Of a stretch of DNA of 55,453 bases, positions 1 to 55,453 are shown one piece after another. Origin of the DNA: a bacterium (lineage in GTDB: Bacteria > Cyanobacteriota > Vampirovibrionia > Gastranaerophilales > Gastranaerophilaceae); assembly GCA_017471365.1 (NCBI GenBank), contig JAFUUC010000038.1, positions 1-55,453 of the forward strand, in the 5' to 3' direction. The first letter of the stretch is position 1. The number at the start of each line of letters is the position of its first letter. The position numbers and the translations under genes are program-made. The notes under the pieces were generated by a model that saw only the letters and a list, made by a program, of their open reading frames with translations, ran no database searches and was not told where the DNA came from.

Positions 1-4
1 TAAA

Positions 5-26
5 TCCCTCCCTAACTAGGGAGGGA
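5..26. repeat. Perfect short hairpin
   Basis: A 9-bp perfect inverted repeat (TCCCTCCCT at 5-13, AGGGAGGGA at 18-26) encloses a 4-nt loop. It lies in the gene-free stretch 1-304 downstream of the pyruvate:ferredoxin oxidoreductase gene. No T-run follows on either strand, so it looks like a dispersed palindromic repeat rather than a terminator. Confidence 0.6.
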
Positions 27-39
27 AAGATTGATAAAG

Positions 40-114
40 ATCCTGAAACAGCCCTGCATACAGGCTCACACGTCCTCGCTCCGCTGCGGCGGTTCGCTTT
101 GTAAAGTTCAGGAT
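40..114. repeat. Hairpin element with inverted ends (family A)
   Basis: The segment is bounded by the 8-bp inverted repeat ATCCTGAA (40-47) and TTCAGGAT (107-114). Its interior reads CACACG..CGCT..CGGTTCGCTTTGTAAAG. A very similar interior sits between inverted arms beside tRNA-Leu (31951-32050), and a looser relative lies beside tRNA-Arg (51555-51639). I infer a small non-coding repeat family; no coding capacity is visible. Confidence 0.55.
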
Positions 115-140
115 GACAAGTATTGTGGATCAAGAAAAAC

Positions 141-194
141 CCCTCACCCGAATTTCTAATGCTCAGTTTTCGCATTGAAATTCTTCCCTCTCCC
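141..194 (-). repeat. 54-bp dispersed repeat, copy 1
   Basis: This segment is repeated in reverse orientation at 54630-54683 with a single difference (53/54). Inside is the 7-bp inverted pair GAATTTC/GAAATTC. One end forms half of a perfect hairpin (CCCTCTCCC 186-194, GGGAGAGGG 198-206). Both copies lie in intergenic space just past gene 3' ends, which is typical of REP/MITE-like elements. Confidence 0.85.
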
Positions 195-252
195 GTCGGG
201 AGAGGGTTGGAGAGAGGGGACGGACTTCAGCTTTCAGTCCACTTTGCAAAAT

Positions 253-290
253 AAAAGACCTCAGTGAAACATTATTCACCGAGGTCTTTT
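253..290 (-). terminator. Rho-independent terminator of nifJ
   Basis: AAAAGACCTC and GAGGTCTTTT form the stem, extended by GTGAA/TTCAC, around a short loop. T-runs lie on both sides, so it can act on the minus-strand nifJ transcript and possibly in both directions. It starts about 15 nt past the nifJ stop codon. Confidence 0.8.
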
Positions 291-304
291 TTGATATAAC
301 TTGC

Positions 305-3300
305 TTACTTAAGCAATGCACCGACTGCTTTATAAACATCCATTCTTGTAGCTGCATCTTTTTGAGCTTGAGCGTACAATTCTTCAGCAGCCTCAGGGTT
401 AGTTTTAAGTAATGACTTATAACGTCCTTCGGATCTGATGAATTCTTGATAATCAGCTTTTGGCTCTTTCGCATCCCAAGTGAACGGTACTTCTGCTTCC
501 GGATTGTATCTGTAAAGTGGGAAGTATCCGGCTTCAACTGCACGTTTTTGTTCAGTCTGTGTTTTAGACATATCGATTCCGTGAGCGATACAAGGAGCGT
601 AAGCAAAGATGATTGACGGTCCGTTATATGCTTCAGCTTCTTGGAATGCTTTAAGAGTTTGTGCTCTATCTGCTCCCAATGCAACTGACGCTACATAAAC
701 GTAACCGTAAGACATGCTCATCAAGCCCATATTCTTCTTGTAAGTTCTCTTACCGCCTGTAGCAAACTTCGCAACCGCACCGGTCGGAGTTGATTTAGAA
801 GCTTGACCGCCTGTATTAGAGTAAACTTCTGTGTCAAGAACAAGAATATTAACGTTTTTACCTTGAGCTAACACGTGGTCAATACCGCCGTATCCGATGT
901 CGTTTGCCCAACCGTCACCACCGATAATCCAAACTGATTTGTCGGTGAAGTAGTCTTGAAGTTCTCTGATTTTAGCACAAGTCGGACACATATCGTCTTC
1001 GTGTTTTGCCAAAACTTCTTTAACTTTGTTTTGAGCTTCAACTGCTTCAGGTGTTTTTGAATTATCCCAGTGAGCCATAGCATTTTCTAAGGCTTCTTTA
1101 ACGTCAGGTTTAGCATTAGGATTGTTAAGAACTTTTTCTACGTTTTCTTTTAAAAGTTCTCTGTTAGCATCAACCGCTAATCTCATGCCGTAACCAAATT
1201 CAGCATTGTCCTCGAATAAAGAGTTAGCCCAAGCCGGTCCTCTGCCTTCTTTAGTCTTGGTATAAGGGATTGTTGGGAATGTACCTGAGTAAATTGACGA
1301 ACAACCTGTAGCATTTGCCACAATTGCGTTTTCTCCAAATAATTGAGAAACCAATTTAACATATGGAGTTTCGCCACAACCCGCACAAGCTCCTGAAAAC
1401 TCGAATAATGGTTTTCTAAGCATTGCACCTTTGATTGTTTTTGTTGTATTTTTACCCATTACATTATCAGGCAATTCATCAAAGAATTTTTCATTTGCAT
1501 CTTCACCGGCTTTTTCTTCAGCCTCGATTGAAGACCAAACCAGAGCGTGTTTTTCAGGTGCCATTTTCAATGTAGGACATTGATCAACACAAACACCGCA
1601 GCCTGTACAATCTTTGCAGTATACTTGAACTTTGAAGTTTTCACCGTGATCATTCGGTTTTGCAGGAACAGTCTTGAATGATTCAGGAGCATCTTTAAGA
1701 TCTTCTTGTTCCATTAATTTAGTTCTTATTGCTGCGTGTGGACAAGCTGATGCACAAATTCCGCATTGCAAGCAGTTTTCAGATACCCATTTTGGAACAC
1801 GAGGAGCAATACCTCGTTTTTCAAGGCAAGCTGTACCTGTAGGAATAACACCGTCAACAGACATTGCTGAAACCGGAATGTCGTCGCCTTTTTGTCTCAT
1901 TGAAGGCTCAATGATTTTCTTCGCAAATTCATCAGAATCTGCCGGAATCATCTCAACATGTTCTGCGTGTGCAACACCGTCTAAACTTGCAGGAATAATA
2001 ACTTCTTCCGTAGCATTGATAGCTGCATCGATTAATGCCAAGTTCATATTAACAATGTCATCACCTTTTTTCTTGAAGGTTTTAACAGTCATTTCTTTCA
2101 TACCTTCATAAGCTTGTTCAAACGGAATAATCCCTGAAACTTTGAAGTATGCAACCATCATAACTGTATTAGCACCTTTACCACGTAATCCAGGTTGTTC
2201 GTGAATAAGTTTTTCAGCATCAACATTATAGAACTTGATTTTCTTATTTATAATTGTTTCTTGCATGTCTCTTGTCAAATGAGAGAATGCTTCTTCCTTT
2301 GACCAAGGAGAATTCAACAAGAATGTTCCGCCTTCTTTTATACCTTTAAGAAGATCATATCTGCCAACATAGGCGTGAGCAGAGCAAGATACAAAATCAG
2401 GTGCGGTGATTAAATATGTTGATTTAATCGGTTTATCACCAAATCTTAAGTGAGAAACTGTTACACCAAATGATTTTTTAGAGTCATATGCAAAGTATGC
2501 TTGAGCATCTTTGTTTGTATATTGACCGATAATTTTAATAGAGTTTTTATTGGCACCAACAGTACCGTCTGAACCAAGACCCCAGAACATGCAGTTTGTA
2601 GTTCCTTCAGGTTCAGTAACAATGTGTTCATTAATTGGTAATGATTTGTGAGTAACATCATCGTTAATACCAACAGTGAATCCGTGGAAACCGTTGCTTT
2701 CAGAATGTTTGTAAATAGCAAGAACCATTGACGGTGTAAATTCTTTAGACGCTAAACCGTAACGTCCTCCAATTACTCTTATGCCTTTACCTTCCAGTGC
2801 TGCTACTACATCTAAGAATAAAGGTTCACCAATTGAACCAGGTTCTTTAGTTCTATCCAATGCAACAACTCTCTTAACAGTAGCAGGAAGTGCTTCGTTA
2901 AATCTTTTAACATCGAATGGTCTGTAAAGTCTTACTTTAACTAAACCGTATTTTGTTCCTCTTGTAGAGTTTAAGTATTCGATAGTTTCTTCGATAGTTT
3001 CGCAACCAGAACCCATTGCAACGATAACATCTGTTGCATCAGGTACACCAACATAATCAAACGGATGATATTGACGACCTGTAACTTTTGCAACTTTATC
3101 CATGTATTCTTGAACAATTTCAGGAACCGCTTCATAATACTTATTAGAAGTTTCACGACCTTGGAAATAAACGTCACCGTTTTGAGCACCAACCTTAGAA
3201 ATCGGAGCTTCCGGTCTTAATGCTCTTTGTCTAAATTCTTCAATATATTTTGGTTCAACTAATGAAGCAATATCTTCGTAAGAAATTTCTTCAATTTTGT

Positions 3301-3838
3301 GTACTTCGTGAGAAGTTCTAAACCCGTCAAAGAATTGTAAGAACGGAACTTTAGCCTTGTAAGTTGCTAAGTGTGCAACAAGAGCCAAATCCATTTCTTC
3401 TTGAACACTGTTAGCTGCTAACATCGCGTAACCGGTGTTTCTGCAAGCCATAACGTCTGTATGGTCTCCAAAAATTGCTAACGATTGAGCTGCCAAAGCA
3501 CGTGCTGCAACGTGAATTACGTGAGGGAGCATTTCCCCCGCAACCTTATGCATTACAGGAATCATCAATAATAAACCTTGAGAAGCAGTATAAGTAGAAG
3601 TCAATGCTCCCGCTGCAAGTGAACCGTGAACAGCTCCTGCTGCCCCTGCTTCAGATTGCATTTCGGCAACTTTAACTTCTTTGCCCCAAATGTTTTTCTT
3701 GTGTTGTGATGCCCATTCATCAACCCATTCACCCATTGTAGATGAAGGAGTGATAGGATAAATTGCTGATACTTCGCTTAAAGCATACGCAACGTGTGCC
3801 GCAGCGTAGTTACCATCAACTGTGATAGTTTTTGCCAT
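305..3838 (-). CDS. nifJ: Pyruvate:ferredoxin (flavodoxin) oxidoreductase
   Basis: This enzyme oxidises pyruvate with CoA to acetyl-CoA and CO2, passing electrons to ferredoxin or flavodoxin; it is a hallmark of anaerobic metabolism in the cytoplasm. At 1177 aa it has the normal length of the single-chain homodimeric form. Visible are the N-terminal YPITPSSTMGEW pyruvate/TPP motif (about residue 27), two ferredoxin-like 4Fe-4S motifs (CLQCGICASACP about 688, CKDCTGCGVCVDQCP about 740), the CAGCGETPY cysteine pair (about 816) and the TPP/Mg motif GGDGWANDIGYGG (about 972). A strong GGAGG lies 9-13 nt upstream of the ATG. It is transcribed alone and divergently from the gene at 4003. No key residue seems missing. 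Confidence 0.98.
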   Translation of the reverse strand: MAKTITVDGNYAAAHVAYALSEVSAIYPITPSSTMGEWVDEWASQHKKNIWGKEVKVAEMQSEAGAAGAVHGSLAAGALTSTYTASQGLLLMIPVMHKVAGEMLPHVIHVAARALAAQSLAIFGDHTDVMACRNTGYAMLAANSVQEEMDLALVAHLATYKAKVPFLQFFDGFRTSHEVHKIEEISYEDIASLVEPKYIEEFRQRALRPEAPISKVGAQNGDVYFQGRETSNKYYEAVPEIVQEYMDKVAKVTGRQYHPFDYVGVPDATDVIVAMGSGCETIEETIEYLNSTRGTKYGLVKVRLYRPFDVKRFNEALPATVKRVVALDRTKEPGSIGEPLFLDVVAALEGKGIRVIGGRYGLASKEFTPSMVLAIYKHSESNGFHGFTVGINDDVTHKSLPINEHIVTEPEGTTNCMFWGLGSDGTVGANKNSIKIIGQYTNKDAQAYFAYDSKKSFGVTVSHLRFGDKPIKSTYLITAPDFVSCSAHAYVGRYDLLKGIKEGGTFLLNSPWSKEEAFSHLTRDMQETIINKKIKFYNVDAEKLIHEQPGLRGKGANTVMMVAYFKVSGIIPFEQAYEGMKEMTVKTFKKKGDDIVNMNLALIDAAINATEEVIIPASLDGVAHAEHVEMIPADSDEFAKKIIEPSMRQKGDDIPVSAMSVDGVIPTGTACLEKRGIAPRVPKWVSENCLQCGICASACPHAAIRTKLMEQEDLKDAPESFKTVPAKPNDHGENFKVQVYCKDCTGCGVCVDQCPTLKMAPEKHALVWSSIEAEEKAGEDANEKFFDELPDNVMGKNTTKTIKGAMLRKPLFEFSGACAGCGETPYVKLVSQLFGENAIVANATGCSSIYSGTFPTIPYTKTKEGRGPAWANSLFEDNAEFGYGMRLAVDANRELLKENVEKVLNNPNAKPDVKEALENAMAHWDNSKTPEAVEAQNKVKEVLAKHEDDMCPTCAKIRELQDYFTDKSVWIIGGDGWANDIGYGGIDHVLAQGKNVNILVLDTEVYSNTGGQASKSTPTGAVAKFATGGKRTYKKNMGLMSMSYGYVYVASVALGADRAQTLKAFQEAEAYNGPSIIFAYAPCIAHGIDMSKTQTEQKRAVEAGYFPLYRYNPEAEVPFTWDAKEPKADYQEFIRSEGRYKSLLKTNPEAAEELYAQAQKDAATRMDVYKAVGALLK

Positions 3839-4002
3839 AATATTAAAACCTCCTTATTTTCTGTCTTCTTAATATCCGCAACTATACTTAATTATATGAT
3901 AATACAAACATGATAATTCGACCATTAAATATGTGTGTAAATAATTGTTAAGTTTATGGCAATCTTTTTTATTATGCTACTTATAAGCATAGAAGGTAAT
4001 TT

Positions 4003-5196
4003 ATGGACATACATGCAATAACACCGCTTTTTTATCCAAAACGTTCCCAAAATACTCAAAATTCGCATAACAGTACTGTTATGCGTTCAAAGCTTAACAC
4101 TTTGAACGCAGATACTGTCTCTTTTGGAGCTTCTCCTTCTGGTGCGATGGCAAAGTTTTCTGATTATTTGGAACAATCTATATCTATTGAAGTTCCAAGA
4201 TTGGAACGTATTGCAACAACTTATCTTGATGTTTTAGAAGCTGTTGCTTTGAAATTAAAAGATTTCGGATTTACTTTCGACAGAGCATATTGTGAATTAA
4301 ATCCGGTAAAATCTCCTAAATCATATACAAGTAAAGTTGTAAGGTCAAAAACCTTAAGAGTTCCTGATACAATTAGAGCTACTTTGTATTGTAATGATCC
4401 ATATGATTTATCAAAGATCTTCGAGGGGCTTTTACCTGAAATGAGTAAACGCGGCTACGTTGTTGCAAATACGGAAATGCCTGTAGCAGATTTGATGAAG
4501 CGTGGTTATATTCCATCATCTGAGGAGCTTAAAGATCCGAAAAAAATTATGAAAGTTATTCCGGATTTAGATTTTAGGTTAGACGAAGAAATGATTGCCG
4601 ATCAAGTTTCACGATTACCTCAAGAATACTCCTATGCTGTTGCAAAGCCTCAAAAGTCCGGTTATGAAGATATTCAAATGCGTTTCGTAAGGGATTATGA
4701 TAAAAAAAGAAATCTTGTGTATCACGAATTAATTATTCTTTTTGGACCTCATACCGCTCAGGCAAAGCATGAAGAATCTGAACTTGTTTATAGTATTTTA
4801 CGTAAATTCAATGAATTTAATATGAAGTTCGATTCCTCTACTGTTGGTACAAATTCTTTTAAAACAAATCGTTATATTGAAATGGTACAGGATATGTTTA
4901 GAGGTAAGATTTCTCAAAAGCTTTTTGCAAATGCAAAAAATAAAGACTATTCCGGGATTGATTACCAAATGCCTATAGTATTTTCACCCGAAAGCATAAA
5001 TCTTTTGGAAAACGCATTTGGCAGTATAAGAAAAGGTTTAAACATTGCATACAAAGAGGCAAGAAAGTCTGCTAAATCTGAAACTAGGCTAAGTGAATTG
5101 ATTAAGGAGCATAGGCAGGATAGTGCCTTATTAACCGAAATATATAAAAATTTAATGGCGACAATAAAACATTATAATAAACAGGCTGGTGTTTAG
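4003..5196 (+). CDS. VSFGA-tagged protein, possible RelA/SpoT-like core
   Basis: This 397-aa protein has no assignment I am certain of. Its Ser/Asn-rich N-terminus contains the tag DTVSFGA (about residues 38-44), which I recall as common at the start of gut Melainabacteria hypothetical proteins. The middle is reminiscent of (p)ppGpp synthetase/hydrolase-fold proteins: RVPDTIRATLYCN (about 120) resembles the D.IG.R strand, KSGYEDIQMRF (about 218) resembles GY.S.H, and HELIILFGPHTAQAKHEES (about 242-260) resembles the EIQIRT...AE.H segment. The similarity is by eye and weak, so catalytic ability cannot be claimed. No signal peptide or membrane segment is seen. The start is supported by AGAAGG upstream of the ATG. 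The gene stands alone and converges on rlmD with a 4-nt overlap. Confidence 0.7.
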   Translation: MDIHAITPLFYPKRSQNTQNSHNSTVMRSKLNTLNADTVSFGASPSGAMAKFSDYLEQSISIEVPRLERIATTYLDVLEAVALKLKDFGFTFDRAYCELNPVKSPKSYTSKVVRSKTLRVPDTIRATLYCNDPYDLSKIFEGLLPEMSKRGYVVANTEMPVADLMKRGYIPSSEELKDPKKIMKVIPDLDFRLDEEMIADQVSRLPQEYSYAVAKPQKSGYEDIQMRFVRDYDKKRNLVYHELIILFGPHTAQAKHEESELVYSILRKFNEFNMKFDSSTVGTNSFKTNRYIEMVQDMFRGKISQKLFANAKNKDYSGIDYQMPIVFSPESINLLENAFGSIRKGLNIAYKEARKSAKSETRLSELIKEHRQDSALLTEIYKNLMATIKHYNKQAGV

Positions 5197-6539
5197 ACTT
5201 TAATTATAGCGACATTTTCTATGTGATAAGTGTGACAGAACATGTCAAACGGTTGTATTGATTCTATTGAACAGCCTTTTTCTTTTAAATATTTCAAGTC
5301 CCTTGCCAATGTAGCAGGGTTGCAAGAGACATAAATAATTGTATTTTGACAAAGCTTAAACGCCTCATCAAGCGACTCTTTAGTACAACCTTTTCTTGGC
5401 GGGTCAAGAATTATAACATCAAATTTGCGGCTTTCTTTTGCAAAATATTCTCCAGCGTCTCCACCATGTATTTCAATATTTTGGATGTTATTAATCTTAG
5501 CCGTTTTATGAGCAAGTTCAACTGACTTTAAATTTTCCTCTATACTTACAACCATGCCAGATACGTCTGCAACGCAAATTCCGAACGCTGAAATTCCCGC
5601 GTAAGCATCAAGTACAAGCGGCTTTTCAAAATTATTTAAAATGTAATCCTTGACATAGCGGAAAATATTTTCAGCACTTTTAGGGTTTACTTGGAAGAAC
5701 GTATCAGCAGATATTAAGAATTTTTTATCCAAAATATGTTCTTCTATATGCTCTTTGCCAATAATACATTCTGTTTTGCTACCCATAATGACGTTAGTTT
5801 TTTTAGAATTAAAATTTATGCAAACACCTGTTACTTCTTTAAATTCTGAATAAATCGCTCTGGCAAAATCAATCAATCTGCCAAATGGTTTGGTGGCATT
5901 AATTACCAGTGTTACGAGATTATCTCCGGATACAGAGTTTCTTATAACAACATGCCGCAATTCTCCTGTATGTTTTTTTTCATTAAACCCGCTTATTCCA
6001 TAGTCAAATGCATGGTCTCTTACAAATTCTATTATTCGATCACATATTTCAGGTTGAATAGGGCAGTATTTAATGTTGACAATTTCGTGGCTTGAAGGTT
6101 TGTAGTAACCTGCCAATATTCTCTTAGAATTTTTTGTCTGTGAAATCGGATACTGAATTTTATGCCTATAATGTCGTGTTTCAGGGCTTGCAACAGGTAA
6201 AGGAATTTCTATGTCAAATCCCCCAATAGAATGCATTGTATCCTGTACTATTTGACGTTTAATTTCAAGCTGATAATTGTAATCTATAAACTGAAGCTGG
6301 CATGCTCCGCATACTTTTTGCATTGGACAAAAAGGTTGGATTCTGTACGGTGAAGGGTCAATGATTTCTACTATTGTTGCCAGAGCATAATTTTTTGTAA
6401 TTTTTTTGATTTTAATTTTTACTCTATCATAGGTGCAAGCGTTTTCGACAAATACAACAAATCCTCCAATTCTAGAGAGTCCTGCACCTTCATTTGTAAG
6501 TTTTTCAACGATTGCGGTGTATTCATCGTTTATGTTCAT
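5193..6539 (-). CDS. rlmD: 23S rRNA (uracil-C5)-methyltransferase, RlmD/TrmA family
   Basis: This SAM-dependent enzyme makes 5-methyluridine in rRNA (or tRNA; RlmD, RlmC and TrmA cannot be separated by eye). An N-terminal TRAM domain is followed by the 4Fe-4S cysteines CPMQKVCGACQLQ (about 69-81) and KYCPIQP, a SAM-binding segment VLDAYAGISAFGI, then DPPRKGC and the nucleophile motif VSCNPATL. The reading frame is open to an ATG at 6578, but the TRAM domain begins right after the ATG at 6539, giving 448 aa, so I chose that start. No Shine-Dalgarno precedes either ATG. A TATAAT lies only 6 nt before the 6539 ATG, hinting at a leaderless mRNA. The gene is monocistronic. Confidence 0.93.
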   Translation of the reverse strand: MNINDEYTAIVEKLTNEGAGLSRIGGFVVFVENACTYDRVKIKIKKITKNYALATIVEIIDPSPYRIQPFCPMQKVCGACQLQFIDYNYQLEIKRQIVQDTMHSIGGFDIEIPLPVASPETRHYRHKIQYPISQTKNSKRILAGYYKPSSHEIVNIKYCPIQPEICDRIIEFVRDHAFDYGISGFNEKKHTGELRHVVIRNSVSGDNLVTLVINATKPFGRLIDFARAIYSEFKEVTGVCINFNSKKTNVIMGSKTECIIGKEHIEEHILDKKFLISADTFFQVNPKSAENIFRYVKDYILNNFEKPLVLDAYAGISAFGICVADVSGMVVSIEENLKSVELAHKTAKINNIQNIEIHGGDAGEYFAKESRKFDVIILDPPRKGCTKESLDEAFKLCQNTIIYVSCNPATLARDLKYLKEKGCSIESIQPFDMFCHTYHIENVAIIKV

Positions 6540-6635
6540 AAAACGATTATATCTTAAAAATTCTTTATAATTTAACATATTACGAAAAACATGATAGACT
6601 TTTGCTAGCTGTTAATTATACAAGAGGAGAAATAT

Positions 6636-7526
6636 ATGAAAAAACTTTTAATATCACTGTTGCTTATTACGCCATTGTTTGCCGGCTGTACTAACATTGA
6701 GACTCGTATAACTATAAATGATGACCGATCTGCTCAGGTTGTTTCTTCTCTCACTTACAACGGTAATCTTGCTGATAAGTCAGATGAAAATTCTCGTATG
6801 ATTCTTGCAAATTATCAAGATTTCCTTAATTCAGATTATGATGTTCATAATGCTTTTGGCTCAAGGCTTTCTACTATTACAGGATCAAAAAAAATTGATA
6901 ATATATTTTTAACTGATATAGACCTTTCTTCTCTTGGTTTTAAGTCCAATTTGCCTAGTGGAAAATTTTTAGACATAAAGAAGAATTTTTTGGTTACATC
7001 TTATAATGTAAATTTGGAATTTGATTATCCTGAAATTCTTTCTCAGGTTAATAAAGTTACAGATGAATCTGAAAAGAATATTCAGATGGCTATGGAACCT
7101 GAATATTTACAAAAATACGGTGATGCAGACGAAATGCTTACAGATTCTCAATCAAGGAAAGATTTTGTTGATAACTTGGATGAGAGTGCAATTATGCTAG
7201 ATAAAAAATCGCAGCAAGAAACTATTGACGAAGCTGATAAACCTATAAATCCTAAAAAACAAGAACCAAAAGATGATTATTTAAAAATGTCATTTAGTGT
7301 AGAATTACCTTCATATGCTTACTTTAACAATGCGGATAGTACTGACGGTAGCATTTATACCTGGAATATCAGAAAAGATTCCCCTACGGTAATAAAACTA
7401 CAGTATGTTCATTATAGCGGCTTTGCTGTGCTATTTATTGTTCTTTTGGGAATTGCTTTATTGGTTTACCTGGCATATAGAATACTTCGCCATGATTCTC
7501 GTAAAAGAGTTGGTACAAATAACTAA
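6636..7526 (+). CDS. Predicted lipoprotein, LppM/DUF3153-like
   Basis: This 296-aa protein starts with a lipoprotein signal (MKKLLISLLLITPLFAGC); the lipobox Cys is residue 18. The mature part begins TNIETRITINDDRSAQV, the pattern of DUF3153/LppM-type proteins common in cyanobacteria. A middle region rich in Asp, Glu and Lys leads to a single C-terminal membrane helix (about 266-285) and a short basic tail. The predicted topology is therefore lipid-anchored at one end and membrane-spanning at the other, with the domain outside the cytoplasm. The function is unknown. AGAGGAG sits before the ATG. The gene stands alone, divergent from rlmD, and ends at a clear terminator. Confidence 0.75.
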   Translation: MKKLLISLLLITPLFAGCTNIETRITINDDRSAQVVSSLTYNGNLADKSDENSRMILANYQDFLNSDYDVHNAFGSRLSTITGSKKIDNIFLTDIDLSSLGFKSNLPSGKFLDIKKNFLVTSYNVNLEFDYPEILSQVNKVTDESEKNIQMAMEPEYLQKYGDADEMLTDSQSRKDFVDNLDESAIMLDKKSQQETIDEADKPINPKKQEPKDDYLKMSFSVELPSYAYFNNADSTDGSIYTWNIRKDSPTVIKLQYVHYSGFAVLFIVLLGIALLVYLAYRILRHDSRKRVGTNN

Positions 7527-7556
7527 CCTGTAAAAGAACGTAAAGTAGAATTTCAT

Positions 7557-7586
7557 TATAAAAGACCGTTATAAACGGTCTTTTAT
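7557..7586. terminator. Rho-independent terminator
   Basis: AAAAGACCGT and ACGGTCTTTT form a near-perfect stem with a 4-nt loop and a T-run. It lies about 30 nt past the lipoprotein stop codon. Confidence 0.85.
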
Positions 7587-7619
7587 TGATGATTTTGTTT
7601 GCATATACAATGTAATTGT

Positions 7620-7648
7620 TTGACAAAATACTATAATTGTAGTATAAT
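7620..7648 (+). promoter_or_regulatory. Perfect consensus sigma-70 promoter
   Basis: TTGACA (7620-7625) and TATAAT (7643-7648) are separated by exactly 17 nt, a full match to the housekeeping consensus. It lies in the 323-nt stretch between the lipoprotein gene and the membrane-protein gene. The start of transcription would be near 7655, about 590 nt before the next plus-strand gene of normal size. Apart from a 24-codon ORF the following sequence is AT-rich and featureless. Confidence 0.7.
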
Positions 7649-7668
7649 TTACTCGTTCATTTTGTTAT

Positions 7669-7743
7669 ATGAATTTTACACTAGCAGAATTTTGCATCCG
7701 TTTATTTGAAAGACTTGGAAAAAGAAAGCGAGGCTTTATGTAA
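7669..7743 (+). CDS. Possible 24-aa basic peptide
   Basis: An ATG about 14 nt after the predicted start of the perfect promoter opens a 24-codon frame. It encodes an amphipathic, Lys/Arg-rich peptide with the middle FCIRLFERLGKRKRG. There is no Shine-Dalgarno. It could be a real small peptide, a leader, or the remnant of a lost gene; only its position directly under a consensus promoter argues for expression. Confidence 0.25.
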   Translation: MNFTLAEFCIRLFERLGKRKRGFM

Positions 7744-7849
7744 AAGATACCGAAATATAATTAGCAAAAAAAAAATTAAATACAACCCAAAACTGTAATT
7801 ATTCAAATAATTACTGATAAAATTTTGAAGTTTTAAAATTTAATAAGGA

Positions 7850-8221
7850 TTATAAATTACACATATACAATATTAAGTATAAAGATGAACAAATAAAACC
7901 AAACCAAAATAAAATATTATATGTGTATCTCAAATATTTATTTTTTATTTGGTAGTTTAAGAAATTCTCTTTGTGAAGTATTTTATTTGCCAAAATATCT
8001 TCTATTGGACCAAGAATAAAAAGACAAGGAATTATATAGATATAATATTTCATACATAAATACCATAATCTAAACACAATTCCATCTAAAAGGTAATCAG
8101 GATAAACCAATGATGATAATAACATATAGCACATTGTTATTATGAAAATTAAATTACCAAGCAAAGATATTATATTCGCACATATATTTTTTGTAATACT
8201 CATGTTTTCAATATAAATCAA
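7850..8221 (-). CDS. Small multi-pass membrane protein
   Basis: This 123-aa protein has three to four hydrophobic segments (about residues 14-36, 50-75 and 95-120) and a basic loop between the second and third. I recognise no family. It lies head-to-head with the toxin-like gene at 8244, leaving only 22 nt, and neither candidate ATG (8221 or 8203) has a Shine-Dalgarno. An inner-membrane immunity protein for the neighbouring toxin-like protein is conceivable, but immunity genes normally follow the toxin on the same strand. Very AT-rich DNA makes a chance ORF possible, though the regular hydrophobic pattern argues for a real gene. Confidence 0.45.
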   Translation of the reverse strand: MIYIENMSITKNICANIISLLGNLIFIITMCYMLLSSLVYPDYLLDGIVFRLWYLCMKYYIYIIPCLFILGPIEDILANKILHKENFLNYQIKNKYLRYTYNILFWFGFICSSLYLILYMCNL

Positions 8222-8243
8222 ATAAAAAAGAAAGGAAAGAAAA

Positions 8244-8861
8244 ATGACACATCAATTTAATTATAATAAAGATAAAAACGAATTTACAAAAGAAATGATA
8301 AACGATACTCTAAAATATCAAAAGAAATATGGTTTTAAATTAGGCGAAAATAATTCTGCTCACAATAATGAAGGTGATGCTTTTAGACATACCTACATGC
8401 AGAGTATAATGGCAAATCGTTATGGCACTTTACCAACAAAGACAGTTAGTTCCAGTCATGAATTTGTCGGAAAGGTAAAAGGACAAGATCCTCGTGAATA
8501 CAACATGGACATGTGGAACAACCAGCAAGGTCAGCAAATTTATAACGAAATCCGTAGAGAATATCCAAATTTTAATAAACTTTCTGAACAACAGCAAAAA
8601 GATATAATTGCAGGAAAAGTTATTCAAAGAATGAAAGAAGGTAAATTAATTACAGGACTTGAAGACCCACGTAAATTTGAAAAGCAAAAACCATCATTTG
8701 CCCCAATGCCCTGGATTGGCGGAGTTCAGAATAACGGTAAACCTCTTGGTTTTGCCGCAGATATAGACATAAATCAACTTGCACAACAATTAGGTTTACA
8801 ATCTTTGAATATGGAAATCCCTTTTACCATTAAAAAAGACCGCTTAAGCGGTCTTTTTTAA
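8244..8861 (+). CDS. Polymorphic-toxin-type domain protein (DUF6973-like)
   Basis: This 205-aa protein contains the pattern NNEGDAFRHTYMQSIMANRYG, then SSSHEFVGK, then YNMDMWNNQQGQQI (about residues 35-100). The conserved D, RH, HE and MD.xNN residues match the DUF6973-type domain found at the C-termini of polymorphic toxins, as I recall it. No signal peptide, RHS repeats or other delivery module is present, so it is either a stand-alone effector domain or a truncated cassette. AAAGGAAAG precedes the ATG. The last codons (KKDRLSGLF) are read through a terminator stem, so the 3' end may have been created by fusion to that terminator. Confidence 0.6.
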   Translation: MTHQFNYNKDKNEFTKEMINDTLKYQKKYGFKLGENNSAHNNEGDAFRHTYMQSIMANRYGTLPTKTVSSSHEFVGKVKGQDPREYNMDMWNNQQGQQIYNEIRREYPNFNKLSEQQQKDIIAGKVIQRMKEGKLITGLEDPRKFEKQKPSFAPMPWIGGVQNNGKPLGFAADIDINQLAQQLGLQSLNMEIPFTIKKDRLSGLF

Positions 8862-8864
8862 TGG
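8827..8864. terminator. Bidirectional terminator shared by toxin-like gene and tRNA-Val
   Basis: A perfect stem (AAAAAAGACCGC / GCGGTCTTTTTT, loop TTAA) has T-runs on both strands. It overlaps the last codons of the toxin-like gene, and its right edge touches the CCA end of tRNA-Val, so it can terminate both convergent transcripts. Confidence 0.8.
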
Positions 8865-8937
8865 TGGGCGTTGGGAGACTCGAACTCGCGACCCTCTCCT
8901 TGTAAGGGAGACGCTCTACCAACTGAGCTAAACGCCC
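8862..8937 (-). tRNA. tRNA-Val(UAC)
   Basis: On the minus strand a 76-nt cloverleaf is seen: acceptor GGGCGTT/AACGCCC, D-arm AGCTCAGTTGGTAGAGC, anticodon loop CTTACAA (anticodon UAC) closed by TCTCC/GGAGA, T-loop GTTCGAGTC, discriminator A and an encoded CCA. It lies 1 nt from the stop of the convergent toxin-like gene. Confidence 0.95.
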
Positions 8938-9097
8938 TTAAAATAAACTATTTATCTTTCAACTGTGTTGTCGCGGTGGCTTCCCTCCGCAAGAACTATA
9001 CTAACAAGAATATTTTTTATTGTCAATAGTTTTATGAAACTTTTTTTATTTTATTTCGTCTTTATCTTTGTAGAATTAATTTTGAGTGGAGGAGAGA

Positions 9098-10021
9098 ATG
9101 GCTATTGTTGAATATGATCTCATTGATGAGCAACAAAAATTTGATTTTAATACCGAAGATGATGATATAAAAACTTTTACGGTTATTCCAAAAGAAGAAG
9201 ATATTTTGCAAGTCTATTTGAAAGAAATTGGACACATTAAGTTGCTTAAATCAGAAGAAGAAAAAGAACTGGGGCGTATGATAAAAGAACAAAAAAGTGA
9301 TATTGCAAAACGTAAACTTGTTCAGGCTAATTTAAGGCTTGTTATAAGTATTGCTAAAAAATATACCGGGCGTGGAGTTCTTTTTATGGATTTGGTGCAA
9401 GAAGGCTCTCTTGGACTTATGAAGGCAGCTGAAAAATTTGATTATTCTAAAAATTTCCGTTTTTCTACTTATGCAACTTGGTGGATTAAACAGGCAATAG
9501 TACGTGCTATTGCAAATCATTCAAAAGTTATTAGAATACCTGTACATATGGCTGATAAAATCAGAAAATATAAACAAGCTTATTCCGAGCTATATGCCAA
9601 GTATGATAGAGAACCTTCTGAAGATGAAATAGCTGATTATATGAATTTATCCGTTAATAAATTGCGTAAAATTAGGCAATCGTTAAACTTAGAACCGATA
9701 AGTTTGGAAACAAGTGTTACGGATGATTTATGTATTGGAGATTTTGTTGAGGATAAACTGTGTAATTCGCCGGATGAATGTGCTGATAATGATTTTATGA
9801 AGTCTGATGTTAAAGGTATATTTTGTAATTTGACTGAAAGAGAAAGAAAAATTGTAATAGCAAGATTTGGTCTAGATTCTGAAAAACCAAAAACGCTTGC
9901 TCAAATTGGATGTGATCTTGGATATTCTAAAGAAAGAATAAGACAAATTGCAGAAGATGCTTTGGATAAAATAAGACATAATAAAAATTTTGATCATCTA
10001 AAAGATTATGTAAGAAATTAA
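9098..10021 (+). CDS. RNA polymerase sigma-70 factor, RpoD/SigA type
   Basis: This is a primary-type sigma factor of 307 aa. Region 1.2 ([16 protein letters not shown]), region 2 with the core-binding and -10 melting helix ([51 protein letters not shown]), region 3 (PVHMADKI) and region 4 ([15 protein letters not shown], then [18 protein letters not shown]) are all present. Region 1.1 is missing and the acidic N-terminus is short, as in cyanobacterial group 1/2 sigmas. A GTG at 9086 is possible, but GGAGGAG at 9088-9094 lies inside that extension and fits the ATG at 9098. Whether this is the housekeeping sigma or a group 2 paralogue cannot be decided here. Confidence 0.9.
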
Positions 10022-10036
10022 CATCATCAAATACTC

Positions 10037-10070
10037 CGCCGGTATTATTAATTTAATACCGGTATTTTTT
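10037..10070. terminator. Rho-independent terminator between sigma factor and recN
   Basis: CCGGTATTA and TAATACCGG form the stem, followed by a T-rich run on the plus strand. It lies between convergent genes and probably ends both transcripts. Confidence 0.75.
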
Positions 10071-11718
10071 AATTTAAAAGAGATTTTGCAAATTCAACAG
10101 ATTGCTCGTTAATTGTTCCGCCAGCCAATTCTGCAAGTGCCTTTACCCTGTTATCTCCTGTTAAAACGTAAACTTCAACTTTAGTTTCGTCTGTTTGGGA
10201 TTTTCTAACATAAAAATGTTTATCAGCTTTTGATGCAATTATTGCCTGATGTGTTATTACTATAATTTGATGAAATTTACTTAGGTTTAGCATTTCGTCC
10301 GCGACACTCTGTGATGCATGACCGGAAATGCCGGTATCTATTTCATCAAAAATTACTGTATCTATTTCATCGTTGTTCGCAAAAATCGATTTGATTGCAA
10401 GCATTACCCTCGAAATTTCCCCTCCGGATGCAACTTTTGCCAGCGGTTTAATATCTTCAGAAACGTTTGTAGAAATCATAAATTCAACGTTATCGCAACC
10501 GTTTGACGAAATTTCTTTTGGAGTAATTCTTATTTCAAACCTTGCCTTTGGAAGTTCTAACACTGTGAGTTTATCCTGAATTAACACTGATAAAACCTGG
10601 GCATAATTCTTACGATTTTCACTAATTTCTGCGGCGAGTTTAGTTAATTCTGATTTTACCTCCGAAATTTCAGCTTCCAGATTTGCGATATTCTGTGTTG
10701 AAAATTCTATACCCGAAAGTTCATTAGAAAACTGTTCATAACTTTTTAAAACAGATTCTAAATCCCCGCCGTATTTACGTTTTAATTTGTCGAGATTAAA
10801 AAGTCGCTCTTGAATATCATTCAGCCGCTGAGTATCATTATCAATATTTTGGCTGTAGTTGCGTAATTCTGACGATATTTCTCGCAAGTTTTCAGTAATA
10901 TCTGTAAACTGAATATTCACATTTGCCAGTTTTTCATCGTATGAAGCGGCTTTTGATATATCTGCCTTAATTTTTGAAATGGCTTCAAGTATAGAGCCGT
11001 CATCACCGTTTATTGCCCAGTAAGAAGAACCTGTAAGTTCTTTCAGTTTTTCAGCATTTTCTAAAATTTCAAGCTCTTTTTCAAGTTCTTCATCTTCTGT
11101 TGGTGATTGAATATTTGCTTCTTCAATTTCATTTATTTGAAATTTTAAAAAATCTATTTGACTTTCTGTTGCAGTAGCACTATTGCGGGCTATTTCGAGC
11201 TTTTTATCTAATTCTTCGTAATTTTTAAATTTTATTTTGTAATTTTCAAGTTGTTGCCCATAAAAATCTTTTGCATAGGAATCTAAAAGATTTATGTGAT
11301 ATTGCGGTTGTAAAAAGGTATAAGTTTGATGTTGTGAGTGTATATCAACAAAGAGTGTTCTTAAATTTTTTAACAACTCCTGATTGACTAACGTTCCGTT
11401 AATTCTAGACCTGACAGAATTTTGGGTAATTTCTTTCGATATTATTATCTCAGTACCTAAATCATCTATTCCGTTTTCTTCAAAAAGTTTGGAAAAATTA
11501 TGTTTTGTATTTTCCAAAGTGATTTCGATAACAGCTTTGTCACATCCGGTTTTTATTACTTCTTTGGAGACTCTGGATGAAAAGACTAAATCAATTGCAT
11601 TTAATAAGATACTTTTGCCAGCACCGGTTTCACCGGTAATAATATTAAGACCGCTGTCAAAATTTGCACATAATTCATCTATTAAAATATAATTTTTTAG
11701 TCTTAGTTGTTTAATCAT
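10069..11718 (-). CDS. recN: DNA repair protein RecN
   Basis: This is an SMC-like ATPase that acts early in double-strand break repair. The Walker A motif GETGAGKS is at about residues 29-36, followed by a long coiled-coil middle (about 150-370). The ABC signature ASGGEISRVMLAIK and Walker B TVIFDEIDTGISG lie near 430-470, with the switch IIVITHQ after them. The length of 549 aa is usual for RecN. The start ATG follows the upstream SEC-C gene by 3 nt, so the two are one operon. Confidence 0.96.
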   Translation of the reverse strand: MIKQLRLKNYILIDELCANFDSGLNIITGETGAGKSILLNAIDLVFSSRVSKEVIKTGCDKAVIEITLENTKHNFSKLFEENGIDDLGTEIIISKEITQNSVRSRINGTLVNQELLKNLRTLFVDIHSQHQTYTFLQPQYHINLLDSYAKDFYGQQLENYKIKFKNYEELDKKLEIARNSATATESQIDFLKFQINEIEEANIQSPTEDEELEKELEILENAEKLKELTGSSYWAINGDDGSILEAISKIKADISKAASYDEKLANVNIQFTDITENLREISSELRNYSQNIDNDTQRLNDIQERLFNLDKLKRKYGGDLESVLKSYEQFSNELSGIEFSTQNIANLEAEISEVKSELTKLAAEISENRKNYAQVLSVLIQDKLTVLELPKARFEIRITPKEISSNGCDNVEFMISTNVSEDIKPLAKVASGGEISRVMLAIKSIFANNDEIDTVIFDEIDTGISGHASQSVADEMLNLSKFHQIIVITHQAIIASKADKHFYVRKSQTDETKVEVYVLTGDNRVKALAELAGGTINEQSVEFAKSLLN

Positions 11719-11721
11719 TTT

Positions 11722-13011
11722 CTAAAGATTTGCTCCGCAGCATTTTTTGTATTTTTTACCGCTGCCGCAAGGACAAGGATCGTTCCTGCCAATTTTTTGA
11801 GTGAGGTCAATTTGTGGTTTATTTTCTTCTTCCTCGATAATTCCGAGTGTGCTAGAAAAGGCATTAGATCTGTAAAGAACTGTTGTTGAAGATATTATCT
11901 TATAATCCAAGTATCTTTTTTTGTATTTTTTCAAAAGTTCTTCTAATGTATAATTTTTTGCAAGAACTGCATTTACAATTTCCATAAATTTTGGATGGTG
12001 TTGAGCAACAGAACGAATTAGATTAGCACTAAACTTATCGTTTTCAAGAAAATATTTAATGCAGGCATCGTAATTTTCGATTTTTGTATAATCATCAACT
12101 TCAAAGATTTTATTAAATGTTCCAAAAAATGGTACGGCATACAGACCAAGTTCTTCATCATAGATAATCCCTACATCGTAAGTTTCTTTGTGAGAAGAAA
12201 AACCACTGAGTGAATTTTCTAAAAAATTGTCATACGAGTTGTTAAATTCATTTACATTAAAAAATTTGTATTCATCCGGAGGAATTATAAGCTCTTTATA
12301 TTCCGTTTTTACCCCATTTTCTGTGTAATCGTTAAAAATTCCAATAAGTTCATCTGCATTTTTGTTAGTTGTTATAATTTCCGTGGTATTAAAAAATTCT
12401 ATGAATTTTTTATAGACGTCTTGTACATCCTGTTCAATTTCTTTCTGCTTTTCCGGATTGTCTAGGTATACAAGTTCAGGATTTTGAATAATTTTAGCTA
12501 CTGCGAAACGGTATGCTTCGGTTCTGCGTGTAGCAGGCAAAACTCCGGAAATTTCTAACAAATAGTAATCCCCATTGATATTTACGAGTCTTGCAACTAC
12601 AAAATCCCCACTGCCAAGGTTTCTTAGTGAAGTCATCTTCATTAGTGAAGTAACCATGTACCTGCGTTCATTTACGATGTTTAAAAGATCAAAGCCGGAT
12701 TTGGTGATTCTTTTAATCTCAAAAACAGAAGATATTGCTTTTTGTAATGCCTCGGTAATTGATTTTGAGTCTTTATCAAGTTTTGAATATTCAAGATAAA
12801 GTTCAGGGATACTTTTAAAATCTTCTCCAAGGCGTCTTTCCATAATGTAATTAAAAATAGCTCCTTGAAGTTGTTGTTGATTTTGCCCGTTTACACTCAA
12901 GGTTTTTAGGTATTCGCTAAAATCTTGTTTGATCTGGTCATTTGTTTGTATAAACTCTGCGATATTTTTTATTACTGCATTTATGCTTTCCATTCTTTCT
13001 TGAATGTTCAT
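11722..13011 (-). CDS. SEC-C motif protein of unknown function
   Basis: This 429-aa protein ends in a classic zinc-binding SEC-C motif ([20 protein letters not shown]), the same module found at the end of SecA and in many unrelated proteins. The preceding 400 residues match nothing I recognise; they look largely helical and soluble, without a signal peptide or membrane segment. GGGGAG precedes the ATG. It is the first gene of a two-gene operon with recN (3-nt gap), but the co-expression gives no clear function. Confidence 0.8.
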
Positions 13012-13079
13012 ATTTTCTCCCCTTATCTGTCTAGAATATTATTATCTTGCTAAAAACACAAGTGTATTAAGTTTTTAAT

Positions 13080-13577
13080 CTAATTTGTAAGCTTAAAATC
13101 GCCATTTTTCTTAATATGTTCAACAAGACCTCCATCTTGAAGAAGTTTTATCATAACCGGTGGAAGTGGTTCTATTTGGATTATTGCTCCATTTGTAAGA
13201 TTTGTTATAATACCTTTTTCAATGTCTAATTCAAGTTCATCACCGTCGTCAATAGAATCTGTATCACATTCAATTGCCAAAAGTCCAATATTTATTGCAT
13301 TTCGGTAAAAAATTCTTGCGAAAGATTTTGCTAAAACTGCACCAACACCGGCAATTTTCATGATTCTTGGAGCGTGTTCACGGGAGGAACCTAGTCCGAA
13401 ATTATTCCCGGCTACGACAAAATCACCTTTGTGCATTCTCTGAGCAAAGGTTTCGTCTGCATCTTCAAGAACATGTTTTGCAAATTCGTTTAAATCTGAT
13501 CTCAAATGGTATAACCTTCCTGGTGCAATGTGATCAGTCGATATATCATCTCCGAATTTAAAAGCTTTTCCCCTCAT
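13080..13577 (-). CDS. leuD: 3-isopropylmalate dehydratase small subunit (LeuD family)
   Basis: This is the swivel-domain subunit that partners the iron-sulfur large subunit in the second step of leucine synthesis. At 165 aa it fits the short LeuD/HacB class. Seen are [13 protein letters not shown] at the N-terminus and the signature [16 protein letters not shown] (about 55-70), with [16 protein letters not shown] after it. No large subunit is in the window. The short class also includes homoaconitase and methylmalate small subunits, so substrate is inferred. AAAAAGGAG precedes the ATG. About 70 nt separate it from the SEC-C gene. Confidence 0.9.
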
Positions 13578-13648
13578 TTATTTCTCCTTTTTCTTTATAC
13601 TAACTCAAAAATAAATTCTATGCTATAATATTGTCAGGTGATTTCTAT

Positions 13649-14272
13649 ATGTATTTTAATCGTAAGTGCAAAGTAACGTTTATAGCTCACGGAGCTACTA
13701 TTTATACTGAGGAAGCTCGTTTTTCGGATTCATTGAATTATCCTCCTTTATCCGAGTTGGGAGTTGAAGAAATTACCAATTTGATAAATTATCTTAAGGC
13801 TCGCGGTGTAAAAAATGATGCTATTTATGCTTCATCTTCTGTCAGAACTGCTCAGTCTGCGATGATGATTTCAAAAGTATTCAAACAAGATTATAATGTT
13901 GTTGAAGAATTGACTACGCGTGAATGTGGATCTTGGAACGGTTTAACTCTTGAACAGGTGCAGGAAAAGTATCCAAATGGTTTGAAGTATGTTATTGAGA
14001 ATCCTGAAAAAGAAACTCTTGCAGGTGCGGAAAGCAGTGTTGCATTTATTGAACGTATAGGAAAAGTTATAGATCAAATAGTAAATGAAAATATTGGTAA
14101 CAGGATTATCATTGTTACTCATCCGGAAGTTATTCAGGCAGCTATTTGTTCAGCTTTAAAAATTAATGCTGACAAGTTACCTAAATTTTATATAAGAACC
14201 GGTAGTGCAACCCAAATTAGTTATTATGAAGATTTTGCAAGTCTTGTTTATTCAGATTATGTTCCTGTGTAA
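13649..14272 (+). CDS. Histidine phosphatase superfamily protein lacking the RHG arginine
   Basis: This 207-aa protein has the phosphoglycerate-mutase-like fold. The acceptor motif, usually RHG.T, reads AHGAT here: the histidine is kept but the arginine is Ala (codon GCT). The rest looks sound: SSSVRTAQSA with the second Arg, ECGSWNGL with the Glu region, and IIIVTHPEVIQA with the second His. It may be weakly active, have altered specificity, or bind rather than cleave phosphate esters. AGGTGA lies 8 nt before the ATG at 13649; an upstream TTG at 13631 is less likely. Its 3' end overlaps the convergent radical SAM gene by 16 nt. Confidence 0.8.
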   Translation: MYFNRKCKVTFIAHGATIYTEEARFSDSLNYPPLSELGVEEITNLINYLKARGVKNDAIYASSSVRTAQSAMMISKVFKQDYNVVEELTTRECGSWNGLTLEQVQEKYPNGLKYVIENPEKETLAGAESSVAFIERIGKVIDQIVNENIGNRIIIVTHPEVIQAAICSALKINADKLPKFYIRTGSATQISYYEDFASLVYSDYVPV

Positions 14273-15825
14273 GAGCTAAGCCTTTTGCATTCAGCTATTA
14301 AAAATTCTTTCCCGGGTTTAATTTCAATAAAATCCCACGGTAGTTTTTTGTCGTAATTATAATTTGTTAATGCGTAGCAGTCAGCATTGATATCAAGCAA
14401 TTTTGCTGATTTTTTAAAGGCTCCGAGTTTTCCACCATTTTTGTAAACTTCAATTAAAAAATCCGTTAATTTTTCATCTCCGCGGGAAAGCACAGCCTGC
14501 CAGTAATCCCATTTAGGACTGGATATGCTGGCTTGAACTCCGAGTTTGTGCAGCTCTTTACGCAAGTAATTAGCCTTGTCATTTAATGTTTTTTCATCTT
14601 CCCTGCCAAACCACTGAAAAGGAGTATTAGCCTTTGGTACAAATGTCGAAAATCCAAATGAAATATCAAATCCTCGATATTTCTCTTTAATTCTTTTTGT
14701 CAAATCAATTATAGCCTGAATATCTTCCATTGTCTCTGTCGGCAAACCAAGCATTCCGTAAAATTTTAACCCGTGTAATCCACAATTTTTTGCAACTTCT
14801 ATTGCTTTAAAAATTTGGTATTCTGTAAGATTTTTATTAATTACTTTTCTCAACCTTTCGCTGCCCGCTTCGATTGCAAGTGTTAGATTTTTTTGTCCGG
14901 CATTAACAAGCGTCTGAACAATCTCAGGAACAAATGAATCAACCCGCAAAGACGAAACGCTCATTTCAATTTTTTCACCGCTCTTTATCTTGCTATCAAT
15001 ATATTTACAAATTTCTTTGAATCTTGGATGAGCTGTAATTTGGGCTCCTAAAAGTGCAATTTTATTGGTATATTTTAATCCCAGTTCAATTGTTTCGATT
15101 ATTTTTTCGTATTGTACAAATCTTATAGGCAAATTCATATAAGAAGCCAAACAAAATCCGCACCTGTTTGAGCAACCGCGTTCCACTTCAAGGATAAAAG
15201 TGCTTTTAAAAAACGCGTTGTCACTGATTATGGGTGTGTAAATGCATTCATCAAGCTTTTTAGTCGTTTTAATTACCGATTTGTTAATTGTTGGTACATA
15301 AATACCTTCAATTTTACTAAGAATTTGCAAAATTTCGAATTTCGACTTGTCTTTATTTTCACTACAAATTTTTACCGCTTCAATGTTTGTTTGTTCCCCA
15401 TCTCCAATAATCAAAAAGTCAAAAATGTCCTCATATGGTTTAGGATTAGATGTTATTACCGGACCTCCTGCAAAAATCAATGGGTCTGTTTCTTTTCGAT
15501 TTTTTGCTTTAAATTCGTATTTGTTTTTTTCTAAAAAATGGAAAATAGCCAAAAAATCCAAGTCAAAAGTGAAAGAAAATCCTATTAGGTTTATTCTTTC
15601 TCTCATAATTTCAGTTGTTTTCGTGTCAGAATATATTCTTTCGATATTTATATTTTCAATTTCATCTATGGATTTATATAGCCACAAATATCCCAATGAG
15701 GACATCGCAAAAGATTCCGGACCCGGGAATGCAAACCACATATTAAAATCACAATCTTTTTTGAGCTTTCTGTTATATAAAAAAGTTTCAACTTTGTTAT
15801 TCAATATAAGTGTTTTCCTTTGCAT
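14257..15825 (-). CDS. Radical SAM protein with N-terminal B12-binding-like domain
   Basis: This 522-aa protein has an N-terminal Rossmann-like part with LIFAGGPVITSNPKPYEDIFDFLIIGDGE (given here as the sense of residues 119-147 rather than a strict motif), the arrangement of cobalamin-binding radical SAM proteins of the TIGR03960 type. The radical SAM core follows with the cluster motif CSNRCGFC (CxxxCxxC, about residue 218). SVSSLRVDSF and LAIEAGSERLR are typical of MiaB/Elp3-like TIM barrels. The larger radical SAM-DUF2344 protein at 37930 has the same GG.P and GDGE segments, so the two are paralogues. Its target is unknown. Its start overlaps the permease gene by 29 nt, indicating an operon. 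Confidence 0.85.
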   Translation of the reverse strand: MQRKTLILNNKVETFLYNRKLKKDCDFNMWFAFPGPESFAMSSLGYLWLYKSIDEIENINIERIYSDTKTTEIMRERINLIGFSFTFDLDFLAIFHFLEKNKYEFKAKNRKETDPLIFAGGPVITSNPKPYEDIFDFLIIGDGEQTNIEAVKICSENKDKSKFEILQILSKIEGIYVPTINKSVIKTTKKLDECIYTPIISDNAFFKSTFILEVERGCSNRCGFCLASYMNLPIRFVQYEKIIETIELGLKYTNKIALLGAQITAHPRFKEICKYIDSKIKSGEKIEMSVSSLRVDSFVPEIVQTLVNAGQKNLTLAIEAGSERLRKVINKNLTEYQIFKAIEVAKNCGLHGLKFYGMLGLPTETMEDIQAIIDLTKRIKEKYRGFDISFGFSTFVPKANTPFQWFGREDEKTLNDKANYLRKELHKLGVQASISSPKWDYWQAVLSRGDEKLTDFLIEVYKNGGKLGAFKKSAKLLDINADCYALTNYNYDKKLPWDFIEIKPGKEFLIAECKRLSSYTGT

Positions 15826-16837
15826 TTATAGGATTTAGGTATAACTCATCAATTAAAACGCATATTGTAGCGGCTATTGCAGGTGAAATTATAACCCCCC
15901 ATATCCCGAGAAACTCCTGGGCTATGAAAAGTGCAACCAAAATTGTTATCGGATGAAGTTTCATAAATTTTCCGAATAAAAATGGTCTTATAACGTAGTT
16001 AGAAACTTGTTGTGCCGCCAGAAATAAAACAACAGCAAGTATTACTTTTACCAGTCCTGCCGGAAATGCAATAGCAATAATAATCGCCAGGGCAACTGTC
16101 GGTCCTATAACCGGTATTATGTCACAAACCCCTGCGATCAAGCCCAGTAAAACCGGATATTCAATTCCCAAAATTGCAAGTGCAATGGCAATCATTGCTC
16201 CAACTGCCGCCATGGATACTATTTGAGCTCTAACATAATTTCCAACTTGATATGTTATGTCAGATACTATTGCACCGGCTTTACCTTTAATTTGCGGAGG
16301 GAAAAATTCAATAAATTTATCTCTTAAATACTGCTTGTCAAGCAATATATAAAAGACAAACATTGTTAACGCTACCATAATAAATACGGTCTGAAATAAC
16401 GCTATAGTAAAGCTTATAGACTGTGAAAAAAATCCTTGAGCAAAATCTGTTGAAGCCCCTACTATACTGTCTAATGAAGGTGTTAAATCAGAAAAATTGT
16501 ATCCATATAAACTAAAATTATTTATAAATGCGTTCAAATTAACAATTTTCTGCGGAATAATCAGTACCAGCATATGTAATTCTTTCCAGCACATAATTAT
16601 GATTGGAATAAATAGTGCAATCACCGCTACAATTGATGTCAGTACTATTACAGTTGAAGCAAAAGCTCTGCTTTTTAATTTTTCCTGTAGTTTGTTAACA
16701 TAAGGATTAAGTGCTGCTGCAATTATGAATGCCGCGAATAAAAGCATAATCAGCCCGTAAATTTTAGGAACTAAGAGCATTAAAAGTATTATCAGTATCG
16801 TGAAAATTATAGTTTTGATATTAAATAATTTCTTCAT
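15797..16837 (-). CDS. AI-2E family transporter (PerM/YdiK type)
   Basis: This 346-aa inner-membrane protein has about eight hydrophobic helices: two N-terminal pairs, a long soluble stretch, then several closely packed C-terminal segments. The motif LGLIAGVCDIIPVIGPTVA (about residues 234-252) is the family signature region. Members export varied small solutes; AI-2 transport is shown for only a few, so no substrate is assigned. It is upstream of and overlaps the radical SAM gene on the same strand. The preceding 213 nt (16838-17050) hold divergent regulatory sequence with no clear motif. Confidence 0.88.
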   Translation of the reverse strand: MKKLFNIKTIIFTILIILLMLLVPKIYGLIMLLFAAFIIAAALNPYVNKLQEKLKSRAFASTVIVLTSIVAVIALFIPIIIMCWKELHMLVLIIPQKIVNLNAFINNFSLYGYNFSDLTPSLDSIVGASTDFAQGFFSQSISFTIALFQTVFIMVALTMFVFYILLDKQYLRDKFIEFFPPQIKGKAGAIVSDITYQVGNYVRAQIVSMAAVGAMIAIALAILGIEYPVLLGLIAGVCDIIPVIGPTVALAIIIAIAFPAGLVKVILAVVLFLAAQQVSNYVIRPFLFGKFMKLHPITILVALFIAQEFLGIWGVIISPAIAATICVLIDELYLNPINAKENTYIE

Positions 16838-17050
16838 TTTTTGTAATCCTATGCCGCAAGGTTAACAAAAAGAAAAAACGTAGTAAACCCCCGATCATAT
16901 ATTGATTGTTATTTCAGGGTCTACTTGTTTTGTATAACATTATGGTAAGTCTCGCTTGTAACATATCTTAATATTTAATAATAATATAGCAATTATTTCA
17001 TAAGTATATACTTTATATATTTAAGAGATACTAATCATGAGGACAAGACT

Positions 17051-17596
17051 ATGGGCTGGTTACTAGCAAGTGCTTTAACTAGAGATGCTTTTTACAGAAA
17101 GAGCGATGCCAAGATAACAATGGTTACCACGGCAACGAATCTTAGACTTGCAAAAAAAGCAGTAGAGCTTGAGTCGTCCAATTTTGTTACGGCACTGCGA
17201 GATGCCCAACTTCAGGTTAGAACTCATTACCAGACATTGATTAATGGCTTGTCAAGTATGCTAACGGAAGAAGAACTTGGTTTTGATCCGAATTCTACAA
17301 CTCTTACAGATGAACAAAAAACACAACTTGCAAATGCTAGAGCAGAGGTAAATAATTTGAGAGCTCAATACAATAGTCAGATGTCCGCAGAACTTATGCA
17401 AGTTGAATCCGATAATGAAGCGGCGAAAAAAGCACGTTTGACGCCTTTATCTGAAGCAGAAACTGAAGCCCAGAGGCTTGCTGACGAAGCTAAATCCGAT
17501 TATGATCTAGCTTGTAAAGAGTATGATGAATATAAGCAATGGCGTGATAAAGAGGCAAAGGATCGCGTGCCTAACTTCGGCGGCGGAAATGCTTAA
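17051..17596 (+). CDS. Coiled-coil protein of unknown function
   Basis: This 181-aa protein is rich in Ala, Glu, Gln and Lys, with heptad-like helices over about residues 30-165, ending in a Gly-rich tail (FGGGNA). It has no signal peptide and no membrane helix. GAGGA precedes the ATG by about 8 nt. The N-terminal phrase MGWLLASALTRDAFYRKSDA vaguely recalls the start of the 776-aa coiled-coil protein at 20180-22510. No known family is recognised; a structural or surface-assembly role is only a guess. Confidence 0.65.
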   Translation: MGWLLASALTRDAFYRKSDAKITMVTTATNLRLAKKAVELESSNFVTALRDAQLQVRTHYQTLINGLSSMLTEEELGFDPNSTTLTDEQKTQLANARAEVNNLRAQYNSQMSAELMQVESDNEAAKKARLTPLSEAETEAQRLADEAKSDYDLACKEYDEYKQWRDKEAKDRVPNFGGGNA

Positions 17597-17662
17597 TGAA
17601 TAGGCTTTATTAACTTCTGTTAACTGATTTACAAAACGATGTTTAAGCGTTAGTATATTGGC

Positions 17663-18721
17663 ATGAGTAATGCTGATTTAGATAACAAAATTAAGGATCT
17701 TGTTGCTGTTATGGCGAAAGATCCTTCTAATATTGATAATTATCACACTCTTGCTGAGCTGTATTTAGAACAACAAAACTATGAAAAGGTTATGAGTGTT
17801 TTAAAAAGTCTGCTTGATTTAAAACCTGATGATGTGCGAGCTCTTGTCGGGATGGGAACGATGTTCTTTTATGAGAGAGATTTCCGCAAATCCTTGGAAT
17901 ATTATAACAAAGCTCTTACTGTTAATCCGAAGAATTTCCTTATATATTACAATATTGGAAATGTTTACGCTGAATGGAAAAATTTTTCAAAAGCATTATT
18001 CTATTATAACCGTGCAATTGACCTAAATTCCGGTAACTCTGAAATATACAACGCGATTGCTTTATTGTATCAGGATAACGAGGATTATGTCGAGGCGAAA
18101 GCGTATTATGAAAAAGCCCTTTCAATAAATCCTGAAAATGTTAATTCTTTGATAGATCTTGGTAATGTTTGTTTTAAACTTTATGAATATGAGACGGCGT
18201 TAAAACTTTTTAAAAAAGTTTTTGTTTTGGCTCCGGACAATGATATGGTTGCTGTATGTATTGCTAACGCTTTGACTATCATGAAAGATCGTGACCAGGC
18301 TTATGCATATTTTGAAAAAGCGTTAAGTATGAACGGTGATTTATATAGGGTTTATATTTGTTATGCAATTGCTGCTACGGAGTTTAAAGAATATAAATTT
18401 GCTCGTGATTTGTATTCCAGGGCTATTGAAATTGGACCTAAAAAGGCTGATGCATATTTATTGCTGGCTAATTTGTGTTCCGGTGCTGGTGATATAAAAG
18501 AATCAATCGATTTCTACCGTCAGGGTTTGAGAATTGATCCTAACAATTCTCAAATTTATGCACTGCTGGGTAATGCTCATTATTTAGATAATGATATGGA
18601 ACAGGCTGTTGCTGCTTATAGGGCTGCAATCAGTATTTCGCCAGCAAATGATGAGTATAGGTTGATTTACAGTCATGTTATGGAAGATTATGTTAATTCT
18701 GTAAGAGGTAGTAATGACTAA
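17663..18721 (+). CDS. Tetratricopeptide repeat protein
   Basis: This 352-aa protein is almost entirely TPR units, about nine, of the 34-residue type. Clear examples are YYNKALTVNPKNFLIYYNIGN, YYEKALSINPENVNSLIDLGN and FYRQGLRIDPNNSQIYALLGN; each has the usual G/A at position 8 and P near position 32. There is no signal peptide. It forms a protein-binding scaffold in the cytoplasm, with unknown partners. The stop overlaps the start of the Tic20-like gene by 8 nt, so the two are translated together, which suggests a link to that membrane protein. Confidence 0.88.
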   Translation: MSNADLDNKIKDLVAVMAKDPSNIDNYHTLAELYLEQQNYEKVMSVLKSLLDLKPDDVRALVGMGTMFFYERDFRKSLEYYNKALTVNPKNFLIYYNIGNVYAEWKNFSKALFYYNRAIDLNSGNSEIYNAIALLYQDNEDYVEAKAYYEKALSINPENVNSLIDLGNVCFKLYEYETALKLFKKVFVLAPDNDMVAVCIANALTIMKDRDQAYAYFEKALSMNGDLYRVYICYAIAATEFKEYKFARDLYSRAIEIGPKKADAYLLLANLCSGAGDIKESIDFYRQGLRIDPNNSQIYALLGNAHYLDNDMEQAVAAYRAAISISPANDEYRLIYSHVMEDYVNSVRGSND

Positions 18722-19112
18722 TAAGTATCTTGTGCCGTTTAAAGACAGGATTATAGCTTCACTGTCTTATTTGACTGTTGGTTGGGTTGGTTTTATTTAT
18801 GTGGTTGTTTTGTTTTTTTTGAAAAAGAAATTGTCACATTTCTTGACTTATAACATTATGCAATCTGTTTTAATTGCTTTTATTTATTATGTTTTATGTA
18901 TGGTTATAGGTTTCGTGTTTAATGTTTTGTCGCATATTCCGTTTGTGCAAATTTTGGTTTCTTGGGTTCAGTTGATATTTAATCGCCCTGTATTTTTTAA
19001 TTATTCTTTGGTACAGGTAGTTGTATTTTCTTTATTCATATATATGGCATTTGTGACTTTAAGGGGACGGTATCCTCGAATTTACGGTATTTCACGATTG
19101 ATAGATAGATGA
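18714..19112 (+). CDS. Tic20-like membrane protein
   Basis: This 132-aa protein has about four membrane helices. The motif KKLSHFLTYNIMQSVLIAFI (about residues 39-58) closely parallels the RISHFIRFN.MQA signature of cyanobacterial Ycf60/Tic20 proteins, and the basic residues before the first helix also fit. Plant Tic20 belongs to the chloroplast inner-envelope import machinery; the role of bacterial homologues is unclear. It overlaps the upstream TPR gene by 8 nt. The assignment rests on this motif and the topology and would need a profile search. Confidence 0.7.
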   Translation: MTNKYLVPFKDRIIASLSYLTVGWVGFIYVVVLFFLKKKLSHFLTYNIMQSVLIAFIYYVLCMVIGFVFNVLSHIPFVQILVSWVQLIFNRPVFFNYSLVQVVVFSLFIYMAFVTLRGRYPRIYGISRLIDR

Positions 19113-19134
19113 TAAAATGCATAGATTTGCCCCC

Positions 19135-19166
19135 TTGACACAAGGTTATGCTTGATGTTTGATAAT
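19135..19166 (+). promoter_or_regulatory. Probable promoter of rpsL-rpsG
   Basis: A perfect TTGACA (19135-19140) is followed by GATAAT (19161-19166) with a 20-nt spacer, longer than ideal. It is about 110 nt upstream of rpsL and just after the Tic20-like stop codon. Confidence 0.5.
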
Positions 19167-19172
19167 TTTGAG

Positions 19173-19252
19173 CCGGTAGTGTGCTGTACCGGTGGTTTGT
19201 AAGAGCCGAAATGTGACGCCCAAGCGTTTCGAATTGTGCTTGTGTAATGGGC
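19173..19252 (+). promoter_or_regulatory. Structured 5' leader of rpsL
   Basis: Two stems lie between the promoter and rpsL. The first is CCGGTA (19173-19178) with TACCGG (19187-19192). The second is a compound stem of GCCC (19218-19221) with GGGC (19249-19252), enclosing AAGC/GCTT pairing. Ribosomal-protein operons are often autoregulated through such leaders; that this one is a regulator is inference. Confidence 0.4.
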
Positions 19253-19273
19253 AAATTGGTAAAAGGAGAAATT

Positions 19274-19660
19274 ATGCCAACTATTAGTCAGCTTGTACGT
19301 TCAGAACGTAAAAAGCTTATCTCAAAAACGAAGTCTCCTGCTTTGATGAATTGTCCTCAAAGACGTGGAGTATGCACAAGGGTTTATACTACAACCCCTA
19401 AAAAACCGAACTCAGCATTGAGAAAGGTTGCCAGAGTTAGATTAACTAACGGATTTGAAGTTACTTCATACATTCCTGGTATTGGTCACAACTTGCAAGA
19501 ACACAGTGTTGTTCTTATCCGTGGCGGTCGTGTAAAAGACCTTCCTGGTGTTCGTTATCACATTGTTCGTGGTACTTTAGATACTGCGGGTGTTGCTAAC
19601 AGAACTCAATCAAGATCTAAATACGGTGCTAAAAGAGATAAAAAAGGAGGTAAGAAGTAA
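19274..19660 (+). CDS. rpsL: 30S ribosomal protein S12
   Basis: This is the universally conserved decoding-centre protein of the small subunit, 128 aa. It starts [14 protein letters not shown] and contains [40 protein letters not shown] and [12 protein letters not shown]. The lysines where streptomycin resistance mutations occur appear unmutated. The frame is open to an ATG at 19247, but AAAAGGAG before 19274 and conservation fix the start there. The stop shares one base with the rpsG start. Confidence 0.99.
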
Positions 19661-20130
19661 TGTCTAGACGTTCTAAACCTGCAAAACGTGTACCTTTAGC
19701 AGATCCGGTTTATAACAGTGTTGATGTCTCAAAATTTATCAACCGTGTTATGAGACGTGGTAAAAAATCTTTAGCAGAAAGAATTTTCTATGCTACATTG
19801 GAAAAAATTAAAGAAAGAACTAACGAAAACCCTATAGAAGTTTTCCAAAAAGCCATGACAAATGCTACTCCTTTGTTAGAAGTTAAGGCTCGTCGTATTG
19901 GTGGTTCTACTTATCAAGTTCCTATAGAAGTTAAAGCAGACAGAGGTTTTGCTCTTGCTTCATCTTGGATTATTGCATCTGCTAAGAAAAGAGGCGGTAA
20001 GTCTTTCGTAGAAAAATTGACTAACGAAATTCTTGATGCTTCTAATGGACAGGGTGCATCTTGCAAAAAACGTGAAGATACTCACAAAATGGCAGAAGCT
20101 AACAAAGCTTTCGCTCATTATAGATACTAA
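19660..20130 (+). CDS. rpsG: 30S ribosomal protein S7
   Basis: This is the 156-aa primary 16S rRNA-binding protein of the small-subunit head. It begins [20 protein letters not shown] and shows NPIEVFQKAMTNATPLLEVK and RRIGGSTYQVPIEV. The start overlaps the rpsL stop (TAATG). GGAGG lies just upstream inside rpsL. The usual str-operon partners fusA and tuf do not follow; a terminator comes directly after the gene. Confidence 0.99.
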   Translation: MSRRSKPAKRVPLADPVYNSVDVSKFINRVMRRGKKSLAERIFYATLEKIKERTNENPIEVFQKAMTNATPLLEVKARRIGGSTYQVPIEVKADRGFALASSWIIASAKKRGGKSFVEKLTNEILDASNGQGASCKKREDTHKMAEANKAFAHYRY

Positions 20131-20146
20131 TTTTATTAGTTTTATA

Positions 20147-20179
20147 AAAAACACCTTGCAGAGCAGGGTGTTTTTTTTG
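20147..20179. terminator. Terminator after rpsG
   Basis: AACACC...GGTGTT forms the stem, with an additional TGC/GCA pairing inside and eight T residues after it. It marks the end of the rpsL-rpsG operon. Its left side also carries an A-rich stretch that could serve the convergent minus-strand gene. Confidence 0.85.
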
Positions 20180-22510
20180 TTATGAATTTTGGTCTAATTT
20201 CATTGTTCTCTCAATGTTTTTTGATAAAGCTGATTTTACTGAACTGTATTCTGCTTCAAGTGCTTGGTGTTCTGAGTCAATATTCTTTAATTCAAGGTCA
20301 AATACCCTGTCTTTTGCCTCTATTTCTTTCATTGTTCTGTTGTATTCGGCTTCTGCTTTTGCAACAGCTGCATCAGAATTTGTTTCTTCTGTTATACCTG
20401 TGCAGCATTTGTAATCAAGCGAACGCCAAGCAAATGTTTTGTCAACCTGTTCCATTGTTACAATACCTGTTTCCAACGCGAATTCAAGCCATTCCGCAGA
20501 GGATGCAAGACCATTTTCCAGTACTTTGTAGCCTTTTGACATTCTATCAAAAAGGTTGGTATACCACTGTGCTTTGGCGGATGCGTTACCGGTGTTTGTA
20601 TTGTCATTTTCATCAATCCAGGTATATTTTGGTTCACCATAGACATCGATCATTTTATCTAGTATGCTTGCTCGAACTATGTTCCTAAATTCTTTTGTGT
20701 ACGTAACATCATTTTCATTGATTACTTGAAGCAGGTTGTCAAGATCAATATAATCTGTATAATCTGCCTCGCTATCTGTGTTTTGTCTGATCAAATTGTA
20801 TAATTCAAAACTCTTTAATATATCAAGATCGGTAGGATTGGTTTCATCGTATTTTACACCTTCAATAAATCCAAAGTATGTAATTGCACTTTCGACGAAA
20901 TCTTTTATGTATTCTTCAAGTGTTATACCTGTTTTGGCGTATAGTTGGTTTATGTTTTCGTTATTTGTATTAGTACTTGAGTAGTTAATACCAAATGTGT
21001 TTGTTCCATTCAAACAATCTTCAAGGACAGATTCACTAAATCCTAATTTATTAAAGTATGCACTGTTTTTTAATAGATCCATCATTGTTTGTAGATTGGA
21101 TGCTACTGAAGTAACGTATTTTTCAACTTCTTCAATGTCAGAATTTGGTTTGTTGTAAATTGCAATAGAGCCGTCTTCTGTTATTATCAAGTGTGAATCG
21201 TTTGATGTTCTTATACCACTATCAAATAGTTTATTCATTGCATTCTCGTATGCACTGTGATGTATAGTGACAGTCTCAAGCTTGCCAGTTTCTTCATTCT
21301 TTATAGTCTTTTTTTCATCGCTTGCCTTGTATATAACTGGGTTATTTTTATCGTGAGTAGTTTCATGACTTGTATAAACTTCGCAGTATTCAACACCATC
21401 TTCAGTATATTCTTCAAATACTATTGCATCTCCTACGTGATTGCCCGAACCCATACTTGGCTTCCACAGGCTATTTCCGTTTTCATCGGTAATTTTGCTT
21501 GATGCAAATCTTGTTGTACTATTCCAACCTATAAGATAAGTGTGTATAGTATGTCCTTCGCTATTTTGATAACTATAAGCCTGTGAACCTTTAATTATCA
21601 TAAATTCATTCCAGTTATTTGTAGTTGGATAACCATCCACTTCAATTGTAGATATTGTGTTAATGTTATCAATGATGTTTTGATAGTAAATATCAGCTAC
21701 TGCTTGACCATCTGCTATAAAATCTTTAGTTTCACCACTATAATAGTCAACATAAGTTGTTTCGTATGGTTCTAGAAAATTCCCGCTAACCATTTTATAT
21801 ACGTCATTAGTAATATTAGTCAAATCCTCTTTTAATTTTACGGTATTAGCGTAAGAGTTGGATTTGGATGCTGTTCCCATTAATCCGGTTATATTATCTG
21901 TTTTAATTTGAATAAGATCTTTTACAATCTCATCAATTACTTTCATATAAGATGTAGATTTACTTATAAAATCTCTCGTGTAAGTTCTGTAATTATCCAT
22001 TTCAATGGAATTTGCATATGCATCGTAAGATTCATACCAGGTTTTCAATGTTTTTGCATCGGCTTGAAATTCTGCCGGATAATTTGCCAGTCCGTCTACT
22101 TCTACTGTTTGACCATTAATATCCGGATCAAAATATGTAGTGTCAAATGTTAAACCGTGTGCAGCAAGGTAATCACTCAAGTTGCCATTTGCTTGTATAA
22201 ACATGTTTGCTTCGTCCTCAGCAACAAGAATTTGACCACCTGAGTTTACAAGTCCATATTGTGTATTGTAAGAACTGTAATTGGTTAAACTATTATAGGT
22301 TAAAAGTTGAGTCATAGGTGTTCCGTCTTCACCATAGCTTGAAAACATTATGTTAGCGTTATTTAAAGCATTAAGATATGTCTCGCTAGCAGCAGAACTT
22401 TCCGCAGCCAAACGCATTTTTGCATTATTGATAGTTTGCGATCTCAATTCATTATCAGCCATTCGAGATGTTAGTGATAATAATCTAGCTTGTGATGCTG
22501 CTAATCCCAT
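20180..22510 (-). CDS. Large coiled-coil-ended structural or surface protein
   Basis: This 776-aa protein begins MGLAASQARLLSLTSRMADN, a start I recall from many gut Melainabacteria and Elusimicrobia hypotheticals. Both ends are helical: residues 1-50, and a final stretch of about 70 residues (KAEAEYNRTMKEIEAKD onward). The centre is Asn/Thr/Tyr-rich with an acidic character and looks like a variable exposed domain. There is no signal peptide. This layout resembles axial proteins such as flagellar hook-associated proteins, whose helical termini pack together, but I see no specific flagellar motif. AAAGGA precedes the ATG. It is monocistronic and convergent with rpsG. Confidence 0.75.
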   Translation of the reverse strand: MGLAASQARLLSLTSRMADNELRSQTINNAKMRLAAESSAASETYLNALNNANIMFSSYGEDGTPMTQLLTYNSLTNYSSYNTQYGLVNSGGQILVAEDEANMFIQANGNLSDYLAAHGLTFDTTYFDPDINGQTVEVDGLANYPAEFQADAKTLKTWYESYDAYANSIEMDNYRTYTRDFISKSTSYMKVIDEIVKDLIQIKTDNITGLMGTASKSNSYANTVKLKEDLTNITNDVYKMVSGNFLEPYETTYVDYYSGETKDFIADGQAVADIYYQNIIDNINTISTIEVDGYPTTNNWNEFMIIKGSQAYSYQNSEGHTIHTYLIGWNSTTRFASSKITDENGNSLWKPSMGSGNHVGDAIVFEEYTEDGVEYCEVYTSHETTHDKNNPVIYKASDEKKTIKNEETGKLETVTIHHSAYENAMNKLFDSGIRTSNDSHLIITEDGSIAIYNKPNSDIEEVEKYVTSVASNLQTMMDLLKNSAYFNKLGFSESVLEDCLNGTNTFGINYSSTNTNNENINQLYAKTGITLEEYIKDFVESAITYFGFIEGVKYDETNPTDLDILKSFELYNLIRQNTDSEADYTDYIDLDNLLQVINENDVTYTKEFRNIVRASILDKMIDVYGEPKYTWIDENDNTNTGNASAKAQWYTNLFDRMSKGYKVLENGLASSAEWLEFALETGIVTMEQVDKTFAWRSLDYKCCTGITEETNSDAAVAKAEAEYNRTMKEIEAKDRVFDLELKNIDSEHQALEAEYSSVKSALSKNIERTMKLDQNS

Positions 22511-22628
22511 AACTTTATCCTTTCAGTTTCCTTTTTTCTTACCTTTTTTATCGGTATTTTTTGCTGAAACTTTAGCTTTTTAGGGATAAATGTTAAGATA
22601 TCGTTACAAAAGTAAATTTGAATTGTAA

Positions 22629-22656
22629 AAGGCAGATCTAAACAGATCTGCCTTTA
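22629..22656. terminator. Terminator after the Gly/Cys-rich protein gene
   Basis: AGGCAGATCT and AGATCTGCCT form a perfect 10-bp stem with a 4-nt loop and T-rich flanks. On the minus strand it follows the gene at 22691-23050 and separates it from the 776-aa protein gene. Confidence 0.8.
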
Positions 22657-22690
22657 TTATCATCCATCATTGAATCTTTCTTTTTAAATT

Positions 22691-23050
22691 CTAGCACACA
22701 GACGAGAATGAACCGCCTCCGGAAAATGAACATTCACCACCTCCAAATGAGGCACATGCTTCACCACCAAATGTGGCTGCGGTGTAATCTGAACCAAGAC
22801 ATTCATCTCCAACTGAAACATATGAAAATCCGCTGCTATTGTCTTGTGTATCTGACCATTGCGAATATGCTGCATAATTTATTGCTACCGGATTTGAGGC
22901 AATAAAATCATCGTATTCGCTAGCATTTAAAAATTTTAATGCGGTTTCACCGTTCATTGCCAGTATACCGGAATTTTCTACAGGATTGTTTATATTTTTA
23001 ACTCCCGTATTTTTACTCTGTGTAGCTTGCTCTCCAAATAATAAAATCAT
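22691..23050 (-). CDS. Small protein with Gly/Cys/Ser-rich tail
   Basis: This 119-aa protein has an unremarkable N-terminal half (MILLFGEQATQSKN...) and a composition-biased C-terminus of about 45 residues. The tail contains ECLGSDYTAATFGGEACASF and ends GGGECSFSGGGSFSSVC, with four cysteines and many Gly/Ser. It lacks a signal peptide. The bipartite layout is seen in some ribosomally made peptide precursors (leader plus Gly/Cys/Ser core), but no modifying enzyme is adjacent. GAGG lies 7 nt before the ATG. The function is unknown. Confidence 0.6.
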   Translation of the reverse strand: MILLFGEQATQSKNTGVKNINNPVENSGILAMNGETALKFLNASEYDDFIASNPVAINYAAYSQWSDTQDNSSGFSYVSVGDECLGSDYTAATFGGEACASFGGGECSFSGGGSFSSVC

Positions 23051-23218
23051 CTCTTAACCTCGTATTGTTTACATCAATATAAAGTTTTTGTAAAAATGCA
23101 ATTTTCAGCATGCATATTTTTTGTTACATTACTTAATAAATAATTTAAACCCATGGATTGATGTACTTTATTTTTAAAAGTTATAGTATGCATGTGAAAG
23201 ATTAGGGAGGAGATTGAA

Positions 23219-23854
23219 TTGAAAAAAATATTTTTAATATTCGGTTTCTTATTTGCAGCGTCATTGGCGGGATATGCTGAGGGTAATTATCTACATACGA
23301 TTACACTGGAGAAAAACAATTCCGGTTATAATGTTATTCTTGAATCTGATGCGATGGCAAAGGTTACGAAGTCAACGCCATCATCTTCAGAGCTTGTTTT
23401 GGAATTAAGTGGTATTACTTCTGCTGATACAGTTAATGCTTTGTACAAGGGAACTTCAAATATTGACAACTTAGTTATTGAAAATATTGCCCACAATAAA
23501 TTAAAAATAACTGTTTCAGCCGATAATATAGCTGATTCTTCAATAATTATGAGTCCGTCTGATGGTTACAGTTCTATTGTGGCTGAAGGTTTTCCTATGG
23601 AAAAAGCTTTATGGGTAATGTTTGTTTTAGCATTATTCACGGTTATATTTCGTATCTGTGCAAAAAATTCAGAAGAAGACAGCAAAATTCTAATTAAACA
23701 AGATATCAAAGATCGTGAAATTGAAATGTATAGACGCTATAGACGCGATTTGGATAGTTTGAGCATGCGTTCGGTAAAAGATATTAGAATGAAAAACATG
23801 CTTAAGAAAATAGATAGAAAAATAGATGAACGTTTAATGTCATCTATCAAATAA
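23219..23854 (+). CDS. Secreted or membrane-anchored protein with AMIN-like domain
   Basis: This 211-aa protein has a signal peptide (about residues 1-20, ending AGYAEG). A beta-rich stretch follows (about 24-110: HTITLEKNNSGYNVILES, then SELVLELSGI and HNKLKITVSAD), similar to AMIN domains that target cyanobacterial amidases and secretins to peptidoglycan. One membrane helix (about 127-147) leads to a strongly basic, helical cytoplasmic tail. The start is TTG: GGGAGGAG sits 6 nt before it and no ATG gives the signal peptide. Its terminator is shared with wecB. A role in envelope organisation is inferred only. Confidence 0.7.
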   Translation: MKKIFLIFGFLFAASLAGYAEGNYLHTITLEKNNSGYNVILESDAMAKVTKSTPSSSELVLELSGITSADTVNALYKGTSNIDNLVIENIAHNKLKITVSADNIADSSIIMSPSDGYSSIVAEGFPMEKALWVMFVLALFTVIFRICAKNSEEDSKILIKQDIKDREIEMYRRYRRDLDSLSMRSVKDIRMKNMLKKIDRKIDERLMSSIK

Positions 23855-23887
23855 AGGCTTAAATATATCCCTAAAACATTTTATTTT

Positions 23888-23913
23888 GAGCAAGCGGTCT
23901 GCTTGCTTTTTTA
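23888..23913. terminator. Bidirectional terminator
   Basis: AGCAAGC and GCTTGCT form a stem around a short loop, with a T-run on the plus strand and A-rich sequence on the left. It separates the convergent AMIN-like gene and wecB. Confidence 0.8.
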
Positions 23914-25041
23914 TTATTTACTAAAATATTTTTCTATAATTTGTTCGATTTTTTTTGAACTATCGCCCGTTCCGTAGGGGTTTTGAACTTGAAGTCTTGA
24001 TGCTTCAAATGATTTCTCCAAAATTTCTGAGCTTAAAGATATTATTTTTTCATATTCAGCTCCAACAAGAGTGGATACTCGTGCATCAATTCCTTCCTGA
24101 CGTTCCGTTTCGTACCTCATAACCAGTGTCGGGCAACCAAAAGAAGGTGCTTCTTCTTGAATCCCGCCTGAATCAGTTAAAATAAGTTTAGAATGTTTCA
24201 TTGCATAGACCAAATTCGGATAATCAAGAGGAGGAAGTAAATAAACATTACTGTACCCTTCAAGTGCCGAATATACTTTGTCTTTAACGTTTGGATTCGG
24301 GTGAACTGGCAAAATAAACGTGTGGTCTTTGTATTTTTCGACAAGAAACTTTATTGCATTTAAAATTCTATCAATTCTTTCACCGTGATTTTCTCTGCGG
24401 TGAACCGTTATAAGTACGGTTTTATCTGTAATTGGTATATTTTGTGTATGATAAAAATCTTTTGCATTTTTCATTGTTTCTTCAGATAGGCAAAAGAGGG
24501 CATCTATTACGGTATTGCCAGTTATGTATATTTTGTCTTCGTTTATACCTTCTTTCGTTAGAGCCTCTTTATTTTTTTGAGTTGGAGCAAAGTTTAGTTC
24601 TGTAATACGAGAAGTCATTTGCCGCATTACTTCTTCCGGAAAAGGTTCGTAAATATCATAAGAACGTAAGCCTGCTTCAACGTGAAATACCGGTATTTTA
24701 TGATAAAAAGCTGATAATGCCCCACACAATACTGTCATTGTATCACCTTGAACTATAGCTGCATCTATTTTTTTCTGGGAAAAAACTTTTGTTTCTAATG
24801 ATTCTAAAATTCTTGCCTGAACTTCTGCCAATCCTTGATTAGGACGCATACAGTCTAAATTTATATCTGCTTTTAGACCAAAATAACTGAGTGTTTGGTT
24901 AGATAACTCTTTTTGTTGTTCGGTATTACATACAATAACATTATATTTATCAGAATGCTTACTCAGCTCCAAAATTATTGGAGCAAGCTTTATAACTTCC
25001 GGTCTGGTGCCGAATACAAAGAGAATATTCTTCTTATTCAT
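23914..25041 (-). CDS. wecB: UDP-N-acetylglucosamine 2-epimerase (non-hydrolysing)
   Basis: This enzyme interconverts UDP-GlcNAc and UDP-ManNAc, a precursor for surface polysaccharides and teichoic-acid-type linkage units. At 375 aa it has the normal length. Motifs are FGTRPEVIKLAPI, VQGDTMTVLCGALSAFY, HVEAGLRSYDIYEPFPEE, TVHRRENHG and LTDSGGIQEEAPSFG, all typical. No Shine-Dalgarno is visible before the ATG. It is isolated here, but rfbA, csaB and the glycosyltransferase gene nearby point to the same surface glycan theme. Confidence 0.96.
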   Translation of the reverse strand: MNKKNILFVFGTRPEVIKLAPIILELSKHSDKYNVIVCNTEQQKELSNQTLSYFGLKADINLDCMRPNQGLAEVQARILESLETKVFSQKKIDAAIVQGDTMTVLCGALSAFYHKIPVFHVEAGLRSYDIYEPFPEEVMRQMTSRITELNFAPTQKNKEALTKEGINEDKIYITGNTVIDALFCLSEETMKNAKDFYHTQNIPITDKTVLITVHRRENHGERIDRILNAIKFLVEKYKDHTFILPVHPNPNVKDKVYSALEGYSNVYLLPPLDYPNLVYAMKHSKLILTDSGGIQEEAPSFGCPTLVMRYETERQEGIDARVSTLVGAEYEKIISLSSEILEKSFEASRLQVQNPYGTGDSSKKIEQIIEKYFSK

Positions 25042-25163
25042 AGCGTCAGTCTAATATAAAAATTGTACTTTTGCAATTGGTTATAATTAAATCTGCATAC
25101 AGTACAGTAGTGCAATTTATTATATTGATGAAGAATTATAATATTTCAGCATAGGAGGCGAAA

Positions 25164-25394
25164 ATGATAGATTTATATATTTTAAACAGTTGTCCGTACT
25201 GTAAGAAAGTTATGAAATTTATGGATGAAAACAATATTGAATATCGAAAATTCGATACAATTAACAGTGATAATGCTCTAAGATTAATGTCTTTGGGTGG
25301 AAAGGATCAGGTCCCATTTTTGCATAACGAGGATACTGATGAAAAACTTTATGATTCCGACAAGATTATTGAATATTTAGAAAAACAGGTATAA
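25164..25394 (+). CDS. Glutaredoxin
   Basis: This 76-aa thioredoxin-fold protein has the dithiol site CPYC (residues 10-13), the cis-Pro segment QVPFL and the glutathione-site-like DSDKIIEYL near the end. It would reduce disulfides in the cytoplasm, with glutathione or directly through thioredoxin reductase; trxB lies 3.6 kb downstream. AGGAGGCG precedes the ATG. It is 2 nt upstream of the Hcp-like gene and co-transcribed with it. Confidence 0.92.
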   Translation: MIDLYILNSCPYCKKVMKFMDENNIEYRKFDTINSDNALRLMSLGGKDQVPFLHNEDTDEKLYDSDKIIEYLEKQV

Positions 25395-25396
25395 AT

Positions 25397-27007
25397 ATGC
25401 AAAACGAAAACAGATATAACAATGTCAATCATGAATCTAATGCCTGTACATCGCGAGGAGCGTGTTCTATTGCTCCGAACATTGCCTCTTTGCAGGACTT
25501 GGTATTACATTTTATAAAAGAAGAAGCTCATTATTTACTTGAATTACAAAAACTTGGTTTCAGTAACAGAAGGATCAGCCTCGATATTATGAATGATCTT
25601 GCAAGTCTTGTATCGGTTAATGAGTTTAGTGAAGACCAGCTTTATTCAATTGTTTTAAATGAATATTATTTACTTAAAAATATAAAAGATACTTATCATA
25701 ATATTTGTTTAGAAAAAAATATTGCTGCGTGGGATTTGGATTCAGATGTATTATTCAATGAATATACGACTTTATCACAAAGCATTGCGTTGGGTGAAAA
25801 GATTTTTATGAACAATTATAAGAAGATGTCGCCAATGCAAAGAAAACTTACAGATATTTTAGTTATCATTGTAAAAAGTTTAAGTGTTCATATTGTTAAA
25901 TTGAATGATTTTTCGAAATTCGATATTGATGCTTATAGTATTATATTGAAATCTCTTGATAGTCTGAACAAAAAATATTTGTCAGAAGATGATTTGAAAT
26001 TAGGAATTAAAGAGTTGGCAAAACAAGATTGCAGACTTCAACTCCGAATTAGTGAAGCATTGTTTGAACAATTTGGCGAGATTTCAAAAGTTAATGTTTC
26101 GCATTCTACAAAGCATGGAAAGGCTATTTTAGTTTCCGGAAATAATTTCTTCGATTTAAAGAACGTATTGGAACAAACTTGCGGTAAAAATATTGATATT
26201 TATACTCATTCAAACCTGCTGATCACACATGCACTAAAAGATTTTCAAAATTATCCTCACCTAAAAGGGCATTACGGAGATACAACAGAAAGTTGTATAT
26301 TAGATTTTGCTACTTTTCCGGGAGCTATACTTTTAACAAAATCCTCAAGACAGAATACAGAGTATTTATATCGTGGAAGATTATTTTCAACGGATTATAC
26401 AGTACCAAAAGGTGTTATTAAAATACATGATAATGATTTTGAAGAATTGATAGACTCTGCTCTTGAGGCAAAAGGGTTTAAAAAAGGGAAAAATAAACAG
26501 GATTCTATGGTTGGTTATGATCTTACAGAGATTAAATCTAAATTTGAAAAAATTGTATCAGCCTTGAATACCGGTAAATTATCAAGACTTTTCATTGTAG
26601 GAATGGATTCTTATTCAGAAGCACAAAAAGAGTATTTTAAAGAATTTTTTTCTAAAATGAAAAAAGATGAGTATGCTATAAGCTTTTTTTATGAAAGTGA
26701 TAATAAAAATGTTTTAACTATAAATGTCGGAAATTATCTTCCTTTGGCAACCAATATAATTATGATGTTTTTGAAGGATTATTATGATGTTAAAAGCGAA
26801 AAACTGACGTTTTTTTGTACCAATTGTAATGTTATGACTATATCTAATATAGTTATGTTACATCATAGTGAGGCAAAAAATATTTTTATGTCTAATTGCT
26901 CCGCTTCGACAATTAATCCGGCGGCTTTAGAAACTTTTGTTAAAGAGTATAATCTGCATATAACTTCGTCAGTTTCTGATGATCTTGCTAAAATACGTAA
27001 AAAATAA
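25397..27007 (+). CDS. Hcp/prismane-fold protein lacking most metal ligands
   Basis: This 536-aa protein aligns by eye with hydroxylamine reductase/Hcp. Matching segments are ACTSRGACSIAP...SLQDL, GKAILVSGNNFFDLKNVLEQ, IDIYTHSNLLITHAL, YPHLKGHYGD and FPGAILLTKSS. True Hcp holds a [4Fe-4S] cubane and a hybrid cluster. Here the first CxxC is absent. The cysteine expected after GAILLT reads SS, the GGCDGA motif reads GMDSYS, and the later cluster cysteines and the Glu are not found at their positions. The His in YTH is kept. It is probably a non-catalytic or re-purposed relative. It lies 2 nt after the glutaredoxin gene. Confidence 0.8.
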   Translation: MQNENRYNNVNHESNACTSRGACSIAPNIASLQDLVLHFIKEEAHYLLELQKLGFSNRRISLDIMNDLASLVSVNEFSEDQLYSIVLNEYYLLKNIKDTYHNICLEKNIAAWDLDSDVLFNEYTTLSQSIALGEKIFMNNYKKMSPMQRKLTDILVIIVKSLSVHIVKLNDFSKFDIDAYSIILKSLDSLNKKYLSEDDLKLGIKELAKQDCRLQLRISEALFEQFGEISKVNVSHSTKHGKAILVSGNNFFDLKNVLEQTCGKNIDIYTHSNLLITHALKDFQNYPHLKGHYGDTTESCILDFATFPGAILLTKSSRQNTEYLYRGRLFSTDYTVPKGVIKIHDNDFEELIDSALEAKGFKKGKNKQDSMVGYDLTEIKSKFEKIVSALNTGKLSRLFIVGMDSYSEAQKEYFKEFFSKMKKDEYAISFFYESDNKNVLTINVGNYLPLATNIIMMFLKDYYDVKSEKLTFFCTNCNVMTISNIVMLHHSEAKNIFMSNCSASTINPAALETFVKEYNLHITSSVSDDLAKIRKK

Positions 27008-27018
27008 TTTATAGTTTT

Positions 27019-27059
27019 AAGAGTTTGTGATCAGGTTTATAGCCTTGGTACAAACTCTT
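27019..27059 (+). terminator. Probable terminator
   Basis: AAGAGTTTGT and ACAAACTCTT form a 10-bp stem around a loop of about 20 nt, followed by GTATTTTATTTTT. It lies between the Hcp-like gene and pgi; the long loop lowers certainty. Confidence 0.6.
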
Positions 27060-27104
27060 GTATTTTATTTTTGATTATATACAATGGTTAAAGAGGAGTA
27101 GGGG

Positions 27105-28496
27105 ATGATTACTTTTGACTGTAAAAATGCTGATTCTCTTGTTGTTGGAATTGAGAACGGGCTTAATTTGGAACAGGAATTTAATAATTATGCTGATCAA
27201 ATAGAAGCAATTATTTCAGATTTGAATAAAAGAAAAGATAAGCCCGGGCAAAAACTTCAGTGGATGAATCTCGGTTATAGTGAAGAAACTGCCTGGTATG
27301 TCAAAGAATATGCCGCTATGGTAGATGGTAGATTTGATGATATTTTAGTCTTAGGTATAGGTGGTTCTGCTTTGGGTGGTATCGCTGTTACTAACGCTCT
27401 TTTACGACCTTATTGGAACTTACTTTCCAAGGAGCAAAGAAATGGGTTCCCAAGGATTTTTTTCTTGGATAATATTGATCCTGATACGATTTCTTCGCTT
27501 TTGGATATTTTGGATCTGAAAAAAACTCTTGTTAATGTTATTACAAAATCTGGTGATACTGTTGAAACTATGTCACAGTATATGGTTGTTAAAGACCGAA
27601 TGGAAAAAGAGTTGGGTGATGATTATAGAAAAAATATAATCGCAACAACTGATATGCGAACTGGAATTTTAAGACAGATTGCAGAGCAAGAAGGTTATAA
27701 AACGTTTGTTGTTCCGGATGATGTCGGTGGAAGATATTCAGTATTTTCAGCTGTAGGTTTATTACCTTTTGCATTGCTCGGTATTGATATTGACGAAATT
27801 ACTAATGGCATAAAAGATATGGATTTGGCACTAAAAAATACGGATATTCATAAAAATATTGCGGCTCAGAGTGCTTTAATTCATTATTTGATGGATGTAA
27901 AATTGGGCAAAAATATTACGGTAATGATGCCATATTCCAGCAGATTGCAATATGTTTCTGATTGGTTTGCTCAATTGTGGGCTGAGTCTCTTGGTAAGAG
28001 TGAAAATAATGACGGTGTTCATGTACACGTAGGTCCGACTCCGGTAAAAGCTCTTGGAGTTACGGATCAGCATTCGCAAATACAGTTGTATAACGAAGGA
28101 CCAAATAACAAACTTATAGATTTTATCAGAGTTGAAAATTTTGATAGTGAACTTCAGATACCAAAAATATTTGAATATACAGGTATTGGTTATCTGGGTG
28201 GTAAAACAATGAATGATTTAATGAATGCTGAAGCTGAATCTACAAGGGTTACACTTTCAGATTATTCAAGACCTACATTGACCTTTACTTTACCTAAAAT
28301 TGATGGTTATCATGTTGCTCAACTTCTTTATATGTTTGAAGTTCAAGCTGCTATTGCTGGGGCGTTATATAATGTTAACCCGTTTAACCAACCGGGGGTA
28401 GAGCAATCTAAAAATTATATTTATGCTTTGATGGGACGTGCAGGTTATGAAGAATCGGCAAAGTCTCTCCAGTTAAAAATGTCATCTGCTGTTTGA
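27105..28496 (+). CDS. pgi: Glucose-6-phosphate isomerase
   Basis: This enzyme converts glucose-6-phosphate to fructose-6-phosphate in glycolysis. The 463-aa protein shows the SIS-fold motifs: VLGIGGSALGG (about 83-93), NVITKSGDTVETMSQYM (about 146-162), GGRYSVFSAVGLLPFA and QPGVEQSKNY near the end. The length fits the shorter bacterial form. GAGGAG precedes the ATG. The secreted-protein gene follows after 32 nt, so a shared transcript is possible. Confidence 0.95.
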   Translation: MITFDCKNADSLVVGIENGLNLEQEFNNYADQIEAIISDLNKRKDKPGQKLQWMNLGYSEETAWYVKEYAAMVDGRFDDILVLGIGGSALGGIAVTNALLRPYWNLLSKEQRNGFPRIFFLDNIDPDTISSLLDILDLKKTLVNVITKSGDTVETMSQYMVVKDRMEKELGDDYRKNIIATTDMRTGILRQIAEQEGYKTFVVPDDVGGRYSVFSAVGLLPFALLGIDIDEITNGIKDMDLALKNTDIHKNIAAQSALIHYLMDVKLGKNITVMMPYSSRLQYVSDWFAQLWAESLGKSENNDGVHVHVGPTPVKALGVTDQHSQIQLYNEGPNNKLIDFIRVENFDSELQIPKIFEYTGIGYLGGKTMNDLMNAEAESTRVTLSDYSRPTLTFTLPKIDGYHVAQLLYMFEVQAAIAGALYNVNPFNQPGVEQSKNYIYALMGRAGYEESAKSLQLKMSSAV

Positions 28497-28528
28497 CAAA
28501 TTAATAAATTGTATTAAAAGGTTTATAA

Positions 28529-29011
28529 ATGAAAAAATTTATAAGTTTTTTGATTTTAATAATATATTTTTGTCTATCTTCAAATGTTTTTGCTGAAGAT
28601 GTAACGACGTTGACCGGTTCTGTTTCTATGGTACCGCAATCTTTTTATGGAATGTGGCGAGTTTTGTCAAAACTTGATGATACGGATAATCCTCAAGTTT
28701 TTAAAAAATCGGGAATTGATTTGTGGAACTTATCAAAGACTAATGACGTCATAATTTTGTGTAACCCGTTTAACGGAGCAAATGCTGAAATAAAAATTGA
28801 CAAAGTTGATAATAATTTTATTGTATTCAAAAAAATAGGAAAAAGTGGAAATAAGCAGTTTACAGACATAGTGGAAATGCAATTGGATGGAGAAAATTTT
28901 ATAGGAATAGATAAAATTAAGCTGGATACTTTTGTTAATGGTAAAATAATGAAGTCAGAAATGGCAGTTTATTCTATCAAAGGTGAAAAAATATCAGGGG
29001 AAATAAAATAA
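28529..29011 (+). CDS. Secreted protein of unknown function
   Basis: This 160-aa protein has a Sec signal peptide with likely cleavage after NVFA (about residue 22). The mature domain of about 138 aa is beta-rich (DVIILCNPFNGANAEIKID and FIVFKKIGKSGNKQFTDIVE) and starts with a short region containing QSFYGMWRV. It looks like a small barrel, but I know no family. It lies between pgi and trxB with short gaps (32 and 21 nt) on the same strand and is probably co-transcribed. Confidence 0.7.
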   Translation: MKKFISFLILIIYFCLSSNVFAEDVTTLTGSVSMVPQSFYGMWRVLSKLDDTDNPQVFKKSGIDLWNLSKTNDVIILCNPFNGANAEIKIDKVDNNFIVFKKIGKSGNKQFTDIVEMQLDGENFIGIDKIKLDTFVNGKIMKSEMAVYSIKGEKISGEIK

Positions 29012-29032
29012 CATCAGAAGGGAAAAGGTATA

Positions 29033-29971
29033 ATGGAAAATTATGAATTTGATACAGTTATATTAGGTGGCGGCCCTGCGGGATTTTCTGCCGGAATGTA
29101 TGCAGCAAGAGGTGCTATTTCTACCGCAATTATTGATATAAATATGTTAGGGGGACAGCCTTCTAATTATTTAGAACTCGAAAATTACCCGGGTATGAAA
29201 AAAATTGGTGGTTTCGATCTTATGGAAAAATTTGAAGAACATGCAGATATGTTTGGTGTTCAAAAATTTCCGATGCAAGAAATTGAAACTGTTGATCTTG
29301 TTTCTGTACCAAAAATTATTAAAACGAAAGAGGCGGAGTTTAAGGCTAAGACAGTTATTATCGCTACGGGTGCAAAGTCTATGAAACTTGGTGTAAAAGG
29401 TGAAGATGAGTTTATTGGCAGGGGGGTAAGCTATTGTGCCGTATGTGATGGTGCTTTTTATCAGGATAAGGTTGTTGCTGTTGTCGGTGGTGGTAATTCT
29501 GCTGTCGAAGAAGCAATGTACCTTACAAAGTTTGCATCAAAAGTTTACTTGATTCATCGTAGAAATGAACTCAGAGCAGATAAAATTATTCAAGAACGTG
29601 CATTTAAAAATGAAAAACTGGAATTTATCTGGGATAGTGTTGTTGAAGAAATCAGAGGAACTGAACTTGTAAATTCTGTAGCTATACGCAATGTTAAGAC
29701 CGGCATGCAATCTGAAATCGCTGTAAATGGTGTTTTCCCATATATCGGTATTACACCGAATGTTGATTATATTAATGGACAAATTGAACAAGATAGTAAA
29801 GGTTTTATTGTTACCGATGAAACTATGAAAACATCGGTAGATGGTGTTTATGCAGTAGGTGATGTCAGAAATACTCCGCTTAGACAGGTAATTACTGCCG
29901 CTGCGGATGGTGCTGTTGGTGCTGTTTACGCTGTTAAATATGTTGAGCTTGCAAAAGAAGTGGTTGTCTAA
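29033..29971 (+). CDS. trxB: Thioredoxin reductase
   Basis: This flavoprotein transfers electrons from NADPH to thioredoxin. The 312-aa protein has the FAD motif LGGGPAGFSAGMYAARG, the redox pair in CAVCDGAFY (about residues 134-142), the NADPH motif VVGGGNSAVEEA and the FAD motif YAVGDVRNTPLRQVITAAADGA (as a segment near 272-292). Length and order match the low-molecular-weight class. The start follows AAAAGG. It closes the pgi-secreted protein-trxB stretch. Confidence 0.96.
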   Translation: MENYEFDTVILGGGPAGFSAGMYAARGAISTAIIDINMLGGQPSNYLELENYPGMKKIGGFDLMEKFEEHADMFGVQKFPMQEIETVDLVSVPKIIKTKEAEFKAKTVIIATGAKSMKLGVKGEDEFIGRGVSYCAVCDGAFYQDKVVAVVGGGNSAVEEAMYLTKFASKVYLIHRRNELRADKIIQERAFKNEKLEFIWDSVVEEIRGTELVNSVAIRNVKTGMQSEIAVNGVFPYIGITPNVDYINGQIEQDSKGFIVTDETMKTSVDGVYAVGDVRNTPLRQVITAAADGAVGAVYAVKYVELAKEVVV

Positions 29972-30086
29972 CATATAAAGAAAATATTAATATTTGAATT
30001 AAGATATAAAGATTATGTAAGGAAATCCGATTTTGTCTAAATTTTAATTTATAATGACAATGTAAGTTGGAAAAGGAGATATCGAA

Positions 30087-30371
30087 ATGCAAACTTTAGA
30101 ACAAATCCTTACAGAGTTAGATAATGTAGATAACACAAATAAAAACAAATTTGAAAATGAGTTGGTGAGTATTGGGGCTTCAGTTGTTCCTGCTCTTGTA
30201 AATGAATTGCAGGTAGTTAGAGGTTTGAAAAGAGGCGTTGTTGCTATGACTCTTATCAGGCTTGGTGATGCTTCGGTTGAATATTTAAGAAAGGCTGCAA
30301 AAAATAACAAAGATTTTGAATGGGTCGCAGAATATTTAATTAGAGAAATTGAAGGATCTGTTGCGGCTTAA
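30087..30371 (+). CDS. Small HEAT-repeat-like protein
   Basis: This 94-aa helical protein has two to three HEAT-like units (GASVVPALVNELQ, AMTLIRLGDASVEYLRKAA). It has no signal peptide and no catalytic motif. GGAAAAGGAG precedes the ATG, and the gene is bounded by its own terminator downstream. It may be a binding adaptor; the partner is unknown. Confidence 0.7.
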   Translation: MQTLEQILTELDNVDNTNKNKFENELVSIGASVVPALVNELQVVRGLKRGVVAMTLIRLGDASVEYLRKAAKNNKDFEWVAEYLIREIEGSVAA

Positions 30372-30402
30372 TTGCTTATTAAGGTATAGATATTATAAGA
30401 AA

Positions 30403-30429
30403 TCCCGATAATAGTTTCGGGATTTTTTT
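30403..30429 (+). terminator. Terminator after HEAT protein gene
   Basis: AATCCCGA and TCGGGATT flank a short loop and are followed by a T-run. It lies about 30 nt past the stop codon. Confidence 0.8.
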
Positions 30430-30448
30430 ATGGTAGAATTTTTTTGTC

Positions 30449-31645
30449 ATGAAAGATTTCGATAGTTTTGGTTATACTTGTTTGTTTGGTGGTGGAGCCA
30501 TCAGAGGAGCGGCTCATGTTGGTGTTATAAAGGCTTTAGAAGAATTTGGTATTGTCCCACGTGTGTATGGCGGTTCGTCGGTTGGATCGATAATCGCTGC
30601 TTTATATGCTGTTGGATATAGTTATGACGAGTTGGCTGAAATATTTTTGTCTGTGAATTTTGAATTGTTTAGAGATCTTTCTTTGGGTTTTTCTCAAAAA
30701 TTCGCACTTAGTAAGGGCGAAGTATTTTTGAATTGGTTGAGGGAACTAATAGAAAAGAAATTTTATAAAGATCAAAATAGTAATAATAAACCGGTAAGAT
30801 TTAAAGATATAGATAAAAATCTTATTATAATAACCACTGATATGAAGGATTTTAGTTGCAGGGAATTTTCTACGTTTGCGACACCGGATTTTGAAATTGC
30901 GATGGCTGTCAGAATTTCTTGCTGTATGCCCGGGCTTATGCGTGCAGTGAGTCTTGATGATAGATTGCTTGTCGATGGTGATTTAATGAAAGGTAAGCCA
31001 ATGTGGTCTCTTTCAGAAAACCTTAAAAATTCTAATAATAGAATTTTAGAAATAAGGTTAGAGGGTACTTTTTCTGGATCCGATAAAAATCCAATAGAAT
31101 ATGTTAATGGTATGTACAGTTGCATGACTTCGTCAGAAACAGATTTTGTCCGTAGTATTTATCAAGACAATGATATGTATGATTATCTTGTTGTAAATAC
31201 TGGCGAGGTTGTAGTCGTGGATTTTAATTATCCTGTTGATAAGCGTCAGTGGATTATTAATGAAGGTTATAAGCAAACTGTTGAGTACTTTACGAAGGTT
31301 CTGCCTGCTAAAAAATATAGATTAAGAGAAGTATATTTGAGAATTTTAGATAAATTACGTAAAGTACAGGAAGCAATGCTGCGTAAACGTTACAATTTAG
31401 CAAAGAGTGTTATAGGTGAGTTGTTTATATGTTTGTCTGATTGTAGAAGTATAATTGATCCCGATGTTTATTCAGAAATTTCTAATTTCCAAAAAGTATT
31501 ATTTGATAATGTTACTTGTGGGTTGTTGGGATATACCAATTGCAAGAATAAAAATTATGTTTTTAATTTGTTAAAAAGCTCTATTTCTGGTATTTCAGAT
31601 AGAATTATTGAATTTGATCATTATTTGGCAAAATTTCCTGTTTGA
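30449..31645 (+). CDS. Patatin-like phospholipase
   Basis: This 398-aa protein has the oxyanion-hole motif [12 protein letters not shown] (about 13-24), the nucleophile elbow GGSSVGS (GxSxG, about 40-46) and the dyad aspartate in [12 protein letters not shown] (about 170), the bacterial form of the DG(A/G) motif. It would hydrolyse acyl esters of phospholipids. There is no signal peptide; the C-terminal 150 residues are helical and unassigned. No Shine-Dalgarno is seen; a TAGAAT lies 9 nt before the ATG. The stop codon overlaps the -35 box of the tRNA-Leu promoter. Confidence 0.9.
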
Positions 31646-31670
31646 CAATAGTTTCTGTTTATAATAAGAT
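31642..31670 (+). promoter_or_regulatory. Candidate promoter of the tRNA-Leu locus
   Basis: TTGACA (31642-31647) and TAAGAT (31665-31670) are spaced by 17 nt. It would start transcription near 31677, 147 nt before tRNA-Leu, so the primary transcript would contain the degenerate tRNA copy at 31697-31800. Confidence 0.5.
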
Positions 31671-31696
31671 GATATAGTTCCGGAGATTTCTGGTTC

Positions 31697-31800
31697 TGAC
31701 AATTAAATAGATTATGCTCCAGTGGCACTCTGCCGACGAGGAAGATTGATTATCTTCCGAGGAGAGGCGGTAGACGCCGTTAGAGAGCAAAGCGATCTAA
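31697..31800 (+). pseudogene. Degenerate partial copy of tRNA-Leu 5' half
   Basis: The 30 nt at 31697-31726 (TGACAATTAAATAGATTATG, then CTCCAGTGGC) repeat the 31 nt that lead into and begin the functional tRNA (31804-31834). A second matching piece, CGGTAGACGC near 31769, corresponds to the tRNA D-arm. Between them lies about 42 nt with a hairpin (GGAAGAT/ATCTTCC). A further small stem (GTTAGA/TCTAAC) ends the segment. It looks like a tRNA-Leu copy disrupted by an insert and lacking its 3' half. Confidence 0.6.
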
Positions 31801-31823
31801 CTTTGACAACTGAATATAATTAT

Positions 31824-31910
31824 GCTCCAGTGGCGGAATCGGTAGACGCGTTGGACTTAAAATCCAATTGGGCGTATAACCCAGTGCCAGTTCAAGTCTG
31901 GCCTGGAGCA
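31824..31910 (+). tRNA. tRNA-Leu(UAA)
   Basis: The 87-nt class II tRNA has acceptor GCTCCAG/CTGGAGC, D-arm with GGTAGACGCG, anticodon stem TTGGA/TCCAA around loop CTTAAAA (anticodon UAA), a long variable arm and T-loop GTTCAAGTC. Discriminator A follows the acceptor; CCA is not encoded. The gene is continuous: the group I intron found in this tRNA in many cyanobacteria is absent. Confidence 0.95.
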
Positions 31911-31963
31911 AGTATAAAGAGATCTTCGTATGAGGGTCTTTTTTTTTGAGCCAGACTTTCCTT
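31894..31963 (+). repeat. Direct repeat copy 1: tRNA-Leu 3' end plus terminator
   Basis: This stretch comprises the T-arm/acceptor end of tRNA-Leu, its terminator and a short tail ending ACTTTCCTT. It is repeated at 32041-32107 with the first 19 nt identical. The two copies flank a hairpin-rich insert of about 77 nt. Confidence 0.8.
31920..31947 (+). terminator. Terminator of tRNA-Leu
   Basis: AGATCTT and AGGGTCT-type pairing, including G-T pairs, form a short stem followed by nine T residues. It starts 10 nt past the tRNA. Confidence 0.75.
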
Positions 31964-32050
31964 CCAGTTCAGCTACGGGGGCAAGCCCCCTACGCATACA
32001 AGTTCACACGCTTCGCCTTAGCTCAGCGGTTCATTTTGTAAAGTCTGGCC
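31951..32050. repeat. Hairpin element with inverted ends beside tRNA-Leu (family A)
   Basis: Perfect 10-bp arms GCCAGACTTT and AAAGTCTGGC bound the element. Inside lie the hairpin GGGGGCAAGCCCCC (31977-31990) and the family core CACACGCTTCGCC...CGGTTCATTTTGTA, shared with 40-114. The right arm is also the T-arm end of the duplicated tRNA fragment. Confidence 0.65.
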
Positions 32051-32107
32051 TGGAGCAAGCATAAAAATATCCTCATACGAGGGTATTTTTTCGATCATAC
32101 TTTCCTT
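32041..32107 (+). repeat. Direct repeat copy 2: tRNA-Leu 3' end plus terminator
   Basis: This second copy contains 17 nt of tRNA-Leu 3' end and its own terminator (32067-32091: ATATCCTC/GAGGGTAT plus T-run). Base changes relative to copy 1 are compensatory in the stem, so the hairpin shape is conserved. Confidence 0.8.
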
Positions 32108-32116
32108 TTTAAATTT

Positions 32117-33133
32117 TTATTTTATAGCATTTATAAATCCTGACCAGTTAAATTTTTTTGTTTTTACTTTTTCGTAAATTTTTTCTGGCTGTTCATTTTT
32201 TAGTGTTTCAAATTGATTAGTTATTTCTTTTTTTAGTTGTAGAGACGGTAGGTCAAATTCTTTCGCAATTTTTCCAACTTTAATATCGTAATTAATTGTA
32301 AGTATTTTACATTTCGCTAAGAGTCCAATTATAATTGAGTGAAATCTCATGCCGATAAGATATTGTGCTTTAGAAATGTTTTCTGTTATTTGAGTATTTG
32401 TTAATCCTGAATATATTGTAGTTTTTATATCAGGGTTAATTTCGTGAAGTTTATTCTCAAATTTTTTGCAAACATCGTAGTCAATGCTATCTTGAAATGA
32501 GTATATTTCAATTTTTTTATCAGAAAAATTTTCGCAAACTTTATTTGATAGATCTGTGATGAATTTTTCACTCATTGTTGGGAAATCTCTTAGTTGAACA
32601 GCTACGACTTCTTTTTTTTCTTCTTTATTTTGTACGTTTAGTGAAAATATCGGATCACATACTAATTCAGCATTTATCCCCCAAGATTTTAGTAGTTCAT
32701 AGCTTTTTTCATCACGTACCGAAATGTATGAGCAATGTTTTAGGATTACTCTTGTGCAAAATTCTCCAAAATTGTTGTCTATTGGACCAATTCCTTGTGC
32801 AAAAATAATAACTTTTTTCCCAAAGATTAGTGCGGTAAAAATAATAAATAAGTAGTAAAATAGACTTTTAAGACTGGTTGCATCCTGCAAAAGACTGCCG
32901 CCACCAGAAACAATAACATCCGCTTTTGCAATAGCAGAGAGTATTTCATTAAAATTAAAAGTATATATGCTTTTAATATCTTTATATTGTGATTTTGTGA
33001 ATTTTGGATCAGAAGAAATAACTGTAATTCTATGCTGTGCTTGTTGCAATTTTTGTATAAGTAAAGACAAAATTTCTTCGTCACCGAAATTTTTAAATCC
33101 AAAATATCCTGATAATAAAAAACGTTTTGCCAT
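32117..33133 (-). CDS. csaB: Polysaccharide pyruvyl transferase
   Basis: This 338-aa enzyme adds pyruvate ketals to cell-wall polysaccharide. It begins KRFLLSGYFGFKNFGDEEIL, the CsaB signature, and shows ADVIVSGGGSLLQD, IFAQGIGPI, SVRDEKSYELL and MRFHSIIIGLL (as a segment). In CsaB-containing bacteria the modification anchors SLH-domain proteins; no SLH protein is in this window. Its ATG overlaps the kdgK stop (TAATG), so it is the last gene of the eda-kdgK-csaB operon. Confidence 0.93.
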   Translation of the reverse strand: MAKRFLLSGYFGFKNFGDEEILSLLIQKLQQAQHRITVISSDPKFTKSQYKDIKSIYTFNFNEILSAIAKADVIVSGGGSLLQDATSLKSLFYYLFIIFTALIFGKKVIIFAQGIGPIDNNFGEFCTRVILKHCSYISVRDEKSYELLKSWGINAELVCDPIFSLNVQNKEEKKEVVAVQLRDFPTMSEKFITDLSNKVCENFSDKKIEIYSFQDSIDYDVCKKFENKLHEINPDIKTTIYSGLTNTQITENISKAQYLIGMRFHSIIIGLLAKCKILTINYDIKVGKIAKEFDLPSLQLKKEITNQFETLKNEQPEKIYEKVKTKKFNWSGFINAIK

Positions 33134-34077
33134 TAAAATTCTCCGGCGTTATATATTTGGAATACCTCATCATGATGTGGAGTTGATTTGACGGCACCTA
33201 TACCTTGTGCTTGCAAACCGGCATCTATGGAAGCTATTTTAGCAGATTCTACATTGTTGTAACCGTGTGCTATAGAGTGTAAAAATGCCCCATTAAAAGC
33301 ATCTCCGGAGGAAGTTGTATCAACAACATTTTGGGTGTAGAACTTAACAAAAGTCGTTTTACTTGATGTGCCAATGTAATATCCAAGATTATCACTTGAT
33401 TTTATAATAACCGTTTGTATACCAAGATCTGTCAAATGTTTTATTATATTTTCAAGTGAGTCTATTTCAAAAATACTTTTTGTGTCATATTTTGAACTCA
33501 TGAATAAAATATCCGTGTATGGAGCAATTTCATAAAAATATTCTTTAGCTTCTTCCGGATTGGAAATTAAAGATGAATAATTCGGGTCATAGGCTGTTAT
33601 TACGCCGTTTTCTTTCGCAATTTCAAAGGCGTGTTTTACAGCTTCACGTGAAGCCATTGATAGTGACTGAGTTACTCCGGATGCATATATTATCTTTGAA
33701 CTTTTTATATATTCTTCATCAATATCGTCTAGTGACAATTTTGCAGGAGCTATTTTTTTTCTATAGTATATAAATTCTTTTTCATGAATTCCGGTTCTGG
33801 ATACCATATAAAAACCATTTTGAGAATTTACAACTTTGACATGCTCCGTGTCTAAACCTTCATCTTGCCAGCTTTTTAGCATAAAATCTTTGAAAGCATC
33901 ATTACCAACACATGTTATAAATCCGACATTGGAATTTAACCTTCTGGCTGCTATTGCTACAACAAGCGAATCACCTCCATAATATTTGTGTAAACATTCA
34001 GCTTGCTCCAGTTTCTGGTTTGAAGAAAATTCTATCAAACTTTCACCAATCGTAATTAAATCAAATTTCTTTTCCAT
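33133..34077 (-). CDS. kdgK: PfkB-family sugar kinase, probable 2-dehydro-3-deoxygluconokinase
   Basis: This 314-aa kinase starts with the sugar-binding segment ITIGESLIEFS and has the N-terminal PfkB glycines (KYYGGDSLVVAIAARRLNS). The C-terminal catalytic motif reads DTTSSGDAFNGAF; the anion-hole motif is usually DT.GAGD, but the Gly-Asp pair and catalytic Asp are kept. Position 1 nt after eda favours a KDG kinase that feeds KDPG to the aldolase; other hexose substrates remain possible. It overlaps csaB by one base. Confidence 0.82.
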   Translation of the reverse strand: MEKKFDLITIGESLIEFSSNQKLEQAECLHKYYGGDSLVVAIAARRLNSNVGFITCVGNDAFKDFMLKSWQDEGLDTEHVKVVNSQNGFYMVSRTGIHEKEFIYYRKKIAPAKLSLDDIDEEYIKSSKIIYASGVTQSLSMASREAVKHAFEIAKENGVITAYDPNYSSLISNPEEAKEYFYEIAPYTDILFMSSKYDTKSIFEIDSLENIIKHLTDLGIQTVIIKSSDNLGYYIGTSSKTTFVKFYTQNVVDTTSSGDAFNGAFLHSIAHGYNNVESAKIASIDAGLQAQGIGAVKSTPHHDEVFQIYNAGEF

Positions 34078-34078
34078 G

Positions 34079-34684
34079 TTATTTTAACAACTCCGATATT
34101 CTTTTTACTCTTTCTGTTATTTGAGAGTAAGAATTTGCTTCTGTTATGTTCCTTCCAATGCCTACGGCAATTGCTCCGGCTTTAATGTAAGCGGGAACTT
34201 GTTCAATTGCAACATCACCTTGTGGTATCAAGTTTAGAAATGGCATTGGTCTAAGTAAATTTTCAATATAATCAGCACCTCCAAGTGCATTTGCCGGGTA
34301 AATTTTTACAAGAGGTATTCTTGCTTTCCAGGCACTATAAGCTTCATTTGCACTCGAAGTGCCGGCAATTAAAGGCACTTGTTTGTCTTTTGAAATTTTT
34401 ACAAGATTTTGTTGAAAGATTGGAGATGAAATTATTTTTGCTCCGTTTTCTATCGCGATCTGTGCTTGTATAGAGGTTATTATTCCGCCTGCACAAATAA
34501 TTGTTTCTTTGGATAACTCGTTTATTACGTTGAAAATTCTGGGATTTTCGATCGTGATTTCTATTACATCAAGACCACCATCTATAATGGCTCTTGCAGT
34601 GTCATATGCTTTTTGTGGTTCGGCACTTCTTATTATCGGGAGAACTTTGTTTTTTGAAAGTTTATCTATTAAATTTATATTCAT
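34079..34684 (-). CDS. eda: KDPG/KHG aldolase family protein, divergent
   Basis: This 201-aa TIM-barrel aldolase splits 2-keto-3-deoxy-6-phosphogluconate to pyruvate and glyceraldehyde-3-phosphate in canonical members. The catalytic Lys (LVKIYPAN) and Glu (VIEITIEN) are kept. Substrate-side residues differ: VTLRT is ITIEN, GAGT is CAGG, and PTGG is PQGD. Specificity may therefore differ from E. coli Eda. The frame opens 90 nt earlier, but AAAAGG before the ATG at 34684 and the family N-terminus fix the start. It is followed after 1 nt by kdgK. Confidence 0.82.
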   Translation of the reverse strand: MNINLIDKLSKNKVLPIIRSAEPQKAYDTARAIIDGGLDVIEITIENPRIFNVINELSKETIICAGGIITSIQAQIAIENGAKIISSPIFQQNLVKISKDKQVPLIAGTSSANEAYSAWKARIPLVKIYPANALGGADYIENLLRPMPFLNLIPQGDVAIEQVPAYIKAGAIAVGIGRNITEANSYSQITERVKRISELLK

Positions 34685-34736
34685 AATTAGCCTTTTTCCA
34701 GAATGTATTATATCATGAAATAAATTTGGAGACGAG

Positions 34737-36713
34737 ATGAAATTTTCAAAAAATAAGTTCTGGTTTTTATTCAATTCGGTAGTTATTTATACTGTTTTAA
34801 TTTTTATTGCTTTTTTATTCTCACTCATCTTTGTTGAACAGAATGCAAACAGTTTGCTGATAAGACGTTTTTCGGCAGTAAAAGATGGTGATTCCAATAT
34901 TGTTGAAATTGTTATTGATGATGATTCTATTCAAAAATATAGTTGGCCATGGTCTTTGGATATGTATTCAGACATGTTTGACTATTTTTACACTTATGCA
35001 AGACCGAAAGTTATAGGTTTTGACATCACATTAGATGATCCTATTGATGAGAACAATAATAAAGATAAAAGATTTCTCAACCAAATTCGCAAGATGAATA
35101 ATCTTGTTTTTCAAATTGTGCCGGAGAGTTCTAGTAACAATGCTGATGCATACTTTATAAAAGATTTTCAGAAACAGCATGCCCTTCAAACAACTCTAAA
35201 TGTCAGCGACATGCCAACTCCGTTTAATGGTATAATTAATTATCCCGATGTATTGCGAGACTCAATAAATGCCTACGGATCTGTTTATATACCACAAGAT
35301 TTGCTATCAGGATCTGTATTGGGAATAGTTAACCTTTTGAAAATTGATGAATCATATTTCCCGTCTCTTGCATTGAAAATGTACCTTGTTGAAAATAATA
35401 CGAATGAAATTGTAATAGATAAAGATTATATTACCGTTCCAAAGACGGGTTTAAAAATTCCTTATTATAACTTCGACCCTGGAATTGTTAGTACATTGAT
35501 AAGGTTTTATCCTTTGAATGATTCTACAGTAATTTTTTCACATAATAACATACACGCATCAAGAATTATAGATACTTATAAAGCTCTAAAAGCCGGTATT
35601 ACACCTAAAAATCATCCTGAAAAATATGATTTGCAAACCGGTTTAATAGATCCGGAATTTTTTAGAGATATGACTGTATTTATAGGTGGTAATATTTCTG
35701 GAAATTCAGCTGATGTTATGAATACTCCTATGGCATTAAGGCATCCGGGCGTAGATATATGGGCGACGGTTTATGACAATTTAAAAAATAATTATTTTAT
35801 TAATAACAGCAGTATTTTGGTCGCGTTTTTGTCATTTTTTACACTTTGCCTTTTGGCATTTATTTGCATAATGAAATATCGCTTTATCAGAGGATTAATT
35901 TCTATTATAGCTATAGATATTATATTCTTGCTTATTGTTATCTGTTTTGCACGCCACGGTTATTTGATGAGTTATGCTACACCGATCGTCGGTCAGTTCG
36001 TAACATCTGTTTTCGCGTATTCATTTAAATTTTTAACAGAAAATCGGAATAAAGAAAAAATTAAGCAAGCAATGGGAAAATATATTTCTCAAGACGTTAT
36101 GCAGAATGTTGTTAAAAATATTGATGATTTGAAACTTGGAGGCAAAAGATCTGTCGTAACTATTCTTTTCTCAGATATAAGAGGATTTACGTCCTTAAGT
36201 GAAAAAATGGAAGCCGTGGATGTTTCAAAACTTTTGAATGATTATTTTTCTGAGATGGAACCCATAATCACAAAGTATAACGGTGTAATTAATAAATTTA
36301 TTGGAGATGCCGTAATGGCAGTATTTGGTGATCCTATAGAAGATGAAAATCACCCTCAAAATGCAGTAAAATGTGCGTATGAAATGCTTTTAAAATTAGA
36401 ATACTTGAGAGAAAAATGGGTTCAAGAGGGCAAACCTAAAATTGAAATAGGGATCGGTATAAATACAGGTGAAGTTTTCGTTGGAAATATTGGAACAGAG
36501 TCTCGTATGGAATATACCGTTATTGGAGACAGCGTTAATCTCGCAAGTAGAATTGAAAGTTTCAATAAAGAATATAAAACAAATTTGCTGGTTAGTTCTT
36601 CAACTTATTCCTATATTTCGTCTATTGCTGAGGTTAGGGAAATTCGAGATGTTCAGATTCGTGGTAAAACTCAAAAAACTAATATTTATGAAGTCTTAAA
36701 AATAGAAATATAA
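34737..36713 (+). CDS. CHASE2-domain class III adenylate/guanylate cyclase
   Basis: This 658-aa membrane sensor has an N-terminal helix (about 12-30), an extracytoplasmic CHASE2 domain (about 40-340, with DGDSNIVEIVIDDDSI and RPKVIGFDI), three membrane helices (about 355-435) and a C-terminal cyclase domain (about 465-655). The catalytic segment ILFSDIRGFTSLSE carries the first metal Asp, FIGDAVMAVFG the second, and YTVIGDSVNLASRIE the transition-state residues. K before FIGDA and the T/D around IGD fit ATP as substrate. It would convert an external signal into cyclic nucleotide. It diverges from eda with a 52-nt gap. Confidence 0.92.
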   Translation: MKFSKNKFWFLFNSVVIYTVLIFIAFLFSLIFVEQNANSLLIRRFSAVKDGDSNIVEIVIDDDSIQKYSWPWSLDMYSDMFDYFYTYARPKVIGFDITLDDPIDENNNKDKRFLNQIRKMNNLVFQIVPESSSNNADAYFIKDFQKQHALQTTLNVSDMPTPFNGIINYPDVLRDSINAYGSVYIPQDLLSGSVLGIVNLLKIDESYFPSLALKMYLVENNTNEIVIDKDYITVPKTGLKIPYYNFDPGIVSTLIRFYPLNDSTVIFSHNNIHASRIIDTYKALKAGITPKNHPEKYDLQTGLIDPEFFRDMTVFIGGNISGNSADVMNTPMALRHPGVDIWATVYDNLKNNYFINNSSILVAFLSFFTLCLLAFICIMKYRFIRGLISIIAIDIIFLLIVICFARHGYLMSYATPIVGQFVTSVFAYSFKFLTENRNKEKIKQAMGKYISQDVMQNVVKNIDDLKLGGKRSVVTILFSDIRGFTSLSEKMEAVDVSKLLNDYFSEMEPIITKYNGVINKFIGDAVMAVFGDPIEDENHPQNAVKCAYEMLLKLEYLREKWVQEGKPKIEIGIGINTGEVFVGNIGTESRMEYTVIGDSVNLASRIESFNKEYKTNLLVSSSTYSYISSIAEVREIRDVQIRGKTQKTNIYEVLKIEI

Positions 36714-36719
36714 AATAAA

Positions 36720-36738
36720 AGGCAGGATTTTATCCTGC
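36720..36738. terminator. Terminator between cyclase and small membrane protein genes
   Basis: GGCAGGAT and ATCCTGCC form a perfect stem with a short loop. On the minus strand a TTTTATTTTATA run follows, so it best serves the minus-strand gene at 36774; plus-strand function is weaker. Confidence 0.7.
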
Positions 36739-36773
36739 CTGAAACTACACACTTACCTTTTTACGGGGAAATA

Positions 36774-37106
36774 TTAGGGTGTCTTTTTAAACAACCCATT
36801 GAGAAACTTTAATGCTCCTGAAAACTTCTGTAATATTATTGCACCGCCAATAAAACTACCGATGCCAATTGCAATTTTTTTAAACTTACTCATGCTTTTG
36901 ACTTCTTGTTTATTGCGGGATTGAAAAACATCATCATGTAAAGGTCGAACAAAAGATGCAGTTATTTCCGGTCCTAAGTATGACGGGTACATGATATCGT
37001 CATACATCATAGGCTCACCAAGTGTGCTGTTAAGAGTAGCCATACCAACATCACCCGAAAAATCCGGAGTATTTAAACCGTACATTAGACTGTTGTCAAA
37101 ATACAT
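36774..37106 (-). CDS. Small protein with C-terminal amphipathic or membrane helix
   Basis: This 110-aa protein has a polar N-terminus rich in Met, Tyr, Asp and Pro (MYFDNSLMYGLNTPDFSG...), then a Lys-flanked hydrophobic helix (about 77-108; KIAIGIGSFIGGAIILQKF). No signal peptide is present. A membrane-associated tail-anchored protein is plausible. AAGGT lies upstream of the ATG. I recognise no family; the N-terminal style is that of other small gut-Melainabacteria proteins I recall. Confidence 0.6.
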   Translation of the reverse strand: MYFDNSLMYGLNTPDFSGDVGMATLNSTLGEPMMYDDIMYPSYLGPEITASFVRPLHDDVFQSRNKQEVKSMSKFKKIAIGIGSFIGGAIILQKFSGALKFLNGLFKKTP

Positions 37107-37218
37107 AACTAACCTTACCTTTTTACCTACATTTATATAAAGTATTTTTTTGTAAATTAATTTACTTTTTTTATAAAATTTGCTTTAATAAACTTAACAT
37201 ATAGAAAGGTAGCTAGAC

Positions 37219-37515
37219 ATGAGAATGTTCAAACGTTGGTATGATGCGGATTCAGCAGTTAGCAAGGCCATTAATGATTTAGAAAAGAAACCCGAAGAAA
37301 TTCAAATTATGTGTGCAGATTATATTATTGATCTAATGAAGGACATTGAACTTGAAGAAATGAGTTTGGATGATCAATATAATTACATTATGAGACGTTG
37401 GTATGATAAAAATATCAAAGTTTCGCATGCAATTGAATATCTCAGACTTTGCCCAAAAGATGTAAGAAGAGAAGTTGCATTAAAGGTGCTTGATTATTTG
37501 GAAAAATTAACTTAA
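37219..37515 (+). CDS. Small helical protein built from two repeats
   Basis: This 98-aa cytoplasmic protein is an internal duplication. Unit 1 (about 4-41) begins FKRWYDADSAVSKAINDLEK and unit 2 (about 56-95) begins MRRWYDKNIKVSHAIEYLR; both continue with a helix ending ALKVLDYL or DYIIDLM. Shared positions are RWYD, the V.xAI core and P followed by a long helix. I do not recognise the family. AGAAAGG precedes the ATG. A short gene of unknown function follows after about 50 nt on the same strand. Confidence 0.65.
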   Translation: MRMFKRWYDADSAVSKAINDLEKKPEEIQIMCADYIIDLMKDIELEEMSLDDQYNYIMRRWYDKNIKVSHAIEYLRLCPKDVRREVALKVLDYLEKLT

Positions 37516-37565
37516 CATTTTAGACTTTTGTACAATTATATTGTTAACTATAATTGGAGGGGTTT

Positions 37566-37913
37566 GTGTCTAAAGAGATAAATAAAAATGTAATAAATCT
37601 TTTTTCAAAACATAAAAATCAGTTAATTCCACCGAATATTGAGGATAAGATTAAGTATTACGCTGGTTTTAATTATGTTAAAGTAAAAAGAGACTCAAAC
37701 GGAAATAAATTTCGCAAAGATAATCTTTTGAACTATAGGGCAAAGTGCCATTATATGGTTACTGTTATGCGAGAATTGGATGACGAAGTTGTTTTGTATT
37801 CTTATGAAGTGCCGAATGAAGATTTGTTTAAATTTATGAAATCCTTTGATGAAAATACTCTTGATGGAATTATTATTGAAATAGATAAATATTTCCCCGA
37901 TGATTTAGCGTAA
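37566..37913 (+). CDS. Small cytoplasmic protein of unknown function
   Basis: This 115-aa protein, starting at a GTG, begins MSKEINKNVINLFSKHKN and contains YVKVKRDSNGNKFRKD. It is basic at the N-terminal half and acidic at the C-terminus. GGAGGGG lies 3-4 nt upstream of the GTG; an upstream TTG at 37554 would place this ribosome-binding sequence inside the gene and is less likely. It ends 16 nt before the radical SAM-DUF2344 gene, so it probably heads that transcript. I see no known domain. Confidence 0.6.
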   Translation: MSKEINKNVINLFSKHKNQLIPPNIEDKIKYYAGFNYVKVKRDSNGNKFRKDNLLNYRAKCHYMVTVMRELDDEVVLYSYEVPNEDLFKFMKSFDENTLDGIIIEIDKYFPDDLA

Positions 37914-37929
37914 TAGAAGAATAGTGTAA

Positions 37930-40461
37930 ATGTGTTTTTTTAATAAGTATCATGAAAGTTTGTATAGGTGCTTCAAACCCTACCAGTATGTTGGTGGAGA
38001 GTTGTTGTCTCGTAATAAAGATTTTGATAGGGCAAATGTTCGTATTGCAATGGCATTTCCGGATAAGTATGAAATAGGGATTTCAAATCTTGGAGTTAGA
38101 GTTTTATATGAACTTATAAATAATGAAAAAGATTATATGGCTGATCGTGTATATGCTCCGGAGCCGGATTTTCAGCCGGATCCTTTGTATTCTCTTGAAG
38201 CCAAACGCCCTTTAAAGGATTTTGATGCAATAGGGTTTTCTTTACAGTATGAAATGGCATATCCTACTGTTTTAAAAATGCTCGATATGGCGAATATCCC
38301 TTATAAAAATTCTGATAGAAGAGAGGATGATCCAATTATTCTCGCAGGCGGACCATGTGCATTTAATCCGCTGCCGATGAGTGAATTTATAGATGTATTC
38401 ATGATTGGTGATGGAGAAGATTCTATAATCGAAACTTGCAAAATATTGGAAAAAACTAAAGGTTTACCAAGAATTGAGCGTATCAAAGCGTTGTGTGAAG
38501 ATGAAAATTCTGGCAGGTGGTCTGGATTAATTGGAGGACGGGTTAGAAAAAGGATTTCAGATTTAAAACTTGATACGGCTCCTAAATCTTATCCTATACC
38601 ATTTTCATCTTCGGTTCAAGATCGTGCTGTTGTAGAAATTCGTAGAGGATGTGGGCGTATGTGTAGGTTTTGTCAGCCAGGGCATGTCACACTTCCTATT
38701 AGAGAACGCGAAGCGGATGATATTATTAAAATTTCAAAAGAACTTGTGAAAAATACCGGATATGATGAGTACTCATTGCTTTCATTATCTTCAAATGATT
38801 ACGCAAATATAAATGAAGTTATAAAAGAACTTTCGGTTGATTTTAATGAGAAAAAAATATCTGTATCGCTTCCAAGTCAGCGAATTGATGGTTTTAATCT
38901 GGAATTGGCTAATCTTGTACAAAGTGTTAGGAAGTCTACTATGACGCTTGCTCCAGAGGCTGGCAGCCAAAGGCTTCGCGATGTTATAAAGAAAAATATT
39001 ACTCAAGATCAAATTATGAAAGCCGTTTTGACCCTTTACGAAAATGGTTGGTCTAGGGTTAAATTATATTTTATCTGTGGTTTACCAACGGAAACGCTGG
39101 AAGATATGGATGAAATGGCTCAATTACTTTCAATGATAAAATATAGATCTAAACTTTTGAAAAAAGAAAAAAATCTTAAACATTCTCTCGATTTGACATG
39201 TACTCTGTCAATATTTGTTCCAAAGCCGTTTACTCCATTTCAATGGTGTTCTCAAATGTCTCTTGAAACTGTGAAAGAACATATTGATTATTTGATGGAA
39301 AAAGTATCACATATTAAAGGTGTCAAGATTAATTATAGTGATAAATTTTTGTCATTGCTGGAAGCTGTTTTAACTCGTGCTGATAGTTCTATATGCTCTT
39401 ATATTGAAGCTTTGTATAAAAAAGGATGTTATTTGGATTCTTGGCGAGAATATTTTAATAAAAATATTTGGTTTGATACAGCAGAGGAATTAGGGATTGA
39501 TCTTGAGAATCTTGCACAGAGACAGTATGATTTAAATTCCCATTTACCGTGGGATTTTATCGATGTTGGTTTAGATAAAAATTGGCTTGTAAATGAATAT
39601 AAGAGTGCTTTTACGGTTGATGAAAATTCGCCGCATTTTGTTCCGACATGCCAGACCGGTTGTGTAAACTGTGGAGTTTGTTCTAATTTCAAGGTGAAAA
39701 AAGTTATGGCTAAGCCTTATATAGCAAGCTCTAAGGCACAGGATGTTTTAAAACAAGAAAAACGTGATGTTGAAAACATTGATCACAGTGAGATTAAAAA
39801 AAGTTTCAGATATCGTGTAAAATTAACGAAAAAAGGTATTTTAAAGTACTTTTCACATCTTGATTGGCAAAATACATTTTTTAAAGCAATTTCAAGATCC
39901 GGTTTGAAGGTGGCTTTTTCTTACGGTTTTAATCCAACAATGAGGATCTCTATGGGTATTGCGTTACCATTGTTTTGCGAAAGTGAAACGGAACTTGTTG
40001 ATATTCAATTGTGGGAAGATGTTGAACCAAGTATTGCAAAAATAGCCTTACAACAGGTTTTACCTTGTGGTGCGGAGATTTTGAGTGTTGAAAAAATCGC
40101 AAAAAATGAACCGTCAATAGAAAATACAGTTTGCTGGGCTGAGTATAAAGTAAAGATATTTAAAAATTCTCTTTACGATTTTGATAAATTGGTGTACAAT
40201 ACAGAAAAAGTTTTATCTTCTGATGAGATTTTAATTGAGAAGAAAAACAAAAAAGGTTTAGTAAAAAAAATAAACATTAAAAGTTCAATAGGAACTTACC
40301 GTTTTGAAGGTGATTGTTTATTTATAGTGTTAAAGGCAGGTCACAGCAGTGATGATATTCCGAGTGTTCGTGCTGATATGGTTTTGAACCTTATTGCTCC
40401 GGACGTTATGTTTGAAGTCACTCGTACGAAGTTTTTGACCGAGTCATTGAAAGAGTTATAA
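37930..40461 (+). CDS. Radical SAM protein fused to DUF2344 domain
   Basis: This 843-aa fusion joins the TIGR03960-type radical SAM protein to the TIGR03936/DUF2344 domain. The N-terminal cobalamin-binding-like part includes ILAGGPCAFNPLPMSEF and FMIGDGEDS. The cluster motif is CGRMCRFC (CxxxCxxC, about residue 239), followed by SLPSQRIDGF and LAPEAGSQRLR. A CQTGCVNCGVC cysteine group sits near 575. DUF2344 starts near 620 (FRYRVKLTKKGILKYFSHLD). The fused form next to RNase E/G is a layout typical of cyanobacteria. The substrate is unproven; RNA or protein modification is a guess. Confidence 0.93.
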   Translation: MCFFNKYHESLYRCFKPYQYVGGELLSRNKDFDRANVRIAMAFPDKYEIGISNLGVRVLYELINNEKDYMADRVYAPEPDFQPDPLYSLEAKRPLKDFDAIGFSLQYEMAYPTVLKMLDMANIPYKNSDRREDDPIILAGGPCAFNPLPMSEFIDVFMIGDGEDSIIETCKILEKTKGLPRIERIKALCEDENSGRWSGLIGGRVRKRISDLKLDTAPKSYPIPFSSSVQDRAVVEIRRGCGRMCRFCQPGHVTLPIREREADDIIKISKELVKNTGYDEYSLLSLSSNDYANINEVIKELSVDFNEKKISVSLPSQRIDGFNLELANLVQSVRKSTMTLAPEAGSQRLRDVIKKNITQDQIMKAVLTLYENGWSRVKLYFICGLPTETLEDMDEMAQLLSMIKYRSKLLKKEKNLKHSLDLTCTLSIFVPKPFTPFQWCSQMSLETVKEHIDYLMEKVSHIKGVKINYSDKFLSLLEAVLTRADSSICSYIEALYKKGCYLDSWREYFNKNIWFDTAEELGIDLENLAQRQYDLNSHLPWDFIDVGLDKNWLVNEYKSAFTVDENSPHFVPTCQTGCVNCGVCSNFKVKKVMAKPYIASSKAQDVLKQEKRDVENIDHSEIKKSFRYRVKLTKKGILKYFSHLDWQNTFFKAISRSGLKVAFSYGFNPTMRISMGIALPLFCESETELVDIQLWEDVEPSIAKIALQQVLPCGAEILSVEKIAKNEPSIENTVCWAEYKVKIFKNSLYDFDKLVYNTEKVLSSDEILIEKKNKKGLVKKINIKSSIGTYRFEGDCLFIVLKAGHSSDDIPSVRADMVLNLIAPDVMFEVTRTKFLTESLKEL

Positions 40462-40476
40462 GTAGAGGAAAAATTT

Positions 40477-42225
40477 ATGAACGACAACAGAAACAAAAAT
40501 TCTAATCAGAAAGTGGAAAAAAGAATTGTTATTGCCGAAAGAGACAATATCGCTGCGGTTTTAGAAAATAAAAAAGTTACAGACTTTTTTATTCAAAGAG
40601 GAGATGTATTACTGGGAGATGTTTATTTAGCTACAGTGGACAATATATTACCAAGTATTGATGCAGCATTTGTAAATGTTGGCTCTGATAAAATGGGATT
40701 TTTACACGCAGAAGATGTTATGGGTAAAGGCTCTTTGAAGGAAAAGCTCTCTCCAAAACAAAAACTTGTTGTTCAGGTTGTGAAAGAACCTACCGGACAC
40801 AAAGGACCTAGAGTGACGACTGAAATTAGTTTACCGGGCAGGTTTTTAGTCTTGATGCCTTATGAGCCGGGAATTAGTGTTAGCAAAAAAATTGAAAATT
40901 CTCGTGAACGTGCAAGATTAAAAGCTATTGTTAATCTTATCAAGCCGGTTGGTGTCGGTGTAATTATTAGAACAGAAGCTGAAGGGCAATCTGAGGCTGA
41001 TATTCAAGAAGATTTGGAAATTCTCTTGGAAAAATGGAATAATATCATTACAACTTCCGAAACTCTTGATCCTCCAAGTTTGATTTATAGAGATCAGGAT
41101 TTACTTTATAAAGTTATTCGTGAAGCTTGTAGTGAAGATACTGATGAAATTATTGTTGATACTCCGTTTGCACTTAACAGAGTTCAATCTATTTTGCAAA
41201 ATTGGCACATTGCAAAAAATATTAAAGTAACTCTCTATAAAGGCACAGAGCCATTGTTGATTGCTATGGATATTCATAAAGAAATCAAAGCAGCATTGAA
41301 TGTTAAGGTTAATATGCCTTCCGGTGGATATTTGTTTATTCAGCAAACGGAAGCTTTAACGGTAATTGATGTTAACAGTGGTAAATTTATAAGTTCTGCG
41401 ACTCAAGATGAAACCATTTTAAAAACCAATATAGAAGCAGTTCATGAAATTGCACGTCAGCTGAGACTTAGAAATATTGGTGGAATGATTATTATTGACT
41501 TTATTGATATGACAACTCGTGCTGATAAACTTGCTATGATGGAAGAACTTGAAATTGCTCTTGAACCTGATAAAGCAAAACCTCAGGTTGGTCAGCTTTC
41601 GGATTTGGGACTTGTCGAACTGACTCGTCATCGTCAGGGGCAGTCTTTGGCTGAAATATTTACTAAGAAGTGTCCACACTGTCAAGGAAGTGGATGCTCT
41701 GTAATAGATTTTAATTTTGCAACACCTGTAGCAGAAGGTGAATATAGGGCAAAGGCGGCTAAAGTTAAGTTGCCAAGTGGTTCATTTAAGAAAAATAACA
41801 AATTTAATAATAAAAACAATTCAAATACTCAACCTCCAATTGTTGCAACTGTTGAAGAAGAAGCTACTCAAAAACCTGCGATAGAAACAAATCCTTCAAT
41901 TGAAGCAGAAGAAAAAGCTGTTCAAAAAGAACGCGGGAGAAAACGTAAATTTGACAAAAAGAAAAATTCTCAGTCGCAGCCGGTAGTTGAAAATAATATT
42001 GAACCTCAAACTGTTGCAGAATCTGAAGTTCAGGTTGTCGAAGACGATAAGAAAACAAAAACTAAAACTCGACGTAAAACAAAAAAAATTGAAGAAGTTC
42101 AAACCCCACCTGAAGTACCGGTTCAAGTTGTTGAAGAAGAACCTAAAAAGAAAACAAGAAGACCAAATCGCGGTTCTTCTAAAACCAGAAAAAGTACAAA
42201 AAAAGAGGCAGTAAGTGAAGAGTAG
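40477..42225 (+). CDS. rng: Ribonuclease E/G
   Basis: This 582-aa endoribonuclease acts in rRNA processing and mRNA decay. An S1 domain (about 38-110, GDVYLATVDNILPSIDAAFV) precedes the catalytic core with VIDVNSGKF and IIIDFIDMTTRADK, which hold the two Mg-binding aspartates. The Zn-link CPHCQGSG (about 400-407) allows dimer pairing. From about residue 430 the tail is disordered and strongly charged, with repeated KKKxRR-like blocks, as in cyanobacterial RNase E. No PNPase-binding nonapeptide is obvious. It follows the radical SAM gene by 15 nt and overlaps the next gene by 11 nt. Confidence 0.95.
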   Translation: MNDNRNKNSNQKVEKRIVIAERDNIAAVLENKKVTDFFIQRGDVLLGDVYLATVDNILPSIDAAFVNVGSDKMGFLHAEDVMGKGSLKEKLSPKQKLVVQVVKEPTGHKGPRVTTEISLPGRFLVLMPYEPGISVSKKIENSRERARLKAIVNLIKPVGVGVIIRTEAEGQSEADIQEDLEILLEKWNNIITTSETLDPPSLIYRDQDLLYKVIREACSEDTDEIIVDTPFALNRVQSILQNWHIAKNIKVTLYKGTEPLLIAMDIHKEIKAALNVKVNMPSGGYLFIQQTEALTVIDVNSGKFISSATQDETILKTNIEAVHEIARQLRLRNIGGMIIIDFIDMTTRADKLAMMEELEIALEPDKAKPQVGQLSDLGLVELTRHRQGQSLAEIFTKKCPHCQGSGCSVIDFNFATPVAEGEYRAKAAKVKLPSGSFKKNNKFNNKNNSNTQPPIVATVEEEATQKPAIETNPSIEAEEKAVQKERGRKRKFDKKKNSQSQPVVENNIEPQTVAESEVQVVEDDKKTKTKTRRKTKKIEEVQTPPEVPVQVVEEEPKKKTRRPNRGSSKTRKSTKKEAVSEE

Positions 42226-42412
42226 TTTATTAATTGTAATGGGCGGAGTTGCTGTATTCTCCGTCCTTTTATACATAATGTTATCTTTGTATAATAAGTT
42301 TTTTGTTCCACCTTATGTAAAAGATATAAAATTGAACGAAAATTCCCTTAGAACTCCGACTGATAAGGATGAAGCGATACGTATGTTTATTACAAAAAAT
42401 AGGCTAAAATAG
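42215..42412 (+). CDS. Small single-pass membrane protein
   Basis: This 65-aa protein has a GTG start that overlaps the RNase E/G gene by 11 nt. One membrane helix (about residues 5-25, LLIVMGGVAVFSVLLYIMLS) is followed by a short polar domain with PPYVKDIKLNEN. The overlap suggests coupled translation with the RNase; a role in tethering the RNase at the membrane is only speculation. An alternative ATG lies at 42239. It ends 1 nt before sdaAB. Confidence 0.55.
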   Translation: MKSSLLIVMGGVAVFSVLLYIMLSLYNKFFVPPYVKDIKLNENSLRTPTDKDEAIRMFITKNRLK

Positions 42413-42413
42413 T

Positions 42414-43076
42414 ATGAAAAAAACTACATTATTTGATATTATATCTCCAGTTATGATTGGTCCTTCGAGTTCTCACACTGCCGGTGCTGTTAGATTGGGG
42501 TTGTTGGCAAAACATATTTATAAAAATACACCTAAAAAGGTTAAGTTTACTCTTTACAATTCTTATGCTCACACAGGCAAAGGTCACGGTACTGAAAAAG
42601 GTCTTTTGGCTGGTGTTTTAGGTTTGGATGTTGATGATAGAAGAATAAAAGATATATTTAATTCTGATATTGCTAAAAATATAGATTATACCTTTAGCTA
42701 TGCGGATAATTTTAAAAAACATCCAAATACTGTTGATATGGTTTTTGACGATAGTATGTTTGTTTCAGGTGAATCTGTTGGTGCCGGCGAAGTTGCTATA
42801 CGCAAAATTAATGATTTTAATGTAAAACTTACCGGACGCTATAATAATTTAATTCTTGTTTACAAAGATAAACCCGGTATGATCTCGCAAGTTACAAATC
42901 TTTTGCAAAAAGAAGGTATTAATATAGCTTTTCTTAATTGCGATAGGAATGCTAAAGGTCAAGAAGCTTCTATGATTATCGAAATTGACGGTAAGATGAA
43001 TACTTCAATCGAAGATGAAATTCTAAAAATACCTGATGTATATTTTGTAACATATGTTGAAAAATTGGAAAATTAA
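42414..43076 (+). CDS. sdaAB: L-serine dehydratase beta subunit
   Basis: This 220-aa subunit of the oxygen-sensitive Fe-S serine dehydratase starts FDIISPVMIGPSSSHTAGAV, a signature of the beta domain. It ends in an ACT domain (about 148-215; NLILVYKDKPGMISQVTNLL). The alpha subunit follows after 2 nt. Together they would deaminate serine to pyruvate. No strong Shine-Dalgarno is visible, and coupling from upstream is likely. Confidence 0.95.
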   Translation: MKKTTLFDIISPVMIGPSSSHTAGAVRLGLLAKHIYKNTPKKVKFTLYNSYAHTGKGHGTEKGLLAGVLGLDVDDRRIKDIFNSDIAKNIDYTFSYADNFKKHPNTVDMVFDDSMFVSGESVGAGEVAIRKINDFNVKLTGRYNNLILVYKDKPGMISQVTNLLQKEGINIAFLNCDRNAKGQEASMIIEIDGKMNTSIEDEILKIPDVYFVTYVEKLEN

Positions 43077-43078
43077 TT

Positions 43079-43945
43079 ATGGATACTTTTGAACAGTTAT
43101 ATAAAGAATGTTTGACAAAAAATAAAACTATTTATCAGGCTGCACAGGAAAATATGGCCATAGAAGCAGATATATCTGTGGATAAAGTTCGTAGTTTTGC
43201 ACTAAAAAGCCTATTTGAAATGAAAGAAGCAATTCGTTCCGGCTTGATTAGTAAAGAACTTTCTATGAGCGGTATGTGCGGACAAGATTGCTATAAAGTT
43301 CAACAATACTATAAGAAACAGAATTCTATGTTTGGTAAACTTTTTGAAAAGATTATTGAATATGCTCTTGCAACGAGTGAAGAAAACATTAGAATGGGCA
43401 GGATTGTCGCTTGTCCAACCGCAGGTTCTTGTGGAATTGTTCCGGCAGCGTTGATTGCTATCAGTGAAGAATATAATTGTTCAGAATTTGAGCAAATAAA
43501 TGCTCTTATTACGGCAGGTGAAATAGGCAGAATAATTTCTTTGAAAGTTGCTTTGGCTGGTGCAGTGGCAGGTTGTCAAGCAGAGTGCGGTGTAGCTTCG
43601 GCTATGGCAGCAGCTGCCGTTTGTCAGCTTAGAAATGGGCGTGTGTCACAGATTTTAAATGCTTCGGCTCTTGCTTTAAAAAATGTTCTTGGTTTAACCT
43701 GTGATCCTGTTGCAGGTCTTGTCGAAGTTCCGTGTGTTAAAAGAAATCCGTTTCTTGCAGTTCATGCAATTACCGCGGCTGAGCTTGCTTTGTGTGATGT
43801 TGAGTCTAAAATTCCTCTTGACGAAGTTGTCGATGCAATGGGGCAAACCGGTGCTTTAATGTCTCCGATGTTAAAGGAAAGCTCACAAGCTGGTCTTGCA
43901 GTGACGAAAACCGGATTAAAGGTGCAAAAACAAGTTTTCGATTAA
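43079..43945 (+). CDS. sdaAA: L-serine dehydratase alpha subunit
   Basis: This 288-aa catalytic subunit shows VACPTAGSCGIVPAALIAI (about 115-133), GAVAGCQAECGVASAMAAAA (about 160-179) and CDPVAGLVEVPCVKRN (about 204-219); the conserved cysteines for the 4Fe-4S cluster are present. It converts L-serine to pyruvate and ammonia and ties in with the pyruvate oxidised by NifJ. It lies 2 nt after sdaAB. The gap of 197 nt after it holds a 16-bp palindrome. Confidence 0.96.
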   Translation: MDTFEQLYKECLTKNKTIYQAAQENMAIEADISVDKVRSFALKSLFEMKEAIRSGLISKELSMSGMCGQDCYKVQQYYKKQNSMFGKLFEKIIEYALATSEENIRMGRIVACPTAGSCGIVPAALIAISEEYNCSEFEQINALITAGEIGRIISLKVALAGAVAGCQAECGVASAMAAAAVCQLRNGRVSQILNASALALKNVLGLTCDPVAGLVEVPCVKRNPFLAVHAITAAELALCDVESKIPLDEVVDAMGQTGALMSPMLKESSQAGLAVTKTGLKVQKQVFD

Positions 43946-44028
43946 TTAGTCAAAAATAAAGACCTCCGTTGGGAAGAGGCCGTAACGCATATAGTAGTTA
44001 TAAGAAGGATATTAAGATTTTAAATAAG

Positions 44029-44044
44029 TACTACATATGTAGTA
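44029..44044. promoter_or_regulatory. Perfect 16-bp palindrome upstream of rfbA
   Basis: TACTACATATGTAGTA is fully self-complementary without a loop. It sits about 100 nt before rfbA and about 85 nt after sdaAA, with an AT-rich T-run to its right. It could be an operator for a dimeric regulator or, less likely, a weak terminator stem. The rest of 43946-44142 shows nothing clear. Confidence 0.4.
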
Positions 44045-44142
44045 TGTTATATTTTTTTTTATTTTTTGTCAAGGAACTATTTACGTTTCTTAACAATTTT
44101 ATTTTTTATATTTGTGATAGTATGAAAAAAAAGGTGGGTTTT

Positions 44143-45042
44143 ATGAAGGGTATAATTTTAGCTGCGGGTGCCGGAACCAGACTTTATCCAGCTTCACAGC
44201 CGATATCAAAGATTTTATTACCGGTTTATGACAAGCCGATGCTTTATTATCCGCTTTCTACTTTAATGCTTGCCGGTATTAAGGACGTTCTGATTATTAC
44301 GAATGAGGCTGACAATGATAATTTTGAAAAGTTGTTGGGTGACGGTTCTCAAATCGGGATGAATATTCAATATAAAATCCAGTATATTCAGCGTGGAATT
44401 GCTGATGCATTACTTTTAGGTGAAGAATTTATTGATGGTGATGACGTCGCACTGATACTTGGGGATAATATTTTTCACGGTTTTGGATTTTCGACATTAA
44501 TGAAGCAGGCACTTGAAAATAATGATGGTGCTACTGTTTTTGGTTATAGAGTTAAAGATCCTGAAAGGTTTGGGGTTGTTGAGTTTGATAAAGATAAAAA
44601 AGTTTTGTCTTTAGAAGAAAAACCTTTATCACCCAGGTCAAATTATGCTGTTACTGGTTTGTATTTTTACGATAAAAATGTATGTGAATATGCGAAAATG
44701 CTCAAACCTTCGGCTAGAGGTGAACTTGAAATTACTGATTTAAATAAGATATATTTGCAAAAAAACAAATTGAAAGTAGAGATTCTTGGCAGGGGTTTTG
44801 CATGGCTCGACACCGGAACTCAGGATGCAATGCTTGAAGCAAGCTATTTTGTTAGTGCCATTGAAAAAAATAAAGGTGAACAGATTGCTTGTATTGAGGA
44901 GATAGCGTTGAATAAAGGATTTATTGATGCTGATAAGTTAAGACAAAATCTTTCAAGATTCAAAGGTAAAAGTGCTTATTATGATTATGTATTCTCCATA
45001 ATTGAATCTGCATTATTGGCTATTACCAGCGGACGAAATTAA
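44143..45042 (+). CDS. rfbA: Glucose-1-phosphate thymidylyltransferase
   Basis: This enzyme makes dTDP-glucose, the first step towards dTDP-rhamnose for surface polysaccharides. The 299-aa protein begins MKGIILAAGAGTRLYPASQP and shows PVYDKPMLYYPLS, LILGDNIFHG, EEKPLSPRSNYAVTGLYFYD and FAWLDTGTQDAM. The frame is open from 43969, but the family N-terminus and AAGGTGG upstream fix the start at 44143. No rfbB, rfbC or rfbD follows here. Its 3' end overlaps the convergent glycosyltransferase gene by 20 nt. Confidence 0.96.
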   Translation: MKGIILAAGAGTRLYPASQPISKILLPVYDKPMLYYPLSTLMLAGIKDVLIITNEADNDNFEKLLGDGSQIGMNIQYKIQYIQRGIADALLLGEEFIDGDDVALILGDNIFHGFGFSTLMKQALENNDGATVFGYRVKDPERFGVVEFDKDKKVLSLEEKPLSPRSNYAVTGLYFYDKNVCEYAKMLKPSARGELEITDLNKIYLQKNKLKVEILGRGFAWLDTGTQDAMLEASYFVSAIEKNKGEQIACIEEIALNKGFIDADKLRQNLSRFKGKSAYYDYVFSIIESALLAITSGRN

Positions 45043-46897
45043 AGAGTTTATGCTCGGTTTCGCAACCTTTTTTCCTTGTTTTAAAAAGTGTAACACCGCA
45101 AATTTTATATTTTTTTACTTGAGTTTCGATTGAGGTTATATCAATGTTTTGTTGCTTGAAAAACTCGCGTATTTCCTTTTTTGCACCTTCAAAATCTTCT
45201 TTAGACTTATTATTATTGAGTTTTACAAGGGTGTTTTTATGTCTGAAATAATAATATTTAACATTTGGAACTGTTATTAATTTTTTCATGTGATAAAGAA
45301 TTTTGGCAGTAAAGATTATATCTTCATATATAACACCTGCTTTAAATACAATACCGGTATTTAACAGACTTTCTCGTTTATAAATTTTATTCCAAACATA
45401 AGAGTGGTCTGGAACATCACAAAGCTCTAATTTTTTTATGTACGATTCGGATACTGTTTTTTTAGTATATCTTAGTACAGTCATTCTATAATGTTTATGT
45501 ACACGCATAATACCGCTAACAGCAATATCAGCATTTTCCTTTTTCGCTTCGTTATACATCAATTCATAAAAATTCGGACTAATCCAGTCATCAGCATCAA
45601 TAAATGATATATATTCTCCCCTTGCCAAGGCTATTCCGGTATTTCTTACAACGGAAACACCTTGATGTTCTATGTTTATTACTTTAATACGGCTATCTCG
45701 CTTTGAATATTGGTCTAAAATTTTTGACGAGTAATCTGTTGAGCCATCATTAATACAGATGATTTCAATATCTTCAAATGATTGATTTATAATGCTGTCT
45801 AAGCATTTTGCAATATATTTTTCAACATTGTATACGGGGATTATTACACTTATTTTCGGACTATCGGTATTTTTGATCGAGTTGTTAAATTGGTTTTTGA
45901 GGACATTAATTATATATGTTGGAGTTAATTTTAACATGCATTTTGAAGTTTTATTTTTGCAATATTTTTTTGTATGTGATTGCAGACAGCAAGGCGAGCA
46001 AGGGAAGTATTTTGATACTACTATGCAATTGTTACTGCGTGGCATCCAGCGTAATAAAGATGTTGCCCCATGAATAAGTATAGAAGGTATATTTAAAGCC
46101 GCAGCCATATGGATGACTCCGGAATCAATACCAATAACCATATCCATATTACTTACTAGTTCCATCGTTTCAGTTATTGAGAGATCACCACAAGTATTTA
46201 TTGGGGGATTTTTTAAACTAGGAATCTGCGATGTTAAATTATTATATGAGTTAATATCTTTATTTCCACCAGAATAAAATACTTGCATATCCAGTTCATC
46301 CGATAAATATTTTATTATTTCTATCCAATATTTATCTATCCAGTTTTTTTGATTAAAACGGCTGTATGCCTGTATCAAAATTTTTTTATTTTTAATACCA
46401 TTGAGGATTGCATTTATCTTAGATTTATCTTTTTCATTGAGCCACAATTCGGTATCTGTATTTTCAACTGGAATATTGCAAGCTCTAAGTAAGTCGAGAT
46501 AGCAGTCAATTTCATGCCGGTCTTCGTTATATTGAACTTTAGTTGTTAAAAATTTGTTTCGTGCTAATTTAAAACCAATTCTATGTTTTACTCGTGCAAA
46601 AAATGCCACTAGAGAGAAAAAACTATCATTTTTTAAAAAATATACCGTGTCGTAATTTTTAAATAGATTAATATAGTTTAAAAAATTAGAATGCTTACCT
46701 TTTATATAGTGAATTTGGTTTACATATGGACATTGTTCCATAATACTACCAGCTATACTATCAACTAAAACATCAATTTTAGCTGTGGGAAGTGCTTTTC
46801 TCAATTCTCGATAAAACGCACTCGCAAATATCGTATCACCAATAGTGCCATACCTTATCACCAAAATATTCTGGCTATTATCGTTTATATAAACCAT
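45023..46897 (-). CDS. Fusion of GT9 (heptosyltransferase-like) and GT2 glycosyltransferase
   Basis: This 624-aa two-domain enzyme has an N-terminal family 9 domain (about 8-330): NILVIRYGTIGDTIFASAFY, KILIQAYSRFNQKNW, MDMVIGIDSGVIHMAAALNI and IHGATSLLRWMP. The second domain is family 2 (about 350-600): ISVIIPVYNVEKYIAKCLDS, ICINDGSTD, HQGVSVVRNTGIALARG and SFIDADDW. One chain may add two successive sugars to an envelope glycan. A Cys-rich stretch (CSPCCLQSH..CKNKTSKCML) lies at the join. The start follows AAAGAG. It is monocistronic. Confidence 0.9.
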   Translation of the reverse strand: MVYINDNSQNILVIRYGTIGDTIFASAFYRELRKALPTAKIDVLVDSIAGSIMEQCPYVNQIHYIKGKHSNFLNYINLFKNYDTVYFLKNDSFFSLVAFFARVKHRIGFKLARNKFLTTKVQYNEDRHEIDCYLDLLRACNIPVENTDTELWLNEKDKSKINAILNGIKNKKILIQAYSRFNQKNWIDKYWIEIIKYLSDELDMQVFYSGGNKDINSYNNLTSQIPSLKNPPINTCGDLSITETMELVSNMDMVIGIDSGVIHMAAALNIPSILIHGATSLLRWMPRSNNCIVVSKYFPCSPCCLQSHTKKYCKNKTSKCMLKLTPTYIINVLKNQFNNSIKNTDSPKISVIIPVYNVEKYIAKCLDSIINQSFEDIEIICINDGSTDYSSKILDQYSKRDSRIKVINIEHQGVSVVRNTGIALARGEYISFIDADDWISPNFYELMYNEAKKENADIAVSGIMRVHKHYRMTVLRYTKKTVSESYIKKLELCDVPDHSYVWNKIYKRESLLNTGIVFKAGVIYEDIIFTAKILYHMKKLITVPNVKYYYFRHKNTLVKLNNNKSKEDFEGAKKEIREFFKQQNIDITSIETQVKKYKICGVTLFKTRKKGCETEHKLFNFVRW

Positions 46898-46957
46898 TAC
46901 TCTTTGAGTTTATCATGAACATCAAAAAAGCAAAATAAGTTTTGCTTTCTTGATATA

Positions 46958-48742
46958 TTACAAAGTAGTATTCAGAAGAATTTTGTTAACATCCTGAACA
47001 ATAAGTTCTTTTTTAAGATGATATCTTTCAAGAAGTTCATCTATTGGAACTCTGTCGATAAATTCTTTTGAAGCACCGTAATTTAGAACTTTTACATTGC
47101 TATCACCAAAAAATCTTGAGATTTTTTCTCCAAAGCCGCCATCCAGTGTGCCGTTTTCAAGCGTAATTATAACTTTGTGGTCTGATTTTAAAGAATTTAA
47201 AAGTTCTTTATCAATGCCAGTTATGAATTTAGGATTAATAAGTGTGGCATTTATTCCTGATTGTAAAAGTTCTTTTTTAACTTCTTTACCAAGTTCGAAG
47301 AAATCACCAAGGGCAATAATTCCTACTTTTTCACCTTTTTCAACCAGTTGATATTTATTGAGAATTGAATAGTCCGTTTTATCTTCAACTCCAGTTGATA
47401 CAAAATTTGCACTCGGAACACGAATTGCTACAGAGTATTTTGTTTGTTCTACTGACCAGTCAAGCATTCGGAGATATTCTTCTTTGCAGGTAGGTGCAAG
47501 ATAAACAATATTCGGGATATTACAAATAAGAGGAATATCAAATAATCCAAGGTGAGTAGCATCAGCCCCCGAAATTCCTCCCCAATAAACCAGTATTGTC
47601 GCCGGTGAATTATTTAAAGCCAAGTCTTGTGACAATTGATCATATGTTCTTTGAATAAATGATGTCATTACGGCATATATAGGTCTTGCACCGTTTTTAG
47701 CAAGTCCAGAAGCATATGCTACAGCGTGTTCTTCAGCTATGCCAACGTCAGTATAATTTTCCCCGAGCTGGTTCCTGAAATCTTTGTTCCACCAGAATAC
47801 TCCAGGTGTTGCAGATGTAATTGGGATAACTGTTTTGTCTTGTTTAATCTTTTCTAAAATATAATTATTTGTTATTGTTTCGTAACATTCAGCAACTGTA
47901 TCAAAGTTCAAATTTTTATCTTTAGAAAGCAGCCCCGGCATAGACCAGTGACCGGTTTCTTTATTCGTTACAGCCGGTTCAAATCCTTTTCCTTTAAGGG
48001 TATGAATATGGACAACAACAGGATGATCAATATTTTTCACCTGTTCAAATATGTTAATCAATGACTGTATGTCGTTTCCATTTTCAACGTAGTGATAGTC
48101 AAATCCGAATGATTTGAAGAAATTATTTTGTGCTTGCCCGTTAGAATTTCTTAATTCTTCAAGATTTTTGTACAAGCCTCCTTGATTTTCGGCAATAGAC
48201 ATTTCATTGTCGTTAACAATGATAATGAAATTTGAACCTAAGACTGAAGCATTATTTAAACCTTCAAATGCTTCCCCGCCACTAAGAGAACCGTCTCCAA
48301 TCAGAGCAATTACATTATATTTTTCACCTTTTAGGTCACGTGCTTTTGCAATACCTGTAGCAAGGCTTATTGAAGTAGATGTGTGTCCAATCATGAAAGG
48401 ATCATGCGGGCTTTCGTTGTAGTTGAAGTACCCTGAAATTTCCGGATGATCCTTGGGATTTATAAAACCCTCTTTCCTACCGGTAAGCATTTTATGTGGA
48501 TAACACTGATGTGATACATCAAAAACGAATTTATCAACAGGAGAATTGTATACGTAATGAAGTGCAATGGTGGCTTCTGTTATTCCCAGTCCGGGACCAA
48601 GGTGACCTCCTATTTGATCAACTCTGTTCAAAATCCCTTGTCTAATTTCGTCTGCAAGGATATTCATTTCTGATATTGAAAGTTTTTTTACATCTTCAGG
48701 ACTATTAATTTTATTTAAAATTTCAGTTTGCATACAAATCAT
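46958..48742 (-). CDS. 1-deoxy-D-xylulose-5-phosphate synthase family protein, divergent
   Basis: This 594-aa TPP enzyme shares the DXS layout: DVSHQCYPHKMLTGR, GHTSTSISLATGIA, IGDGSLSGGEAFE with NDNEMSIAEN (TPP/Mg), and EEHAVAYASGLA with the catalytic Glu. Canonical DXS has DRAG.VGADG.THQG; here it reads YWGGISGADATHLG, losing the phosphate-binding Arg and one residue. The loop after the HQ.YPHK motif is also shorter. It may be a DXS-like paralogue with another substrate. AAGGAG sits 6 nt before the ATG at 48742. The gene follows the thioesterase gene by 13 nt as an operon. Confidence 0.85.
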   Translation of the reverse strand: MICMQTEILNKINSPEDVKKLSISEMNILADEIRQGILNRVDQIGGHLGPGLGITEATIALHYVYNSPVDKFVFDVSHQCYPHKMLTGRKEGFINPKDHPEISGYFNYNESPHDPFMIGHTSTSISLATGIAKARDLKGEKYNVIALIGDGSLSGGEAFEGLNNASVLGSNFIIIVNDNEMSIAENQGGLYKNLEELRNSNGQAQNNFFKSFGFDYHYVENGNDIQSLINIFEQVKNIDHPVVVHIHTLKGKGFEPAVTNKETGHWSMPGLLSKDKNLNFDTVAECYETITNNYILEKIKQDKTVIPITSATPGVFWWNKDFRNQLGENYTDVGIAEEHAVAYASGLAKNGARPIYAVMTSFIQRTYDQLSQDLALNNSPATILVYWGGISGADATHLGLFDIPLICNIPNIVYLAPTCKEEYLRMLDWSVEQTKYSVAIRVPSANFVSTGVEDKTDYSILNKYQLVEKGEKVGIIALGDFFELGKEVKKELLQSGINATLINPKFITGIDKELLNSLKSDHKVIITLENGTLDGGFGEKISRFFGDSNVKVLNYGASKEFIDRVPIDELLERYHLKKELIVQDVNKILLNTTL

Positions 48743-48755
48743 ATTTTTCTCCTTT

Positions 48756-49499
48756 TTAATTTTTGTGCCATTCACATTTTAATGTACATAAATCATCTTC
48801 TGTTTTTGCATTTTTAAGCACATGTAATGTTGTATTGTTTTCTAATATCTGAACTTGAGAAATAAGCTTTTCTCCATATTTAATTTCTTTTTTAAATGAC
48901 ATATCAATTGTTTTCAATTTATTAGAGGATTTAAATTTATAATCAAGTGGCTCCAAAGCCCATATTATATAGTTACCGTTATTTGCGTGCATATTTACGT
49001 CAATATCATTGTACCTTACATCAAACTCTTTTCCAAAATCTATCTGAGTTAGTGTAGGTATTTTTGCGAAATTCAAATCAGTTTCATTTGGCTCAAACTT
49101 TTTGAAATATGGACTATCAACTACATCTGCAATATTAACAAGCTTCATTGTTTTAAATTCTACCAGTGACCACATACTTGATGCACGTGCTAAAATTTCT
49201 TGCCCTTCCGATAAGACAAAGTTGCGATATGCAAATAATCTGTTGTAACCTCTTGGTTCCGTTTTGAGCGAGAGTTCTTGTATATTAACCGGGTATTTGT
49301 TAAATTCTATTCTGTATTTTAAAAGCACCCACATAAGACCTTGAGGATATATTGCCGAATAACCAAAACCAAGATTTTCCGCATTGTCGCTAGCTATATC
49401 CTGAAAAAAGTTTAGAAGTGAAAATGGTTTTAAACTTTTATCGAAATCTATATCCGAATACCTAACATTAACATTCTCTTCTGTGATAATACTACTCAT
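48756..49499 (-). CDS. Acyl-ACP thioesterase
   Basis: This 247-aa double-hotdog enzyme hydrolyses acyl-ACP to free fatty acid. The second hotdog carries VRYNDIDVNMHANNGNYIIW with the catalytic Asn and His of FatA/FatB-type enzymes. The first hotdog begins VRYSDIDFDKSLKPFSLLNF and includes PQGLMWVLLKYRIEF. It is cytoplasmic. The frame opens at 49505, but AGGAT spaced before the ATG at 49499 favours that start. It is the first gene of a two-gene operon with the DXS-like enzyme. Confidence 0.88.
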   Translation of the reverse strand: MSSIITEENVNVRYSDIDFDKSLKPFSLLNFFQDIASDNAENLGFGYSAIYPQGLMWVLLKYRIEFNKYPVNIQELSLKTEPRGYNRLFAYRNFVLSEGQEILARASSMWSLVEFKTMKLVNIADVVDSPYFKKFEPNETDLNFAKIPTLTQIDFGKEFDVRYNDIDVNMHANNGNYIIWALEPLDYKFKSSNKLKTIDMSFKKEIKYGEKLISQVQILENNTTLHVLKNAKTEDDLCTLKCEWHKN

Positions 49500-49649
49500 C
49501 TGCATATCCTAACAAAAATAAACTAAAATGATAATTTTTAAAAGTACAAAATACTTACACACAAATTATATCATGAGAAAATTTAAATGTATTAAGTAAT
49601 TATTGAAAAAAATACTTTATTATGATACGGTATTTTAGGAGAAAATTTT

Positions 49650-50099
49650 ATGAAATGGTATTTTGTACTTGTTATAACCCTTATATTATGTTTGCCTGCC
49701 ATTGCTAAGAATCAGATTATTGATACATCAACTGACAATCAGCAAGATAATAAAATGTTTGTTGTATGTTCTCCAAACAAAAAAATGTGTACGGTTGGAC
49801 AACATTCTATGAAGTCTACAGGTGAACCACTATATACTTCAGATGGAATAGTTTGTTCATTTAATCGTAAGACCTGTACTAATGGTTTTATTTATATGCG
49901 TTCTTCCGCTCCTATTGAAATTCTGGCAAATTCCATTTTGTGTACAAAAAATAAAAAAACTTGTGCAATTGGAAAGCATAAAATTACTTCAAATACATTA
50001 GAACCGCTTTATGTTGATAATGGAGTAGTTTGTACTTCTAATAAAAAATTATGTACTAATGGGTTTAGATACATGCATTCAAATGTTCCTTTAAGATAG
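49650..50099 (+). CDS. Secreted cysteine-repeat protein
   Basis: This 149-aa protein has a signal peptide (about 1-19, ending AIAK). The mature part is made of four short units C-x6-C followed by a Gly-His/Phe-x-x-Met/Ile pattern: VCSPNKKMCTVGQHSM, VCSFNRKTCTNGFIYM, LCTKNKKTCAIGKHKI and VCTSNKKLCTNGFRYM. Units 1-2 and 3-4 form two larger copies joined by EPLYTSDG or EPLYVDNG. Eight cysteines suggest a disulfide-tied extracellular or periplasmic protein. I know no family. AGGAG precedes the ATG. Confidence 0.75.
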   Translation: MKWYFVLVITLILCLPAIAKNQIIDTSTDNQQDNKMFVVCSPNKKMCTVGQHSMKSTGEPLYTSDGIVCSFNRKTCTNGFIYMRSSAPIEILANSILCTKNKKTCAIGKHKITSNTLEPLYVDNGVVCTSNKKLCTNGFRYMHSNVPLR

Positions 50100-50113
50100 A
50101 TTGTAACTTGTAG

Positions 50114-50133
50114 GTTGGGCATGCTTGCCCAAC
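50114..50133. repeat. Palindromic hairpin repeat
   Basis: GTTGGGCA (50114-50121) and TGCCCAAC (50126-50133) form an 8-bp perfect stem with a 4-nt loop. No T-run follows, so it is a REP-like unit just after the secreted-protein gene. Confidence 0.6.
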
Positions 50134-50189
50134 ACCAACTAACTATAATAAAAAAGATAGGATTGAAACCTATATTTTCATTGCCCTCT

Positions 50190-50225
50190 GGTCGACAAAC
50201 TCCGAACTTTGTTAGTGGGAAATGT
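50190..50225 (+). repeat. 36-bp direct repeat, left copy
   Basis: GGTCGACAAACTCCGAACTT and the 16 nt after it recur at 50821-50856 with one difference (35/36). The pair flanks the toxin-antitoxin genes. The ACAAA/TTTGT pairing inside gives a small hairpin. Confidence 0.85.
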
Positions 50226-50244
50226 TGTGTAAAGATTTTACTCA

Positions 50245-50273
50245 TTGAAATTTGTAATACAATGTGTTATAAT
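50245..50273 (+). promoter_or_regulatory. Promoter of the toxin-antitoxin operon
   Basis: TTGAAA (50245-50250) and TATAAT (50268-50273) are spaced by 17 nt, 30 nt before the antitoxin start. Ribbon-helix-helix antitoxins usually repress their own promoter; an operator is not obvious by eye. Confidence 0.7.
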
Positions 50274-50302
50274 GTAATCAAAAGGAATACATGGAGTTAC
50301 AT

Positions 50303-50530
50303 ATGGCAGAACAATTTTCCCTAAGGCTTCCAAAAGCTACAAAAGACAGACTTCAGGAACTTGCTGATGCAACAGGAAGAACAAAAGCATTTTTGGCTCA
50401 AGATGCTATTGAAAGATATTTAGAACTTGAATCTTGGCAAATAAAATCCATTCAAGATGGTTTAAAATATGTCAATGAGGGCAAAGTTGTTTCGTACGAT
50501 AATGTCAAGAAAGAATGGGGGCTTGAATAA
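50303..50530 (+). CDS. Ribbon-helix-helix antitoxin (CopG/ParD type)
   Basis: This 75-aa protein has the DNA-binding beta strand (MAEQFSLRLPK) and two helices (ATKDRLQELADATGRTKAFL, QDAIERYLELESW) of the RHH fold. The C-terminal tail (about 50-75) would wrap the toxin. It lies directly before the RelE/ParE gene with no gap. GGAG precedes the ATG at 50303; an ATG at 50291 with AAAGGA is also possible. The pair should be autoregulated. Confidence 0.88.
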   Translation: MAEQFSLRLPKATKDRLQELADATGRTKAFLAQDAIERYLELESWQIKSIQDGLKYVNEGKVVSYDNVKKEWGLE

Positions 50531-50812
50531 ATGGTGGTAAATGAAATTGTATTTACCGAACTTGCACAAGAAGATTTGAGAGCCATAAAAAAATATATTT
50601 GCTGTGATAATTTTTCTGCTGCTCAAGTAGTTGTTAAACATATTTTTGAAAGGATAGAAAATTTAAAAGAAAATTCATCAATAGGCAGAGCCGGAAGAGT
50701 TTTAAGAACAAGAGAATTAATAATTAGTAAATATCCATACATTGTGCCATATCAAGTTCGCGATAACAGTGTTTATATTTTAAGAGTTTTGCATGCATCT
50801 CGTAAATGGTAA
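50531..50812 (+). CDS. RelE/ParE-family toxin
   Basis: This 93-aa toxin shows the family pattern: EIVFTELAQEDLRAIKKYI at the start, SIGRAGRVLRTRELIISKYPYIVPYQV in the middle region and YILRVLHASRKW at the end. Small RelE/ParE toxins cleave mRNA or inhibit gyrase; which applies here is unclear. The start is immediate to the antitoxin stop, which gives coupled translation. The stop lies 8 nt before the right 36-bp repeat. Confidence 0.9.
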   Translation: MVVNEIVFTELAQEDLRAIKKYICCDNFSAAQVVVKHIFERIENLKENSSIGRAGRVLRTRELIISKYPYIVPYQVRDNSVYILRVLHASRKW

Positions 50813-50820
50813 TTTATTGT

Positions 50821-50856
50821 GGTCGACAAACTCCGAACTTTGTTAGTGGAAAATGT
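50821..50856 (+). repeat. 36-bp direct repeat, right copy
   Basis: This copy is identical to 50190-50225 at 35 of 36 positions (GGGAAATGT changes to GGAAAATGT). Together they delimit about 667 bp containing only the toxin-antitoxin operon. Confidence 0.85.
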
Positions 50857-50877
50857 CGCGTATAATTAAATAAGCTA

Positions 50878-51471
50878 TTAATTGACTATAGCATACGAAA
50901 GAATTATTGCGATAATAACAATTGCAATGCTTATTATGTATGAAAAAATTCTTTGTTGTAATATAACTTTTTTATCTTTTTTTATGATTTTTTCAAATAT
51001 TTTTGAGTTATTTGGATAATCTGCTTTACAAATTACATAATCAAAATTATTGATGAAATCAGAAATTTTAGATATTTTTTCAATTAATACTGGAGTTACT
51101 GTATTATGATTGATATTAAAATTTTCATTGTTATTTAGAAGTATATTTATCCTAATGTTTCCCCTATTTATGTACATTGTACAATTTTGAATATCATTTA
51201 TGTCAAATTCAAGTATATTCTTCTTTAATAATTTTCGATGTTGAATATTAAATTTGTTATCACATATTGAAATGTAACTAATTTGCTCTTTTAAGCTATT
51301 AAGTACTATAAATATGACATAGACACCGAGTATAACCCCTTTTAAGTACCAATATGAACCCATAAAGTTGTTATATTGCGGATACCCAGCTATAAAAATA
51401 CCTAGTAATAAAACAAAAATAGAAAAATATAGGAATAATATCGAATAATCTCTAATAACAACTTTTTTCAC
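50878..51471 (-). CDS. Membrane protein with central soluble domain
   Basis: This 197-aa protein has two N-terminal helices (about 8-30 and 42-62), a soluble beta-rich domain and one C-terminal helix (about 175-195, a stretch of Ile/Val/Ala). The middle resembles PH-like YcxB domains in topology only. The ORF is open to 51678, but residues 1-69 are encoded by a hairpin repeat shared with other intergenic sites, so they are probably not coding. I chose the GTG at 51471, which has a TATAAT 6 nt before it and no Shine-Dalgarno; this start is uncertain. Confidence 0.55.
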   Translation of the reverse strand: MKKVVIRDYSILFLYFSIFVLLLGIFIAGYPQYNNFMGSYWYLKGVILGVYVIFIVLNSLKEQISYISICDNKFNIQHRKLLKKNILEFDINDIQNCTMYINRGNIRINILLNNNENFNINHNTVTPVLIEKISKISDFINNFDYVICKADYPNNSKIFEKIIKKDKKVILQQRIFSYIISIAIVIIAIILSYAIVN

Positions 51472-51554
51472 GAAAGTATTATACCATAAAATATATAATT
51501 TCGGGGTAAATGTAAATCTTGTCTCTCGCAATCTACGTCCGATGAGATTGTATC

Positions 51555-51639
51555 GGATTTTTTGCGTTAAACAGGTCTTCGCTTGCCCGCTCGATATTTT
51601 ATATCTTGCGGTCAAGGCTTCGCCCTCTGCAAAAAATCC
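51555..51639. repeat. Inverted-repeat element beside tRNA-Arg (family A relative)
   Basis: Perfect 11-bp arms GGATTTTTTGC (51555-51565) and GCAAAAAATCC (51629-51639) flank about 63 nt with TTCGCTTGCCCGCTCG and GCTTCGCCCTC motifs. The layout and core match the elements at 40-114 and 31951-32050. In the wider gap 51472-51714 a CAATCT/AGATTG stem also lies at its left. Confidence 0.6.
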
Positions 51640-51684
51640 TTTCGAACTCAAGCAAAGTTCATATCCATACTCAAACATAAACTT

Positions 51685-51714
51685 AAAGACAGGTCTAAAG
51701 CCTGCCTTTAAGTT
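51685..51714 (-). terminator. Possible terminator of tRNA-Arg
   Basis: CTTAAAG/CTTTAAG, with CAGG/CCTG inside, form a strong stem just past the tRNA end on the minus strand. The T-run after it is short, so it could also be a REP unit. Confidence 0.5.
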
Positions 51715-51788
51715 TACGCCCGAAGAGATTCGAACTCCCGACCTTTTGGTTCGTAGCCAAACACTCTATCCAGCTGAGCTACGGGCGC
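51715..51788 (-). tRNA. tRNA-Arg(ACG)
   Basis: On the minus strand a 74-nt cloverleaf is seen: acceptor GCGCCCG/CGGGCGT (ending in a G-T pair), D-arm AGCTCAGCTGGATAGAG, anticodon stem TTTGG/CCAAA around CTACGAA (anticodon ACG), T-loop GTTCGAATC, discriminator A. CCA is not encoded. ACG is the adenosine-modified arginine anticodon reading CGN codons. Confidence 0.93.
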
Positions 51789-51857
51789 GTATTTAATTCT
51801 GTACTCACATGCTAGTTCAAACATACTTTTTTTTCAAGTAGATTTTATGTAACATTT

Positions 51858-51886
51858 TTGATCCGTTATATTTTGTATTATATAAT
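51858..51886 (+). promoter_or_regulatory. Promoter of the amidase-murI operon
   Basis: TTGATC (51858-51863) and TATAAT (51881-51886) are spaced by 17 nt. The predicted transcript start falls at about 51893, 1 nt before the ATG of the amidase gene, so the mRNA is likely leaderless. Confidence 0.7.
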
Positions 51887-51893
51887 GATATTA

Positions 51894-53756
51894 ATGAAGA
51901 ATATATTTCTAAAAATATTTTTTACATTTGCATTTATCCTTACTTTTATTCAAGGTGTTTGTGCTTCAACCTTAAATATATCTTCGGTTGTTTATGATAA
52001 TTCTTCGTCATTTCTGGTTATTAATTCTTTTGATAATGAAGATTTTAAATTTTCTCAAAAGCCGAGTTTCTTTGTCGATAATGAAGGTAAAAAAGCATAT
52101 ATCGATTTATATGATACGGAACTAAATTGCCCGTTACAAAATATCGTTTTAAATTCTCCTTATATAAATCAAATTACAGTCAGCCAGCATTCAAGAAGTC
52201 CCGAAATTGTTAGAATTGCTTTTGCTTATAATGACGGTTTTAACCCGGATGATTTAAGGTTAAAAAAGTTAAATAATACTTTATTCTTGACTTTTAAATC
52301 ACCTACTATGTCGAATTATTATTTTCAAGGTGTTTATCAGGAAGCAAAATACAATGATATTTATGAAAATATTGCTATGCAAACTCCTGTCCAGATTAAT
52401 GGCAGTGTTTTAGGACAAATTAATTCTGCTTTTGATATAGATAAAACTAAAAATTACATACTTGTAAAAAAGAATCTTCAGCTTTTATCTAAATATTATC
52501 TTGACAATATAAGTATTAGCTCTGGTCGGGCAATTATAACAGGCGTTGGTTCTTATACATTGTCAAAACCCTTTTACTTATCAAACCCCAGCCGTCTGGT
52601 AGTTGACTTGCAAAATACCATTGTTAATCCTTCACTTCGCAATAAAACAATTGATTTAGCCGCCGATGAGACTATAAAAATAGGTCAATTTGACAAAAAT
52701 ACTGCAAGAATAGTCATAACATCCAAAAATCCTGGTAAATATATTCCGGTGGTGTATTCAGACAGTCAGAAACTCGTTTTTATAGATAAAGCGTCTCCTG
52801 AATTAAAAAATACTTTGGATGCAAAGATTACTATGACATCCGCAAAATATGACAGAATTTCAAGTGATACTCATGCTTTAAAACTTATATTTAATAGTCC
52901 ACTTATATTGGGTGTTGATAGAAAAAATGATGTACTTGATTTAAATTTGTTTAATGTGGGTAATTCAGTCACAGATATTGTTAAAAAGGCTGTTACCGGC
53001 TCTGCTTTTTCTAATGTATTAGTCTCTGATATTGATTCAGGGAATGTTAAACTATCTCTTTCTTTAAAAAAAGATAGTATTATGGATATACACTTAGGTT
53101 CTGACGGAAAAACTTTACGTATTCGTGAAAAATCTTTTACTGAACAGAAGCCGTTACAGCAAGATCAAGAAATCAAAATGCCTCAGATAAACATACCGGA
53201 TGTGGTGCCAGCTTTACGTAAAGACGGTAAAAAATATGTTGTAATTGATGCCGGACATGGTGGTTCTGATTGTGGTGCTTTAAGAGGTTCAATTAATGAA
53301 AAAGAAATAACTTTGGATGTGGCAAAACGTGTGGAAAAGTTGCTATCTAAAAAAGGTTATGTTGTGACGATGACTAGAAGTGATGATTCTACGGTATCTT
53401 TACAAGAAAGAGTTGATATTAGTGAAGCGGTTCAGCCTGATATATTTGTAAGTATCCATGTAAATTCAAGTAACAGTGATTCTCCTAATGGATTGGAAAC
53501 ACATTATTATAAGGATAATAGTTTGCGTTTGGCAAAAACTGTTCACGCTGCGATGCTTAACAATATTAATTCTAATGACAGAGGATTGTTTAAATCGAAG
53601 TTTTATGTTATAAATCATACGACAGCCCCTGCAATTTTGGTTGAAATTGGGTTCTTGTCAAATCCGAAGGAGAGAGCTCAATTAGTTTCAGAGACTAGAA
53701 AAGAAGCAACTGCAAAGGCGATAGCTGAAGGTATTGATGACTATTTTAGACAGTAA
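51894..53756 (+). CDS. amiC: N-acetylmuramoyl-L-alanine amidase with AMIN domains
   Basis: This 620-aa periplasmic enzyme cuts the amide bond between muramic acid and the stem peptide, needed for daughter-cell separation. A signal peptide (about 1-25, ending VCA) is followed by two or three AMIN-like beta domains (about 26-420). The C-terminal Amidase_3 domain has VVIDAGHGGSD (Zn His), Glu in KEITLDVAKR, VSIHVN (Zn His) and LVEIGFLSN (catalytic Glu). It is long, as in cyanobacterial AmiC. The frame is open to 51858, but the ATG at 51894 gives the signal peptide; no Shine-Dalgarno precedes it. It overlaps murI by 20 nt. Confidence 0.92.
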   Translation: MKNIFLKIFFTFAFILTFIQGVCASTLNISSVVYDNSSSFLVINSFDNEDFKFSQKPSFFVDNEGKKAYIDLYDTELNCPLQNIVLNSPYINQITVSQHSRSPEIVRIAFAYNDGFNPDDLRLKKLNNTLFLTFKSPTMSNYYFQGVYQEAKYNDIYENIAMQTPVQINGSVLGQINSAFDIDKTKNYILVKKNLQLLSKYYLDNISISSGRAIITGVGSYTLSKPFYLSNPSRLVVDLQNTIVNPSLRNKTIDLAADETIKIGQFDKNTARIVITSKNPGKYIPVVYSDSQKLVFIDKASPELKNTLDAKITMTSAKYDRISSDTHALKLIFNSPLILGVDRKNDVLDLNLFNVGNSVTDIVKKAVTGSAFSNVLVSDIDSGNVKLSLSLKKDSIMDIHLGSDGKTLRIREKSFTEQKPLQQDQEIKMPQINIPDVVPALRKDGKKYVVIDAGHGGSDCGALRGSINEKEITLDVAKRVEKLLSKKGYVVTMTRSDDSTVSLQERVDISEAVQPDIFVSIHVNSSNSDSPNGLETHYYKDNSLRLAKTVHAAMLNNINSNDRGLFKSKFYVINHTTAPAILVEIGFLSNPKERAQLVSETRKEATAKAIAEGIDDYFRQ

Positions 53757-54534
53757 TAATTCTATAGGTTTTTTTGATTCAGGTGTTGGTGGTTTAACTG
53801 TTTTGAGTAAGGTTAAAAAGCTTTTGCCGTACGAGAAATTTATTTTTTATGGTGATACTGCTCATGTGCCTTATGGTGATAAGACAAAATCCCAACTTTT
53901 GGAATATTCGGATAATATTTTGAAGTTTTTTGAGAAAAAGGGTTGTAAGGCTGTTGTTATGGCTTGCAATACGACTTCTTCTGTCATTTTCGATGATATA
54001 AATGGTCGGTACAATTTTAAATTGTATCCTGTTGTTCAGTCTGTAGCAAAGGTGCTTGCAGGATTTAATGTTGACAGACTCGGAGTATTTGCCACAAAGG
54101 CTACAATCGAGTCAGGTGCTTATTCAAAAGAAATTGCAAAATATAATCCTGAGATGAAAGTTTTTGGTCAATTTTGTGAAAATTGGGTGCATATTGTAGA
54201 AAACAATCTTCAAAATCAGCCTGAATCAGTTGCTATTGTGAAATCTGATTTAGAAAAAATGCTTGAAAATGACGTGCAAAAAATTGTTCTCGGTTGTACG
54301 CATTATCCGTTTTTAACGAATATTTTGAGTCGTTTTGTACCTCGAGATATGTTTATAGATCCGGCAGATTACCTTGCTGAATTTATAAAAAATGATCTTG
54401 CGACCTGTGGCTTGCTTTCAGACGGATCTTCATTTGGTGAAGAGTTTTATGTTAGTGCAAATCCTTCGCAATTCAAAAAATCGGCTCAACTTTTTTATGA
54501 ACTTAAAGCCGAGCCGAACTTGTTAAATTTTTAA
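53737..54534 (+). CDS. murI: Glutamate racemase
   Basis: This 265-aa enzyme makes D-glutamate for peptidoglycan stem peptides. It shows IGFFDSGVGGLTVLS, FYGDTAHVPYG, the catalytic cysteines in MACNTTSS and LGCTHYPFL, and the Asp of the FDSG motif. The ATG at 53737 lies inside the amidase gene (20-nt overlap), preceded by AAGGT, so translation is coupled. Together with the amidase it forms a small peptidoglycan operon. Confidence 0.95.
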   Translation: MTILDSNNSIGFFDSGVGGLTVLSKVKKLLPYEKFIFYGDTAHVPYGDKTKSQLLEYSDNILKFFEKKGCKAVVMACNTTSSVIFDDINGRYNFKLYPVVQSVAKVLAGFNVDRLGVFATKATIESGAYSKEIAKYNPEMKVFGQFCENWVHIVENNLQNQPESVAIVKSDLEKMLENDVQKIVLGCTHYPFLTNILSRFVPRDMFIDPADYLAEFIKNDLATCGLLSDGSSFGEEFYVSANPSQFKKSAQLFYELKAEPNLLNF

Positions 54535-54605
54535 GTATCTTTTCCTCGCCCCTTCGCATTGGACGGCTTTCGCGTTGTCAACCTTGTCCTGCAATAAAAA
54601 ATTTT

Positions 54606-54638
54606 CCCTCGCCCACAGTGTTTTTTGGTGGGAGAGGG
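54606..54638. repeat. Hairpin of the second 54-bp repeat copy
   Basis: CCCTCGCCCA (54606-54615) and TGGGAGAGGG (54629-54638) pair with one mismatch around a 13-nt loop. Copy 1 has a tighter stem with a 3-nt loop here. The rest of the gap 54535-54716 shows nothing else clear. Confidence 0.6.
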
Positions 54639-54683
54639 AGGAATTTCAATGCGAAAACTGAGCATTAGAAATTCGGGTGAGGG
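54630..54683 (+). repeat. 54-bp dispersed repeat, copy 2
   Basis: This is the inverse copy of 141-194 with a single difference. It lies between murI and the pseudopilin-like gene, about 95 nt past the murI stop codon. Confidence 0.85.
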
Positions 54684-54716
54684 AGTATCTAATCCTCTGC
54701 TCGCGAATCGTTCTGC

Positions 54717-55453
54717 TCAGGGGTTCGCTAGGCAAACGAACCTGCGACCGGAGTTATTGCGAGGGTAGTGTTTATTACCGTTCGTGTAAAGACTGCTGAA
54801 GTAGCGGTAGCGAGAGTAATTGCTCGTACTCGAGTACTCCTCTGACGACCACAGGCTGAAGTCCCAAACAGAAGAAGGGTCAATGCCCAGTTTTGCTACT
54901 TCTGTAGTATCCAAGTTTGCTGAGGTGGTGCTTGAGTAAGCACTTATGCTGCCTGCTATGCTTGGGTATACTGCTTTTGCTATGTTAGCCAGTTCTGTCA
55001 TGGTAGGCAGGTGACCACCCATGTCTCTACAGGTTACTACCGCTCCTACCCAGTAATCGGTTTCTCCTTCGTATGGGCATTGGGTTATTTCAGGATACTT
55101 AGAGTTTCCTAAGTAAGTTGAACAATCCAATTTGGGTGGAGATGTTAGTCCGTCTGTTTGTTTAATAATATTGTAACCTGCAATTGTAGCTAAGACAGCA
55201 GGTCCTTCTGCTATATTAATTGAAGCTTTGTTCATAGCAGTTAAATCTTTTCCCACTCTATTTGGCATGCGACAGCCATTTAAGTCATACAATCCGTCTA
55301 CACATGAGTGTATTTTTTTATTATCGGCTTTTATACTATCCGGATCTGAAATACATTTCTTATTATAAGTAAGAAACATAGGCGTTCCGTCAGCTAGTAC
55401 CATTGCAACAGGTGCCATAAATTCTTGTTCATCAGTTACTGTTCCCAAACCTA
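54717..55453 (-). CDS. Partial pseudopilin-like protein with DUF1566/Lcl-type end
   Basis: The visible C-terminal 244 residues stay in frame to the window edge, so the N-terminus is missing; the TTG at 55448 is not a credible start. The C-terminal domain (GHLPTMTELANIAKAVYPS, FSLWSSEEYSS..YRYFSS, SGRRFVCL) is the DUF1566/Lcl-like sugar- or collagen-binding-type fold often attached to type IV pilin-like proteins in gut Melainabacteria, as I recall. Several cysteines are spaced as for disulfides. A prepilin N-terminal helix is expected outside the window. It is therefore a surface protein, with the function unproven. Confidence 0.7.
   Translation of the reverse strand, partial: GLGTVTDEQEFMAPVAMVLADGTPMFLTYNKKCISDPDSIKADNKKIHSCVDGLYDLNGCRMPNRVGKDLTAMNKASINIAEGPAVLATIAGYNIIKQTDGLTSPPKLDCSTYLGNSKYPEITQCPYEGETDYWVGAVVTCRDMGGHLPTMTELANIAKAVYPSIAGSISAYSSTTSANLDTTEVAKLGIDPSSVWDFSLWSSEEYSSTSNYSRYRYFSSLYTNGNKHYPRNNSGRRFVCLANP

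What the first reader, a model, noticed from the sequence alone, without database searches (positions are those of the whole stretch)
31697..32107. tRNA-Leu(UAA) flanked on both sides by broken copies of itself with hairpin inserts
Upstream, 31697-31726 repeats the tRNA 5' lead-in and acceptor start, with a D-arm fragment further on and an insert between. Downstream, 31894-31963 is repeated at 32041-32107: 17 nt of tRNA 3' end plus terminator, around an IR-ended insert. The second terminator keeps its stem by compensatory changes. This could be a decayed tandem tRNA array targeted by small elements, or an attachment-site-like duplication from integration and excision. The leader could also affect tRNA processing.
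Basis: partly seen in the sequence, partly recalled or inferred. Interest (0 to 1): 0.7.

Follow-up and report, generated by a model that had tools for sequence, protein, structure and literature searches.

The report
Hairpin repeats lodged in tRNA-gene copies
In a gut relative of cyanobacteria, an intact leucine tRNA gene is flanked by broken pieces of itself that carry tiny hairpin-shaped repetitive DNA elements; the same elements occur across related species at many tRNA genes and inside pilin genes, and look like an undescribed variety of very small mobile DNA that leaves an intact copy of the gene it lands beside.

Summary
The window comes from a Gastranaerophilales-type genome (Cyanobacteriota). 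tRNA-Leu(UAA), 31823-31911, is preceded by a tRNA 5' half whose D-loop is replaced by a ~41-nt hairpin element, and followed by a tRNA 3' half whose T-loop holds a second hairpin element, with a second terminator. Both inserts are dispersed repeats (28 and about 30 copies in this genome). The D-loop element has a fixed frame (CTCTGCCGA...GAGAGG) around a freely covarying stem; it occurs in all 85 family members sampled from the phylum and none of the 109 other genomes. In relatives it lies upstream of tRNA-Leu, Met, Val, Pro, Ile, Lys, Thr and Ala, and the half-tRNA matches the tRNA beside it. The syntenic Leu locus is empty in 11 of 20 genomes and holds one to three units in nine. Elsewhere the element sits in REP-like palindromes and in frame in prepilin leader regions. 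Best reading: a palindromic mobile repeat, behaving like Rickettsia palindromic elements, retained where an intact gene copy survives. Neither a decayed tRNA array nor an ordinary att duplication fits, and a tuned RNA switch is not supported by shuffle controls. The mobilising enzyme is unknown.

The parts
31642..31670 (+). sigma-70-like promoter (TTGACA, 17 nt, TAAGAT), upstream of both tRNA copies
   Evidence: consensus scan; same place in relatives
31694..31709 (+). boxA-like leader motif, copy 1 (TTCTGACAATTAAATA)
   Evidence: sequence; same motif ahead of tRNAs in relatives; the boxA reading is from memory
31715..31726 (+). tRNA-Leu 5' half copy (acceptor 5' strand and start of D-arm)
   Evidence: repeat D3; local-tRNA match test
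31727..31767 (+). family-1 hairpin element (ACTCTGCCGA-stem-loop-GAGAGG) in place of part of the D-loop
   Evidence: covariance model R1 hit 31725-31767, 64.7 bits, E 5.8e-14
31768..31778 (+). D-arm 3' part of the tRNA copy (CGGTAGACGCC)
   Evidence: junction analysis
31779..31801 (+). variable linker hairpin
   Evidence: sequence and fold
31802..31816 (+). boxA-like leader motif, copy 2 (TTTGACAACTGAATA)
   Evidence: sequence
31823..31911 (+). intact tRNA-Leu(UAA)
   Evidence: ARAGORN and Rfam
31916..31948 (+). first terminator, 12-bp stem and T-run
   Evidence: fold
31950..31958 (+). inverted piece of the T-arm (GCCAGACTT)
   Evidence: sequence; similar inverted T-arm pieces at other tRNAs of this genome
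31964..31971 (+). T-arm 5' strand copy (CCAGTTCA)
   Evidence: sequence
31972..32040 (+). family-2a hairpin element inside the T-loop copy
   Evidence: matches the dispersed repeat (31990-32044, E 4.5e-7); same element in tRNA-Leu and fMet trailers and REP-like palindromes of relatives
32041..32059 (+). tRNA 3' half copy (T-arm 3' strand and acceptor 3' strand)
   Evidence: repeat D1
32063..32092 (+). second terminator, 12-bp stem kept with one two-sided and two one-sided changes
   Evidence: fold, repeat I1

Best explanation
Two families of very short palindromic (hairpin-forming) mobile DNA repeats have inserted at this tRNA gene: one in the D-loop of an upstream partial copy of the tRNA, the other in the T-loop of a downstream partial copy. 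Each insertion comes with a duplication of one tRNA arm plus its outward flank (leader, or terminator), and the element lies in the outer copy, so the copy joined to the tRNA body stays intact. Shown here: the anatomy, the dispersed-repeat nature of both inserts, the covarying stem, the match of each half to its local tRNA, and empty and filled states at the syntenic site. Inferred: that the elements move or moved as DNA with an enzyme supplied in trans; that the duplication arises during insertion or its repair; and that selection keeps only events that leave an intact tRNA. The inserts end up in parts removed during maturation (tRNA leader and trailer, prepilin leader region), which would make them nearly harmless.
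For: Family 1: 28 places in this genome, all 85 family members and 0 of 109 other genomes in a phylum sample, also three other genomes of the order with strong matches. 8 of 10 stem pairs change on both sides, covariation above all 500 shuffles and all slid versions. 156 units upstream of 13 tRNA types, half-tRNA tracks the local tRNA. More than one insertion point, even within one locus. Syntenic Leu(UAA) locus: 11 empty, 7 single, 1 double, 1 triple; 3' unit in 5 of 20. Other contexts: REP-like palindromes, in-frame prepilin leader regions, near-identical copies in one relative inside a composite palindrome. Family 2a: about 30 copies here, also in a REP-like palindrome loop. Seven of 40 tRNAs of this genome have a 3'-half copy, each with an insert.
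Against: No mobilising enzyme identified: a REP-associated tyrosine transposase is present but Y1 transposases do not follow element number across genomes. No strain-level insertion was seen, so present-day movement is not shown. No classical target-site duplication; instead 4-7 nt of target are missing and a long flank is repeated. The site between D-arm and anticodon arm in tRNA-Ile is not a hairpin loop. One same-genus genome (G010) gave no match. Most multi-tRNA loci were fetched with the element pattern, so the coupling of half copies with inserts (62 of 65) is partly ascertainment; only the own-genome survey and the 20 Leu loci are free of it.
Confidence: 0.8

Rival explanations
1. The flanking units are functional RNA: the upstream half-tRNA with its hairpin is a leader element that controls folding or processing of the tRNA (a switch or attenuator), perhaps together with the downstream half, which could pair with it around the tRNA.
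For: Conserved frame and covarying stem. In folding predictions the mimic strand takes the tRNA 3' strand when transcription stops at the first terminator, and the native tRNA returns when the downstream unit is included. 68% of 87 units favour mimic pairing.
Against: Shuffled inserts give nearly the same result (mimic 0.63 vs 0.57, native 0.18 vs 0.16). Units are absent from 11 of 20 orthologous loci and vary in number. The same elements sit in pilin genes and palindromes. Upstream and downstream units occur independently.
Confidence: 0.1
2. Remnants of tRNA-targeting integrative elements (phage or ICE) that deleted down to their att sites.
For: A displaced tRNA 3' half with terminator beside an intact tRNA is the usual mark of such integration (PMC9897764).
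Against: No integrase or cargo in any unit. The 5' half with leader is duplicated too. A T-arm 5' strand is also copied and separated from the 3' strand by the insert. The inserts are dispersed repeats, not tRNA-bound. No match in viral contigs.
Confidence: 0.05
3. Decay of an old tandem array of full tRNA genes.
For: Tandem upstream units exist (L014, L026, L029-L031).
Against: No relative shows two full tRNA-Leu(UAA) genes at the 20 syntenic loci. Units keep only one arm and carry the same repeat element at many unrelated tRNAs.
Confidence: 0.03

Closest known systems
Rickettsia palindromic elements (RPE)
   Same: Palindromic dispersed repeats found in frame in protein genes and also in RNA genes (tmRNA, M1 RNA) (PMC2229807, PMC3767692).
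   Different: About 41-43 nt core instead of 100-150 bp; another phylum; tRNA halves beside an intact tRNA; partial duplication of the target; no sequence comparison with RPE was made.
REP palindromes with RAYT transposases
   Same: Short palindromes in many copies; a RAYT gene flanked by its own palindromes is present in this genome.
   Different: The element frame ACTCTGCCGA...GAGAGG bears no GTAG-type tag and differs from the palindromes around the RAYT gene.
tRNA fragments left by integrating phages and ICEs
   Same: Partial tRNA copy beside an intact tRNA (PMC9897764).
   Different: Insert of roughly 40-100 nt without genes, in both 5' and 3' halves, from repeats found genome-wide.
Hairpin-forming mobile repeats of organelles and small dispersed repeats of cyanobacteria
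   Same: Tiny hairpin repeats that invade genomes and each other (sponge mitochondrial hairpin elements, PMC2800124, title and abstract only; cyanobacterial SDR from memory).
   Different: No sequence link tested; the tRNA-arm duplication is not part of those descriptions as far as I know.

Membership tests
Rickettsia palindromic elements | palindromic, dispersed, able to sit in frame in ORFs | tested here: met
   covarying stem; 21 of 28 counted instances of this genome lie in an ORF of at least 60 aa, 16 with a prepilin FTLAE motif (a few loci overlap)
Rickettsia palindromic elements | length 100-150 bp | tested here: not met
   core 39-49 nt
Rickettsia palindromic elements | sequence kinship with RPE families | not tested
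   no RPE sequence was compared
REP/RAYT | GTAG- or CGTC-tagged palindrome | tested here: not met
   aligned ends are ACTCTGCCGA and GAGAGG
REP/RAYT | RAYT gene in the genome, tracking the repeats | tested here: inconclusive
   RAYT present here (NF047646, 129.9 bits over cut-off 80), but Y1 transposases found in only 11 of 26 genomes without relation to element number
MITE | terminal inverted repeats and short target-site duplication | tested here: not met
   only a 4-bp CTCT/AGAG end pairing; target nt lost, not duplicated
Integrative element att duplication | integrase gene or cargo between intact tRNA and fragment | tested here: not met
   units are 110-180 nt
Known structured RNA (Rfam) | match to a curated family | tested here: not met
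   no match but the tRNA itself at gathering level; nothing meaningful up to E 10
Cyanobacterial small dispersed repeats (SDR) | sequence relationship to Nostoc SDRs | not tested
   recalled from memory; the primary paper was not found in the library

The most novel reading that the evidence does not exclude
A gene-sparing kind of insertion not described before: a palindromic element whose insertion step itself duplicates one end of the target gene (tRNA arm with leader or terminator; prepilin start), so that an intact gene is rebuilt beside the insert, and whose copies then accumulate in segments removed by RNA or protein maturation.
Probability: 0.3. Interest if true: 0.78.

Novelty: new variant of a known kind. 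Interest (0 to 1): 0.62.

Why it matters
Small palindromic repeats are common in bacteria, but how most of them move and avoid harm is open. Here one family is seen at 13 tRNA types with empty, single and tandem states, each time beside an intact copy of the gene. The same core lies in prepilin leader regions, where a repeated gene-start motif is visible in half of the ORFs examined. This makes a concrete idea testable: elements persist where maturation removes them and where insertion (or its repair) duplicates the target end. It also warns that tRNA fragments in such genomes need not mean phage integration.

Tried and rejected
Rfam scan at gathering level and at E up to 10: nothing but the tRNA. 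Viral contigs: no match for the family-1 pattern. Tuned tRNA switch: the predicted competition is reproduced by shuffled inserts. General inverted copy of the acceptor strand in the linker: weak overall (3.90 vs 3.55 nt), clearest for Leu-GAG and Met. Exact 5-nt replacement of the target: only approximate, 4-7 nt. Reverse transcriptase as mover: none found in this genome. RAYT as mover: present but not correlated. Strict insertion into hairpin loops: most sites fit, but the tRNA-Ile site lies between D-arm and anticodon arm. First alignment of cores with mixed lengths misaligned the 3' side and was replaced by equal-length sequences.

Full report
WHAT WAS CHECKED. The window holds one intact tRNA-Leu(UAA), 31823-31911. 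Neither fragment is recognised as a tRNA or another Rfam family. The two terminators each fold as 12 bp. By direct comparison one pair differs on both sides (G-C to U-A) and two on one side, so the compensatory claim holds, modestly.

ANATOMY. Upstream the order is: leader, tRNA positions 1-12, hairpin element ACTCTGCCGA-stem-loop-GAGAGG, D-arm 3' part of the tRNA, variable linker, leader again, whole tRNA. Downstream it is: terminator, an inverted T-arm piece, T-arm 5' strand, second hairpin element, T-arm 3' strand and acceptor strand, second terminator. So a tRNA 5' half has an insert in its D-loop and a tRNA 3' half has an insert in its T-loop.

THE UPSTREAM INSERT IS A DISPERSED REPEAT. 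Searching relatives showed the insert near other tRNAs. Most record titles are Gastranaerophilales, Melainabacteria or uncultured bacterium; a few read Fusobacterium, Heliobacteriaceae, Clostridia or Acinetobacter, which I take to be misnamed bins. A 43-nt covariance model shows 8 of 10 pairs of the main stem changing on both sides, with a covariation score no shuffle reached. The outer CTCT/AGAG pairs and the fixed frame cannot count as evidence there, because the search pattern fixed them. The model finds 28 places in this genome, and matches all 85 genomes of the same family and none of the other 109 in a phylum sample. That search used strict filters and scored at most 33 candidates per genome, so high counts are lower bounds. 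A more sensitive search also found three strong and one weak case in other families of the order, and one same-genus genome without any match.

tRNA CONTEXT. After removal of identical copies, 156 units lie upstream of a tRNA: Leu (four anticodons), Met, Val-GAC, Pro (three), Ile-GAT, Lys-CTT, Thr-GGT, Ala-GGC. The 16 nt before the element share on average 9.75 consecutive nt with the first 16 nt of the local tRNA, against 4.24 with tRNAs of other types. Units occur in tandem. The insertion point is after about position 11-12 in most, about 18 in some Val, Lys, Thr and Pro cases, and 26 in Ile; 4-7 nt of tRNA are usually missing at the junction. Two insertion points at one Thr and one Lys locus mean that the event happened more than once.

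EMPTY AND FILLED SITES. In 20 genomes of the genus the Leu(UAA) locus was fetched by the window's locus sequence, which the tRNA itself dominates. In 18 of them a homologue of the patatin-like gene of the window (Pfam Patatin) lies beside it; the other two loci are cut by contig ends. Eleven have no upstream unit, seven have one, one has two and one has three; five have the downstream unit. None of the eleven empty loci shows an exact 5'-half copy. The wider count (62 of 65 half copies carry the element) is biased, because most of those loci were fetched with the element pattern.

DOWNSTREAM UNITS. All 40 tRNA genes of this genome were surveyed. Only Leu(UAA) has an upstream half with the element. 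Seven (Lys-CTT, Tyr, Gly-CCC, Leu-UAA, Glu-CTC, Leu-UAG, Ser-GGA) have a 3'-half copy 134-179 nt downstream, each with an insert. Several of these inserts share another motif (GAGCAGAGGCTG...); the one at Glu contains the family-1 element in reverse orientation. The window's downstream insert belongs to a repeat with 38 matches in this genome, about 30 of which cover the element itself; it is also found inside a REP-like palindrome.

OTHER CONTEXTS. Family 1 also lies in REP-like palindromes and within ORFs: 21 of 28 counted instances in this genome (a few loci overlap) fall in an ORF of at least 60 aa, 16 of them with a type IV prepilin-like FTLAE motif. In 9 of 18 prepilin-like ORFs a second FT-type start motif lies further upstream, as if the gene start had been duplicated around the inserts. 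This parallels the tRNA case but was judged with a loose motif. One relative carries many near-identical copies, most of them inside a larger composite palindrome, consistent with recent spread.

MECHANISM. Most likely these are non-autonomous palindromic mobile repeats. The duplication of one arm plus its outward flank could be made by the insertion step or by later unequal recombination, with selection keeping only arrangements in which the body of the tRNA stays intact. For an upstream unit the copy next to the body is the second; for a downstream unit it is the first; in both, the element sits in the other copy. tRNA leader, tRNA trailer and prepilin leader are all removed on maturation, which would make such sites tolerant (inference). 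The mover is unknown: a REP-associated tyrosine transposase is present here with its own palindromes, but Y1 transposases do not follow element number, and no reverse transcriptase was found here.

DOES IT AFFECT THE tRNA? By thermodynamic folding the upstream mimic would win the tRNA 3' strand in a transcript ending at the first terminator, and native folding would return with read-through into the downstream unit. Mimic pairing exceeds 0.5 in 68% of 87 units. Shuffling the insert changes this little (mimic 0.63 observed, 0.57 shuffled; native 0.18 and 0.16). So the competition is mostly a generic cost of duplicating the 5' half, and equilibrium folding ignores co-transcriptional processing. 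It is not evidence of a switch.

KNOWN KINDS. Rickettsia palindromic elements are nearest in behaviour: palindromic, in frame in protein genes, and also in tmRNA and M1 RNA genes (PMC2229807, PMC3767692). Length and lineage differ and sequence kinship was not tested, so no membership is claimed. The REP end tag is absent; MITE-type ends and target-site duplication are absent; att-type integration (PMC9897764) would need integrase and cargo, which are lacking. Verdict: a new variant of a known kind.

LIMITS. The genomes are largely metagenome-assembled; many copies lie at contig ends; no expression data or strain-level comparison was available; the literature library covers open-licence papers only, so an earlier description elsewhere cannot be excluded.

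Noticed in passing
L197-L220 (this genome, several contigs): Prepilin-like genes carry long in-frame N-terminal extensions built from strings of palindromic repeats ahead of the FTLAE motif; in about half, a broken gene start precedes the repeats, like the tRNA halves.
   Followed up: partly
L253:1477-2004 (contig C1 of this genome): A RAYT gene (NF047646 over cut-off) flanked on both sides by palindromes of the type TGTAGGTTGGGCATACCTGCCCAACA; the following folC-like ORF seems to start inside such a palindrome.
   Followed up: partly
window 35-115: Another copy of the family-2a repeat lies at the very start of the window contig.
   Followed up: no
L222, L223, L228, L249, L263 (tRNA-Lys, Tyr, Gly, Leu-UAG, Ser trailers): 3'-half tRNA copies with another insert type (GAGCAGAGGCTG...AAGACA) preceded in several cases by an inverted T-arm copy.
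   Followed up: partly
L195/L196 (tRNA-Glu trailer): The family-1 element sits in reverse orientation in a tRNA-Glu 3'-half copy, and a near-identical unit lies about 1.8 kb away on the same contig.
   Followed up: no
L020 and L026 downstream of tRNA-Leu: The first terminator looks degraded while the one after the 3'-half copy is intact, so the unit is probably transcribed as part of the trailer.
   Followed up: no
G064 (L267-L286): One relative has at least 33 copies of family 1, many identical, inside a composite palindrome: a likely recent burst.
   Followed up: partly
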